A stretch of DNA of 43,473 nt from an uncultured Bacteroidales bacterium (lineage in GTDB: Bacteria; Bacteroidota; Bacteroidia; Bacteroidales; FEN-979): positions 1 through 43,473 of the forward strand of contig CAIJYT010000018.1 in the NCBI GenBank assembly GCA_903824935.1. The letters are read 5' to 3'. The notes beneath the pieces are model-generated. The model had not been told where the DNA came from and did not search any database. It saw only the letters and a list, made by a program, of their open reading frames with translations. The translations under genes and the position numbers were made by a program. This document shows positions 1 to 43,473 of the stretch, piece by piece (the first letter of the stretch is position 1; every line of letters starts with the position of its first letter).

Positions 1-2
1 AC

Positions 3-1091
3 CTACCCTTTATAGAATGGGAACTTCACAACGTGGGCTTTCAGCACTTTCTCTCTTACTTTCACATAAATCGTTGAGCCTTCTTTTGATAGCTCAGCAG
101 GGACATATCCCATTCCAACGGGGAATTTTAAGGTAGGTCCCATGGAACCCGAGGTAACCTCACCTATCCTGTTCCCGGCTGCATCGGTGATATCGTAACC
201 GTGGCGGGGTATCCCCTTGTCGTCCATCACGAAGCCGACCAGGCGGTGTTTTACGCCTTCGTTCTTCTGCTTTAATAAATATGCCTTATCAATGAAGTCC
301 TTGGCATCGGTGAACTTGGTGATCCAGCCCAGGCCTGCTTCAATGGGTGAAGTGGTATCGTTGATATCATTCCCGTAAAGGCAATATCCCATTTCGAGGC
401 GGAGAGTGTCGCGAGCGGCCAGGCCAATCGGCTTAATGCCGTATTCTTTCCCGGCTTCGAATACCGCTTCGAAAATTTTCGCTGCATCTTCGTTGGCCAT
501 ATAGATCTCGCATCCGCCTGAACCGGTGTAACCCGTGGTAGCGAAGATCACATCCTTAACACCTGCAAAAGTGAGCTTTTTAAAGGTGTAATATTCCATG
601 TCGGTGATAGTTGTATCTGTCAGCTTCTGCATGGCTTCCAGGGCCTTAGGGCCCTGTATGGCCAGCTGGGCGATCTCATCCGAAGCATTATACAATTCGG
701 CGCCCATCTTATTGTTCTTATTGCACCAGGCCCAGTCTTTGTCAATATTAGCGGCGTTCACGACAAGGAGATACGTAACGTCGTCCACCTTGTAAACCAA
801 AAGGTCATCAACGATCCCGCCCTGCCCGTTGGGGAAGCACGAATACTGCACCTTGCCGGGGACAAGCTTTGACGCATCGTTTGATGTGACCCACTGAACA
901 AAATCAAGGGCTTTCGGGCCTTTCACCCAGAACTCGCCCATATGTGAGACATCGAAAACACCAACGCCCTTGCGAACCGTTTCGTGTTCTTCAATAACTC
1001 CTGCATACTGCAGGGGCATGAGATATCCTGCAAATTCAACCATCTTGGCTCCCATGGCCTCATGGAACTTGGTAAAAGCTGTGTTTTTCAT
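3..1091 (-). CDS. gcvT: Aminomethyltransferase, glycine cleavage system T protein
   Basis: Translation [31 protein letters not shown]...[14 protein letters not shown]...[11 protein letters not shown] is typical GcvT. ATG at 1091 is preferred over the 1178 ORF start because a TAAATTTG -7 box lies at 1124-1131 (minus). Confidence 0.93.
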
Positions 1092-1123
1092 TATAGCGAT
1101 TTTTGAAATGTCGGAGGAAAAAG

Positions 1124-1131
1124 CAAATTTA
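1124..1131 (-). promoter_or_regulatory. Bacteroidota -7 box (TAAATTTG) for gcvT
   Basis: TAnnTTTG match about 33 nt upstream of ATG 1091; no clear -33 seen. Confidence 0.45.
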
Positions 1132-1202
1132 GGAAAATTCTCCACCTTATCCTTGCCCTGTTCACATTTTATAGACATTGTTTATAATTGAGCAGGATTA
1201 TT

Positions 1203-1210
1203 TACTTTTG
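1203..1210 (+). promoter_or_regulatory. Bacteroidota -7 box (TACTTTTG) for capD-like gene
   Basis: TACTTTTG just upstream of ATG 1219, with TTG about 20 nt further upstream. Confidence 0.45.
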
Positions 1211-1218
1211 ATGACGCT

Positions 1219-3093
1219 ATGAACATTTTATCTCTCCGCAGGAACACCCCCAGAGGCATCATCTGGCTTATCGATTTACTTATCGTGCTGGGTTCAATCT
1301 TACTTGCATACCTGCTCAGGTTCAACTTTGACATTCCGGCCAGTGAAAGCAAACCCTTTGCTATCCTGATCCCATGGATACTGGCTGTGAGAGGTATCAG
1401 TTTCGCTGTCTCCCGCACCCATGCCGGCCTGATCCGTTATACCAGCACTGCGGATGGCCTCAGGGTGGTTGTTACGCTTCTCGCAGGAAGCGCCGTGCTT
1501 GGGTTAACCAACATTGTCACCTGGTTCACCATGCACTGGTTCATGATACCTACCACCATCATCGTGCTTGAGTTCCTGATCACCTCGGTAGGCATGATAC
1601 TTTTCAGGACCATTGTAAAGATCGCCTGGCTTGAGTTCCAGAACCCCGGAGGCCAGAGGGTTGACGTGATCATTTACGGCGCCGGCGAGGAAGGCATCAA
1701 TGCAAAGCATGTGATGGACCGCGATGCTGCAACAAGGTATAAGGTGATCGCCTTTATTGACGAGGATAAGGGGAAGCAGCATAAGAAACTTGAAAGGGTG
1801 GACATCCATCCCCCTTCTAAGCTGGAGTCTTTGCTGAGTGACCGCACGGTTGCCCAGCTCATCCTTGCATATCATCCCGTTGATGCGGCATACAAGCAGG
1901 AGCTTGTTGATCTCTGCCTCAAATACGACACTAAAGTCCTTGCGGTACCTCCCGCGATCCACTGGGTCAACGGACAACTCAGTTTCTCCCAGATCCGCCT
2001 TGTAAATATTGAAGACCTGCTCGAGAGGGATGTGATAGAACTCAATATGGAGGAGATCAGCAGGTACCTTCATAATAAAGTCGTGATGATCACCGGCGCA
2101 GCAGGTTCTATAGGTTCCGAGATCGTGCGCCAGGTGGCAAAGTTCGGGCCCACCCGCCTGGTACTGGTAGATTATGCCGAAACCCCTCTTCACAGCCTCG
2201 AACTGGAATGCAGGGAGTCTATCCGCGGCACCGAAATTGACTTTATCCTGGGTAATGTTTGTAATGTACTGCGGATGAGGTCGCTCTTTGAGCAATACAA
2301 ACCCGAAATCCTCTTTCATGCTGCAGCCTACAAACATGTCCCGGTGCAGGAAGCCCATCCCGGCGAAGCCGTCTTTACCAATGTGCACGGTACCCGCGTT
2401 ATGGCTGACCTTTCAATGGAATTCGGGGTGAGTAAATTCATTATGATCTCTACGGATAAGGCAGTGAACCCCACCAGCGTAATGGGGGCGAGCAAGCGCA
2501 TCGCCGAGATTTACTGCCAGGCCATGAACAAACTTAACAAGACCTCGTTCATCACCACCCGTTTCGGGAATGTGCTCGGGTCAAACGGATCGGTGATACC
2601 TCTCTTCAGGCAGCAGATAGAAAAAGGCGGGCCGCTTACGGTTACACATCCCGAGGTCACAAGATTTTTCATGACAATCCCGGAAGCCTGCCGACTGGTG
2701 CTCGAAGCCGGCGCGATGGGAGAAGGAGGTGAGATCTATATTTTCGACATGGGCAAACCTGTAAAGATCATCGATCTTGCCAAACGCATGATAAAGCTTT
2801 CAGGACTGGAACCCGGCAAGGATATCATGATAGAATATACAGGCATGCGGCCGGGCGAAAAGCTGTATGAAGAGCTGCTTGACCTCCACGAGAACACACT
2901 GCCCACGCATCATCCCCTGATCATGATAGCAAAAGTAAGGGAGCAGGATATTGATCAGGTACGTTCTGATATTGACGAACTCGTGAACCTTTCTGCCGGG
3001 GCCGGAGATACGGATGTGGTGCGGAAGATGAAACAGATAGTCCCGGAATACAAAAGCCAGAATTCGGTTTACGAAGCACTGGACAAAAATTAA
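1219..3093 (+). CDS. Membrane-anchored nucleoside-diphosphate-sugar epimerase/dehydratase (CapD/WbpM/PglF family)
   Basis: N-terminal TM segments, then MITGAAGSIGSEIVRQ, HAAAYKHVPVQE, STDKAVNPTSVMGASKRIAE, GMRPGEKLYEELL. Confidence 0.93.
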   Translation: MNILSLRRNTPRGIIWLIDLLIVLGSILLAYLLRFNFDIPASESKPFAILIPWILAVRGISFAVSRTHAGLIRYTSTADGLRVVVTLLAGSAVLGLTNIVTWFTMHWFMIPTTIIVLEFLITSVGMILFRTIVKIAWLEFQNPGGQRVDVIIYGAGEEGINAKHVMDRDAATRYKVIAFIDEDKGKQHKKLERVDIHPPSKLESLLSDRTVAQLILAYHPVDAAYKQELVDLCLKYDTKVLAVPPAIHWVNGQLSFSQIRLVNIEDLLERDVIELNMEEISRYLHNKVVMITGAAGSIGSEIVRQVAKFGPTRLVLVDYAETPLHSLELECRESIRGTEIDFILGNVCNVLRMRSLFEQYKPEILFHAAAYKHVPVQEAHPGEAVFTNVHGTRVMADLSMEFGVSKFIMISTDKAVNPTSVMGASKRIAEIYCQAMNKLNKTSFITTRFGNVLGSNGSVIPLFRQQIEKGGPLTVTHPEVTRFFMTIPEACRLVLEAGAMGEGGEIYIFDMGKPVKIIDLAKRMIKLSGLEPGKDIMIEYTGMRPGEKLYEELLDLHENTLPTHHPLIMIAKVREQDIDQVRSDIDELVNLSAGAGDTDVVRKMKQIVPEYKSQNSVYEALDKN

Positions 3094-3190
3094 ATAGCGA
3101 AGTAGCGAAGTAGCGAAGTAGCGAAAGTTTTCCTTAGTAATAATCGACATATTATTTCGCCATTTCGCTACCTCGCTACTTCGCTACTTT
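3092..3190. repeat. Palindromic 8-bp tandem array, TAGCGAAG family (arm 1 3092-3125, arm 2 3154-3190)
   Basis: aatagcga agtagcga agtagcga agtagcga aag ... tttcgccatttcgctacctcgctacttcgctacttt; the second arm is approximately the reverse complement of the first. Confidence 0.9.
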
Positions 3191-3205
3191 GTTTTTTCGC
3201 CACTT

Positions 3206-4159
3206 ATGAAAAAAATGCCCGTCATCCTCGGTCCTACTGCCTGCGGGAAAACCGCGGTGGCCGCCCGTCTCGCGTATGAGATGGACGGCGAAGTGATCTC
3301 GGCCGATTCAAGGCAGGTTTATCGTGGAATGGATATCGGTTCAGGAAAGGATCTCGGTGATTATATCGTTGAAGGCCGGCAGATCCCTTACCACCTGGTC
3401 GATATCGCAGAACCAGGTTACGAGTACAACATCTTCGAGTATCAGAGGGATTTTACCAAAGCTTATGGTGATATTGTTAAGCGGGGTAAACTTCCAGTGC
3501 TTTGCGGCGGCAGCGGGATGTACCTTGAAGCCGTGCTCAAAGCTTATTCTTTGCCCGAAGCCCCCTCAGACCACGGCTTTGCCAGGCTGATGCAATCCAT
3601 GGATGAGCATGCCCTGCTGCACGAACTCAGTCAATTTAAGAAACTCCACAGTACAACAGATACCGTTGATCGCAACCGGATGCTTAGAGCATTGGAAATA
3701 GAGATTAAGCGCAGGGATGAAAAAGTATCAAATAGCGAAATAGCGAAATGGCGAAATAGCGAAATAAAAACATCATTTCAATCTATCATTTTCGGTATAA
3801 ATCCCGGGCGGGAAACCGTGCGTCAGCGTATCACTTTACGGCTGAAGTCAAGGCTTGAAGGAGGCATGATAGATGAAGTGAGGCGTCTCCAGGACCAGGG
3901 AGTCCCTCCGGCTCGCCTGAAAGCATACGGGCTTGAATACAAATACCTCGCCCTCCATCTCGAAGGCGCATTGAGCTATGACGAAATGTTCAGGCTTCTC
4001 AACATCTCCATCCACCAGTTCGCCAAACGGCAAATGACCTGGTTCCGCCGCATGGAGCGACAGGGCATGAGAATACATTGGATCGAAGGCGACCTGTCAT
4101 CCGAAGAAAAAGTTAAAAGGATAAGGGAAATAATTGGAAGTAGCGAAGTAGCGAAATAA
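3206..4159 (+). CDS. miaA: tRNA dimethylallyltransferase
   Basis: MPVILGPTACGKTAVAARLA, ISADSRQVYRGMDIGSGK, YEYNIFEYQRDF, GGSGMYLEAVL, NISIHQFAKRQMTWFRR. Confidence 0.95.
   Translation: MKKMPVILGPTACGKTAVAARLAYEMDGEVISADSRQVYRGMDIGSGKDLGDYIVEGRQIPYHLVDIAEPGYEYNIFEYQRDFTKAYGDIVKRGKLPVLCGGSGMYLEAVLKAYSLPEAPSDHGFARLMQSMDEHALLHELSQFKKLHSTTDTVDRNRMLRALEIEIKRRDEKVSNSEIAKWRNSEIKTSFQSIIFGINPGRETVRQRITLRLKSRLEGGMIDEVRRLQDQGVPPARLKAYGLEYKYLALHLEGALSYDEMFRLLNISIHQFAKRQMTWFRRMERQGMRIHWIEGDLSSEEKVKRIREIIGSSEVAK
3730..3766 (+). repeat. TAGCGAA-family octamer array inside miaA, read in frame
   Basis: aaatagcg aaatagcg aaatggcg aaatagcg aaata, translated as NSEIAKWRNSEI. Confidence 0.85.
4139..4159 (+). 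repeat. TAGCGAA-family array forming the last codons and stop of miaA
   Basis: agtagcgaagtagcgaaataa encodes ..SSEVAK*. Confidence 0.8.
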
Positions 4160-4165
4160 TTTCAT

Positions 4166-4186
4166 TGACTGCCGACTGCAGACTGC
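4166..4186. repeat. GACTGCC-family heptamer array between miaA and the convergent ORF
   Basis: gactgccgactgcagactgcc: three 7-bp units. Confidence 0.75.
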
Positions 4187-4189
4187 CTT

Positions 4190-4597
4190 CTACAGCATTC
4201 CTGCCTGCCTCATGATCTCGGCAAGCTTTGGCTGGGATTTGGACAATTCCCTCAGTACCGTCTTAATTTTTTCCTCCTCTCGTTTCATAGGCGCAAGTGA
4301 GAGTTTCCTGTCCCAGAATGCAAACCCGAAAACACTAAATATCATGGTCAAAAAAATACCGATGATCGCCCACAGAAAGTTAAATAGCTGATCAAATCGC
4401 TTGTCCATATTTTCAAACCGGGTATTGACTGATTCAAACCTGGCCTTCATTTCAGCTTTAACTGCATCCAGATTCTGTTCCGTCCGGATAATCCTGTCCC
4501 GGTCATCCAGGGTGAACGGCACCTCCCTATTTTCAGCCTTTACAAAAACAGGCAGAAGCATTAATAAAACAGAAGCAATTCTCAAAATCTTTCTCAT
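4190..4597 (-). CDS. Small secreted/membrane protein with coiled coil and C-terminal TM segment
   Basis: MRKILRIASVLLMLLPVFVKA signal peptide, heptad-like RFESVNTRFENMDKRFDQL, TM FLWAIIGIFLTMIFSVFGFAF. TACTTTTG box at 4640-4647 (minus). Confidence 0.6.
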   Translation of the reverse strand: MRKILRIASVLLMLLPVFVKAENREVPFTLDDRDRIIRTEQNLDAVKAEMKARFESVNTRFENMDKRFDQLFNFLWAIIGIFLTMIFSVFGFAFWDRKLSLAPMKREEEKIKTVLRELSKSQPKLAEIMRQAGML

Positions 4598-4689
4598 AGT
4601 CTCACGGATTAAATTACATTCCTTAATCCGCCCACATTGCAAAAGTAATACAGATCTGCTGAAATTATTTGAACATGCCGTATTATTAT

Positions 4690-4721
4690 AAAAAAACCGG
4701 CTCCATCAGGAACCGGTTTTT
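4690..4721 (-). terminator. Intrinsic terminator of the S41 protease gene
   Basis: Minus strand: aaccggttcc tgat ggagccggtt tttttat; 10-bp stem with one G-U plus a T tract. Confidence 0.8.
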
Positions 4722-4739
4722 CGCTATTGCGCTATTTCA

Positions 4740-7700
4740 CTACTTAGTCTTATCCGGGAACGGCGGCATACCGGGCAGTTCCTTCGGCAGGTTCTTCAGC
4801 TCGGCTTTCATCTCATCAATGGCCGCATTCAGCTGCTGGTCATCACCTGCATATTCCTTTGCCGGGTCATTGTCGACCACGATATCCGGATCAACCCCGT
4901 GGCCTTCTATGATCCATTCCTTGCCGTCGGTGCTGTATGGCGCAAATTCGGGTCTCATCATGCTCCCACCGTCAACAAATGGCAGTGAACCGCGGATGCC
5001 CACAACGCCTCCCCAGGTCCGGAGACCTATAGCTTTCCCTATCTTCAGTTTCTTGAACTGGTATGGAAAAAGGTCACCGTCGGATGCAGAATAGTTGTCG
5101 ATAAGAATGCACTTCGGTCCTACCTGCATTTCCAGTCGGCCCGGGACAGGTTCGGTGTTCCTCGACATGGTCATCATTGTCATTTCGCGGTTGAGGCGTT
5201 CGATGATCATAGGCGAAACATTGCCACCGCCGTTGCCCCTGTCGTCAATGATAAGGGCACGCTTGTTCAGCTGGGGATAGAAATGTTTCACGAATTCATT
5301 GAGGCCTTCGGCGCTCATGTCGGGAATATGGATATAACCTACTTCACCGTTGGTAGCATCGCTCACTTTTTTGATATTGGCTTCAACCCAGTTGTAATAA
5401 TATAGCTTGGCTTCGTCATCGGTAGGAACGACAAGGGTTTTACGCGCGCCATCCGGCGAAGCCTTTGCATTTACTGTAAGTTCAACCTGGTTCCCTGCCG
5501 TATTCACTAGTGCTTCGTAAATGTCGTTCATGTCCTTGGTGGGCTTGCCGTTGATGGCAATGATGAAATCACCTTCCTTGACATCAACACCAAGTTCCGT
5601 AAGGGGTGAACGTTCTTCGCGGCTCCAGTTCTCTCCTTTGAGAATTTTATCAATATGATAATACCCCGATCCGTCGCGGCTGAGTTTTGCTCCAAGCAAT
5701 CCCAATTTGATGCGTTTGGGTTCGGGCCTGTCACCGCCGCTCACATAAGAATGGCCAATGCTGATTTCTCCAACCATCTCGCCCAGCACATAAGTCAAGT
5801 CATAACGGCTGTTGATATAAGGCAGCAAGGGTTCATATTTCTTTTTCACAGCATCCCAGTTTGCGCCCTGCATATTGGGTGCATAGAGGAAATATTTCAT
5901 CTGCCTCCAGGCTTCATTATAAATCTGGGCCCATTCGGATTTCAGGTCAACAACCAGCTTCATATTTGAAAGGTCAGCCCAGTCTTTCACTTCGACCTTG
6001 CCGCCTTTGGGCAGATCGACAACTGCGTACTTACCCATGGCGCCAACCATCATTTTCTTGAAATCGGCAGAGATATCATAGGTGAAGTAATCGCCAAGTA
6101 TGGTTTCCTTCTTATCTTTCAGGTTGAACATGGCAAGCCCGCCCTGTCCGCGGCGCCCACCTTTGACGTAATATACATTGTCGCCAACAGCCGAAACCCC
6201 GTAATAATTTGAAGCATCGACCGGCAATACTACGATGCGGTCCATAAGCCCGTCCAAATCGATTTTCACATCGGGAACAACATCTTTCTTTTCGTCTTTC
6301 TTCACATCCTTTTTATCATCTTTTTTGTCTGCGGATGGCTGATCGGGTTTCTCATCCTTTTTCACTGCCACTTCATCATTCTCGTATGCGAATGGATTGG
6401 GTGTTGCCTTGGCAAGGGTCACGAAATAGATCCTCGTCATATCACTGTAACTATGGTTCCATTCGGTATTTGAGTAAGTAGGATTGAAATCACGGTTAGA
6501 GGTAAAGAACAGGTATTTGCCGTCATTGCTGAAAGCGGGGTCGCCCGAACTGTACCATGCATCGGTCACCGCGGTTTTCTTCTTAGAGGCAAGCTCATAA
6601 ATGTATACTATGCCGAACGAACGGCGGTCGGGATAAGCATACGTGATCCATTTTGAATCGGGGGACCAGGAGTAGTTGTTGAACTCCCAGGCTTTGGCCT
6701 GGTCAACCACCGTGACATCCTTCGAATCGATATCCACATACTGCAGTCTCAGCATTTTATCGGCCCATAAAAGTTTTTTGCTGTCGGGCGACCATGAAAC
6801 AGAATATTTATAGGTATCTGCATTTTTAGTAAGCTGGATCACATCTCCCGTTCCATCCTGCTTTTCGATGAAGATCTCGTCCTCACCGGTGCGGTCGGAA
6901 ATGAAAGCGATATACTTTCCGTCGGGCGACCAGGCTACGTCGCGGTTATGAACACCTTTGGTCTGGGTGATATTGCGGGTAATCCCGCTCTTTGCAGGTA
7001 CTGTCCAAACATCACCGCGTGCATCGAAGGCAAGGCGCTTGCCGTCGGGCGAAATTGAAGATGAATTGATGAACTTGCTTGCATCTTTCAGCTGGTTCCT
7101 CCCGGTGATGAGGTCATTGGCGATATTGACAACAACCTTGTTGTATTTCTGGGTGGCCAGGTCGAAGACGTAAAGGAATCCACCGTTCTCAAAAATAATC
7201 GAATTGTCGCCCAGTGAAGGGAACTTGATGTCAAACTCTGTGAAGTTGGTCACCTTTTTGGTTTCTTTTGTTTTCAGGTCGTAAACAAAAAGGTTCATGA
7301 TGCGGTCTCGGTCCGAAGCAAAATAGATCTTGTCGCCGGTCCACATCGGGAAAATATCCTGGGCAGGATTATTCGTGACGTTAACAGTTTCTTTGGATTT
7401 GAAATCGTAGATCCAGATATCGTCGGCCATGCCCCCGCGGTAATACTTCCAGGTGCGGAATTCGCGGAAAACGCGATTGTAGGCAAGTTTTGACTTATCG
7501 GGCGAATAGCTGCAGAATCCACCGGCCGGCAATGGAAGTTCTTCGCTGAGCCCTCCCTTGACGCTGGTGATAAAAAGCTGTCCTTTGAAATCATTGAAGG
7601 TTTGCTTGCGCGAACGGTAAACGATGTTTTCATTGTCTTTCCAGGTCATCACGACATTGTTCGGGCCCATGCGGTCCGATACATCATCGCGGTTCAGGGT

Positions 7701-8018
7701 AGCCGTATAAGTGAGGCGTACAGGTACTCCGCCATCCGCAGGGATAATATACACTTCGGTATTCCCGTCATACTGGGCGGTGAAGGCAATCTGTTTTCCA
7801 TCGGGTGAAAAACGGGCGAACATTTCGAACCCGTTCTCGTCGTTGGTCAGTTTACGGGCAGTGCCCCCGTTCTTGTCGACCGTGTAAAGGTCTCCGGCAT
7901 AGGTAAATACAATCTGGTTCCCGTGAATGGCGGGAAAGCGCATAAGCCTTGCCTCGGTCTGGGCTGCAACGAGCCCGATAAGCAATATGGCAAATAAAGT
8001 CAGGCTGATTTTTTTCAT
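4740..8018 (-). CDS. Tricorn-like protease: TolB/PD40 beta-propeller, PDZ and S41 peptidase domains, secreted
   Basis: Signal peptide MKKISLTLFAILLIGLVAAQ; repeated SPDGKxIAF motifs; PDZ-like GVDVKEGDFIIAINGKPTKDMNDIYEAL; GGNVSPMIIERLNRE and DNYSASDGDLFPYQFKKLKIGKAIGLRTWGG. ATG 8018 with TAAATTTG box at 8058-8065. Confidence 0.88.
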   Translation of the reverse strand: MKKISLTLFAILLIGLVAAQTEARLMRFPAIHGNQIVFTYAGDLYTVDKNGGTARKLTNDENGFEMFARFSPDGKQIAFTAQYDGNTEVYIIPADGGVPVRLTYTATLNRDDVSDRMGPNNVVMTWKDNENIVYRSRKQTFNDFKGQLFITSVKGGLSEELPLPAGGFCSYSPDKSKLAYNRVFREFRTWKYYRGGMADDIWIYDFKSKETVNVTNNPAQDIFPMWTGDKIYFASDRDRIMNLFVYDLKTKETKKVTNFTEFDIKFPSLGDNSIIFENGGFLYVFDLATQKYNKVVVNIANDLITGRNQLKDASKFINSSSISPDGKRLAFDARGDVWTVPAKSGITRNITQTKGVHNRDVAWSPDGKYIAFISDRTGEDEIFIEKQDGTGDVIQLTKNADTYKYSVSWSPDSKKLLWADKMLRLQYVDIDSKDVTVVDQAKAWEFNNYSWSPDSKWITYAYPDRRSFGIVYIYELASKKKTAVTDAWYSSGDPAFSNDGKYLFFTSNRDFNPTYSNTEWNHSYSDMTRIYFVTLAKATPNPFAYENDEVAVKKDEKPDQPSADKKDDKKDVKKDEKKDVVPDVKIDLDGLMDRIVVLPVDASNYYGVSAVGDNVYYVKGGRRGQGGLAMFNLKDKKETILGDYFTYDISADFKKMMVGAMGKYAVVDLPKGGKVEVKDWADLSNMKLVVDLKSEWAQIYNEAWRQMKYFLYAPNMQGANWDAVKKKYEPLLPYINSRYDLTYVLGEMVGEISIGHSYVSGGDRPEPKRIKLGLLGAKLSRDGSGYYHIDKILKGENWSREERSPLTELGVDVKEGDFIIAINGKPTKDMNDIYEALVNTAGNQVELTVNAKASPDGARKTLVVPTDDEAKLYYYNWVEANIKKVSDATNGEVGYIHIPDMSAEGLNEFVKHFYPQLNKRALIIDDRGNGGGNVSPMIIERLNREMTMMTMSRNTEPVPGRLEMQVGPKCILIDNYSASDGDLFPYQFKKLKIGKAIGLRTWGGVVGIRGSLPFVDGGSMMRPEFAPYSTDGKEWIIEGHGVDPDIVVDNDPAKEYAGDDQQLNAAIDEMKAELKNLPKELPGMPPFPDKTK

Positions 8019-8057
8019 ATGATTTTGGGGATTAATGAACATCAGGAAATTAAAAAG

Positions 8058-8065
8058 CAAATTTA
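8058..8065 (-). promoter_or_regulatory. Bacteroidota -7 box (TAAATTTG) for the S41 protease gene
   Basis: caaattta on the plus strand, 40 nt upstream of ATG 8018. Confidence 0.4.
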
Positions 8066-8220
8066 TTGATTTCAATGTATCAGGCGGCAGAAATCGGTGA
8101 AACCCGCGGAAAAGTCGTTGAGACACATTTATTCTTGTAATTTCTGCGGATGAGTGAGTGGGTAGTCCCCGCGTTTTTGGATTTTGCGCAAATCCTTCCG
8201 CACTGCCGGTGGAAATCAGT

Positions 8221-8251
8221 TTTGATCCGCCCTGAAACCTGTATAATTTTG
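8221..8251 (+). promoter_or_regulatory. Bacteroidota promoter: TTTG (-33) / TAATTTTG (-7)
   Basis: TTTG at 8221-8224 and TAATTTTG at 8244-8251 with 19-nt spacing, upstream of ATG 8299. Confidence 0.55.
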
Positions 8252-8298
8252 GATCGTGAAAGACATCAAACATCAGAAAACTAAAAGAAAGAGATATC

Positions 8299-9252
8299 AT
8301 GGAAACAAAAATTATCAAGGGAGAAATGATCAGGGATCAGATCTTCGGGGAAGTTAAAGCTGAGATTGCAGGCCTGATGTCACATAATGACATAGCCCCC
8401 TGCATCGCTTTTATAGGGTTCAATTGTGTGCCCCTGTCCAAATACAATATACCTATGCATATTCAGATGGCCCGGGGCGTGGGGTTGAGAGTGGTAACCG
8501 AAATTCTGCCCGATGAGGCGACAGAAGACGAGATATTTGCGGTGATCGACGGTCTGAATGCAAATCAAGACGTTCATGCAATCGTATTGCTTCAGCCACT
8601 GCCCGAGCACCTCAACCCGGTGAGGATAGTGAACCGTATCGACCCTGTAAAGGAAGTGGAGGGTTTTCATCCGCAGAACATGATAAATACAATGATACCC
8701 GACCTTAAAGCCGGCAGGTATCCGATGTGCCTGCCTACGGCTCTTTATGAAATGTTCAGGGAAGCTGAGTTTCGCATCCCCGATGATAGCGAGTGGGTTT
8801 TTGTTCTTGACGATGGCTTCATGACCAATGCTCTCACCCGTATGATCGTCAGGTCGGCAGCTTCGCTAGTAGTTCCCAGGGACAGCCCTGTGATGTTTAT
8901 CAATAAAAACTCGGCACATCTTGCCGATCATATCAGGAGGGCTGATTTCCTGGTCGTTGTGACTAAATTTCCCGAATACATTCAGGCTGAATGGATAAAG
9001 CCGGGGGCCTGTATCATCGACATTTATTCAAACCTGGTAAAGGAAGTTCCCTCAAAGGCAGATCCTTCGAAACTGGTGCCTGTTATCAGGGGAGGGATCA
9101 ATGTGGCTTCAGTGACAGGTATTGCAGCTGCCTTATTACCCATCCCGGGAGGCCTGATGACAGTAGTCATGGCAATTTTATTCAGGAATACTGTCCAGGC
9201 TTATAAAAACCGTCAAAACCAGCTTACTCGCCCCGTTCAATCCTTTGCCTGA
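8299..9252 (+). CDS. Divergent FolD-like (methylenetetrahydrofolate dehydrogenase/cyclohydrolase fold) protein
   Basis: FolD-like order of motifs: IVLLQPLPEHL, DPVKEVEGFHPQN, WIKPGACIIDIYSN, PIPGGLMTVVMAILFRNTV. Several canonical catalytic/NADP motifs are altered. Confidence 0.7.
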   Translation: METKIIKGEMIRDQIFGEVKAEIAGLMSHNDIAPCIAFIGFNCVPLSKYNIPMHIQMARGVGLRVVTEILPDEATEDEIFAVIDGLNANQDVHAIVLLQPLPEHLNPVRIVNRIDPVKEVEGFHPQNMINTMIPDLKAGRYPMCLPTALYEMFREAEFRIPDDSEWVFVLDDGFMTNALTRMIVRSAASLVVPRDSPVMFINKNSAHLADHIRRADFLVVVTKFPEYIQAEWIKPGACIIDIYSNLVKEVPSKADPSKLVPVIRGGINVASVTGIAAALLPIPGGLMTVVMAILFRNTVQAYKNRQNQLTRPVQSFA

Positions 9253-10231
9253 GGACTTTCACCTTTTCATGCTGTGAATTGAAAAAGCGGTATCTCTCTT
9301 TCGCGGAGGTACCGCTTATCATTGTTGATTTTTGCATGAGGTTGCGTAGTGAATCCTCGATCTGGTCGCAGAATGCCGAATTGTTAGTCACCAGTTGGTT
9401 TATAATATTGTATGTGAGGTAGGCGGTTTTATGGCCGTCGGCCTTGACAAGGATTGTATTGTCATTAACCAGCACCTCATTGTGATACAACTTAAAACTG
9501 TTCTCAACGCCTTCAGGGGTATGGCCAAGCATAAACTGGAACCCATGTTCAGCCTGCCCCTGGACATGATCAAGCCAGGTGTCGAGGATATCACATAATT
9601 TAACAGCATCAGTTTTGTTTGCAAAGAAACCCGAAACCAGGCAATAATCGATCTGCCTTAGAATGCTTGCGATAGTGTCCTCGCTCCAGATCTCGGTCAC
9701 CGGCACTCTTGAATAACAGGCGAGCAACTTCCTTCCGTTCTCGAAAATAGCCTTGTCGACTTCCATCCTGACATGATTCTCGGGATATGCACTGGAAGGG
9801 ATGAGAACTTTATGCCAGAAGAAGAATTTAAAGGCAGCAATTTCAGGGAATTCAAAATAGTTGAAAATAGGTATATCCTTAGCCGCATAGATGATTTCCC
9901 TGTTCTTGCATTCAAAAATCCTTTTCATCTCGTGGACCAGTGTCATCAGCCAGCTTTCAAATGTGATGCCTGACTTGCCGATAGCGAGCGTAGTGAAAGC
10001 GACATGGTCGGATTTGTAATTCAGGATCTCATCCATGGAAATTGCATAATGCGAACAAATCTGCTTCAACTCTTCCAGCGTAAGGTCCTTTTGCCCCCTG
10101 ATCCTGCGATAGGCGCTGTCGTAACTGATCCCAAGAAGCTCAGAGAGATCATGTACAAACGAAATATTGGGAGCAAGCCTGCTTTTTATGAACTGAAAAA
10201 GAGTCTCTTGTATGGCCGGATTTTCATTCAT
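9224..10231 (-). CDS. Helix-turn-helix (XRE-like) transcriptional regulator with Bacteroidota-type C-terminal domain
   Basis: N-terminal FVHDLSELLGISYDSAYRRIRGQKDLTLEELKQICSHYAISMDEIL is an HTH; the remainder is unassigned. Confidence 0.7.
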   Translation of the reverse strand: MNENPAIQETLFQFIKSRLAPNISFVHDLSELLGISYDSAYRRIRGQKDLTLEELKQICSHYAISMDEILNYKSDHVAFTTLAIGKSGITFESWLMTLVHEMKRIFECKNREIIYAAKDIPIFNYFEFPEIAAFKFFFWHKVLIPSSAYPENHVRMEVDKAIFENGRKLLACYSRVPVTEIWSEDTIASILRQIDYCLVSGFFANKTDAVKLCDILDTWLDHVQGQAEHGFQFMLGHTPEGVENSFKLYHNEVLVNDNTILVKADGHKTAYLTYNIINQLVTNNSAFCDQIEDSLRNLMQKSTMISGTSAKERYRFFNSQHEKVKVLRQRIERGE

Positions 10232-10488
10232 GGGATATGACTTGATTTGGTAAAGATAGGGAAAAAAAATCCAAAAATCGACAAGTATAAAGATTTTATA
10301 ACAAAAAAAAATAAAGTGTGCCAGATGGTTCTGAATCAGGCATTTAATAACTGATTTTTACAAATACCGATAAACATGCCGGCCTGCCGGTAAAATGCCT
10401 GAGAGATAATTGATTGGCAAATGTTGAATTGTGACAATAATCACACGCCATCCGACATTACCTTCATTGAACCATGATGAATTTTTTC

Positions 10489-10496
10489 TACCTTTG
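10489..10496 (+). promoter_or_regulatory. Bacteroidota -7 box (TACCTTTG) for osmC-like gene
   Basis: TACCTTTG with TTG about 20 nt upstream; ATG at 10527. Confidence 0.5.
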
Positions 10497-10526
10497 CAGG
10501 CTGAAACCTTGCCAACATATCTACAC

Positions 10527-10922
10527 ATGTCAATAGAAGTATATTTCGCTGGAGCGAAGAAGGTTATTGCAAAGCTCGAAGGATTTACAGTTGAAACTGA
10601 CCAGCCGGTGCGTGCCGGAGGAGAAGGAAGCGCTCCCACACCATTCGCTTTATTTTTATCCTCCCTGGCCACCTGTGCAGGGATCTATGTCAAGGGATTC
10701 TGCGATCAGCGAGGCCTGCCGACCCAGGATGTCAGCCTCAGCCTTGAATACAAAATAAATCCCGAAACCAAGAACATAGCAAAATTCATTATCAGGATTT
10801 TTATCCCTGCGCATTTCCCCGAAAAATATGACACGGCCCTTATCCAGTCAGCGTCGCTTTGTGCTGTAAAACGTCACCTTGACCCGGCTATTGAAAACGA
10901 GATCCTTATAGTGCGTCGTTAA
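10527..10922 (+). CDS. OsmC family protein
   Basis: TDQPVRAGGEGSAPTPFALFLSSLATCAGIYVKGFCDQRGL is an OsmC/Ohr-type core with Cys. Confidence 0.82.
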   Translation: MSIEVYFAGAKKVIAKLEGFTVETDQPVRAGGEGSAPTPFALFLSSLATCAGIYVKGFCDQRGLPTQDVSLSLEYKINPETKNIAKFIIRIFIPAHFPEKYDTALIQSASLCAVKRHLDPAIENEILIVRR

Positions 10923-10960
10923 AACACGAATATTCACTTTCCTTATAACTCAAGACTTTT

Positions 10961-12142
10961 ATGAAAAAAAAACATTCCGGATTCAACTCCGCTCTTGTGC
11001 ATGGTGAGGGGTTCAAAGATCCCCACGGCAGCGTGATCATGCCAATCTACCAGACTTCTACTTTTGCATTTGACAGCGCCGAACACGGAGCCCGGCTTTT
11101 TTCGGGCGAGAGTGACGGCTACATATACACACGTATTGACAACCCCACAACCCTCGATCTTGAAAAGACCATTGCCATGCTCGAGCACGGGCACGACGGC
11201 ATAGCCACATCCTCGGGAATGGCTGCTGTAAACACAGTTTACATGAGCTATCTGGGTGCCGGAAAGCATATCGTCAGCCATAATGCAGTTTACGGTCCGG
11301 CCCGCGGGATCATGGAGGGCACATACGCAAGATTCGGCGTGGAGTCGACCTATATCGATACCACCGACCTCGAACAGGTACGAAAAGCCATCCGCCCCAA
11401 TACAAGCCTTATTTACCTTGAATCCCCTGCCAACCCAACCATGGGGATTTCAGATATTCCCGCCATCTGTGAGATCGCACATCAGCACAACATACCGGTG
11501 TGCGTCGACAATACTTTCTGCAGCCCTTATCTTCAGAATCCTTTGGACCAGGGAGCAGATATCGTGCTCCATTCACTGACGAAATTCCTCAACGGCCATG
11601 CCGATATCGTGGGAGGTATAATCATTGTAAAAGATCCTGCCGAGTACAAAAGGGTGCGTACCATGATGGTGAACCTTGGCTGCAACATGGACCCCCACCA
11701 GGCTTTCCTCACCCGGCGCGGGTTAAAAACACTGGCAATCCGTCTGGACCGTGCTCAGGAAAATGCAATGAAAATTGCTGAATATCTCGAGAAACACCCC
11801 AAGGTCGAATGGGTGCTCTACCCTGGCCTGAAATCTCATCCTCAGTATGAACTCGGAAAGAAAATGATGCGGGGCCCTGGCGCGATGATCTCCTTTGGCC
11901 TGAAAGGCGGGCTTGAAGCCGGTCGTAAGATGATGAACGCTGTTGAATTCTGCGTTCTTGCAGTTTCACTCGGAGGCATAGAAACCCTGATCCAGCACCC
12001 CGCTTCCATGACCCATTCCAAACTCTCGCCCGAAGCAAGAAAACAGGGCGGTATCTCTGATGAACTGGTCAGGTTCTCGGTTGGTATAGAAGAAGTGGAA
12101 GATATCCTTGCCGACCTGGAGCAGGCGTTGGAGAAAGTCTAA
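10961..12142 (+). CDS. Cys/Met-metabolism PLP-dependent enzyme, methionine gamma-lyase-like
   Basis: PIYQTSTFAFDSAEHG, GYIYTRIDNPTT, SSGMAAVN, VDNTFCSPYLQNPLDQGADIVLHSLTKFLNGHADIVGG (PLP lysine), SLGGIETLIQHPASMTHS. Confidence 0.88.
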   Translation: MKKKHSGFNSALVHGEGFKDPHGSVIMPIYQTSTFAFDSAEHGARLFSGESDGYIYTRIDNPTTLDLEKTIAMLEHGHDGIATSSGMAAVNTVYMSYLGAGKHIVSHNAVYGPARGIMEGTYARFGVESTYIDTTDLEQVRKAIRPNTSLIYLESPANPTMGISDIPAICEIAHQHNIPVCVDNTFCSPYLQNPLDQGADIVLHSLTKFLNGHADIVGGIIIVKDPAEYKRVRTMMVNLGCNMDPHQAFLTRRGLKTLAIRLDRAQENAMKIAEYLEKHPKVEWVLYPGLKSHPQYELGKKMMRGPGAMISFGLKGGLEAGRKMMNAVEFCVLAVSLGGIETLIQHPASMTHSKLSPEARKQGGISDELVRFSVGIEEVEDILADLEQALEKV

Positions 12143-12243
12143 ACCGTGACTGGTGACTGGTGAACGGTGAATGGTGAATGGATTACTGACTACAGTTCAC
12201 GGTTCACGGTTCACGGTTCACGGTTCACGATTCACGATTCACG
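12143..12243. repeat. Palindromic heptamer array, GTGAAYG/GTTCACG family
   Basis: Arm 1: accgtgactggtgactggtgaacggtgaatggtgaatgg. Arm 2 at 12195-12243: (gttcacg)x5(attcacg)x2, perfect 7-bp period. Confidence 0.92.
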
Positions 12244-12250
12244 AATTCCC

Positions 12251-12258
12251 TACCTTTG
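12251..12258 (+). promoter_or_regulatory. Bacteroidota -7 box (TACCTTTG) for patatin gene
   Basis: TACCTTTG 18 nt before ATG 12277; it overlaps the TTG start used in the ORF track. Confidence 0.5.
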
Positions 12259-12276
12259 AATATCCAATTCCCTGAG

Positions 12277-14565
12277 ATGTTCAGAAAGTCATTAGCACTT
12301 CTTACCTGCATCCTGTTTCTGAGCCTGCCGGCACACGCGCAAAAAGTCGCCGTGATCCTGTCGGGCGGCGCAAGCAAAGGCGGTGCCCATATCGGTGTAC
12401 TCAGGGCGTTGGAAGAACAACATATCCCGATTAGTTTTATTGCGGGGACTTCGGTGGGCGCCATCATCGGCGGCTTGTATGCTTCGGGCTACACTCCCGA
12501 CGAGATAGAGAAACTGATCAGCTCCGAAGAATTCCAGAGGAATGCCTCGGGTCTTATGTATGATGAATACGTATACTATTACCGTAAAGAAGAATCAAAT
12601 GCGGCATGGATCTCGCTGGATCTCAATCCGAAAAAGAAATTAACATCCTCCCTTCCCACAAGCCTTAAATCACCTTTCATGATTGACTTCCGCTTCATGG
12701 AGATCTTCGCACCTCCAAATGCGGCGGCAGAGGGTGATTTCGACAAACTCTTCGTTCCTTTTCGCTGCGTTGTGGCCGACATCGACTCCTCATCCGCAGT
12801 CATCATAAAAAAAGGAGACCTGGCAGGCGCCATAAGGGCATCGATGAGCATCCCTTTCGTTTACAACCCTGTTGTCATTAACAATAAAGTGATGTACGAC
12901 GGGGGCATGTATAATAACTTCCCAACCAATGTTGCCGCTGATGATTTCAAGGCGGATGTCATTATCGGGAGTAGGGTCGCTGAACGTTATGACAAGCCGG
13001 ATCCTGAGGACCTGGTTTCACAATTGCTCGTGATGCTGATGGGTAAACAAAGTTCAGATATACCATACCCCAATTCAGTGCTTATCCTGCCGAATGTGCC
13101 TAAGGTCGACCTGCTGGATTTCGGGCATACTTCGGAACTTGCAGACAGCGGCTATACTGCAGCCATGAGATGCATACCCGCGATCAGGAAACTGGTACAC
13201 GACAGTGTCAATACCGCAGAACTCATCCGCAGAAGAAAAAAATTCAGGAGCCTTCAGCCTGAACTTGTTTTTGATTCGGTGATCACGAAAGGACTTACCA
13301 AAGCCCAGGACGATTATGTTCAGCAGGTTCTCAAACATGATAACGATACGATCAGTGTTGACGAGCTTCGCCCCGAATACTACAGGTTTATTGATGAGGG
13401 TTTTGTAAAGACCATCTATCCCGAAGCAAGGTTTAATAAGCAAACAGGGCATTATAACCTTTTGCTGGATATCCGTAAATCGGATAAACTGAGTGTGGAT
13501 TTCGGGGGCAACCTCTCACTGGGCAATGTGAATGAGGCATTTCTAGAGATACGTTACAAATACCTTTGGACAAAGGCTCTGCACTTCCTTGCTAATGGCT
13601 ATTTCGGGAAGTTTTATGCCTCAGCGAAGCTTGCTGGCAGGATGGATTTCAACTCAAAATACCCATGGTATATCAGTCTGAATTATACCTATAACCATTT
13701 TGACTTTTTCAAGAACTCAACCTTCTTTTTTGATGACAAAACACCCAGTTATATTATTGAAAGGGAATATTTCGGGGATATTGCCATAGGGATCCCCGTC
13801 ACCAGTGCGGGAAAGATGGAACTTGATTTCGCTTATGCTTTCACAAACGATAAATATTACCAGTCGAACGAGTTTACAAGATACGATACTGCAGACCAGA
13901 CAGGGTTTAATTTTTTTGCTCCCTGCCTGAGTTTTGAGCTGAACAACCTGAACAGGAAACAGTATGCGAGTGCCGGGGCAAGGCTGAGATTAAGTCTTGC
14001 TTATATAAACGGGGATGAAGACTATTTGCCCGGGTCGACGAGTACAGTGAAAACCGAAATAGAATCGTATCACACCTGGTTCATTTTCAGATTGTTGTAC
14101 GACAATTATTTTAAAGCCATGGGCCCGGTGAAGTTTGGCTTTTACGGGGAACTGGCAGCTTCCAACCAGCCTCTTTTCAGCAATTACGTATCAACCCTTA
14201 TTCATTCTCCTGCGTTTCAACCTATCCCCGAAAGCCAGACCCTGATCTTACCAAATTTCAGGGCCCTGAGTTATGCAGGGGCAGGTTTGAAAGGGGTTTT
14301 GAAAGTGTATAAAAAGATCGAATACAGGCTTGAAGGTTACCTTTTTCTTCCTTACCAGGAGATCTTCGAAGACCCTGCAAGCCATAAGGCAACGCTGGGC
14401 CCGGTTCTGAGCGACCGCTCATGGATGGCTTCTACAAGTTTCGTATACAACAGTCCGCTCGGCCCCATTTCCCTTGGCGTGAATTATTACGACAAAATGC
14501 CTAACAGCTTCATCCTCAACCTGAATTTCGGATATATCATATTTAACAAAAGGGCAATGCCCTAA
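12277..14565 (+). CDS. Patatin-like phospholipase with C-terminal outer-membrane beta-barrel (PlpD-like)
   Basis: Signal peptide, LSGGASKGGAHIGVLRAL, GTSVGAIIGG (GxSxG), YDGGMYNNFP; C-terminal amphipathic strands ending in aromatic-rich FGYIIFNKRAMP. Confidence 0.88.
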   Translation: MFRKSLALLTCILFLSLPAHAQKVAVILSGGASKGGAHIGVLRALEEQHIPISFIAGTSVGAIIGGLYASGYTPDEIEKLISSEEFQRNASGLMYDEYVYYYRKEESNAAWISLDLNPKKKLTSSLPTSLKSPFMIDFRFMEIFAPPNAAAEGDFDKLFVPFRCVVADIDSSSAVIIKKGDLAGAIRASMSIPFVYNPVVINNKVMYDGGMYNNFPTNVAADDFKADVIIGSRVAERYDKPDPEDLVSQLLVMLMGKQSSDIPYPNSVLILPNVPKVDLLDFGHTSELADSGYTAAMRCIPAIRKLVHDSVNTAELIRRRKKFRSLQPELVFDSVITKGLTKAQDDYVQQVLKHDNDTISVDELRPEYYRFIDEGFVKTIYPEARFNKQTGHYNLLLDIRKSDKLSVDFGGNLSLGNVNEAFLEIRYKYLWTKALHFLANGYFGKFYASAKLAGRMDFNSKYPWYISLNYTYNHFDFFKNSTFFFDDKTPSYIIEREYFGDIAIGIPVTSAGKMELDFAYAFTNDKYYQSNEFTRYDTADQTGFNFFAPCLSFELNNLNRKQYASAGARLRLSLAYINGDEDYLPGSTSTVKTEIESYHTWFIFRLLYDNYFKAMGPVKFGFYGELAASNQPLFSNYVSTLIHSPAFQPIPESQTLILPNFRALSYAGAGLKGVLKVYKKIEYRLEGYLFLPYQEIFEDPASHKATLGPVLSDRSWMASTSFVYNSPLGPISLGVNYYDKMPNSFILNLNFGYIIFNKRAMP

Positions 14566-14607
14566 GCAATGATGAAGTGTTTTATTCCTTCCTGTCATAT
14601 TATTTAT

Positions 14608-14615
14608 TATCTTTG
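14608..14615 (+). promoter_or_regulatory. Bacteroidota -7 box (TATCTTTG) for DUF349 gene
   Basis: TATCTTTG upstream of ATG 14694. Confidence 0.4.
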
Positions 14616-14693
14616 CTACCCTTTTGAAAATTATAATAACCGGCTCAGGTCGGACTCTTACAGTAGTCATGGTTAACTGGACGATAATTAATA

Positions 14694-16673
14694 ATGGAAA
14701 ACACAGAAAACACCCCGAATCCCGGGACAGTAGAAGATACTGCACGGGAGGAGAATTCTTCATCTGCATTAAGCACAGAACCTATTGAGATCACCCCTCT
14801 GCCAACTGAGTCAAATCAGACAGAACAATTAATAACAGAAGAATTCCACACCGAACTGGTCCCACCTCTGGCCGAAGACCAGGAAGATCACGAAGAAGAG
14901 CTCGCGGCCGAGCATGAAAGCCACGAAACACTGGCAAGCTACGATCAGATGTCACGTTCTGAGCTGATCGATATCCTTGAAAAAGTTGTAAAAGAAGACG
15001 ATATCAATGTGATCAAAACCACGATCGCTTTGATAAAAGTTGCTTTTCTCAAGAAGAAAAAAGAGGAAAGCCTTATGAAATATGAGGCTGCACTTGGTGT
15101 TGAAGGCGAAGTAAAGGAAGAAGGCGAGGTCAGGGAAGAACTTCCGCAGGAACAGGATGCGCTGGATGTGAAGTTCAACGAGATCTTCAACATATATAAA
15201 GCTAATAAAGCGAGGTTTGTCGAGGAACAGGAGAAACTGAAGAACGAAAACCTCAAAAAGAAATTCCAGATCATCGAGGAGCTAAAGCAGCTGATCGGCT
15301 CGGAAGAAACTCTGAAGAAAACCTACGATGAGTTCAAGGCTTTACAGGAACGCTGGAAGAACGGAGGCATGGTACCCAGGGGAGAGATCAATAACCTCTG
15401 GCAGAATTATCATTTCCTGGTTGAGAAATTTTTTGAAAAGGTAAAAGTCAATAAGGAGCTCAAGGATCTTGACCTGAAGAAAAACCTTGAAGCCAAGATA
15501 GCCCTCTGTGAAAAGACAGAAGAGCTTTTGCTTGAAACTTCCATCCTGAAGTCCTTTAAAAAACTTCAGAAGTATCATGAGGATTGGAAAGAACTGGGCC
15601 CTGCACCTGCTGACAAAAAAGACGAGATCTGGGAAAGATTCAAAAATGCAACTGATAAGATCAACGAGCGCCGCAGGGAACATTATTCCAGAGTAGAAGG
15701 TGAGCAAACCAAGAACTTTGAGACCAAAATTGCTCTCTGCGAGCAGGGCGAAGAAATACTGACAGTAAAAAATGAATCAATAAAGGAATGGCAGGAACAG
15801 ACCAATAAGGTGAATGAACTGCTCAAAATCTGGAAAAGCATTGGGCCTGTGCCACAAAAGGTCAACGCAGAGATCTGGACCAGGTTCAAATCCAGCCTGG
15901 ATTCATTCTTTGCAAATAAAAAAGAATTTTTTGATAAGCTTAAGGACCAGCAGCTCCATAATTACAATCTCAAAGTCGAATTATGCATGGCAGCTGAGTC
16001 TTTGAAAGCCAATACTGACTGGAAAAAAACAAGCCAGGAGTTGATCCGGCTGCAGGGAGAGTGGAAAAAAATCGGTCCGGTTCCCAAAAAACATTCCGAT
16101 AAGATATGGAAGCGTTTCAGGGCCGCATGCGATGAATTCTTCCATGCAAAATCCTCATATTTCAACAACCTTTCGGCACATGAGGGAGAAAACCTGAACA
16201 AAAAGAACGAATTGCTAAAGTCTCTCAGGGAATACCAGTTCAGCGAGGATAAAAATGCGAACCTCGAAACACTTAAAAATTTCCAGAGGGAATGGACCGA
16301 GATCGGCCATATTCCCATCAAGGAGAAGGACAGGCTTCAGAACGAGTTCAGGACACTGGTCAACGAACATCTTGATCGTCTGAAAATCAGCGAGATAGAG
16401 ATCTCCACCATGAATTACCAGAATAAAATGGAACATCTCAAGAGCGATCCGAATGCACGCAGGATGATAGGGCGTGAAAAGGAATTGCTGATCAATAAAA
16501 TCAACAAGATCAAGGAAGATGTGAATCTCTGGGAGAACAATATCGGGTTCCTTGCTAAATCGAAGAATTCGGCCATTCTCAGGGAAGAATTTGAGAAAAA
16601 GATCAATAAGACCAAAAGCGAGCTGAAAGTAATGGAAGCCAAGCTGAAGATACTGAAGCAGCAGCAGGTGTAG
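14694..16673 (+). CDS. DUF349 domain-containing protein
   Basis: Repeated W..IGPVP.K..(D/E)IW.RF(R/K) motifs with long helical spacers, acidic N-terminus. Confidence 0.85.
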   Translation: MENTENTPNPGTVEDTAREENSSSALSTEPIEITPLPTESNQTEQLITEEFHTELVPPLAEDQEDHEEELAAEHESHETLASYDQMSRSELIDILEKVVKEDDINVIKTTIALIKVAFLKKKKEESLMKYEAALGVEGEVKEEGEVREELPQEQDALDVKFNEIFNIYKANKARFVEEQEKLKNENLKKKFQIIEELKQLIGSEETLKKTYDEFKALQERWKNGGMVPRGEINNLWQNYHFLVEKFFEKVKVNKELKDLDLKKNLEAKIALCEKTEELLLETSILKSFKKLQKYHEDWKELGPAPADKKDEIWERFKNATDKINERRREHYSRVEGEQTKNFETKIALCEQGEEILTVKNESIKEWQEQTNKVNELLKIWKSIGPVPQKVNAEIWTRFKSSLDSFFANKKEFFDKLKDQQLHNYNLKVELCMAAESLKANTDWKKTSQELIRLQGEWKKIGPVPKKHSDKIWKRFRAACDEFFHAKSSYFNNLSAHEGENLNKKNELLKSLREYQFSEDKNANLETLKNFQREWTEIGHIPIKEKDRLQNEFRTLVNEHLDRLKISEIEISTMNYQNKMEHLKSDPNARRMIGREKELLINKINKIKEDVNLWENNIGFLAKSKNSAILREEFEKKINKTKSELKVMEAKLKILKQQQV

Positions 16674-16720
16674 GTCTGCCAACAGGGCCGGTATTGCCGG
16701 CGACAGTAAAATCAAGGTCC

Positions 16721-17758
16721 ATGGCCGGAAATTCATTCGGAAAAATCCTAGTGCTGACGACCTTCGGGGAATCGCACGGAGCCCTTACCGGAGGGGTACT
16801 TGACGGTTTTCCATCCAATTTTCCAATTGATCTGCATTTCATTCAGTCGGAATTGAACCGCAGGGCCCCTGGATCTGGTGATTTGTCTTCACCCCGCAGG
16901 GAGGATGACAGTATTGAGATATTATCTGGAATATTTGAGGACAAAACTACCGGCGCCCCCATCGCATTTATAATTCCAAACAAGGATCACAGGTCTGAGG
17001 ATTATGCTTCGGTGAAGGAAATTTACCGGCCCTCTCATGCCGATTACACCTGGGACAGGAAATTCGGCCACCGTGATTACAGGGGAGGCGGAAGGATCTC
17101 GGCCCGTGAAACCGCGGCCAGGGTTGCAGGCGGGGCTTTTGCAAAACAATTTCTGCGCACAAAGGAAATAAGTATCCAGGCTGTTGTATCGGAAATAGGG
17201 GGATACAGGATGCAGGATGAAGGATGCGGGTTGCAGGATGAGGAGATGAAAGTTAAGGAATACCTGGAAGCACTCAGGGCCAGCGGAGACACTGCCGGCG
17301 GTATCATCAGCTGTACAATAAACGGGCTGCCTGCAGGGCTTGGTGAACCCGTGTTTGACAAACTGCAGGCCGGGCTGGCCCATGCGATGCTGAGTATTAA
17401 TGCGGTTAAAGGGTTTGAATACGGATCAGGTTTTGCCGGTGCCCGCATGAAAGGCTCCGAACATAATGATGTATTTGTAACAGGCCCGGATGAAACGAAA
17501 CTTCAGACGAAGACGAACTTCTCGGGAGGCATACAGGGCGGGATCTCCAACGGCATGCCCGTTGTTTTCAGGGTAGCATTCAAACCTGTCTCATCCATAA
17601 AAATGCCGCAGTCAACAGTCGATAAACATGGCCGCGTGGTAGAATTTACAGGCGGCGGCCGGCACGACGTCTGTGTTGTCCCACGCGCCATCCCTATAGT
17701 TGAAGCCATGGCAGCACTGGTGATAGCTGATCATCTGCTCGTGAACGGTGACTGGTGA
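16721..17758 (+). CDS. aroC: Chorismate synthase
   Basis: TTFGESHGALTGGVLDGFP, LNRRAPGSGDLSSPRREDD, RPSHADYTWDRKFGHRDYRGGGRISARETAARVAGGA, GGIQGGISNG, GRHDVCVVPRAIPIVEAMAALV. Confidence 0.95.
   Translation: MAGNSFGKILVLTTFGESHGALTGGVLDGFPSNFPIDLHFIQSELNRRAPGSGDLSSPRREDDSIEILSGIFEDKTTGAPIAFIIPNKDHRSEDYASVKEIYRPSHADYTWDRKFGHRDYRGGGRISARETAARVAGGAFAKQFLRTKEISIQAVVSEIGGYRMQDEGCGLQDEEMKVKEYLEALRASGDTAGGIISCTINGLPAGLGEPVFDKLQAGLAHAMLSINAVKGFEYGSGFAGARMKGSEHNDVFVTGPDETKLQTKTNFSGGIQGGISNGMPVVFRVAFKPVSSIKMPQSTVDKHGRVVEFTGGGRHDVCVVPRAIPIVEAMAALVIADHLLVNGDW
17201..17244 (+). repeat. CAGGATG-family heptamer-like array inside aroC
   Basis: ggatacaggatgcaggatgaaggatgcgggttgcaggatgagg, read in frame as GYRMQDEGCGLQDE. 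Confidence 0.7.
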
Positions 17759-17811
17759 ACGGTGACTGGTAAAACGGATAACCATTCACGGTTCACCGTT
17801 CACGGATCACG
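17741..17811. repeat. Palindromic heptamer array shared by the convergent aroC and aguA 3' ends
   Basis: gtgaacg gtgactg gtgaacg gtgactg gtaaaacgg ... attcacg gttcacc gttcacg gatcacg; both stop codons lie inside. Confidence 0.9.
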
Positions 17812-18865
17812 GCATGGGTTCCTGCTGGCTCAGGCAATGCCATGAGCCGAGACCCCAGATAATTTCAACAGAATCTATCCCCACGATCCTTCTCCCGGGA
17901 AAACACTCTTCAAGTATTCGTATGGCCTTTTCATCCTGTTTGCAGCGGTAAAGAGGCACTATCACTGAAGTGTTTGAGATATAGAAATTGGCATAGGAGG
18001 CAGGCAGTCGCTGGTCCTCGAACACCACCGGGTCGGGCATGGGAAGCTCAACAATATCCAGCTGTTTTCCGTTCGGCAGCCTGAAAGTCTTCAGCTTTTT
18101 CAGGTTGGCATCGAGTATTGCATGATTAGGGTCACGATGGTTTCGTTCAACCATTGTGATGACCCCGTCGGGTTTGAAAAACCTGGTGATATCGTCGATA
18201 TGCCCGTTGGTGTCATCCCCTTCTATTCCGTCATCCAGCCATAAGACCTGGTCCACACCATAGAAATTAACAAGGTAATCTTCTATTTCATGCTGAAGAA
18301 GATGAGGGTTCCTGTTTTCATGAAGGAGGCAGGCTGTGGTCGTGAGGAGGGTTCCCTCGCCGTTAAAATCCACTGCCCCCCCTTCCATCACGATACCCGG
18401 ATAAAATACAGGCAGGTCAAGGAATTTAGCAGCAAGCCCCGGTATTTTCCCGTCAAGATCATGAGGATATTTGTCTCCCCAGGCATTGTACCTCCAGCTT
18501 ACTACTGCTTTGGGTTTGGCCGACTGAGTGTTTAGAACGAAAGCAGGACCGTGATCGCGGCACCATGCATCGTTGGTAGGATGGATCAAAAGATCAATCT
18601 TCGACATGTCGACTCCCCCAACCTCAAGCCCTGCCGCAACCTCCGATTTCAGCCTTTCATCCCTTACATTGATGCAAACCCTCTCCCCTGCTGAAAGCTC
18701 CTTGATAAAAGCGTTGTAAAACCCGAAAATATTATGTAACGTACCGGGCCAGCTGTAGGAATCGCTGTGGGGATAACTAAGCCAGGTTGCCCTGTGCTTA
18801 TGCCATTCGGCAGGGAAGCTGTAGCCAAGGTCTCTTGGGGTTGGATGAACAATACCGTTTGCCAT
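17807..18865 (-). CDS. aguA: Agmatine deiminase (peptidyl-arginine deiminase family, no signal peptide)
   Basis: WLSYPHSDSYSWPG, NDAWCRDHGPAFVLN, MEGGAVDFNGEGTLLTT, EGDDTNGHIDDITRF. Confidence 0.88.
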   Translation of the reverse strand: MANGIVHPTPRDLGYSFPAEWHKHRATWLSYPHSDSYSWPGTLHNIFGFYNAFIKELSAGERVCINVRDERLKSEVAAGLEVGGVDMSKIDLLIHPTNDAWCRDHGPAFVLNTQSAKPKAVVSWRYNAWGDKYPHDLDGKIPGLAAKFLDLPVFYPGIVMEGGAVDFNGEGTLLTTTACLLHENRNPHLLQHEIEDYLVNFYGVDQVLWLDDGIEGDDTNGHIDDITRFFKPDGVITMVERNHRDPNHAILDANLKKLKTFRLPNGKQLDIVELPMPDPVVFEDQRLPASYANFYISNTSVIVPLYRCKQDEKAIRILEECFPGRRIVGIDSVEIIWGLGSWHCLSQQEPMP

Positions 18866-18882
18866 AAAATTGAGGGATCTTG

Positions 18883-19773
18883 TTAAACCAGGTCGTCGTA
18901 AGCGTCATCTATGAAGCGGTTCATCAATGGCCTGTAACTGTCGATCCTCCTGTCGCGCAGGAAAGGCCAGTGAACACGGATCTCGTCAATTAAGCCGAGT
19001 TTCAGCTCCTGCACATGCACTTCCTCATGTTCATGAGAAGCCTGGAATATCAGGTCTCCGAAAGGAGATGAAACAAAAGAGCCTCCCCAGAAATTCATGC
19101 TGCCTTCAGTGCCGGTGCGGTTGACCGAAACAATATAAACCCCGTTGGCAACCGCATGTCCCCGCTGAACAGTTTGCCACGCCTGGTATTGCTGGCGGTT
19201 TGTTTCACTGTCCTGGTCTGTTGCCCAACCAATGGCTGTAGGATAAAATATGATCTCGGCTCCTTTAAGGGCAACAATGCGGGCTGCTTCGGGATACCAC
19301 TGGTCCCAGCAGATCAGGGTGCCTATGCAACCGTATTTTGTCTTGAAAACCTGGTAGCCCCCGTCCCCGGGAGTAAAGTAAAATTTCTCATAATAACCAG
19401 GGTCGTCAGGAATATGGTGTTTTCGGTACTTGCCCAGGTATTTACCATCGGCATCGATCACAGCTACTGTATTATGGTAGATTCCCCTGGCACGCTTTTC
19501 AAATAAGGATGCAATAAGAACCACCTTAAGCTCCGCCGCCAGGGCCTGGAATGTGATCGTGGTTGGCCCTGGAACCACCTCCGCAAGGTTGAAATAATCG
19601 TAATTCTCCTCCCAGCAGAAATACTTCGAAAGGAATAATTCCTGCAGGCAAATGATCTGGGCACCTTTAGAGGCCGCTTCCCTGATCCTGGCGGTTGCTT
19701 TTTCCAGGCTCGCCACCTTCCCAGCCTCACCACTCATCTGGATCAATCCTACCGATACATTCTTTTCTGTCAT
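18883..19773 (-). CDS. aguB: N-carbamoylputrescine amidase (nitrilase superfamily)
   Basis: ICLQELFLSKYFCWEENYDYFNLAE, YRKHHIPDDPGYYEKFYFTPGD, LICWDQWYPEAARI, VNRTGTEGSMNFWGGSF. Confidence 0.9.
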   Translation of the reverse strand: MTEKNVSVGLIQMSGEAGKVASLEKATARIREAASKGAQIICLQELFLSKYFCWEENYDYFNLAEVVPGPTTITFQALAAELKVVLIASLFEKRARGIYHNTVAVIDADGKYLGKYRKHHIPDDPGYYEKFYFTPGDGGYQVFKTKYGCIGTLICWDQWYPEAARIVALKGAEIIFYPTAIGWATDQDSETNRQQYQAWQTVQRGHAVANGVYIVSVNRTGTEGSMNFWGGSFVSSPFGDLIFQASHEHEEVHVQELKLGLIDEIRVHWPFLRDRRIDSYRPLMNRFIDDAYDDLV

Positions 19774-19791
19774 CCCGGCTAAATTCAATGA

Positions 19792-20727
19792 TTAAAATCC
19801 AAGAAGGAATTTTTTCGTAAATATTTTCCCATCATGCTGAACAGCAAGAATATACAATCCCTGCTTTAGTCCTGAATAAGGTAAAATGAGCCGGCTGTTG
19901 GTGACTGTTTCCCGGCTGATTGAATATACCTCCTGTCCGCTGAGGTTATATAGCCTTGCTAACACATTCTGTGCCGAAGGAAACTCGCAGAAAACAAGAA
20001 GTCGGCCTGTCTCTTTATCCTGGTATACCGAGATCCCGGTGGCCGGGTCCTGCCTGCCGACGCCAACCGTGTAATCCAGGTACAGGTCATCCAGGTACAT
20101 TGTAGTATTAGGATTCATGTTCATTTGTGCACTGGAAACTGCCAGAATATTCATGGTATCCGGCGTAAGCGTGGAGTTATAGTTTACCCATGCCGAAAAA
20201 TGGGTCCAGTCGGCAGTGGCACTTTTAGCACTGAAATAGCCGGTTCCAATGGTGTCCCTGCTGCCACTGACAGTTTTATACAGAATGAGCCCCACAACAC
20301 AGGAATCACCTCCGACAGGTGCAAACTTGTAGTATCCCATAAGGTGGGTAGGCCTGTCATTAATAGGAACTCCCCCGGTCACTGAGAAGGTTTGGGTAAC
20401 AATATTGGCGCTGATCTTGCCAAGGGTGACGACCCCCGGGCAGTTGAACGTTGCTCCTGGAATGTTTATCGACTTGGTTATCAGCTTTGCTGAATAAGAA
20501 CCTGTATAATGATCTGTAGATTTGAAAACTACGTCCTGCCCGAAGATAGGGATGGTCATCAGGATGGAATCAGGGGTATCCCAGTAAGTGGGGTTACTGT
20601 AGTTGGAATGCACAACCCAGGTTTCAAAATCTCCGTTGGGAATGACTGTCTGCGAACTCACTGTGCAGGGGAGGGCGAATATCATGGCAGAAACAATCAG
20701 CAGTGTATAACATTTCAGCTTTTTCAT
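19792..20727 (-). CDS. Secreted protein with T9SS type-A C-terminal sorting domain
   Basis: Signal peptide MKKLKCYTLLIVSAMIFALPCTVSSQ; IPNGDFETW start; C-terminal LKQGLYILAVQHDGKIFTKKFLLGF. Confidence 0.78.
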   Translation of the reverse strand: MKKLKCYTLLIVSAMIFALPCTVSSQTVIPNGDFETWVVHSNYSNPTYWDTPDSILMTIPIFGQDVVFKSTDHYTGSYSAKLITKSINIPGATFNCPGVVTLGKISANIVTQTFSVTGGVPINDRPTHLMGYYKFAPVGGDSCVVGLILYKTVSGSRDTIGTGYFSAKSATADWTHFSAWVNYNSTLTPDTMNILAVSSAQMNMNPNTTMYLDDLYLDYTVGVGRQDPATGISVYQDKETGRLLVFCEFPSAQNVLARLYNLSGQEVYSISRETVTNSRLILPYSGLKQGLYILAVQHDGKIFTKKFLLGF

Positions 20728-20782
20728 ACGATCCATATCGGTAAATCTATGTTTTAAAGTGTAAAAATAAGATAAAACACCC

Positions 20783-20790
20783 TAACTTTG
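20783..20790 (+). promoter_or_regulatory. Bacteroidota -7 box (TAACTTTG)
   Basis: TAACTTTG 16 nt before ATG 20806. Confidence 0.4.
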
Positions 20791-20805
20791 AAAAAATAAT
20801 TCCTC

Positions 20806-22785
20806 ATGATTCGCCGCTTTTTTTTATCACTGCCGGTCATGGTATTTTGTCTGCAGGCAATCTTTGCAGGTCCAATGATGCCGGGCGATTCCTGCAAAGT
20901 TCCCCTTGACAAGAAACTTGAAAAAAAATATAATGACGCCACCATCAGTTTCAGGCACGGGAATTATATGAATACAATTATCCTCCTCAGGGATGTCCTT
21001 AAGGAAGAGCCCAACTTTACCGATGCCGCATACCTTACCGGCCTCGCAAATGTTAAAAAGGCAGTGCCGAACTACAAGGATGCCGAAAAATATTTCCTCC
21101 AGGTTCTCAATACCTGCCCTTCATACGATATCTACCTCTATTTCTACCTCGGGCAGATAGCGTATGGTGCTGAGCATTGGGAAGATGCGGTGAAGTATCT
21201 CGACATTTTCCTGAAGGATGTTGACAAGATCAAAAGCGACGAGGATTACGAGAAAGCAATGGAACTTGACAAATATGCAAAATTCACTGTTGAAACCATG
21301 GCCCATCCGGTTCCTTTTGAGCCTAAAGTAGTGGAAGGAATCTCAACACCACAGGATGAATACCTGCCTATCCTTTCGCCCGACAACCAGGTTGCTTTGT
21401 TTACCCGGGTGGTGAAACTTGAAGGAGATAAAAATTCAGTGGTTTCTTCGGCCAGGATGCAGGAGAAATTCATGTACAGCGACATGGATAAGGACGGCAA
21501 ATACAGCGCCGGGGAAGAAATGCCTGAACCTTTCAACATCCAGGATAATGAGGGGGGGGCAACTCTTACAGCCGACAACAATACATTGTATTATACCGTT
21601 TGTAAATACGATAATGCCAAACACTACCTCAACTGCGATATATATTATTCCGAAAGGGTCAACGGGGACTGGACTGCTATAAAAAGTGTGAGTGACAAGA
21701 TCAACCTGCCTTATTCCTGGGAATCCCAGCCAAGCATCTCAGCCGACGGCAGAACCCTGTACTTCGTTAGCGACAGGCAGGGAGGGTTCGGGGGTTACGA
21801 CATCTACCGTTCAATTAAAAATGATAAGGGCGAATGGGGGACTCCGATCAATATGGGCCCTGGAATCAATTCGAAAGGCAACGAAAAATCTCCATTTATA
21901 CACCCCGATGGCAGAACTCTTTATTTCTCTTCGGATGGCTGGTTGGGTCTCGGGGGGTATGATATTTTCTATTCCCGAATGAACGATAACGGGACCTGGT
22001 CCAAGCCAAAAAATCTTGGATACCCCATCAACTCACCTGATGATGAGGTGGGATTTTTTGTGAGCACCGACGGCAGCAAGGGATTCTTCGCATCCAATAA
22101 ATACAAGGGCAGTGGCGGATGGGATTTGTATTCATTCAACCTTTATCAAGATGCAAGGCCCGAAAGGATATTGTTCCTCAAAGGCACAGTCAGGGATGAA
22201 CTAACCGACGAGCCTATTAAAGCCAGGATTGAGCTGAAAAATGTTGAGACACATAAAATATCGGAGATCCCCATGGATACGAATACAGGGAACTACGTTG
22301 CAGTTGCTCCGTTTAACAATGATTATGTGATGACAGTGAAGAGGGCCGACTATGTTAATGAGACAAAGTATATTTCGAAAGTCGACAGCACCCACCCGGC
22401 CATCAGGAATGTGAATGTGGATATTAAGCCTATCGAGCTGAACCAATCATACAGGATCAATGATATTTACTTCGGATTTAACAAATTCGAGCTTAGCGAG
22501 GAGTCAAAGATGGTGCTCGACCAGTTGATTGAATTTCTTACCGAGAGCCCATCTATATGCATACAGATACAGGGCCATACCGATAATATTGGCAACGATG
22601 CCGATAACATGAAGCTGTCGGAAAACCGCGCACGCTCGGTCTATAATTATATTGTTCTCAAGGGGATTGCGGTGAAGCGCCTGACCTACCACGGCTACGG
22701 GAAAACTATGCCTGTAACCGATAACGACAGTGAGGAAGGCAGGGCAAAGAACCGGCGGACAGTGTTTGTTATTACAAAAAAGTAG
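20806..22785 (+). CDS. TPR - PD40 beta-propeller - carboxypeptidase regulatory-like - OmpA protein (PorE-like architecture)
   Basis: N-terminal TPR-like helices, SADGRTLYFVSDRQGGFGGYDIY and similar PD40 repeats, LKGTVRDELTDEPIKARIEL CRD, C-terminal IQIQGHTDNIGNDADNMKLSENRARSVYNYIVLKGI OmpA. Confidence 0.82.
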   Translation: MIRRFFLSLPVMVFCLQAIFAGPMMPGDSCKVPLDKKLEKKYNDATISFRHGNYMNTIILLRDVLKEEPNFTDAAYLTGLANVKKAVPNYKDAEKYFLQVLNTCPSYDIYLYFYLGQIAYGAEHWEDAVKYLDIFLKDVDKIKSDEDYEKAMELDKYAKFTVETMAHPVPFEPKVVEGISTPQDEYLPILSPDNQVALFTRVVKLEGDKNSVVSSARMQEKFMYSDMDKDGKYSAGEEMPEPFNIQDNEGGATLTADNNTLYYTVCKYDNAKHYLNCDIYYSERVNGDWTAIKSVSDKINLPYSWESQPSISADGRTLYFVSDRQGGFGGYDIYRSIKNDKGEWGTPINMGPGINSKGNEKSPFIHPDGRTLYFSSDGWLGLGGYDIFYSRMNDNGTWSKPKNLGYPINSPDDEVGFFVSTDGSKGFFASNKYKGSGGWDLYSFNLYQDARPERILFLKGTVRDELTDEPIKARIELKNVETHKISEIPMDTNTGNYVAVAPFNNDYVMTVKRADYVNETKYISKVDSTHPAIRNVNVDIKPIELNQSYRINDIYFGFNKFELSEESKMVLDQLIEFLTESPSICIQIQGHTDNIGNDADNMKLSENRARSVYNYIVLKGIAVKRLTYHGYGKTMPVTDNDSEEGRAKNRRTVFVITKK

Positions 22786-22815
22786 CGAAAAGCGAAAATG
22801 TTCTAAGCGAAGCAA
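22780..22815. repeat. TAGCGAA-family array at the OmpA gene stop
   Basis: agtagcgaaaagcgaaaatgttctaagcgaagc; the stop TAG is in the first unit. Confidence 0.7.
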
Positions 22816-22827
22816 TTTATACAAGCC

Positions 22828-22949
22828 GCATCAGTTGCAAGGAGATCTCACATCACATAAGGTGCATCAGGTGCAAGGAGCCTGGTGTTGGGCGGCATAG
22901 CATATCATCATTTCGCTCCGCAACACCGTAGCACCGTTGTGATGTGAGA
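22828..22949. repeat. Intergenic direct and inverted repeats
   Basis: Direct repeat gcatcag(t/g)tgcaaggag at 22828-22844 and 22864-22880; inverted repeat tctcacatcaca 22846-22857 / tgtgatgtgaga 22938-22949. Confidence 0.75.
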
Positions 22950-23029
22950 GCGTAAGTGCAGCCACCGTAGCCGCGATGCAAAGATGCGAATGAAAGCGGC
23001 GGTGTGATGTACGAGCAATAGACAATTCG

Positions 23030-23497
23030 CTATTTCCCCAGCTGGCTGATCACATTCGCCATTTCGATAGCAGCAAGAGCTGCATCAAAACCTTTGTTCC
23101 CGCCCTTGGTGCCTGCCCTTTCGATGGCTTGCTCAATATTATCTGTCGTCAGCACTCCATAAATAACAGGTATCCCTGAATCAAGCGAAGCAGATGCAAC
23201 GCCTTTTGAAACCTCGGCTGCAACATAATCAAAATGAGGCGTTGCCCCGCGGATTACGGCTCCAAGACAAATCACTGCATTATACTTGCCACTGTTCGCA
23301 AGCTTTTTCGCCAAAAGGGGGATCTCGAACGAACCCGGAGCCCATACCAGGTCGATCTTAGCTTCATCTGCACCATGGCGTTTCAGCCCGTCGAGGCATC
23401 CACTCAACAGCTTACCGCTGATGAACTCGTTGAAACGGGCGATCACGATCGCAAATTTCAGCCCTTTGGCATCAAGTTTTCCTTCAATTGTTCTCAT
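23030..23497 (-). CDS. ribH: 6,7-dimethyl-8-ribityllumazine synthase
   Basis: [76 protein letters not shown]. Confidence 0.95.
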
Positions 23498-23522
23498 ATT
23501 CCTGTTTATTGGTTAATTTACA

Positions 23523-23545
23523 AGCGATTAGCGAATAGCGAAATT
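23523..23545. repeat. TAGCGAA-family array between ribH and ribBA
   Basis: aagcgat tagcgaa tagcgaa att; followed by attcataattcaaaattc-type A/T-rich repeat at about 23554-23582. Confidence 0.65.
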
Positions 23546-23646
23546 CCAGATTATTCATAATTCAAAATTCGTCATTATTCGCACCTATTGTTTATTGCAT
23601 TTGTGTGCTCATTACGGCTTCGCCGAACGATTATTCAATTTCTTAA

Positions 23647-24885
23647 TCAACTCCTCCCCAGTTCTCCCGCCTTCACCTCCTCCAGTATCAGCATATGCCC
23701 CATCTTCTCCTTCTTTGTCCTGAGGTACTTCAGGTTTCTTGAATGATTGATGATCTGGATAGGAATCCTTTCCACGATCTCCAGGCCAAAGCCATGGATC
23801 CCCGAAAGTTTCTTGGGATTATTGGTGAGCAGTTTTATCTTTCGTATCCCGAGGTCGGCCAGTATTTCAGCCCCTGTGCCGTAATCGCGAAGGTCTGCTG
23901 CAAAACCCAGGGCGTTGTTGGCTTCCACCGTATCCATTCCTTTATCCTGCAGGGAATAGGCTTTCATTTTATTCGGGAAGCCTATCCCTCTTCCCTCCTG
24001 CCGCATATATAGCAGCACTCCCCTGCCTTCTTTCGCAATGGCTTTCATAGCGTAGTCAAGCTGGTCGCCGCAGTCGCAACGCATCGAGCCGAACACGTCG
24101 CCTGTAAGGCATTCCGAATGAACTCTCACAAGCACAGGCGCACCGTCATCCACTTTTCCCCTGACCAGGGCCAGGTGGTTCTCTCCGGTGATCTTGCTTT
24201 CATAGCTGTATGCAATGAACTCGCCGTATTTGGTAGGCATCTGCACTACCGCTTCACGGGCTATGATCTTCTCGGTTTGCCTGCGGTAATCGATCAGGTC
24301 CTTTATAGTAATGATCTTCAGCTTATGTTTTTTCACATATTCCATAAGCTCCGGGACCCTGGCCATGGATCCATCCTCATTCATGATCTCGCAGATAACC
24401 CCTGCAGGATAACATCCGGCAAGCTTTGCAAGGTCGACCGATGCTTCGGTATGGCCTGCCCTCACAAGCACGCCTCCTTCCTTGTATTCGATGGGAAAGA
24501 TATGTCCCGGGCGTGTGAAATCCCTGGAACTGGATTTGGGATCGAGCACCTTTTTCACAGTAAGGGCCCTCTCGTGGGCTGAGATCCCCGTAGTGCATTC
24601 AATTGCATCAATTGAAACTGTAAACGCCGTGCGGTTGGGATCGGTATTCTTTGTCACCATGCGGTCAATATTCAGGTCTTCCAGCCTGTCGCGGACTACA
24701 GGAAGGCAGATAAGCCCACCCCCGTGCTTGGCCATAAAGTTGATAATATCAGGCGTCACCTTCTCGGCCGGTATAACCAGGTCTCCTTCATTTTCCCTGT
24801 CTTCATCGTCAACTACTACAACCATCCTGCCTTTGCGGAACTCATCAACTGCTTCTTCGATAGTATTAAAAGTGTATTCGGGCAT
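23647..24885 (-). CDS. ribBA: Bifunctional DHBP synthase / GTP cyclohydrolase II
   Basis: VVVVDDEDRENEGDLVIPAE, TGISAHERALTVK, RPGHIFPI, VRVHSECLTGDVFGSMRCDCGDQLDYAM, RQEGRGIGFPNKMKAYSLQDKGMDTVEAN. Confidence 0.96.
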   Translation of the reverse strand: MPEYTFNTIEEAVDEFRKGRMVVVVDDEDRENEGDLVIPAEKVTPDIINFMAKHGGGLICLPVVRDRLEDLNIDRMVTKNTDPNRTAFTVSIDAIECTTGISAHERALTVKKVLDPKSSSRDFTRPGHIFPIEYKEGGVLVRAGHTEASVDLAKLAGCYPAGVICEIMNEDGSMARVPELMEYVKKHKLKIITIKDLIDYRRQTEKIIAREAVVQMPTKYGEFIAYSYESKITGENHLALVRGKVDDGAPVLVRVHSECLTGDVFGSMRCDCGDQLDYAMKAIAKEGRGVLLYMRQEGRGIGFPNKMKAYSLQDKGMDTVEANNALGFAADLRDYGTGAEILADLGIRKIKLLTNNPKKLSGIHGFGLEIVERIPIQIINHSRNLKYLRTKKEKMGHMLILEEVKAGELGRS

Positions 24886-24903
24886 ATTTTTAGTATTTCT
24901 TGT

Positions 24904-25542
24904 TCAAAAACCGTATTTATCCAGGAACTCCCTGTTCAGGCCGCTTCCGTGGCCGGGGGTTCCAGTGAATTTCTCAATATACTTGGCGACCATGTCGCAT
25001 TCAATATTCAGCATATCCCCAGCCTTCTTATCCTTCAGGGTGGTCACAGCCATGGTATGTGGAATAAGAGAGACATCAAACGATTCCTTATCCACATGAA
25101 CAACAGTAAGGCTTATACCATCAAGTGATACAGAGCCTTTAGAGATGAGGTAACGGAGTATTTCAGCACCCGTCGAGACGGTGATCCATATCGCATTATC
25201 TTCTTTTTTCAGCTTACTGATGAGCCCTGTACCGTCAATATGGCCTGATACCAGGTGCCCTCCAAGGCGTGATGAAAGCTGCAAAGCGCGTTCCAGGTTA
25301 ACAGGGCTTCCCTGTTTCAGAGCTCCGAGGTTCGTTCTCCTCATAGTTTCGGGCATCACATCAACAGTAAATGAATCCTGTCCCAGGGAAGTGACTGTGA
25401 GACAGGCGCCGTTCGTATTGACACTGTCGCCCGGCCTGAGACCCGACGCGACCACATCCGCAGTGATCAGCATAGAAAAGGACGTTGCTCCTTTGGTTAC
25501 TGATTTTACGATACCTATTTCTTCAATGATTCCCGTGAACAT
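24904..25542 (-). CDS. ribE: Riboflavin synthase (alpha subunit)
   Basis: MFTGIIEEIGIVKSV, GDSVNTNGACLTV, MPETMRRTNLG, VNLERAL, GGHLVSGHIDGTG, GSVSLDGISLTV. Confidence 0.95.
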   Translation of the reverse strand: MFTGIIEEIGIVKSVTKGATSFSMLITADVVASGLRPGDSVNTNGACLTVTSLGQDSFTVDVMPETMRRTNLGALKQGSPVNLERALQLSSRLGGHLVSGHIDGTGLISKLKKEDNAIWITVSTGAEILRYLISKGSVSLDGISLTVVHVDKESFDVSLIPHTMAVTTLKDKKAGDMLNIECDMVAKYIEKFTGTPGHGSGLNREFLDKYGF

Positions 25543-25627
25543 TTTCTTTTTCGTTATGTCGTTAAGGCGATAAGCGATCCGAGGTTATTATCCGCCTTTG
25601 TTTCGTTTAATCCCGCAGGGCATATCG

Positions 25628-26725
25628 TCATATCGTATTCAGGTATCCCTCAAACATCAGGTCCCCTTCCACCTTTTTCATTTTCATCCTGTATAAATTC
25701 AATGCATCTTCCATTTTTGCGAACCCTGCTCCGCCTACCGCTGTGGGTGCAGAGGCTCCTCCCAGAATCTTTGGTGCGACAAATGCGATAATTTTATCGA
25801 CCAGGCCTTCCTTAAGGGCTGAAAAAGCCAGGGTGCTGCCGCCTTCAAGAAGAACCCCGTCAATATCCATCGCCCCAAGGGTGGTAAACAGGAAGTCCAG
25901 ACTTACCCGGCCATCCTTTTCAGGGCAAACGAGCACCTGTGCACCCATTCTCCTTGCCTCCATGACTTTTGATTTATCGGCCTTTTCGGTGCAGGCAATG
26001 AGGCAAAGCTGGGGTTCGGTGGTAAGTACCCTTGAATTTAAAGGGATCCTGAAGCTTGAATCGGCTATAACCTTGAGGGGCTGCTTCCATTCTTTTCCTT
26101 TGAGCCTGACATTTAGCATGGGATCGTCGAAGATCACCGTGTCGGCACCAACCATCACTGAGCTCATATTATTCCTCAGTTTATGGACTATCTTCCTGGA
26201 CTCTTCACCGGTAATCCATCTCGATGCGTTTTCAACCGTAGCGATCTTGCCATCGAGGGTCATCGCATATTTAAAGATCACAAAAGGTTTACGACTGCCG
26301 ATGAACTTGATGAAGACCTCGTTCAGCTGTTTGCATTCTTCTTCAAGCAGGCCCGTGTGGACTTCTATCCCGTTCTTCTTTAATATTTCTATTCCCTTTC
26401 CACTGACCAGGGGATTGGGATCTTTCATGCCTATAATGACCCTTTTAATGTGCGAACGGATGATCAGGTCGGTGCAGGGAGGTGTTTTACCCTGGTGGCA
26501 GCAGGGTTCAAGGTTAACGTACAGATCGGCTCCTTCGACAGACTCCCCGGCCGCGGCTATAGCGTTTACTTCAGCATGGGCCCCTCCGAATTCCTTATGC
26601 CAGCCTTCGCTGAGAATTTTTTCGTCTTTAACAACCACTGCTCCTACCAGAGGATTTGGTGAAACAAACCCTGCTCCCTTTCGGGCCAGGGTAAGTGCAT
26701 GTTTCATATATTGTGCAGTGGTCAT
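25628..26725 (-). CDS. ribD: Bifunctional diaminohydroxyphosphoribosylaminopyrimidine deaminase/reductase
   Basis: MKHALTLARKGAGFVSPNPLVGAVVV, GGAHAEVNAI, LYVNLEPCCHQGKTPPCTDLI, AMTLDGKIATVENASRWITG. Confidence 0.95.
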   Translation of the reverse strand: MTTAQYMKHALTLARKGAGFVSPNPLVGAVVVKDEKILSEGWHKEFGGAHAEVNAIAAAGESVEGADLYVNLEPCCHQGKTPPCTDLIIRSHIKRVIIGMKDPNPLVSGKGIEILKKNGIEVHTGLLEEECKQLNEVFIKFIGSRKPFVIFKYAMTLDGKIATVENASRWITGEESRKIVHKLRNNMSSVMVGADTVIFDDPMLNVRLKGKEWKQPLKVIADSSFRIPLNSRVLTTEPQLCLIACTEKADKSKVMEARRMGAQVLVCPEKDGRVSLDFLFTTLGAMDIDGVLLEGGSTLAFSALKEGLVDKIIAFVAPKILGGASAPTAVGGAGFAKMEDALNLYRMKMKKVEGDLMFEGYLNTI

Positions 26726-26758
26726 AATTCACATTTTTCAGCCGGGCTGTGCGGGTAT

Positions 26759-26796
26759 AAAAAAAGCAGAGCCCCAAATACAATTCAGGGCTCTGC
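26759..26796 (-). terminator. Intrinsic terminator in the rib leader (riboswitch expression platform)
   Basis: Minus strand: GCAGAGCCC TGAATTGTATTTG GGGCTCTGC TTTTTTT; perfect 9-bp stem plus T run between riboswitch and ribD. Confidence 0.87.
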
Positions 26797-26839
26797 GTAA
26801 AAACCAAAAAACATGAGATTGATCACCTCAATATCCTGA

Positions 26840-26974
26840 GTCTTCTTCCATCCAGACTATAACTGTCGGTACCGTAGTTTCAACGGTTCCCTCCGTGAAT
26901 CCCGGATGAGCACATCCTGGGATTATCGGAATAGCGGACTTTACCGCCGATCGGGAATTTCACCCTGCCCTGAA
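26840..26974 (-). ncRNA. FMN riboswitch (RFN element)
   Basis: Minus strand: TTCAGGGCAGGGTGAAATTCCCGATCGGCGGTAAAGTCC...GGATTCACGGAGGGAACCGTTGAAACTACGGTACCGACAGTTATAGTCTGGATGGAAGAAGAC; matches RFN consensus, upstream of ribD. Confidence 0.95.
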
Positions 26975-27074
26975 GATTTTATTTATAAAGAACGAAACAG
27001 TTTTGCGAACACCCGGGATAACCCGTTCCCCTCTTCCATTATTCCGGAAAGTTCATAATGGGGAATTGTTGCTG

Positions 27075-27082
27075 CAAATATA
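27075..27082 (-). promoter_or_regulatory. Bacteroidota -7 box (TATATTTG) for the rib operon
   Basis: caaatata on the plus strand, about 100 nt upstream of the riboswitch. Confidence 0.45.
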
Positions 27083-27253
27083 CACCATTTTATGAATTGT
27101 GAAAAAATTCACAAATATTTTTTTTCTTACACAGGCTTTCGCTTTCAATCAAAATGGTTGATTTGCAGGCCATTATACCAGGTAACACTCCTTTTCCATT
27201 CAAGCCGACCCTTCCCGGAGACCAGGCAAGGTCAAGCTATGGAGGGGTTGTCA

Positions 27254-27290
27254 CAAAAAAAAGACCGTCCTTTTGGAACGGTCTTTTTTC
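27254..27290 (-). terminator. Intrinsic terminator of the T9SS cargo gene
   Basis: aaaaaaaaagaccgtccttttggaacggtctttttt: hairpin agaccgt/acggtct flanked by A and T runs, so potentially bidirectional. Confidence 0.8.
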
Positions 27291-27305
27291 TGAAAGCAAT
27301 TAAAA

Positions 27306-29672
27306 TCATTCAATGATGATCTTTTCAATCTGGTTACGGGTCTCGGTGGTAACCTTCATGATATAGCTGCCCTTGGCGAGGAATGAAAGATCGATATGTT
27401 GTTTCATAGTGCCTGCGGGTGTGTATACCTGGTGGAAAACCTGGTGACCCTGGATATCGGTAACCACCACATCGGCGGACTGATTTCCAAGATTTGCGAT
27501 ATTAAGGTCAAAGATACCATTGGATGGGTTCGGCTGAACGCTGATGTTCAGGGCCTTGTTCAGATCGACGATACCGGTACAGGGATCAAAGGTGATATGG
27601 AGTGTATCGTTGGTATTACCATGGCATGGTGACATTGAATGAGTGGTGAGAATCAGGCTGACATGGCCGCTTGTTTTATCATTGGTCCAGGGCGTGTACT
27701 GGCAAACCATGTTCTGGGGATGGTCAAACGTACCGTCGCCAAGGGTTGTCCAAAGGCTCTGGTCATAACCTGTGCCGCTTCCGTGGACTGTAAATACAGG
27801 AACATAGTTGCAATAAGTGGTATCAACCCCTGCATTTGAAGTTGCAGGATGCTGAACTGTAACATCAACCGAATCGGTTATTGTGCCAGACCCGTCATTC
27901 ACTGTAACAATATAGGTCATTGAAGCAGCGGGATGAGCTACCGGGTTCTGTTGGGTGGAGGTGAAACCTGCAGGATTGGATGTCCATGAAAAAGTATAAG
28001 TGCCGCTTCCGCCCGAAGGGCTTACACCAAGTTGTGTGCTGTCGCCAACGCAAATGGTGCTTGGAACTGCAGTTGCTGTTGCCATAAGGATATTTCCAAA
28101 GGAGAAGGCACCGATCCTGGTCTTCCAGGTCATAGCTGAAGTGGTGGCATAATATTCCTGGGTATACCAGAATTTACCCGGGGATGAGGGGTCGGCATTC
28201 ATTGCGCTGTAATCTCCCCATCTTGATCTGCCGCCAAGGGTTGAAGTCTGTGAACCTCCTCCTACAACGATATTCTTTTCTCCGATGGTAAAGGTGCTCA
28301 GGGGGTCCGAAGCAAGACGGCCTGCATAACAAACCGAGGGGTGAACCGTTGAACTGGACAAAGAATACCCGAGGGCAATGTTGCCCAGGGAGTCCATTGC
28401 AATACTACCCATCCATCTCCAGGTTGCATCAGGAGCCCAGGTGCTTTCCTGGTAAATACTCCAGTTTGCAGGGGCGCTACCATCGTTGCGGAGTTCCCAC
28501 CAGCGGATAGCTGAAACGTTATTTGTAACATCCTTAACTGTACCTGAGCAAACGATTGACCAATGGTCGTTGAATTTCCTGAAAGGAAGGCGGAACATAA
28601 GGCGGCCGTTGATAAGGTCTAGCTTGGTTGAGGTACCGGGTTGCGGAACTTCTGCTACGTTAAGAGGATAGGTGTTATATGAAGCAACCGGAATAGTCTG
28701 GAGAAGTGCGTAGGTTGAATTTGAAGGGGTTGTCCAGTCTACCGTGAAACCATACATCCTGATATGGCCTGAGTTAAGCCATGCGAAAAAGTTCGGAGTT
28801 CCCATAGGGGGATAATTACCGTCGCAATCGGAAGGCAGAACGGCATAAGCCTCATTCGAACTGGGAAGTGTAAAGGATACCATATTTGCAGTTGAATTTC
28901 CTGCGTACATGGCGGCTTTGTCAAAACAACATGCCAAAGTGCCTAAATAAGATGTGGAACCTGATGAAAACCTGTTGGCAGTCATATAAATACCATCGGG
29001 CCATACACCGAGTTTAGGATAGTCGGGCATATCGGTGAACTGGAACTGGTAACGGTTCCAGGTACCGAGAGGATCGTTGGTTACAGATACAGCCACCATT
29101 TCCCAGAATGGTCCGTTAGGATAGGTGGGAAGTGAAAACTGTGAAAAAATCCAGCGGTCAGAAACTTCATCGTACAGAACGACGGCGTCTCCGTCATTGG
29201 AGTTGTGAGGCATGCCAGAAAAAATCGAACTGTTCATGGCAGGGCCGAGAAGTTTGTTACCTGCTTTATCATAGATAGCATAAACACTGTTCACAACCTG
29301 GAAATAATTGTTTGTACCAACATCACCATCCGTATCGGGAGGATACAGTGATCCGCTTCCGTTTATCCCGTCATAGGAAAGCAGCAAGCTGTCGAGGCTG
29401 CTTGTCCCCTGGTAATTCTGTAGGGTACGGTCAACAACAATCTGAGGCTGATAAGTCTGGTTCATGCCCGGAGGGAAAAGGATGTTTTTAACAACACCTT
29501 CTTTCCATGAATTGTCTGAATTTTTCGGTGCCAGCCTTACAAGGTCCCTCAAGGGGGGCGACACGTCGAAATAGCAGTTCTTTGTAACCTGCGGTTTTAA
29601 GGCAGGTTCATTCTGAGCCAATACACCAAGTGTAAGGCTGCAGATAACTAGCAAAGTAAAAAGTTTTCTCAT
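27306..29672 (-). CDS. Large secreted protein with PKD-like domain and T9SS type-A sorting domain
   Basis: Signal peptide MRKLFTLLVICSLTLGVLAQ; CVGDSTQLGVSPSGGSGTYTFSWTSNP PKD-like; C-terminal NISVQPNPSNGIFDLNI...FLAKGSYIMKVTTETRNQIEKIIIE. Confidence 0.8.
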   Translation of the reverse strand: MRKLFTLLVICSLTLGVLAQNEPALKPQVTKNCYFDVSPPLRDLVRLAPKNSDNSWKEGVVKNILFPPGMNQTYQPQIVVDRTLQNYQGTSSLDSLLLSYDGINGSGSLYPPDTDGDVGTNNYFQVVNSVYAIYDKAGNKLLGPAMNSSIFSGMPHNSNDGDAVVLYDEVSDRWIFSQFSLPTYPNGPFWEMVAVSVTNDPLGTWNRYQFQFTDMPDYPKLGVWPDGIYMTANRFSSGSTSYLGTLACCFDKAAMYAGNSTANMVSFTLPSSNEAYAVLPSDCDGNYPPMGTPNFFAWLNSGHIRMYGFTVDWTTPSNSTYALLQTIPVASYNTYPLNVAEVPQPGTSTKLDLINGRLMFRLPFRKFNDHWSIVCSGTVKDVTNNVSAIRWWELRNDGSAPANWSIYQESTWAPDATWRWMGSIAMDSLGNIALGYSLSSSTVHPSVCYAGRLASDPLSTFTIGEKNIVVGGGSQTSTLGGRSRWGDYSAMNADPSSPGKFWYTQEYYATTSAMTWKTRIGAFSFGNILMATATAVPSTICVGDSTQLGVSPSGGSGTYTFSWTSNPAGFTSTQQNPVAHPAASMTYIVTVNDGSGTITDSVDVTVQHPATSNAGVDTTYCNYVPVFTVHGSGTGYDQSLWTTLGDGTFDHPQNMVCQYTPWTNDKTSGHVSLILTTHSMSPCHGNTNDTLHITFDPCTGIVDLNKALNISVQPNPSNGIFDLNIANLGNQSADVVVTDIQGHQVFHQVYTPAGTMKQHIDLSFLAKGSYIMKVTTETRNQIEKIIIE

Positions 29673-29734
29673 AATAACGCTGATATTGTCTGAGTGATAC
29701 TTAAATTGTTAAAACTTACGGTTCATTTCAAGAA

Positions 29735-29742
29735 CAAAATTA
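29735..29742 (-). promoter_or_regulatory. Bacteroidota -7 box (TAATTTTG)
   Basis: caaaatta on the plus strand, upstream of the T9SS cargo gene at 29672. Confidence 0.35.
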
Positions 29743-29815
29743 TAGAAAATTCAGTACATTAATACATTATGATGTATATTTTATATAATTTTAACTCCCA
29801 CAAAATGAAGCGATC

Positions 29816-30520
29816 ATGAACATAATAGTTACCGGAGCGGGTAAAGGCATTGGTTACGAGATAGTTAAAATACTTTGCAAACATAAACAAAACCATATCC
29901 TGGCTTTATCCAGGAAAATGAGCGACCTGAAAGACCTCGTTAGTGATTGCCGCAGGCAGACTCCTGATGCGAAGATCACACCTTACGAGTTCGACATGAA
30001 CCAGTTTGATTTTTACCCCTTCATTGCCCAGAGGATGGAGACCATTCTGCATAAGGTGGATGTGATCATTCACAACGCCGGGAGGTTGATTAGCAAGCCA
30101 TTCGCAAAGATTGAGCAGGGGGATTTCGACGAGGTTTTCAATGTAAATGTGAAAGCTCCCTTCTTTTTCACTCAGGCTATGCTGCCCCTGATGAACAAGG
30201 GCAGCCATATTGTTATGATCAGCAGCCTCGGGGGTGTTCAACGGACAAAAAAATTCAATGGGCTTTCGGCTTACAGCCCTAGCAAAGGCGCTCTTTTGAT
30301 CCTGAGCGAGTGCCTGGCACAGGAGCTTGCCGAGCAGGAGATAAGCGTAAACTGTCTGGCCCTGGGTGGCGCTCAGACGAAAATGTTTGAGAAAGCATTT
30401 CCAGGTGTCAAAGCCCCCATGTCACCCCAGCAAATAGCAGCATTTATCGCAGATTTTTCCGTGAGCGGCCACAGGCATTTTAACGGGAAAGTTCTCGAAG
30501 TTGCACTTGCTGAATCGTGA
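29816..30520 (+). CDS. Short-chain dehydrogenase/reductase
   Basis: IIVTGAGKGIGYEIV (TGxxxGIG), IHNAGRLI (NAG), MISSLGG, YSPSKGAL (YxxxK). Confidence 0.88.
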   Translation: MNIIVTGAGKGIGYEIVKILCKHKQNHILALSRKMSDLKDLVSDCRRQTPDAKITPYEFDMNQFDFYPFIAQRMETILHKVDVIIHNAGRLISKPFAKIEQGDFDEVFNVNVKAPFFFTQAMLPLMNKGSHIVMISSLGGVQRTKKFNGLSAYSPSKGALLILSECLAQELAEQEISVNCLALGGAQTKMFEKAFPGVKAPMSPQQIAAFIADFSVSGHRHFNGKVLEVALAES

Positions 30521-30572
30521 ATCGAGAACCGTGATCCGTAACGATTCACGATTCACGATTCACGGTTCACGG
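30511..30572. repeat. Palindromic heptamer array shared by the convergent SDR and hydF 3' ends
   Basis: tgaatcg tgaatcg agaaccg tgatccg taacg attcacg attcacg attcacg gttcacg g. Confidence 0.9.
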
Positions 30573-31802
30573 TCAAAGGTATTCCGACGTATCCCCTTCT
30601 TTTCCTGTGAACGGCGCAATGGCACGCTGATAGATGCCATGCACCCAGGCAATAGCCATACCATAGTTGGTAACAGGTATTCCTGCATCCACTGCGGGCT
30701 TCAGCCTGTTCTGGAGTTGTTTCCCTGTAATCATGCAGCCTCCGCACTGAATGACCATGGCATAATCAGTGATAGGCCGGCTTATCGCTCCCAATCCTGA
30801 AACTACGTCGAATTCCAGGTCCTTCCCTGTAAAATTGCTCAGCCACCTCGGGAGCTTTACCCTCCCGATATCATCACATGAAACATGGTGAGTGCATGAT
30901 TCAAGGATCAGGATACGGTCACCCTGTTTCAGCTCACTGATCCGGGGAGTGCCTTTAAGATAATTGGCAAAATCTCCTTTCTGCCGTGCAAGAACGATAC
31001 TGAAGCTGGTCAGCGGGATCTCCTTCGGGATTGCTGCATCGGCTTTCGGAAACACCTGGCTGTCGGTGATGACAAGTACAGGTTTGGGCTGCATGTTCCT
31101 GATATAAGTGTCGACTTCACGCTCCTTACATATAACACAGATCCCGTCGTTATCCAATACATCCCTTATTACCTGAACCTGTGGCAGTATCATCCTCCCT
31201 TCGGGAGCTTCGATATCTATCGGGGTGATCAGTAAAACAGTGTCGCCGTATGAAATCAGGTCAGCAACCAGGGGTTTCCTGGTATAAGCCGTTTCGGGCA
31301 TGGCCTCCCGGATGACACGTACCAGATCGTCCAGCTTTTCGGGATGAAGCGAGGAAAAATCAAGCAAGGTCACACTGTACCTCTCCTGCAGCACCCTTGA
31401 AAGATTGTCATCTATCTTCTCCACATCCGATTTATTATGGACAATGACGAACGGCAGCCCGGCCTTCTTAAATTCCCTGATCAGATTCTTTTCATCCTCA
31501 TCGAAAGTATTATTGGCGATGATCAAAAGGGCCAGGTCTACCTGCCTGAGAGCCTCCCTTGTTTTGGAAATACGTTTTTCACCCAGTTCACCGGTATCGT
31601 CTATGCCAGCGGTATCTATCAGCACTACAGGGCCAAGCCTGGCTATTTCTATGGATTTTTTTACCGGGTCGGTCGTGGTCCCGGGGATATCGGAGACTAT
31701 AGCCACCTCATGGCCGGCAAGAGCATTGATGAGTGTGCTTTTACCATTGTTCCTTCTTCCGAAAATCCCGATATGGGGCTTGGTATCACGTGTGCGGGTC
31801 AT
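30573..31802 (-). CDS. hydF: [FeFe]-hydrogenase H-cluster maturation GTPase
   Basis: HIGIFGRRNNGKSTLINALAG, DIPGTTTDPV, LIDTAGIDDTGELG; C-terminal ESCTHHVSCDDIGRVKLPRWL and CGGCMITGKQL cluster-binding motifs. Confidence 0.94.
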   Translation of the reverse strand: MTRTRDTKPHIGIFGRRNNGKSTLINALAGHEVAIVSDIPGTTTDPVKKSIEIARLGPVVLIDTAGIDDTGELGEKRISKTREALRQVDLALLIIANNTFDEDEKNLIREFKKAGLPFVIVHNKSDVEKIDDNLSRVLQERYSVTLLDFSSLHPEKLDDLVRVIREAMPETAYTRKPLVADLISYGDTVLLITPIDIEAPEGRMILPQVQVIRDVLDNDGICVICKEREVDTYIRNMQPKPVLVITDSQVFPKADAAIPKEIPLTSFSIVLARQKGDFANYLKGTPRISELKQGDRILILESCTHHVSCDDIGRVKLPRWLSNFTGKDLEFDVVSGLGAISRPITDYAMVIQCGGCMITGKQLQNRLKPAVDAGIPVTNYGMAIAWVHGIYQRAIAPFTGKEGDTSEYL

Positions 31803-31812
31803 GGTATTTTTT

Positions 31813-31829
31813 TATTTCGCTTTTCGCCT
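31813..31829. repeat. Short TAGCGAA-like array between aspA and hydF
   Basis: Minus strand: taaaaggcgaaaagcgaaata immediately after the aspA stop. Confidence 0.5.
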
Positions 31830-31830
31830 T

Positions 31831-33279
31831 TTACTCAATCGTATACCCCATTTTCAGAAGGTTCCCGGGTTTAAGAAGGTCTTCAAGCTTTGCAGGATCA
31901 ACAAGCCCCAGCTTTTCATTAGCCTCGGAAACTGAAAGTTTATCGGCTTTCATAAGCCTGGCAAGTTCTGCCGCTTTGTTATATCCTATTAAGGGTAAAA
32001 GTGCTGTTGTTACCGAGGGGCTCCTCATCAATTGCTCAAGGCTCACGGCAGTATTGATGGTTAAGGAGCTCAGAAGGTTTTGTTTCAAAGACTGGTTGGC
32101 TGCGATCAGGAGTTTAAGGCTGCTTATCATCGCATGGCCTATTACCGGAATGTAAGCGTTGAGTTCAAGGCAGCCCTGCCCGCAAAGCCCCGACACCAGC
32201 TGGTCGTTGGAGTACACCAGGTGCGAACTGCTGATGACAAATTCGGGGATTACCGGGTTGATCTTTCCAGGCATGATGGTACTGCCGGTCTGCCGTGCCG
32301 GGATGCTCACGACCGGAAACGGTTTATTAATGTCTGAAGCCATGAGCCTGATATCCGACGCCAGTTTTTCGAGGTTCACTGCATGAGACTTCAGCGTGGC
32401 GTGTACTTCCACGAAACTGTCTAGGTTGGAAGTTGCATCGGCCATATTTTCACTCCTTGCAACAGGCAATCCAGTAATCTTCTGCAGGTTTGAAACAACC
32501 TCCATAATAAAAAAGCGTGGCACCGACAGGCCTGTGCCAACAGCCCCGCCGCCCAGGTTGACCAGTTTAAGCCTTTCGGAACATTTTGAAACCCTCCACC
32601 AGTCACGCGACAAGGCCTCGCTGTATGTACTGAATAATTTCCCGAAAGATGAAGGCACTGCTTCCTGCATCTGGGTATAGGCTATTTTCATGCTATTCCG
32701 GTGAGCTGTCTCGATTTTTTCGACTTCTGCCCTTGTTTCATTAATTGAAGATTCAAGCTTCAGAAGTAAATAAAGAAGACATATCTTCAGTGATGTAGGG
32801 ATGACATCGTTGGTAGACTGGAATATGTTGGCATGCTCCAGCGGATCAATAACACTGTAATCACCCGGTTTTTTCCCAAGTTTAAGCAAGGCAGCATTGG
32901 CTATGATCTCATTGGCATTCATGTTTATGCTAGTCCCTGCCCCGCCTGATACTGCAGGTACTATCCAATGATCGAAATACAGACCTCCTGCAACTTCCGA
33001 TGCAGAGAGGATAAGCGCATCCAGCTGATCCTCTTGTAAAGTTCTTATATTTTTTTCAGGGTATTTCTTCGAAACAGCAACGAAATAATCGCGGCTGGTC
33101 AGGTAACAGGCTTTCTTGACGATTCCGATAGCCTCGTACCATTCTTTGTGAAAGGCAGTGCTGTCGGGGAAATTATCCCTGGCCCGGCAGGAATGTATCC
33201 CATACAGGGCATTGACCGGGACATCCACATCGCCCAGAAAATCCTGTTCTTTCCTTGTTCCCTCGTTAGGTTTATTCAT
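31831..33279 (-). CDS. aspA: Aspartate ammonia-lyase-like (fumarase/aspartase superfamily)
   Basis: FLGDVDVPVNALYGIHSCRARDNF, SGGAGTSINMNANEIIAN, QSTNDVIPT, ARQTGSTIMPGKINPVIPE. Confidence 0.85.
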   Translation of the reverse strand: MNKPNEGTRKEQDFLGDVDVPVNALYGIHSCRARDNFPDSTAFHKEWYEAIGIVKKACYLTSRDYFVAVSKKYPEKNIRTLQEDQLDALILSASEVAGGLYFDHWIVPAVSGGAGTSINMNANEIIANAALLKLGKKPGDYSVIDPLEHANIFQSTNDVIPTSLKICLLYLLLKLESSINETRAEVEKIETAHRNSMKIAYTQMQEAVPSSFGKLFSTYSEALSRDWWRVSKCSERLKLVNLGGGAVGTGLSVPRFFIMEVVSNLQKITGLPVARSENMADATSNLDSFVEVHATLKSHAVNLEKLASDIRLMASDINKPFPVVSIPARQTGSTIMPGKINPVIPEFVISSSHLVYSNDQLVSGLCGQGCLELNAYIPVIGHAMISSLKLLIAANQSLKQNLLSSLTINTAVSLEQLMRSPSVTTALLPLIGYNKAAELARLMKADKLSVSEANEKLGLVDPAKLEDLLKPGNLLKMGYTIE

Positions 33280-33335
33280 TTCGGGTGTAAAGATTTATTT
33301 TGTAATTTTACAAAAACTTTTTCAAAGCATCAGGT

Positions 33336-36300
33336 TTGAAGCACTTATACTTACTCTTTTTTCTGATCTTATTTCCAATACTTTTATCAGGGCAAACAAA
33401 CACCGACTTCTGGTTTGCCGGGCCTGAAGTTACATCAGGTCATGCCGACTCCCCTATCTTTCTCCGTGTAACCTCATTCAACCAGACTGCAAATGTAAGT
33501 ATTTCGGAGCCTGCCAATACTGCAGCTTTTCCAACGCAGAATATTGTCGTTCCGGCAAACAACACGATATCCGTCAACCTGACTGCATGGAAGGAGATCA
33601 TTGAATCAAAACCTCCCAATACAGTGTTGAATTACGGCATCCACATTCATTCAAATGTTCCCATTACAGCGTATTATGAGGAATCCAGTACACAAAATCC
33701 TGAAATATTTACATTAAAGGGCAATGATGCCCTGGGGACTTCATTTTATATTCCTTCCCAGGACACTTTGTATAATCAGGCTTTAAATCCCCAGGCTTAC
33801 AACTCCTTTGATATCATAGCCACTGAAGATGGAACAACCGTGACTATAACGCCTAAGACTGCCATTGTGGGCCATGCTGCGAAATCCACCTTCACCGTGA
33901 CCCTGAACCAGGGCCAGGTTTACAGCGCGCAGGCTACAGGACTGAACGGGCGTGACCACCTCATGGGCTCGACCGTTACTTCCGATAAAGCAGTTGCAAT
34001 TACCGTCAAGGATGATTCTGACCGGTTTCCGGGCCAGGGTTGTTATGACCTTACAGGGGACCAGATAGTTCCTGTGAATATAGTCGGGACCCAATATATA
34101 GTTGTACGTGGTTATTCCAACGGTGCAATGAATGACTGGGTGTTTGTGACGGCCACTGCCAATAACACCAACATCAGCGTTAACGGTGTTTTTGCCGTCA
34201 ACAAGAACGCCGGCGACACCTATCATTTCAAGATGGCCCTGACCGACACCTCCGCCTACGTTTCTACCGACAAGCCTGTTTACGTATGGCATCTTACAGG
34301 TTATGGCTGTGAAGCGGGTTCAGCCATTCTTCCACCGATGAACTGCACTGGATCTTCACAGATTGCATTCACACGCACCTCCGGAAATTCCTTTGAGCTG
34401 ATCATCCTTACCAAAGCCGGCGCCCAGGGATCCTTTACCCTTGACGGAAACTCCGCCCTGGTTACCGCTGCAATGTTCCATGTTGTTCAGTCCAATCCTG
34501 CCTTCGTCTTTGCCCGTATCGATTTCCCCGTTGGCACATTGCCGGTCGGCGCCCATATCCTTGCAAATTCACAGGACATCTTTCATATGGGAGTAATTGA
34601 AACATATGATGCAGGGCAGGCAGGTTGTTCTTATGGTTACTTTACCGATTTTGCCAGCCTGAACCTCGGGCCTGACCAGGAGGTATGCCAGGGTGTCAGC
34701 ATAACGCTTGACGCAGGGCCCAACCGGCTAAGCTATGACTGGTATTATAACGGCACCCTTTATACCTCAGGGGTTCAGTCCATAACAGTCAGCAACCCCG
34801 GAACATATTCTGTGACAGTGAACGACCACAGCTGTATATTATCCGATACCGTCGTCCTCAGTAATTATCCTTTTACAAACCCTGTCATAAACGGGGTCAC
34901 CGATTTCTGTGAAGGCACTCCCCAGCAGCTCAGCGTGCAGGGCACATATACTTCCTACCTTTGGACTACAGGAGCGACAACCCAGTCCATTACAGTTAAC
35001 ACAAGCGGCACCTACGGCGTAACTGTTTCAGACGCAAATCATTGCACCGGAAACACCTCTGTGAACGTAACTGTTCATCCCCTGCCGACAGCAACAATTT
35101 CGGGTACTATTGCAGTCTGCCAGAATGCAACTCAACCCCAGATTATTTTTACCGGGGCTTCAGGAACAGCGCCGTACACCTTTACCTATAATATTAACGG
35201 CGGATCAAATGTTACCATAGCCACAACTTCCGGGAACAGCGTGACTTTGAATGTACCGACAGGAACTCCCGGCACTTTCGCATACAGCCTTGTGAGTGTG
35301 CAGGATGCAAGTTCACCCCTTTGTTCCCAGGCCCAGGCAGGGAGCGCCACTGTTACTGTAAACGCCCTGCCAACCGCAACCATCTCAGGGACTGTTGCAG
35401 TTTGCCAGAATTCAAACGCCCCACTGGTCACCTTTACCGGAGCATCAGCCACTGCACCTTATACCTTTACATATAAGATCAACGGGGGAGCCAACCAGGT
35501 TATAACCACCACCTCGGGCAACAGCGTGACACTGGCCGCCCCGACCAATGTAGCAGGCACATTCGTCTATTCACTGGTGAGCGTGCAGGACGGCAGCTCA
35601 ACCTTATGTTCACAGGCCCAGGCCGGAAGCGCCACGGTAACTGTAAATCCCCTTCCTGCCGCCAGCATCTCAGGGACCACAGCAGTTTGCCAGAACTCTG
35701 CTTCACCCCCTGTTACTTTTACCGGTTCTTCAGCCACAGCGCCTTATACTTTTACTTACACCATCAATGGAGGTTCCAGCCAGACCATCACCACCACTTC
35801 AGGTAACAGCATCAGCATTGCCGCACTCACTATTACCGCCGGCACTTACGTATATGACCTGGTAAGCGTGCAGGATGCGAGCCTGACCCTCTGTTCACAG
35901 ACCCAGACCGGAAGTGCCACGGTGACCGTAAATCCCCTGCCAACAGCCACAATATCGGGGACTATGGCTGTTTGCCAGAATTCCAACGCACCCCTTGTAA
36001 CCTTTACCGGGGCTGCTGCCACCGCACCATATACCTTCACTTATACTTTAAACGGAGGTTCAAACCAGAACATCACCACTATTTCGGGTAACAGCATAAG
36101 CATTGCCGTTCCAACCAACACCGTCGGCACCTTTGTGTATACCCTGGTCAGTGTGCAGGATGCCAGCGTCACCCACTGTTCACAGGCCCAGGCCGGAAGC
36201 GCTACGGTAACGGTGAATCCTCTTCCAACAGCTGCCATTGCGGGAAACACTGCCGTTTGCCAGAATGCAAACGCTCCTCTGATAACCTTTACAGGGGCTT

Positions 36301-37940
36301 CAGCCACTGCGCCTTATACTTTTACATACAAGATCAACGGAGGGGCTAACCAGCTTGTCAGCACGACCTCAGGAAACAGCGTCACGGTGGCAGCTCCAAC
36401 CGGCATTCCGGGAACTTTCATCTATACGCTTGTCAGCGTGCAGGATGGCAGCGCCACAACCTGTTCACAAGCTCAGGCCGGAACAGCGACAGTCACCGTC
36501 AATCCCCTGCCCACGGCAACAATCTCAGGAACAACGGCCGTATGCCAGAACTCATCCTCTCCCCTGGTCACCTTCACCGGGGCTTCGGCCACAGCACCCT
36601 ATACCTTCACTTATAAAATCAACGGTGGTGCAAACCAGATGGTCACCACCACCTCGGGAAGCAGTGTAAGCATAGCAGTTCCGACTTCCACTGCAGGAAC
36701 CTTCAGCTATTCCCTTGTAAGCGTGCAGGACGGAAGCGGCACCCTTTGTTCGCAGAACCAGGCCGGAAATGCCACCATCACAGTTTCCGCATTGCCCACT
36801 GCTTCCATCTCGGGAACCACTGCCGTATGCCAGAATGCTGCTGCCCCCCTGATCACGTTTACGGGGGCCTCGGCCACTGCTCCTTACAGCTTCACCTATA
36901 ATATCAACGGGGGAGCCAGCCTTATCGTCACCACCACTTCAGGCAACAGCGTGACCATTGCAGCTCCGACCGATGTACTGGGGAACTTCAGCTACAACCT
37001 GCTCAGCGTCCATGACGGCAGCCCCCTGGCCTGCCAGCAGGCACAGACAGGAACAGCCACCATCACAGTCAACCCCAACCCCGACGTCACCCTGCAGTCC
37101 TGCAATGACCCGGCCACGACAAGGGGGTCTAAACCCCTGATATTAAAAGGAGGGGTTCCTGTAGGAGGCGCTTACGGAATAGACGGTAATCCACTGCCCA
37201 CTGGCATCCTTGATCCTTCAACCCTGAGCCCAAGTCCTCCGGATCATATCATCTCATATACTTATACGAACCGCTTCAGCTGTGCAATTACAAGGACCCA
37301 GGCTCTGAAAGTCAACAACTCTCCCATTTTTACCTGTAAGAGTGCCATGACCGATATCCGCGATCAGAAAACATACCAGACTTTTGAGATCTATGTCGGG
37401 GGAGTTTACCGCTGCTGGATGTCATCCAATCTCAATTACGGCAATTTCACACAGAGCAATCTCGTGCAAACCGACAATTGCAGTGTTGAAAAATACTGCC
37501 AGGGAAATGACCTTACAAAGTGTGCAGAATCAGGTGCGCTCTACCAGTGGGATGAACTTATGAATTACCTGCCTGCGAATAATTTATCTGCAGAAGGCAG
37601 GCAGGGATTATGCCCTCCCGAATGGCATGTACCTACCGAAGCAGAATGGTCAGACCTTGAGACCTTTTACTCAGGACCCGGCCTGGCAGGCTGGAGTCTT
37701 CTGGACCTCAATCCCTTATACGGATTCCATGGAAAAACCGCCGGCTTCCTTTATCAGAATCTTGTTTGGGCTTTTGTACCACCAAACTTCAGTGCCACCA
37801 TGTTTTGGACTTCTACCGTAAGTTCAGCCACAAACACAAGGATTTTCGCTCATGGCCTGAATGAAATAAATGCCAGTGTATCAAAATATTTCTCAACACG
37901 GGGCAACGCTTTGCCTGTTCGCTGTGTCAAGGATCTGTAG
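33336..37940 (+). CDS. Giant cell-surface protein: IgGFc-binding-like N-terminus, PKD-like array, C-terminal FISUMP domain
   Basis: TTG start, signal peptide KHLYLLFFLILFPILLSGQ; N-terminal TDFWFAGPEV...; seven 95-aa PKD-like repeats; C-terminal YRCWMSSNLNYG...GALYQWDELMNY...GLCPPEWHVPTEAEWSDLE...MFWTSTVSS...LPVRCVKDL. Confidence 0.85.
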   Translation: MKHLYLLFFLILFPILLSGQTNTDFWFAGPEVTSGHADSPIFLRVTSFNQTANVSISEPANTAAFPTQNIVVPANNTISVNLTAWKEIIESKPPNTVLNYGIHIHSNVPITAYYEESSTQNPEIFTLKGNDALGTSFYIPSQDTLYNQALNPQAYNSFDIIATEDGTTVTITPKTAIVGHAAKSTFTVTLNQGQVYSAQATGLNGRDHLMGSTVTSDKAVAITVKDDSDRFPGQGCYDLTGDQIVPVNIVGTQYIVVRGYSNGAMNDWVFVTATANNTNISVNGVFAVNKNAGDTYHFKMALTDTSAYVSTDKPVYVWHLTGYGCEAGSAILPPMNCTGSSQIAFTRTSGNSFELIILTKAGAQGSFTLDGNSALVTAAMFHVVQSNPAFVFARIDFPVGTLPVGAHILANSQDIFHMGVIETYDAGQAGCSYGYFTDFASLNLGPDQEVCQGVSITLDAGPNRLSYDWYYNGTLYTSGVQSITVSNPGTYSVTVNDHSCILSDTVVLSNYPFTNPVINGVTDFCEGTPQQLSVQGTYTSYLWTTGATTQSITVNTSGTYGVTVSDANHCTGNTSVNVTVHPLPTATISGTIAVCQNATQPQIIFTGASGTAPYTFTYNINGGSNVTIATTSGNSVTLNVPTGTPGTFAYSLVSVQDASSPLCSQAQAGSATVTVNALPTATISGTVAVCQNSNAPLVTFTGASATAPYTFTYKINGGANQVITTTSGNSVTLAAPTNVAGTFVYSLVSVQDGSSTLCSQAQAGSATVTVNPLPAASISGTTAVCQNSASPPVTFTGSSATAPYTFTYTINGGSSQTITTTSGNSISIAALTITAGTYVYDLVSVQDASLTLCSQTQTGSATVTVNPLPTATISGTMAVCQNSNAPLVTFTGAAATAPYTFTYTLNGGSNQNITTISGNSISIAVPTNTVGTFVYTLVSVQDASVTHCSQAQAGSATVTVNPLPTAAIAGNTAVCQNANAPLITFTGASATAPYTFTYKINGGANQLVSTTSGNSVTVAAPTGIPGTFIYTLVSVQDGSATTCSQAQAGTATVTVNPLPTATISGTTAVCQNSSSPLVTFTGASATAPYTFTYKINGGANQMVTTTSGSSVSIAVPTSTAGTFSYSLVSVQDGSGTLCSQNQAGNATITVSALPTASISGTTAVCQNAAAPLITFTGASATAPYSFTYNINGGASLIVTTTSGNSVTIAAPTDVLGNFSYNLLSVHDGSPLACQQAQTGTATITVNPNPDVTLQSCNDPATTRGSKPLILKGGVPVGGAYGIDGNPLPTGILDPSTLSPSPPDHIISYTYTNRFSCAITRTQALKVNNSPIFTCKSAMTDIRDQKTYQTFEIYVGGVYRCWMSSNLNYGNFTQSNLVQTDNCSVEKYCQGNDLTKCAESGALYQWDELMNYLPANNLSAEGRQGLCPPEWHVPTEAEWSDLETFYSGPGLAGWSLLDLNPLYGFHGKTAGFLYQNLVWAFVPPNFSATMFWTSTVSSATNTRIFAHGLNEINASVSKYFSTRGNALPVRCVKDL
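35079..37073 (+). repeat. Seven tandem copies of a 285-bp (95-aa) PKD-like module
   Basis: VCQN Cys codons at 35118, 35403, 35688, 35973, 36258, 36543 and 36828: every spacing exactly 285. Confidence 0.95.
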
Positions 37941-38129
37941 AAGTGTATTTGTATAGATAGTGGAGTGACAAATTTAACATTCCCTGATTATTATACTAAA
38001 CATAACAACCGCAAGAGACAGAAAATTAAAGATATGTATTTTTTTTGTTTACATTTACACATTGACATAAAACCCATCTCTTGATTTTTTTTAAACTACA
38101 AAGACCCTGGTGACCTGATGGTCTGACTC

Positions 38130-41100
38130 ATGAAACGATACAAGAAAGTACTCCCAACCTGCTTTTTTTCGGTGAACCTGGCAGGCCGGAAACACTCAAC
38201 CCAATTCACCAGGACCATGACTGCTCTTTTTCTCGGGGTCTTATTGTTATCTGCTGCCATTCTCCCTGCAAAATTGACAGCCCAGGAAAATGGAGCAACT
38301 TACAAACTCGGGCAGCAACTTCTTCCGGGAAATTTTGAGCCTCAGACTAACCAGTCCTCCGGAGGTATCCTCCCGATGTATGATCCGATGACAGGCAACC
38401 TCAATACGAACTGTCCGAATTCGAACTTTTCAGTAGGGAATTTCTCAAACTTGACCGGATGTTACGGATGGTTTTCTACTGCCTGCAACTGCGCCAATCC
38501 CGGTTTTCTTACTTCAGGAGCCCATCCTTTGCATAAGATCATTGCAGCCCCGGGTTGGCTTGACCATAATACCTGTGATTCTTTGCAGACGGTTTACCCG
38601 GGTGAAGCTTATGTTGCGCGGCTTGGCGATACAATGTATACCAGCAATAATGGTAATGCATGTCCCCCGGGTGCACGAGGCATTAAAAAGGAGGCCGAAC
38701 TGACTTACCAGGTAACTGTTACTTCCAGCTCATACCTTTTTATTTACAGGTATGCTGTAGTCCTGCAAACCGGCGGACATCCAAACAACCAGCAGCCTGA
38801 TTTCAAAATCGAGGTAACGGATAACCTGGGTACTGTTCTTGACTCAACTTGCGGCTATTATTACATTACCGCCCAGGGGAGCGGCCCCCCGGCTCTCGGA
38901 TGGCACCGGTGTACAAACAATGGAAACGGGAATGTTTACTGGAAAGACTGGACCACCGTCGGAATGAACCTGTCAGCTTATCTCGGCCAGACGGTTTATG
39001 TCAAATTCAAAACACGTGGATGCACTTACGATACTCATTTCGGTTACGCTTACATCTCCACTTACTGCAGTTCCCTGCAGATACAGACAGCACTTTGTGA
39101 AGGCGATACCTCCGCAACCCTGATTGCCCCCCCGGGATTCAGTCATTACCGCTGGAGCACAGGAGATACAACAGCCCAGATAACTGTACCTCACCCTGTT
39201 ACCGGAGCAAGTTACTGGGTTAAAATAACTTCATATAACAATTGTGCAGATACTATCTGGAACACCCTTACTTACACTGTGATCACTACCGATTTTACCC
39301 ATGCCGCTGCATGTCAGAATCAGTCCACTCAATTTACTGACCTCAGTACAGTTAATCAAAATCAAGTCGTTGACTGGAGATGGGACTTCGGTGACGCCAC
39401 CCCAATTGTGGCGGGAATAAAGAATCCAACCCATACTTTTACAAATACAGGCACTTTCATTGTCAAACTGGTTTCTTACTCGACCGAAGGCTGTAAGGAT
39501 TCCATCACCCATTCAGTTACTGTGAGCCCGATGCCAACCGCTACCATTACGGGCGGGACATCCGTTTGCCAGAATACTACATCCCCGTTGATAACTTTTA
39601 CAGGAGCATCAGCCACAGCTCCATATACCTTTGGATATACCATCAACGGAGGTCCAATAGTATATGTTGCAACCACTTCGGGTAACAGCGTCACAGTATC
39701 CGCTCCAACCAATACGGTCGGTACTTTTATCTATGCCCTTGTCAACGTAAAAGAAGGAAGCGCGCAAGGGTGTTCACAGACGGCCACGGGAACCCAAACA
39801 ATCACTGTGAACCCTTCACCATCAGGAACAATTTCGGGAAACACGGCATTATGCCAGAACGCAGCTTCTCCAGTGATTACATTTACCGGGACAGCGGGGA
39901 CCTCGCCTTTCACCTTTACCTATACTCTTAACGGGGGTTCCAATCAAATCATTACAACTGTTTCGGGTAACAGTATAACACTTCCTGTAAGTACGAACAT
40001 ACCGGGAACCTATATCTATAATCTGGTAAGCATACAGGACGCAAGTGCAACAGCCTGTATCATGCCTCTGACAGGGACTGCTACGGTGACTGTCAACCCT
40101 TTACCGTCAGCAACTATTGATGGCACTGTATCCGTTTGCCAGAACGCCGCATCCCCGTTAATTACATTTACAGGGGATGTGTCCACTGCACCCTATACGT
40201 TTACCTACAAGATCAATGGAGGTGCAAATCTTGTCGTAACCACAACTTCAGGGAACACCGTGTCGGTTCCTGCGCCTACCAATACCGTGGGCACATATGT
40301 ATATTCGCTGGTGAGTGTTCAGGATGGCAGCTCCACCGCATGTTCCCAGGCACAAACGGGAAGTGCAACAGTAACTGTCAATCCTTTACCCACAGCTACT
40401 GTTGACGGCACCATCTCTGTTTGCCAGAATGCAAGCCCTCCATTAGTTACTTTTACTGGAGCGGCAGCCACTGCTCCCTATACGTTCACTTACAATATAA
40501 ACGGCGGCGCCAGTCAGTTTGTCACAACAATTTCAGGCAACAGTGTTACCATAGCTGCACCCACCAGTGTGGTCGGCGCCTTCACCTATAACCTTTTAAG
40601 CGTTCAGGACGGAAGTACGACCACATGCTCCCAGGCACAGACCGGCAGTGCAACAGTCACAATAAACCCATTGCCCACTGCAACTATTTCAGGAACAACA
40701 GCGGTTTGCCAGAATTCAGCAGCACCCCTTGTCACCTTTACAGGCGCATCAGCAACGGCTCCATACACCTTCACTTATAATATCAACGGGGGTGCCAGCC
40801 TGTTTGCCACCACTACCAGCGGGAACAGTGTAACAGTGACCGCTCCCACATCCACCGTAGGTACTTATACTTATAACCTGCTGAGCGTCCAGGACGGAAG
40901 TTCCACGGTATGTTCCCAGCCGCAATCCGGTGCGGCTACCGTCATTGTGAATCCCCTGCCGACTGCTGCCGTCACCGGCTCAACTGCAGTTTGCCAGAAT
41001 GCCACAGCTCCCCTGGTCACGTTTACAGGCGCATCATCCACAGCGCCCTATACTTTTTCTTATAATATAAACGGCGGATCAGTACTGACCGTTACCACAA

Positions 41101-43473
41101 CCATAGGAAACAGCATTACCGTTGCCGTGCCCACAGGCGTGGTAGGCAGCTTTACCTATAACCTGCTGAGCGTGCAGGATGGGAGCGCGACAGTTTGCTC
41201 CCAGGCACAAAGCGGAAGTGCCACAATAACCGTCAATCCTTTACCTACAGCGACGGTGGCCGGGACAACCTCGGTTTGCAGGAATGCCACTTCACCACTT
41301 GTCACCTTTACCGGTGCATCTTCCACAGCGCCCTATACTTTCTCTTATAATATTAACGGCGGATCGGTACTGACCGTTACCACGACCTCGGGAAACAGCA
41401 TTACCGTTGCAGCGCCCACTAACGTTGTGGGCAGCTTTACCTATAACCTGCTGAGTGTTCAGGATGGAAGCAGCACAGCCTGTTCCCAGGCCCAGGGCGG
41501 AAGCGTGACCATTAATGTAAATCCCCTGCCCACAGCCACCATCTCAGGAACCACGGCAGTTTGCCAGAATGCAACAGCACCCCTCATCACCTTTACAGGC
41601 GCGTCTTCAACGGCTCCTTATACCTTCACTTACAAGATCAACGGAGGAGCCGACCTTGTCGTTTCAACCATTGCTGGGAACAGCGTGACAGTAGCCGCAC
41701 CAACAGGTGCTGTTGGAACATATACTTATTCTTTGGTTAGCGTACAGGACGGAAGTTCAACGCTTTGTTCACAGGCCCAGGCAGGCAATGCAACAATTAT
41801 AGTGAATCCATTGCCAACAGCAAACATTGCAGGCACGACCACCGTTTGCCAGAATGCTACGGCTCCCCTTGTCACTTTTACCGGTGCATCCTCAACAGCT
41901 CCGTATACCTTTACCTATAACATCAACGGGGGGTTGAACCAGACCGTAAGTACAACCATCGGTAACAGTGTTACAGTTACAGCCCCCACCAATGTACCCG
42001 GGACTTTTGCCTACAACCTCGTAAGTGTGCAGGATGGCAGCGCAACAGCCTGTTCGCAAGCCCAGGCAGGCATTTCGACTATTACTGTCAATCCATTGCC
42101 AACCGCAACAGTCTCGGGAACCACATCGGTTTGCCAAAACTCATCGTCTCCCCTGATCACCTTTACCGGTGCGGCAGCAACTGCGCCTTATACCTTCACT
42201 TATAATATCAACGGGGGAGCCAGCCAGTTCATCACCACTGTCGCAGGAAACAGTATAAGCATTGCAGCTCCGACCAATGTATTGGGGACATTTAGCTATA
42301 ACCTCGTGAGCGTGCATGATGGCAGTGGGCTTTCCTGTTCACAGGCTCAGAGCGGAAGCGCAACAGTTACTGTGAACCTTTTACCAACCGCAACGATCGC
42401 AGGAACAACGGCTGTTTGCCAGAATGCGGCTACTCCTTTAATAACATTTACAGGAGCTTCCACAGCACCGCCTTATACCTTTACTTACAATATCAACGGG
42501 GGAGCCAGCCAGTTTGTAACTACCTCATCGGGAAGCAGCGTTACAGTGCCCGCTCCTACCAATACTACCGGTATGTTTACCTATAACCTGCTCTTTGTGC
42601 AGGATGGAAGCGCAACCCCTTGCGCCCAGGCCCAGGGCGGAATTGCAACCATTACAGTACGTCCTTTGCCTACTGCAACCATTTCAGGCACAACGGCAGT
42701 TTGTCGCAACTCAGCCTCTCCGCTTATAACCTTTACCGGGGCATCTTCAACAGCTCCTTACACCTTTACCTATAATATAAACGGAGGAGCTAACCAGGTA
42801 GTTTCTACCATAGCAGGTAACAGCGTAACCGTGGTCGTCCCGACAGGTACTGCCGGCACTTATATTTACACCCTGTTGAGCGTTCAGGACGGAAGCACAA
42901 CCGCCTGCTTAAATTCACAATCGGGAAGCGCAACCATCACTGTAAATCCCTTACCCACCGCCACCATATCAGGAACGACAGCTGTTTGCAATAACTCCGC
43001 TGCACCTCTTATCACCTTTACCGGGGCATCTGCAACAGCTCCTTACACCTTCACATATAAAATCAATGGAGGTGCGAACCAGGTCATATCCACCAGCGCA
43101 GGGAACAGCGTCACACTACCCGCTCCGACATCCGCAGTAGGTACTTTTATATATTCATTAGTGAGTGTGCAGGAAGGCAGCTCAACCGCATGTTCACAGG
43201 CCCAGGGCGGAAGCGCCACAGTGATAGTGAATCCCCTGCCCTATGTAAACCTCACGGGTTGTAATGACCTTACTACAACATCAACCTCCAGGAGCTTTAC
43301 TCTCAAAGGCGGATCGCCCCCGGGAGGAACTTATTACATCGACGGGGTTCCTGCTGCAGGAGGTATTTTCAATCCCTCGGTGCTTTCTTCAACAAGCCAC
43401 CAGGTCACCTATACCTATACAGATTTCAATACCTGTAAGAGCACTTCAAGTTCGGTATTTATCAATATCATAA
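38130..43473 (+). CDS. Giant cell-surface protein (3'-truncated by window): N-terminal lectin-like/unknown region, PKD domain, at least 13 PKD-like repeats
   Basis: ATG 38130: MKRYKKVLPTCFFSVNLAGRKHSTQFTRTMTALFLGVLLLSAAILPAKLTAQENG...; open in the parts of this frame I translated, no stop seen to 43473; PKD motif DWRWDFGDATPIVAGIKNPTHTFTNTGTFIVKLVS. Not in the supplied ORF list. Confidence 0.88.
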   Translation, partial: MKRYKKVLPTCFFSVNLAGRKHSTQFTRTMTALFLGVLLLSAAILPAKLTAQENGATYKLGQQLLPGNFEPQTNQSSGGILPMYDPMTGNLNTNCPNSNFSVGNFSNLTGCYGWFSTACNCANPGFLTSGAHPLHKIIAAPGWLDHNTCDSLQTVYPGEAYVARLGDTMYTSNNGNACPPGARGIKKEAELTYQVTVTSSSYLFIYRYAVVLQTGGHPNNQQPDFKIEVTDNLGTVLDSTCGYYYITAQGSGPPALGWHRCTNNGNGNVYWKDWTTVGMNLSAYLGQTVYVKFKTRGCTYDTHFGYAYISTYCSSLQIQTALCEGDTSATLIAPPGFSHYRWSTGDTTAQITVPHPVTGASYWVKITSYNNCADTIWNTLTYTVITTDFTHAAACQNQSTQFTDLSTVNQNQVVDWRWDFGDATPIVAGIKNPTHTFTNTGTFIVKLVSYSTEGCKDSITHSVTVSPMPTATITGGTSVCQNTTSPLITFTGASATAPYTFGYTINGGPIVYVATTSGNSVTVSAPTNTVGTFIYALVNVKEGSAQGCSQTATGTQTITVNPSPSGTISGNTALCQNAASPVITFTGTAGTSPFTFTYTLNGGSNQIITTVSGNSITLPVSTNIPGTYIYNLVSIQDASATACIMPLTGTATVTVNPLPSATIDGTVSVCQNAASPLITFTGDVSTAPYTFTYKINGGANLVVTTTSGNTVSVPAPTNTVGTYVYSLVSVQDGSSTACSQAQTGSATVTVNPLPTATVDGTISVCQNASPPLVTFTGAAATAPYTFTYNINGGASQFVTTISGNSVTIAAPTSVVGAFTYNLLSVQDGSTTTCSQAQTGSATVTINPLPTATISGTTAVCQNSAAPLVTFTGASATAPYTFTYNINGGASLFATTTSGNSVTVTAPTSTVGTYTYNLLSVQDGSSTVCSQPQSGAATVIVNPLPTAAVTGSTAVCQNATAPLVTFTGASSTAPYTFSYNINGGSVLTVTTTIGNSITVAVPTGVVGSFTYNLLSVQDGSATVCSQAQSGSATITVNPLPTATVAGTTSVCRNATSPLVTFTGASSTAPYTFSYNINGGSVLTVTTTSGNSITVAAPTNVVGSFTYNLLSVQDGSSTACSQAQGGSVTINVNPLPTATISGTTAVCQNATAPLITFTGASSTAPYTFTYKINGGADLVVSTIAGNSVTVAAPTGAVGTYTYSLVSVQDGSSTLCSQAQAGNATIIVNPLPTANIAGTTTVCQNATAPLVTFTGASSTAPYTFTYNINGGLNQTVSTTIGNSVTVTAPTNVPGTFAYNLVSVQDGSATACSQAQAGISTITVNPLPTATVSGTTSVCQNSSSPLITFTGAAATAPYTFTYNINGGASQFITTVAGNSISIAAPTNVLGTFSYNLVSVHDGSGLSCSQAQSGSATVTVNLLPTATIAGTTAVCQNAATPLITFTGASTAPPYTFTYNINGGASQFVTTSSGSSVTVPAPTNTTGMFTYNLLFVQDGSATPCAQAQGGIATITVRPLPTATISGTTAVCRNSASPLITFTGASSTAPYTFTYNINGGANQVVSTIAGNSVTVVVPTGTAGTYIYTLLSVQDGSTTACLNSQSGSATITVNPLPTATISGTTAVCNNSAAPLITFTGASATAPYTFTYKINGGANQVISTSAGNSVTLPAPTSAVGTFIYSLVSVQEGSSTACSQAQGGSATVIVNPLPYVNLTGCNDLTTTSTSRSFTLKGGSPPGGTYYIDGVPAAGGIFNPSVLSSTSHQVTYTYTDFNTCKSTSSSVFINII
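39528..43232 (+). repeat. Thirteen tandem copies of the same 285-bp (95-aa) module
   Basis: Conserved Cys codons at 39567, 39852, 40137, 40422, 40707, 40992, 41277, 41562, 41847, 42132, 42417, 42702 and 42987: every spacing exactly 285. Confidence 0.95.

Follow-up and report, generated by a model that had tools for sequence, protein, structure and literature searches.

The aroC and aguA genes of a Bacteroidales bacterium end in a shared two-armed heptamer array

The aroC and aguA genes of an uncultured Bacteroidales bacterium converge on a single palindromic repeat, which raises the question of whether the repeat or the genes determine where the two proteins end, and of what kind of repeat it is. 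The locus lies in a 43,473-nt stretch of DNA that was analyzed as a whole and is referred to here as the window. A preliminary description of this DNA had proposed that both stop codons lie within the array and that the array, not the ancestral genes, defines both termini. Genes were called with a simple script combining ORFs and a codon score, the starts of which are unreliable; the caller begins aroC at a TTG, and the conserved start is probably the ATG of MAGNSFGK. The source genome, G000, is a 3.63 Mb draft, and the genomes compared with it represent one genome per species. By AroC, the named relatives closest to G000 are metagenome bins that carry the labels Bacteroidetes or Bacteroidales. 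The junction contains the following features.

16,694-17,758, plus strand: aroC, chorismate synthase (NCBIfam PRK05382, 424 bits)
17,741-17,768, plus strand: left arm, four GTGANNG heptads ending in ACG, CTG, ACG and CTG
17,756-17,758, plus strand: aroC stop codon TGA, within the third heptad
17,769-17,782, no strand: spacer or hairpin loop region GTAAAACGGATAAC, 14 nt
17,783-17,810, minus strand: right arm, four inverted heptads, reading GTGATCC, GTGAACG, GTGAACC and GTGAATG on the minus strand
17,807-17,809, minus strand: aguA stop codon TGA, within the outermost right-arm heptad
17,807-18,865, minus strand: aguA, ORF for an agmatine deiminase-like protein, facing aroC (NCBIfam PRK13551, 265 bits against a curated cut-off of 483)

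Both stop codons lie within the two-armed array, as originally described. The left arm consists of the heptads GTGAACG, GTGACTG, GTGAACG and GTGACTG, its units thus alternating with a period of 14 nt, and supplies the stop and the last five codons of aroC, whose end reads CTC GTG AAC GGT GAC TGG TGA. The terminal peptide LVNGDW had been taken to be wholly array-derived. This is correct for VNGDW; the leucine codon (CTC, 17,738-17,740) lies ahead of the array, as part of the conserved ADHLL segment. On the minus strand aguA ends in ATG CCG TGA, with its stop (17,809-17,807) inside GGATCACGG. The arms, reported to be complementary, pair in every GTGA/TCAC core and are mismatched at variable positions, giving 81% complementarity overall. 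The array strand is predicted to fold at -41.5 kcal/mol (z -6.6). An Rfam search of the window found nothing at this array; its sole match is an FMN riboswitch aptamer elsewhere (26,836-26,981, minus strand, 102 bits).

The array is one of many in this genome, and their periods are restricted to 7 and 8 nt. The string GTGANNNGTGA occurs 19 times in the window compared with 1.3 expected from mononucleotide shuffles. Genome-wide, the triple-heptad pattern GTGANNNGTGANNNGTGA has 312 matches while the reversed pattern has two, so that the aroC/aguA array is not a chance structure. The pattern is present in 40 of 43 family genomes and, mostly at low count, in 66 of 149 genomes of an order sample; in several relatives the reversed control is also matched by different units with that period, which lifts it well above zero. 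Across 31 kb of G000 non-coding sequence (the counts draw on stretches totaling about 511 kb, some of them selected for arrays), 46 runs have period 7 and 36 have period 8, with at most one run for each other period from 4 to 13 and at most 0.2 runs per period expected from Markov simulation. The window together with 20 other family genomes (420 kb) yielded 66 period-7 and 29 period-8 runs, mainly non-coding, and three runs in total for the other periods from 4 to 13. Tandem Repeats Finder (TRF) likewise returned periods of 7 and 8 in the window, and the periodicity is weaker in Flavobacteriales loci (10 and 3 runs in 48 kb). Units vary widely in type and include GTGANNS, GTAGCGAA, GGATGCA, GTACATT and GGTTACTG, among others. 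Two-armed arrays in G000 place GTGA first in 21 cases and TCAC first in none when at least one unit pair per arm is required (27 to 5 under looser limits), and this polarity is unchanged between divergent genes. A purine-first rule extended to all units found partial support and was not relied upon. Further arrays in the window are listed below.

3,095-3,189, no strand: octad palindromic array (TAGCGAAG ... TTCGCTAC) immediately after a stop codon
12,146-12,243, no strand: further two-armed GTGA/TCAC array of this type, 3 nt past a stop
17,201-17,244, plus strand: second array of heptads within aroC (GGATGCA units), in frame, in the GYRMQDEGCGLQDEEMK loop
30,541-30,571, minus strand: TCAC-arm array whose end lies 2 nt from a minus-strand stop codon

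An octad array, AAATAGCG, also lies at 3,730-3,766 inside the ORF that follows the first of these (3,206-4,159). Repeats of another scale occupy 35,298-43,216, where 285-nt (95-codon) tandem units that are about 70% alike overlap a 1534-aa ORF and reach near the window end; this ORF looks like a large repeat-domain surface protein.

The same slot between aroC and aguA holds different arrays, or none, in relatives. The junction of a genus mate (G005) has neither array nor hairpin: AroC ends in ADHLVMTAGV and AguA in QQEPA, separated by 16 nt. In G002 a shorter GTGA array (GTGAANC) supplies the aroC stop only (ILVNRES), the aguA stop being a TAG immediately outside the array, and the orthologous arrays of G000 and G002 differ in unit order and length. 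G006 carries a GCGAAAR/TTTCGCY heptad array and both flanking genes keep their own TAA. In G007 (locus L174) the slot is filled by an octad palindrome with unit AAATGGTG that adds the tail peptide NGEMVK to both AroC and AguA. Units in more distant relatives are GGTAAACG (G012), AAAGTAAC (G013) and TGAACTGG (G025). Array-supplied termini are found in G007, G012, G013, G018, G022 and G027 as well, and in several relatives unrelated 7- or 8-nt arrays also form the AroC C-terminus. By the script definition the aroC stop falls within a 7/8-nt run in five of the 27 aroC ends scored, a strict criterion that misses the window's own left arm owing to the period-14 alternation of its units. G034, G011, G024 and G022 have overlapping stops at the junction instead.

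The array sets the stop positions, within a few tolerated codons. In the alignment of AroC from relatives, conservation extends in every row as far as ADHLL or the corresponding residues, and the tail beyond differs in every relative, whether an array is present or not. AguA retains its ancestral QQEP end with variation of one or two residues (QQEPA in G005, QQEPL in G002 and QQEPMP in G000). The LVNGDW terminus is absent from relatives lacking this array, in line with the original proposal, and the stop positions of both genes do follow the array; the termini are nevertheless shifted by only a few codons. To say that the array and not the ancestral genes defines both termini therefore goes too far. 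We prefer a reading in which gene constraint limits how far an array spreads and the array fixes only the last tolerated codon. Nor is this junction the clearest case of a shared terminus, as had been suggested: that of G007, where the octad array extends both proteins, is clearer, and about 8% of sampled genes, or one in twelve, have a stop that falls in a 7/8-nt run.

Arrays cluster at gene 3′ ends and also occur in frame within genes. Of the array arms in G000, 31 are no more than 30 nt away from the 3′ end of a gene; 26 of these have GTGA in the sense strand, and distances to gene ends pile up at -4 to +4 nt; many genes place their own stop 2-4 nt ahead of the array. The stop lies within a 7/8-nt run in 6 of 75 genes from a sample of mostly contigs not chosen for arrays, in 31 of all 337 genes fetched and in 20 of 249 in the family. 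At 3′ ends the sense strand is purine-rich in 76 of 95 cases. ORFs contain 11 GTGA arrays. Eight of these are read in frame from the stop-free TCAC strand alone, and the other three carry some GTGA-reading units as well. Hosts include cysteinyl-tRNA synthetase (CysS), histidyl-tRNA synthetase (HisS) and NAD synthase (NadE), with in-frame GTGA-family heptads at L157:17257-17302, L161:7140-7173 and L164:5332-5370, respectively, encoding peptides like TVHDSRITDHDSRIT. The HisS array lies within an insert of about 18 residues relative to the solved homologue 6nhi. In CysS the net insert is four residues relative to 6ujd and the remainder of the array replaces loop sequence. The GGATGCA array inside aroC is expanded in G007 and absent from G002, G004, G005 and G006.

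The arrays are a further member of the known heptamer repeats. The closest parallel is found in Xanthomonas and Nostoc, where the heptamers GGGAATC and GGGGA(C/T)T form 7-nt tandem units that are mostly intergenic and in some cases intragenic, lie on the sense strand within 50 bp of stop codons, some overlapping the stop, and differ in length and sequence between the same gene pairs of related species (PMC4692102). Each Xanthomonas genome holds 70-75 convergent inverted heptamer pairs (PMC4692102). The present arrays share the dispersed head-to-tail 7-nt units (the 46 period-7 runs above), the position near stops in the sense orientation and the frequent convergent inverted pairs, here 21 two-armed arrays and none reversed when at least one unit pair per arm is required. 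In contrast, the Xanthomonas and Nostoc unit is G4-forming, with one studied unit per genome, whereas here GTGANNS and other 7- and 8-nt units interchange in one slot. Because GTGANNS contains no run of three G, the aroC/aguA array is a heptamer repeat but not of the Xanthomonas/Nostoc unit type; G-richness is not a general heptamer trait. Direct TAACTGA repeats occur in Beggiatoaceae, Cyanobacteria and some Bacteroidetes, in which other heptamer arrays were also noted, and MacGregor pointed out that, owing to the stop codons in TAACTGA, the repeat in that orientation can overlap coding sequence only where a gene ends (PMC4679880). Most of those repeats precede start codons, and inverted arms are nearly absent (PMC4679880), while the present arrays lie at stops and are often inverted. 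Geobacter metallireducens has heptanucleotide and octanucleotide elements of four or five tandem units, intergenic and in one family also intragenic, which have other unit sequences and are proposed to be regulator sites or regulatory RNAs (PMC2700814). Rickettsia palindromic elements and REP/RAYT sequences are palindromic and found both between genes and in frame in conserved enzymes (PMC2229807, PMC3733652), but have a defined length and end tags, unlike the present variable tandem arrays, which have no tag and no linked transposase. A literature search for the array DNA and the array peptide (SRFTVHGSRF and similar) returned no relevant paper. Compared with these systems, the present arrays come in a wider range of units and in two periods, and units can be seen to replace one another within a single slot.

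Short-period arrays of 7 or 8 nt likely expand through local tandem duplication where the DNA is free of constraint, with gene constraint acting as a filter. Slippage, or a comparable error of replication or repair, would be the growth step. Arrays would halt at coding sequence, with gene overlap surviving only where it is harmless. One such place would be the extreme 3′ end of a gene, where a GTGA-reading arm brings a TGA into every reading frame over 21 nt and so provides a new stop a few codons on; the other would be loops, in which arrays persist in frame, for the most part read from the TCAC strand, which lacks stops. The tail-to-tail junction of aroC and aguA, 16 nt long in the array-free genus mate, would have been filled by a two-armed array, each arm giving the facing gene its stop. 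Local duplication fits the high proportion of adjacent heptads that are identical, which is far above unit shuffles (65 of 155 pairs; shuffled mean 30 and maximum 43 in 500 shuffles). We infer slippage as the mechanism of growth and neutrality of the arrays. The three of 11 intragenic copies that also carry GTGA-reading units count against this explanation. Plain slippage leaves the second inverted arm and the fixed polarity, which holds even between divergent genes, unexplained, and the strict restriction to 7 and 8 nt needs a cause beyond slippage alone; for the 7-nt preference, an idea cited for the Xanthomonas and Nostoc heptamers ascribes it to the DNA segment held by the polymerase (PMC4692102).

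Alternatively, the arrays could act at mRNA 3′ ends, as bidirectional terminators or stabilizers for convergent genes in a role like that of REP/BIME sequences. The strong hairpin at aroC/aguA, the hairpins formed by the slot arrays of G002 and G007, the fixed GTGA-to-TCAC polarity and the purine-rich sense strand at 3′ ends all favor such a function. We regard it as unlikely: the slot arrays of G006, G012, G013, G025 and G027 have little or no folding advantage over shuffles (z -1.4 to +1.1), G005 has no array or hairpin in the slot, and arrays also occur inside coding sequences and between divergent genes. An intrinsic (Rho-independent) terminator at aroC/aguA was rejected, the hairpin having no U-run and a search of 17,400-18,200 giving no match; T-runs follow 11 of 84 arms compared with 8% of intergenic positions, which is not clearly above background. 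A conserved hairpin with covarying arms found no support, as variable heptad letters match across the hairpin no better than in shuffles (82 compared with 89). With arm letters out of register and several slot arrays folding not clearly better than shuffles, it is not a conserved hairpin that persists in the slot. Less probable still is selection of the arrays as backup stops for convergent genes in all three frames and on both strands. Each GTGA heptad does hold a TGA, neither period, 7 nor 8, is divisible by 3, so that stops come to lie in all frames, and most arms near 3′ ends (26 of 31) read GTGA in sense; yet arrays between divergent genes, a setting without gene ends, show the same polarity, stop-free GCGAAAR units fill the same slot in G006, copies exist inside genes and a gene's own stop often precedes the array by 2-4 nt.

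Insertion of a whole palindromic mobile element of the REP/RAYT, MITE or Rickettsia palindromic element type, carrying stops along, would account for arrays that are dispersed, palindromic, fixed in polarity and present both between genes and in frame within them, and the G000 genome does contain one Y1_Tnp gene. That locus (3.3 kb), however, has no 7/8-nt run and no GTGA heptad pair, and no GTAG (or CGTC) tag is present at 17,736-17,815, on which grounds REP/RAYT was rejected. No terminal signature, fixed length or clear shared flanks were seen, empty sites being compared at the level of the genus; among the matches listed, flanking sequence common to different arrays consisted of other array letters, except for one 16-mer at two places of one contig. 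Copy-and-paste of whole arrays was also rejected: shared 25-mers show no significant excess over unit shuffles (48 compared with 26.6, maximum 67), although a few octad strings recur two or three times. With the orthologous arrays of G000 and G002 differing in length and unit order, and several unrelated units having the period alone in common, we consider a mobile element improbable. There is a similarly small chance that this Bacteroidales-type family has a dedicated enzymatic process that lays down arrays in fixed 7- or 8-nt steps from any unit, adds the inverted second arm and repeatedly rewrites gene ends; if so, the last residues of many proteins would be products of that process.

On the best explanation, local duplication filtered by gene constraint, the aroC/aguA array clearly illustrates a type of repeat that is already known, and is not a new control device. 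For annotation, such arrays explain abrupt differences between the C-terminal tails of conserved enzymes in close relatives and the ending of neighboring convergent genes in one repeat. The strict 7/8-nt period, kept despite unit turnover, makes these arrays a clean natural data set on why long simple repeats in bacteria favor 7 nt, and the family offers dozens of orthologous slots in which this preference can be tested.
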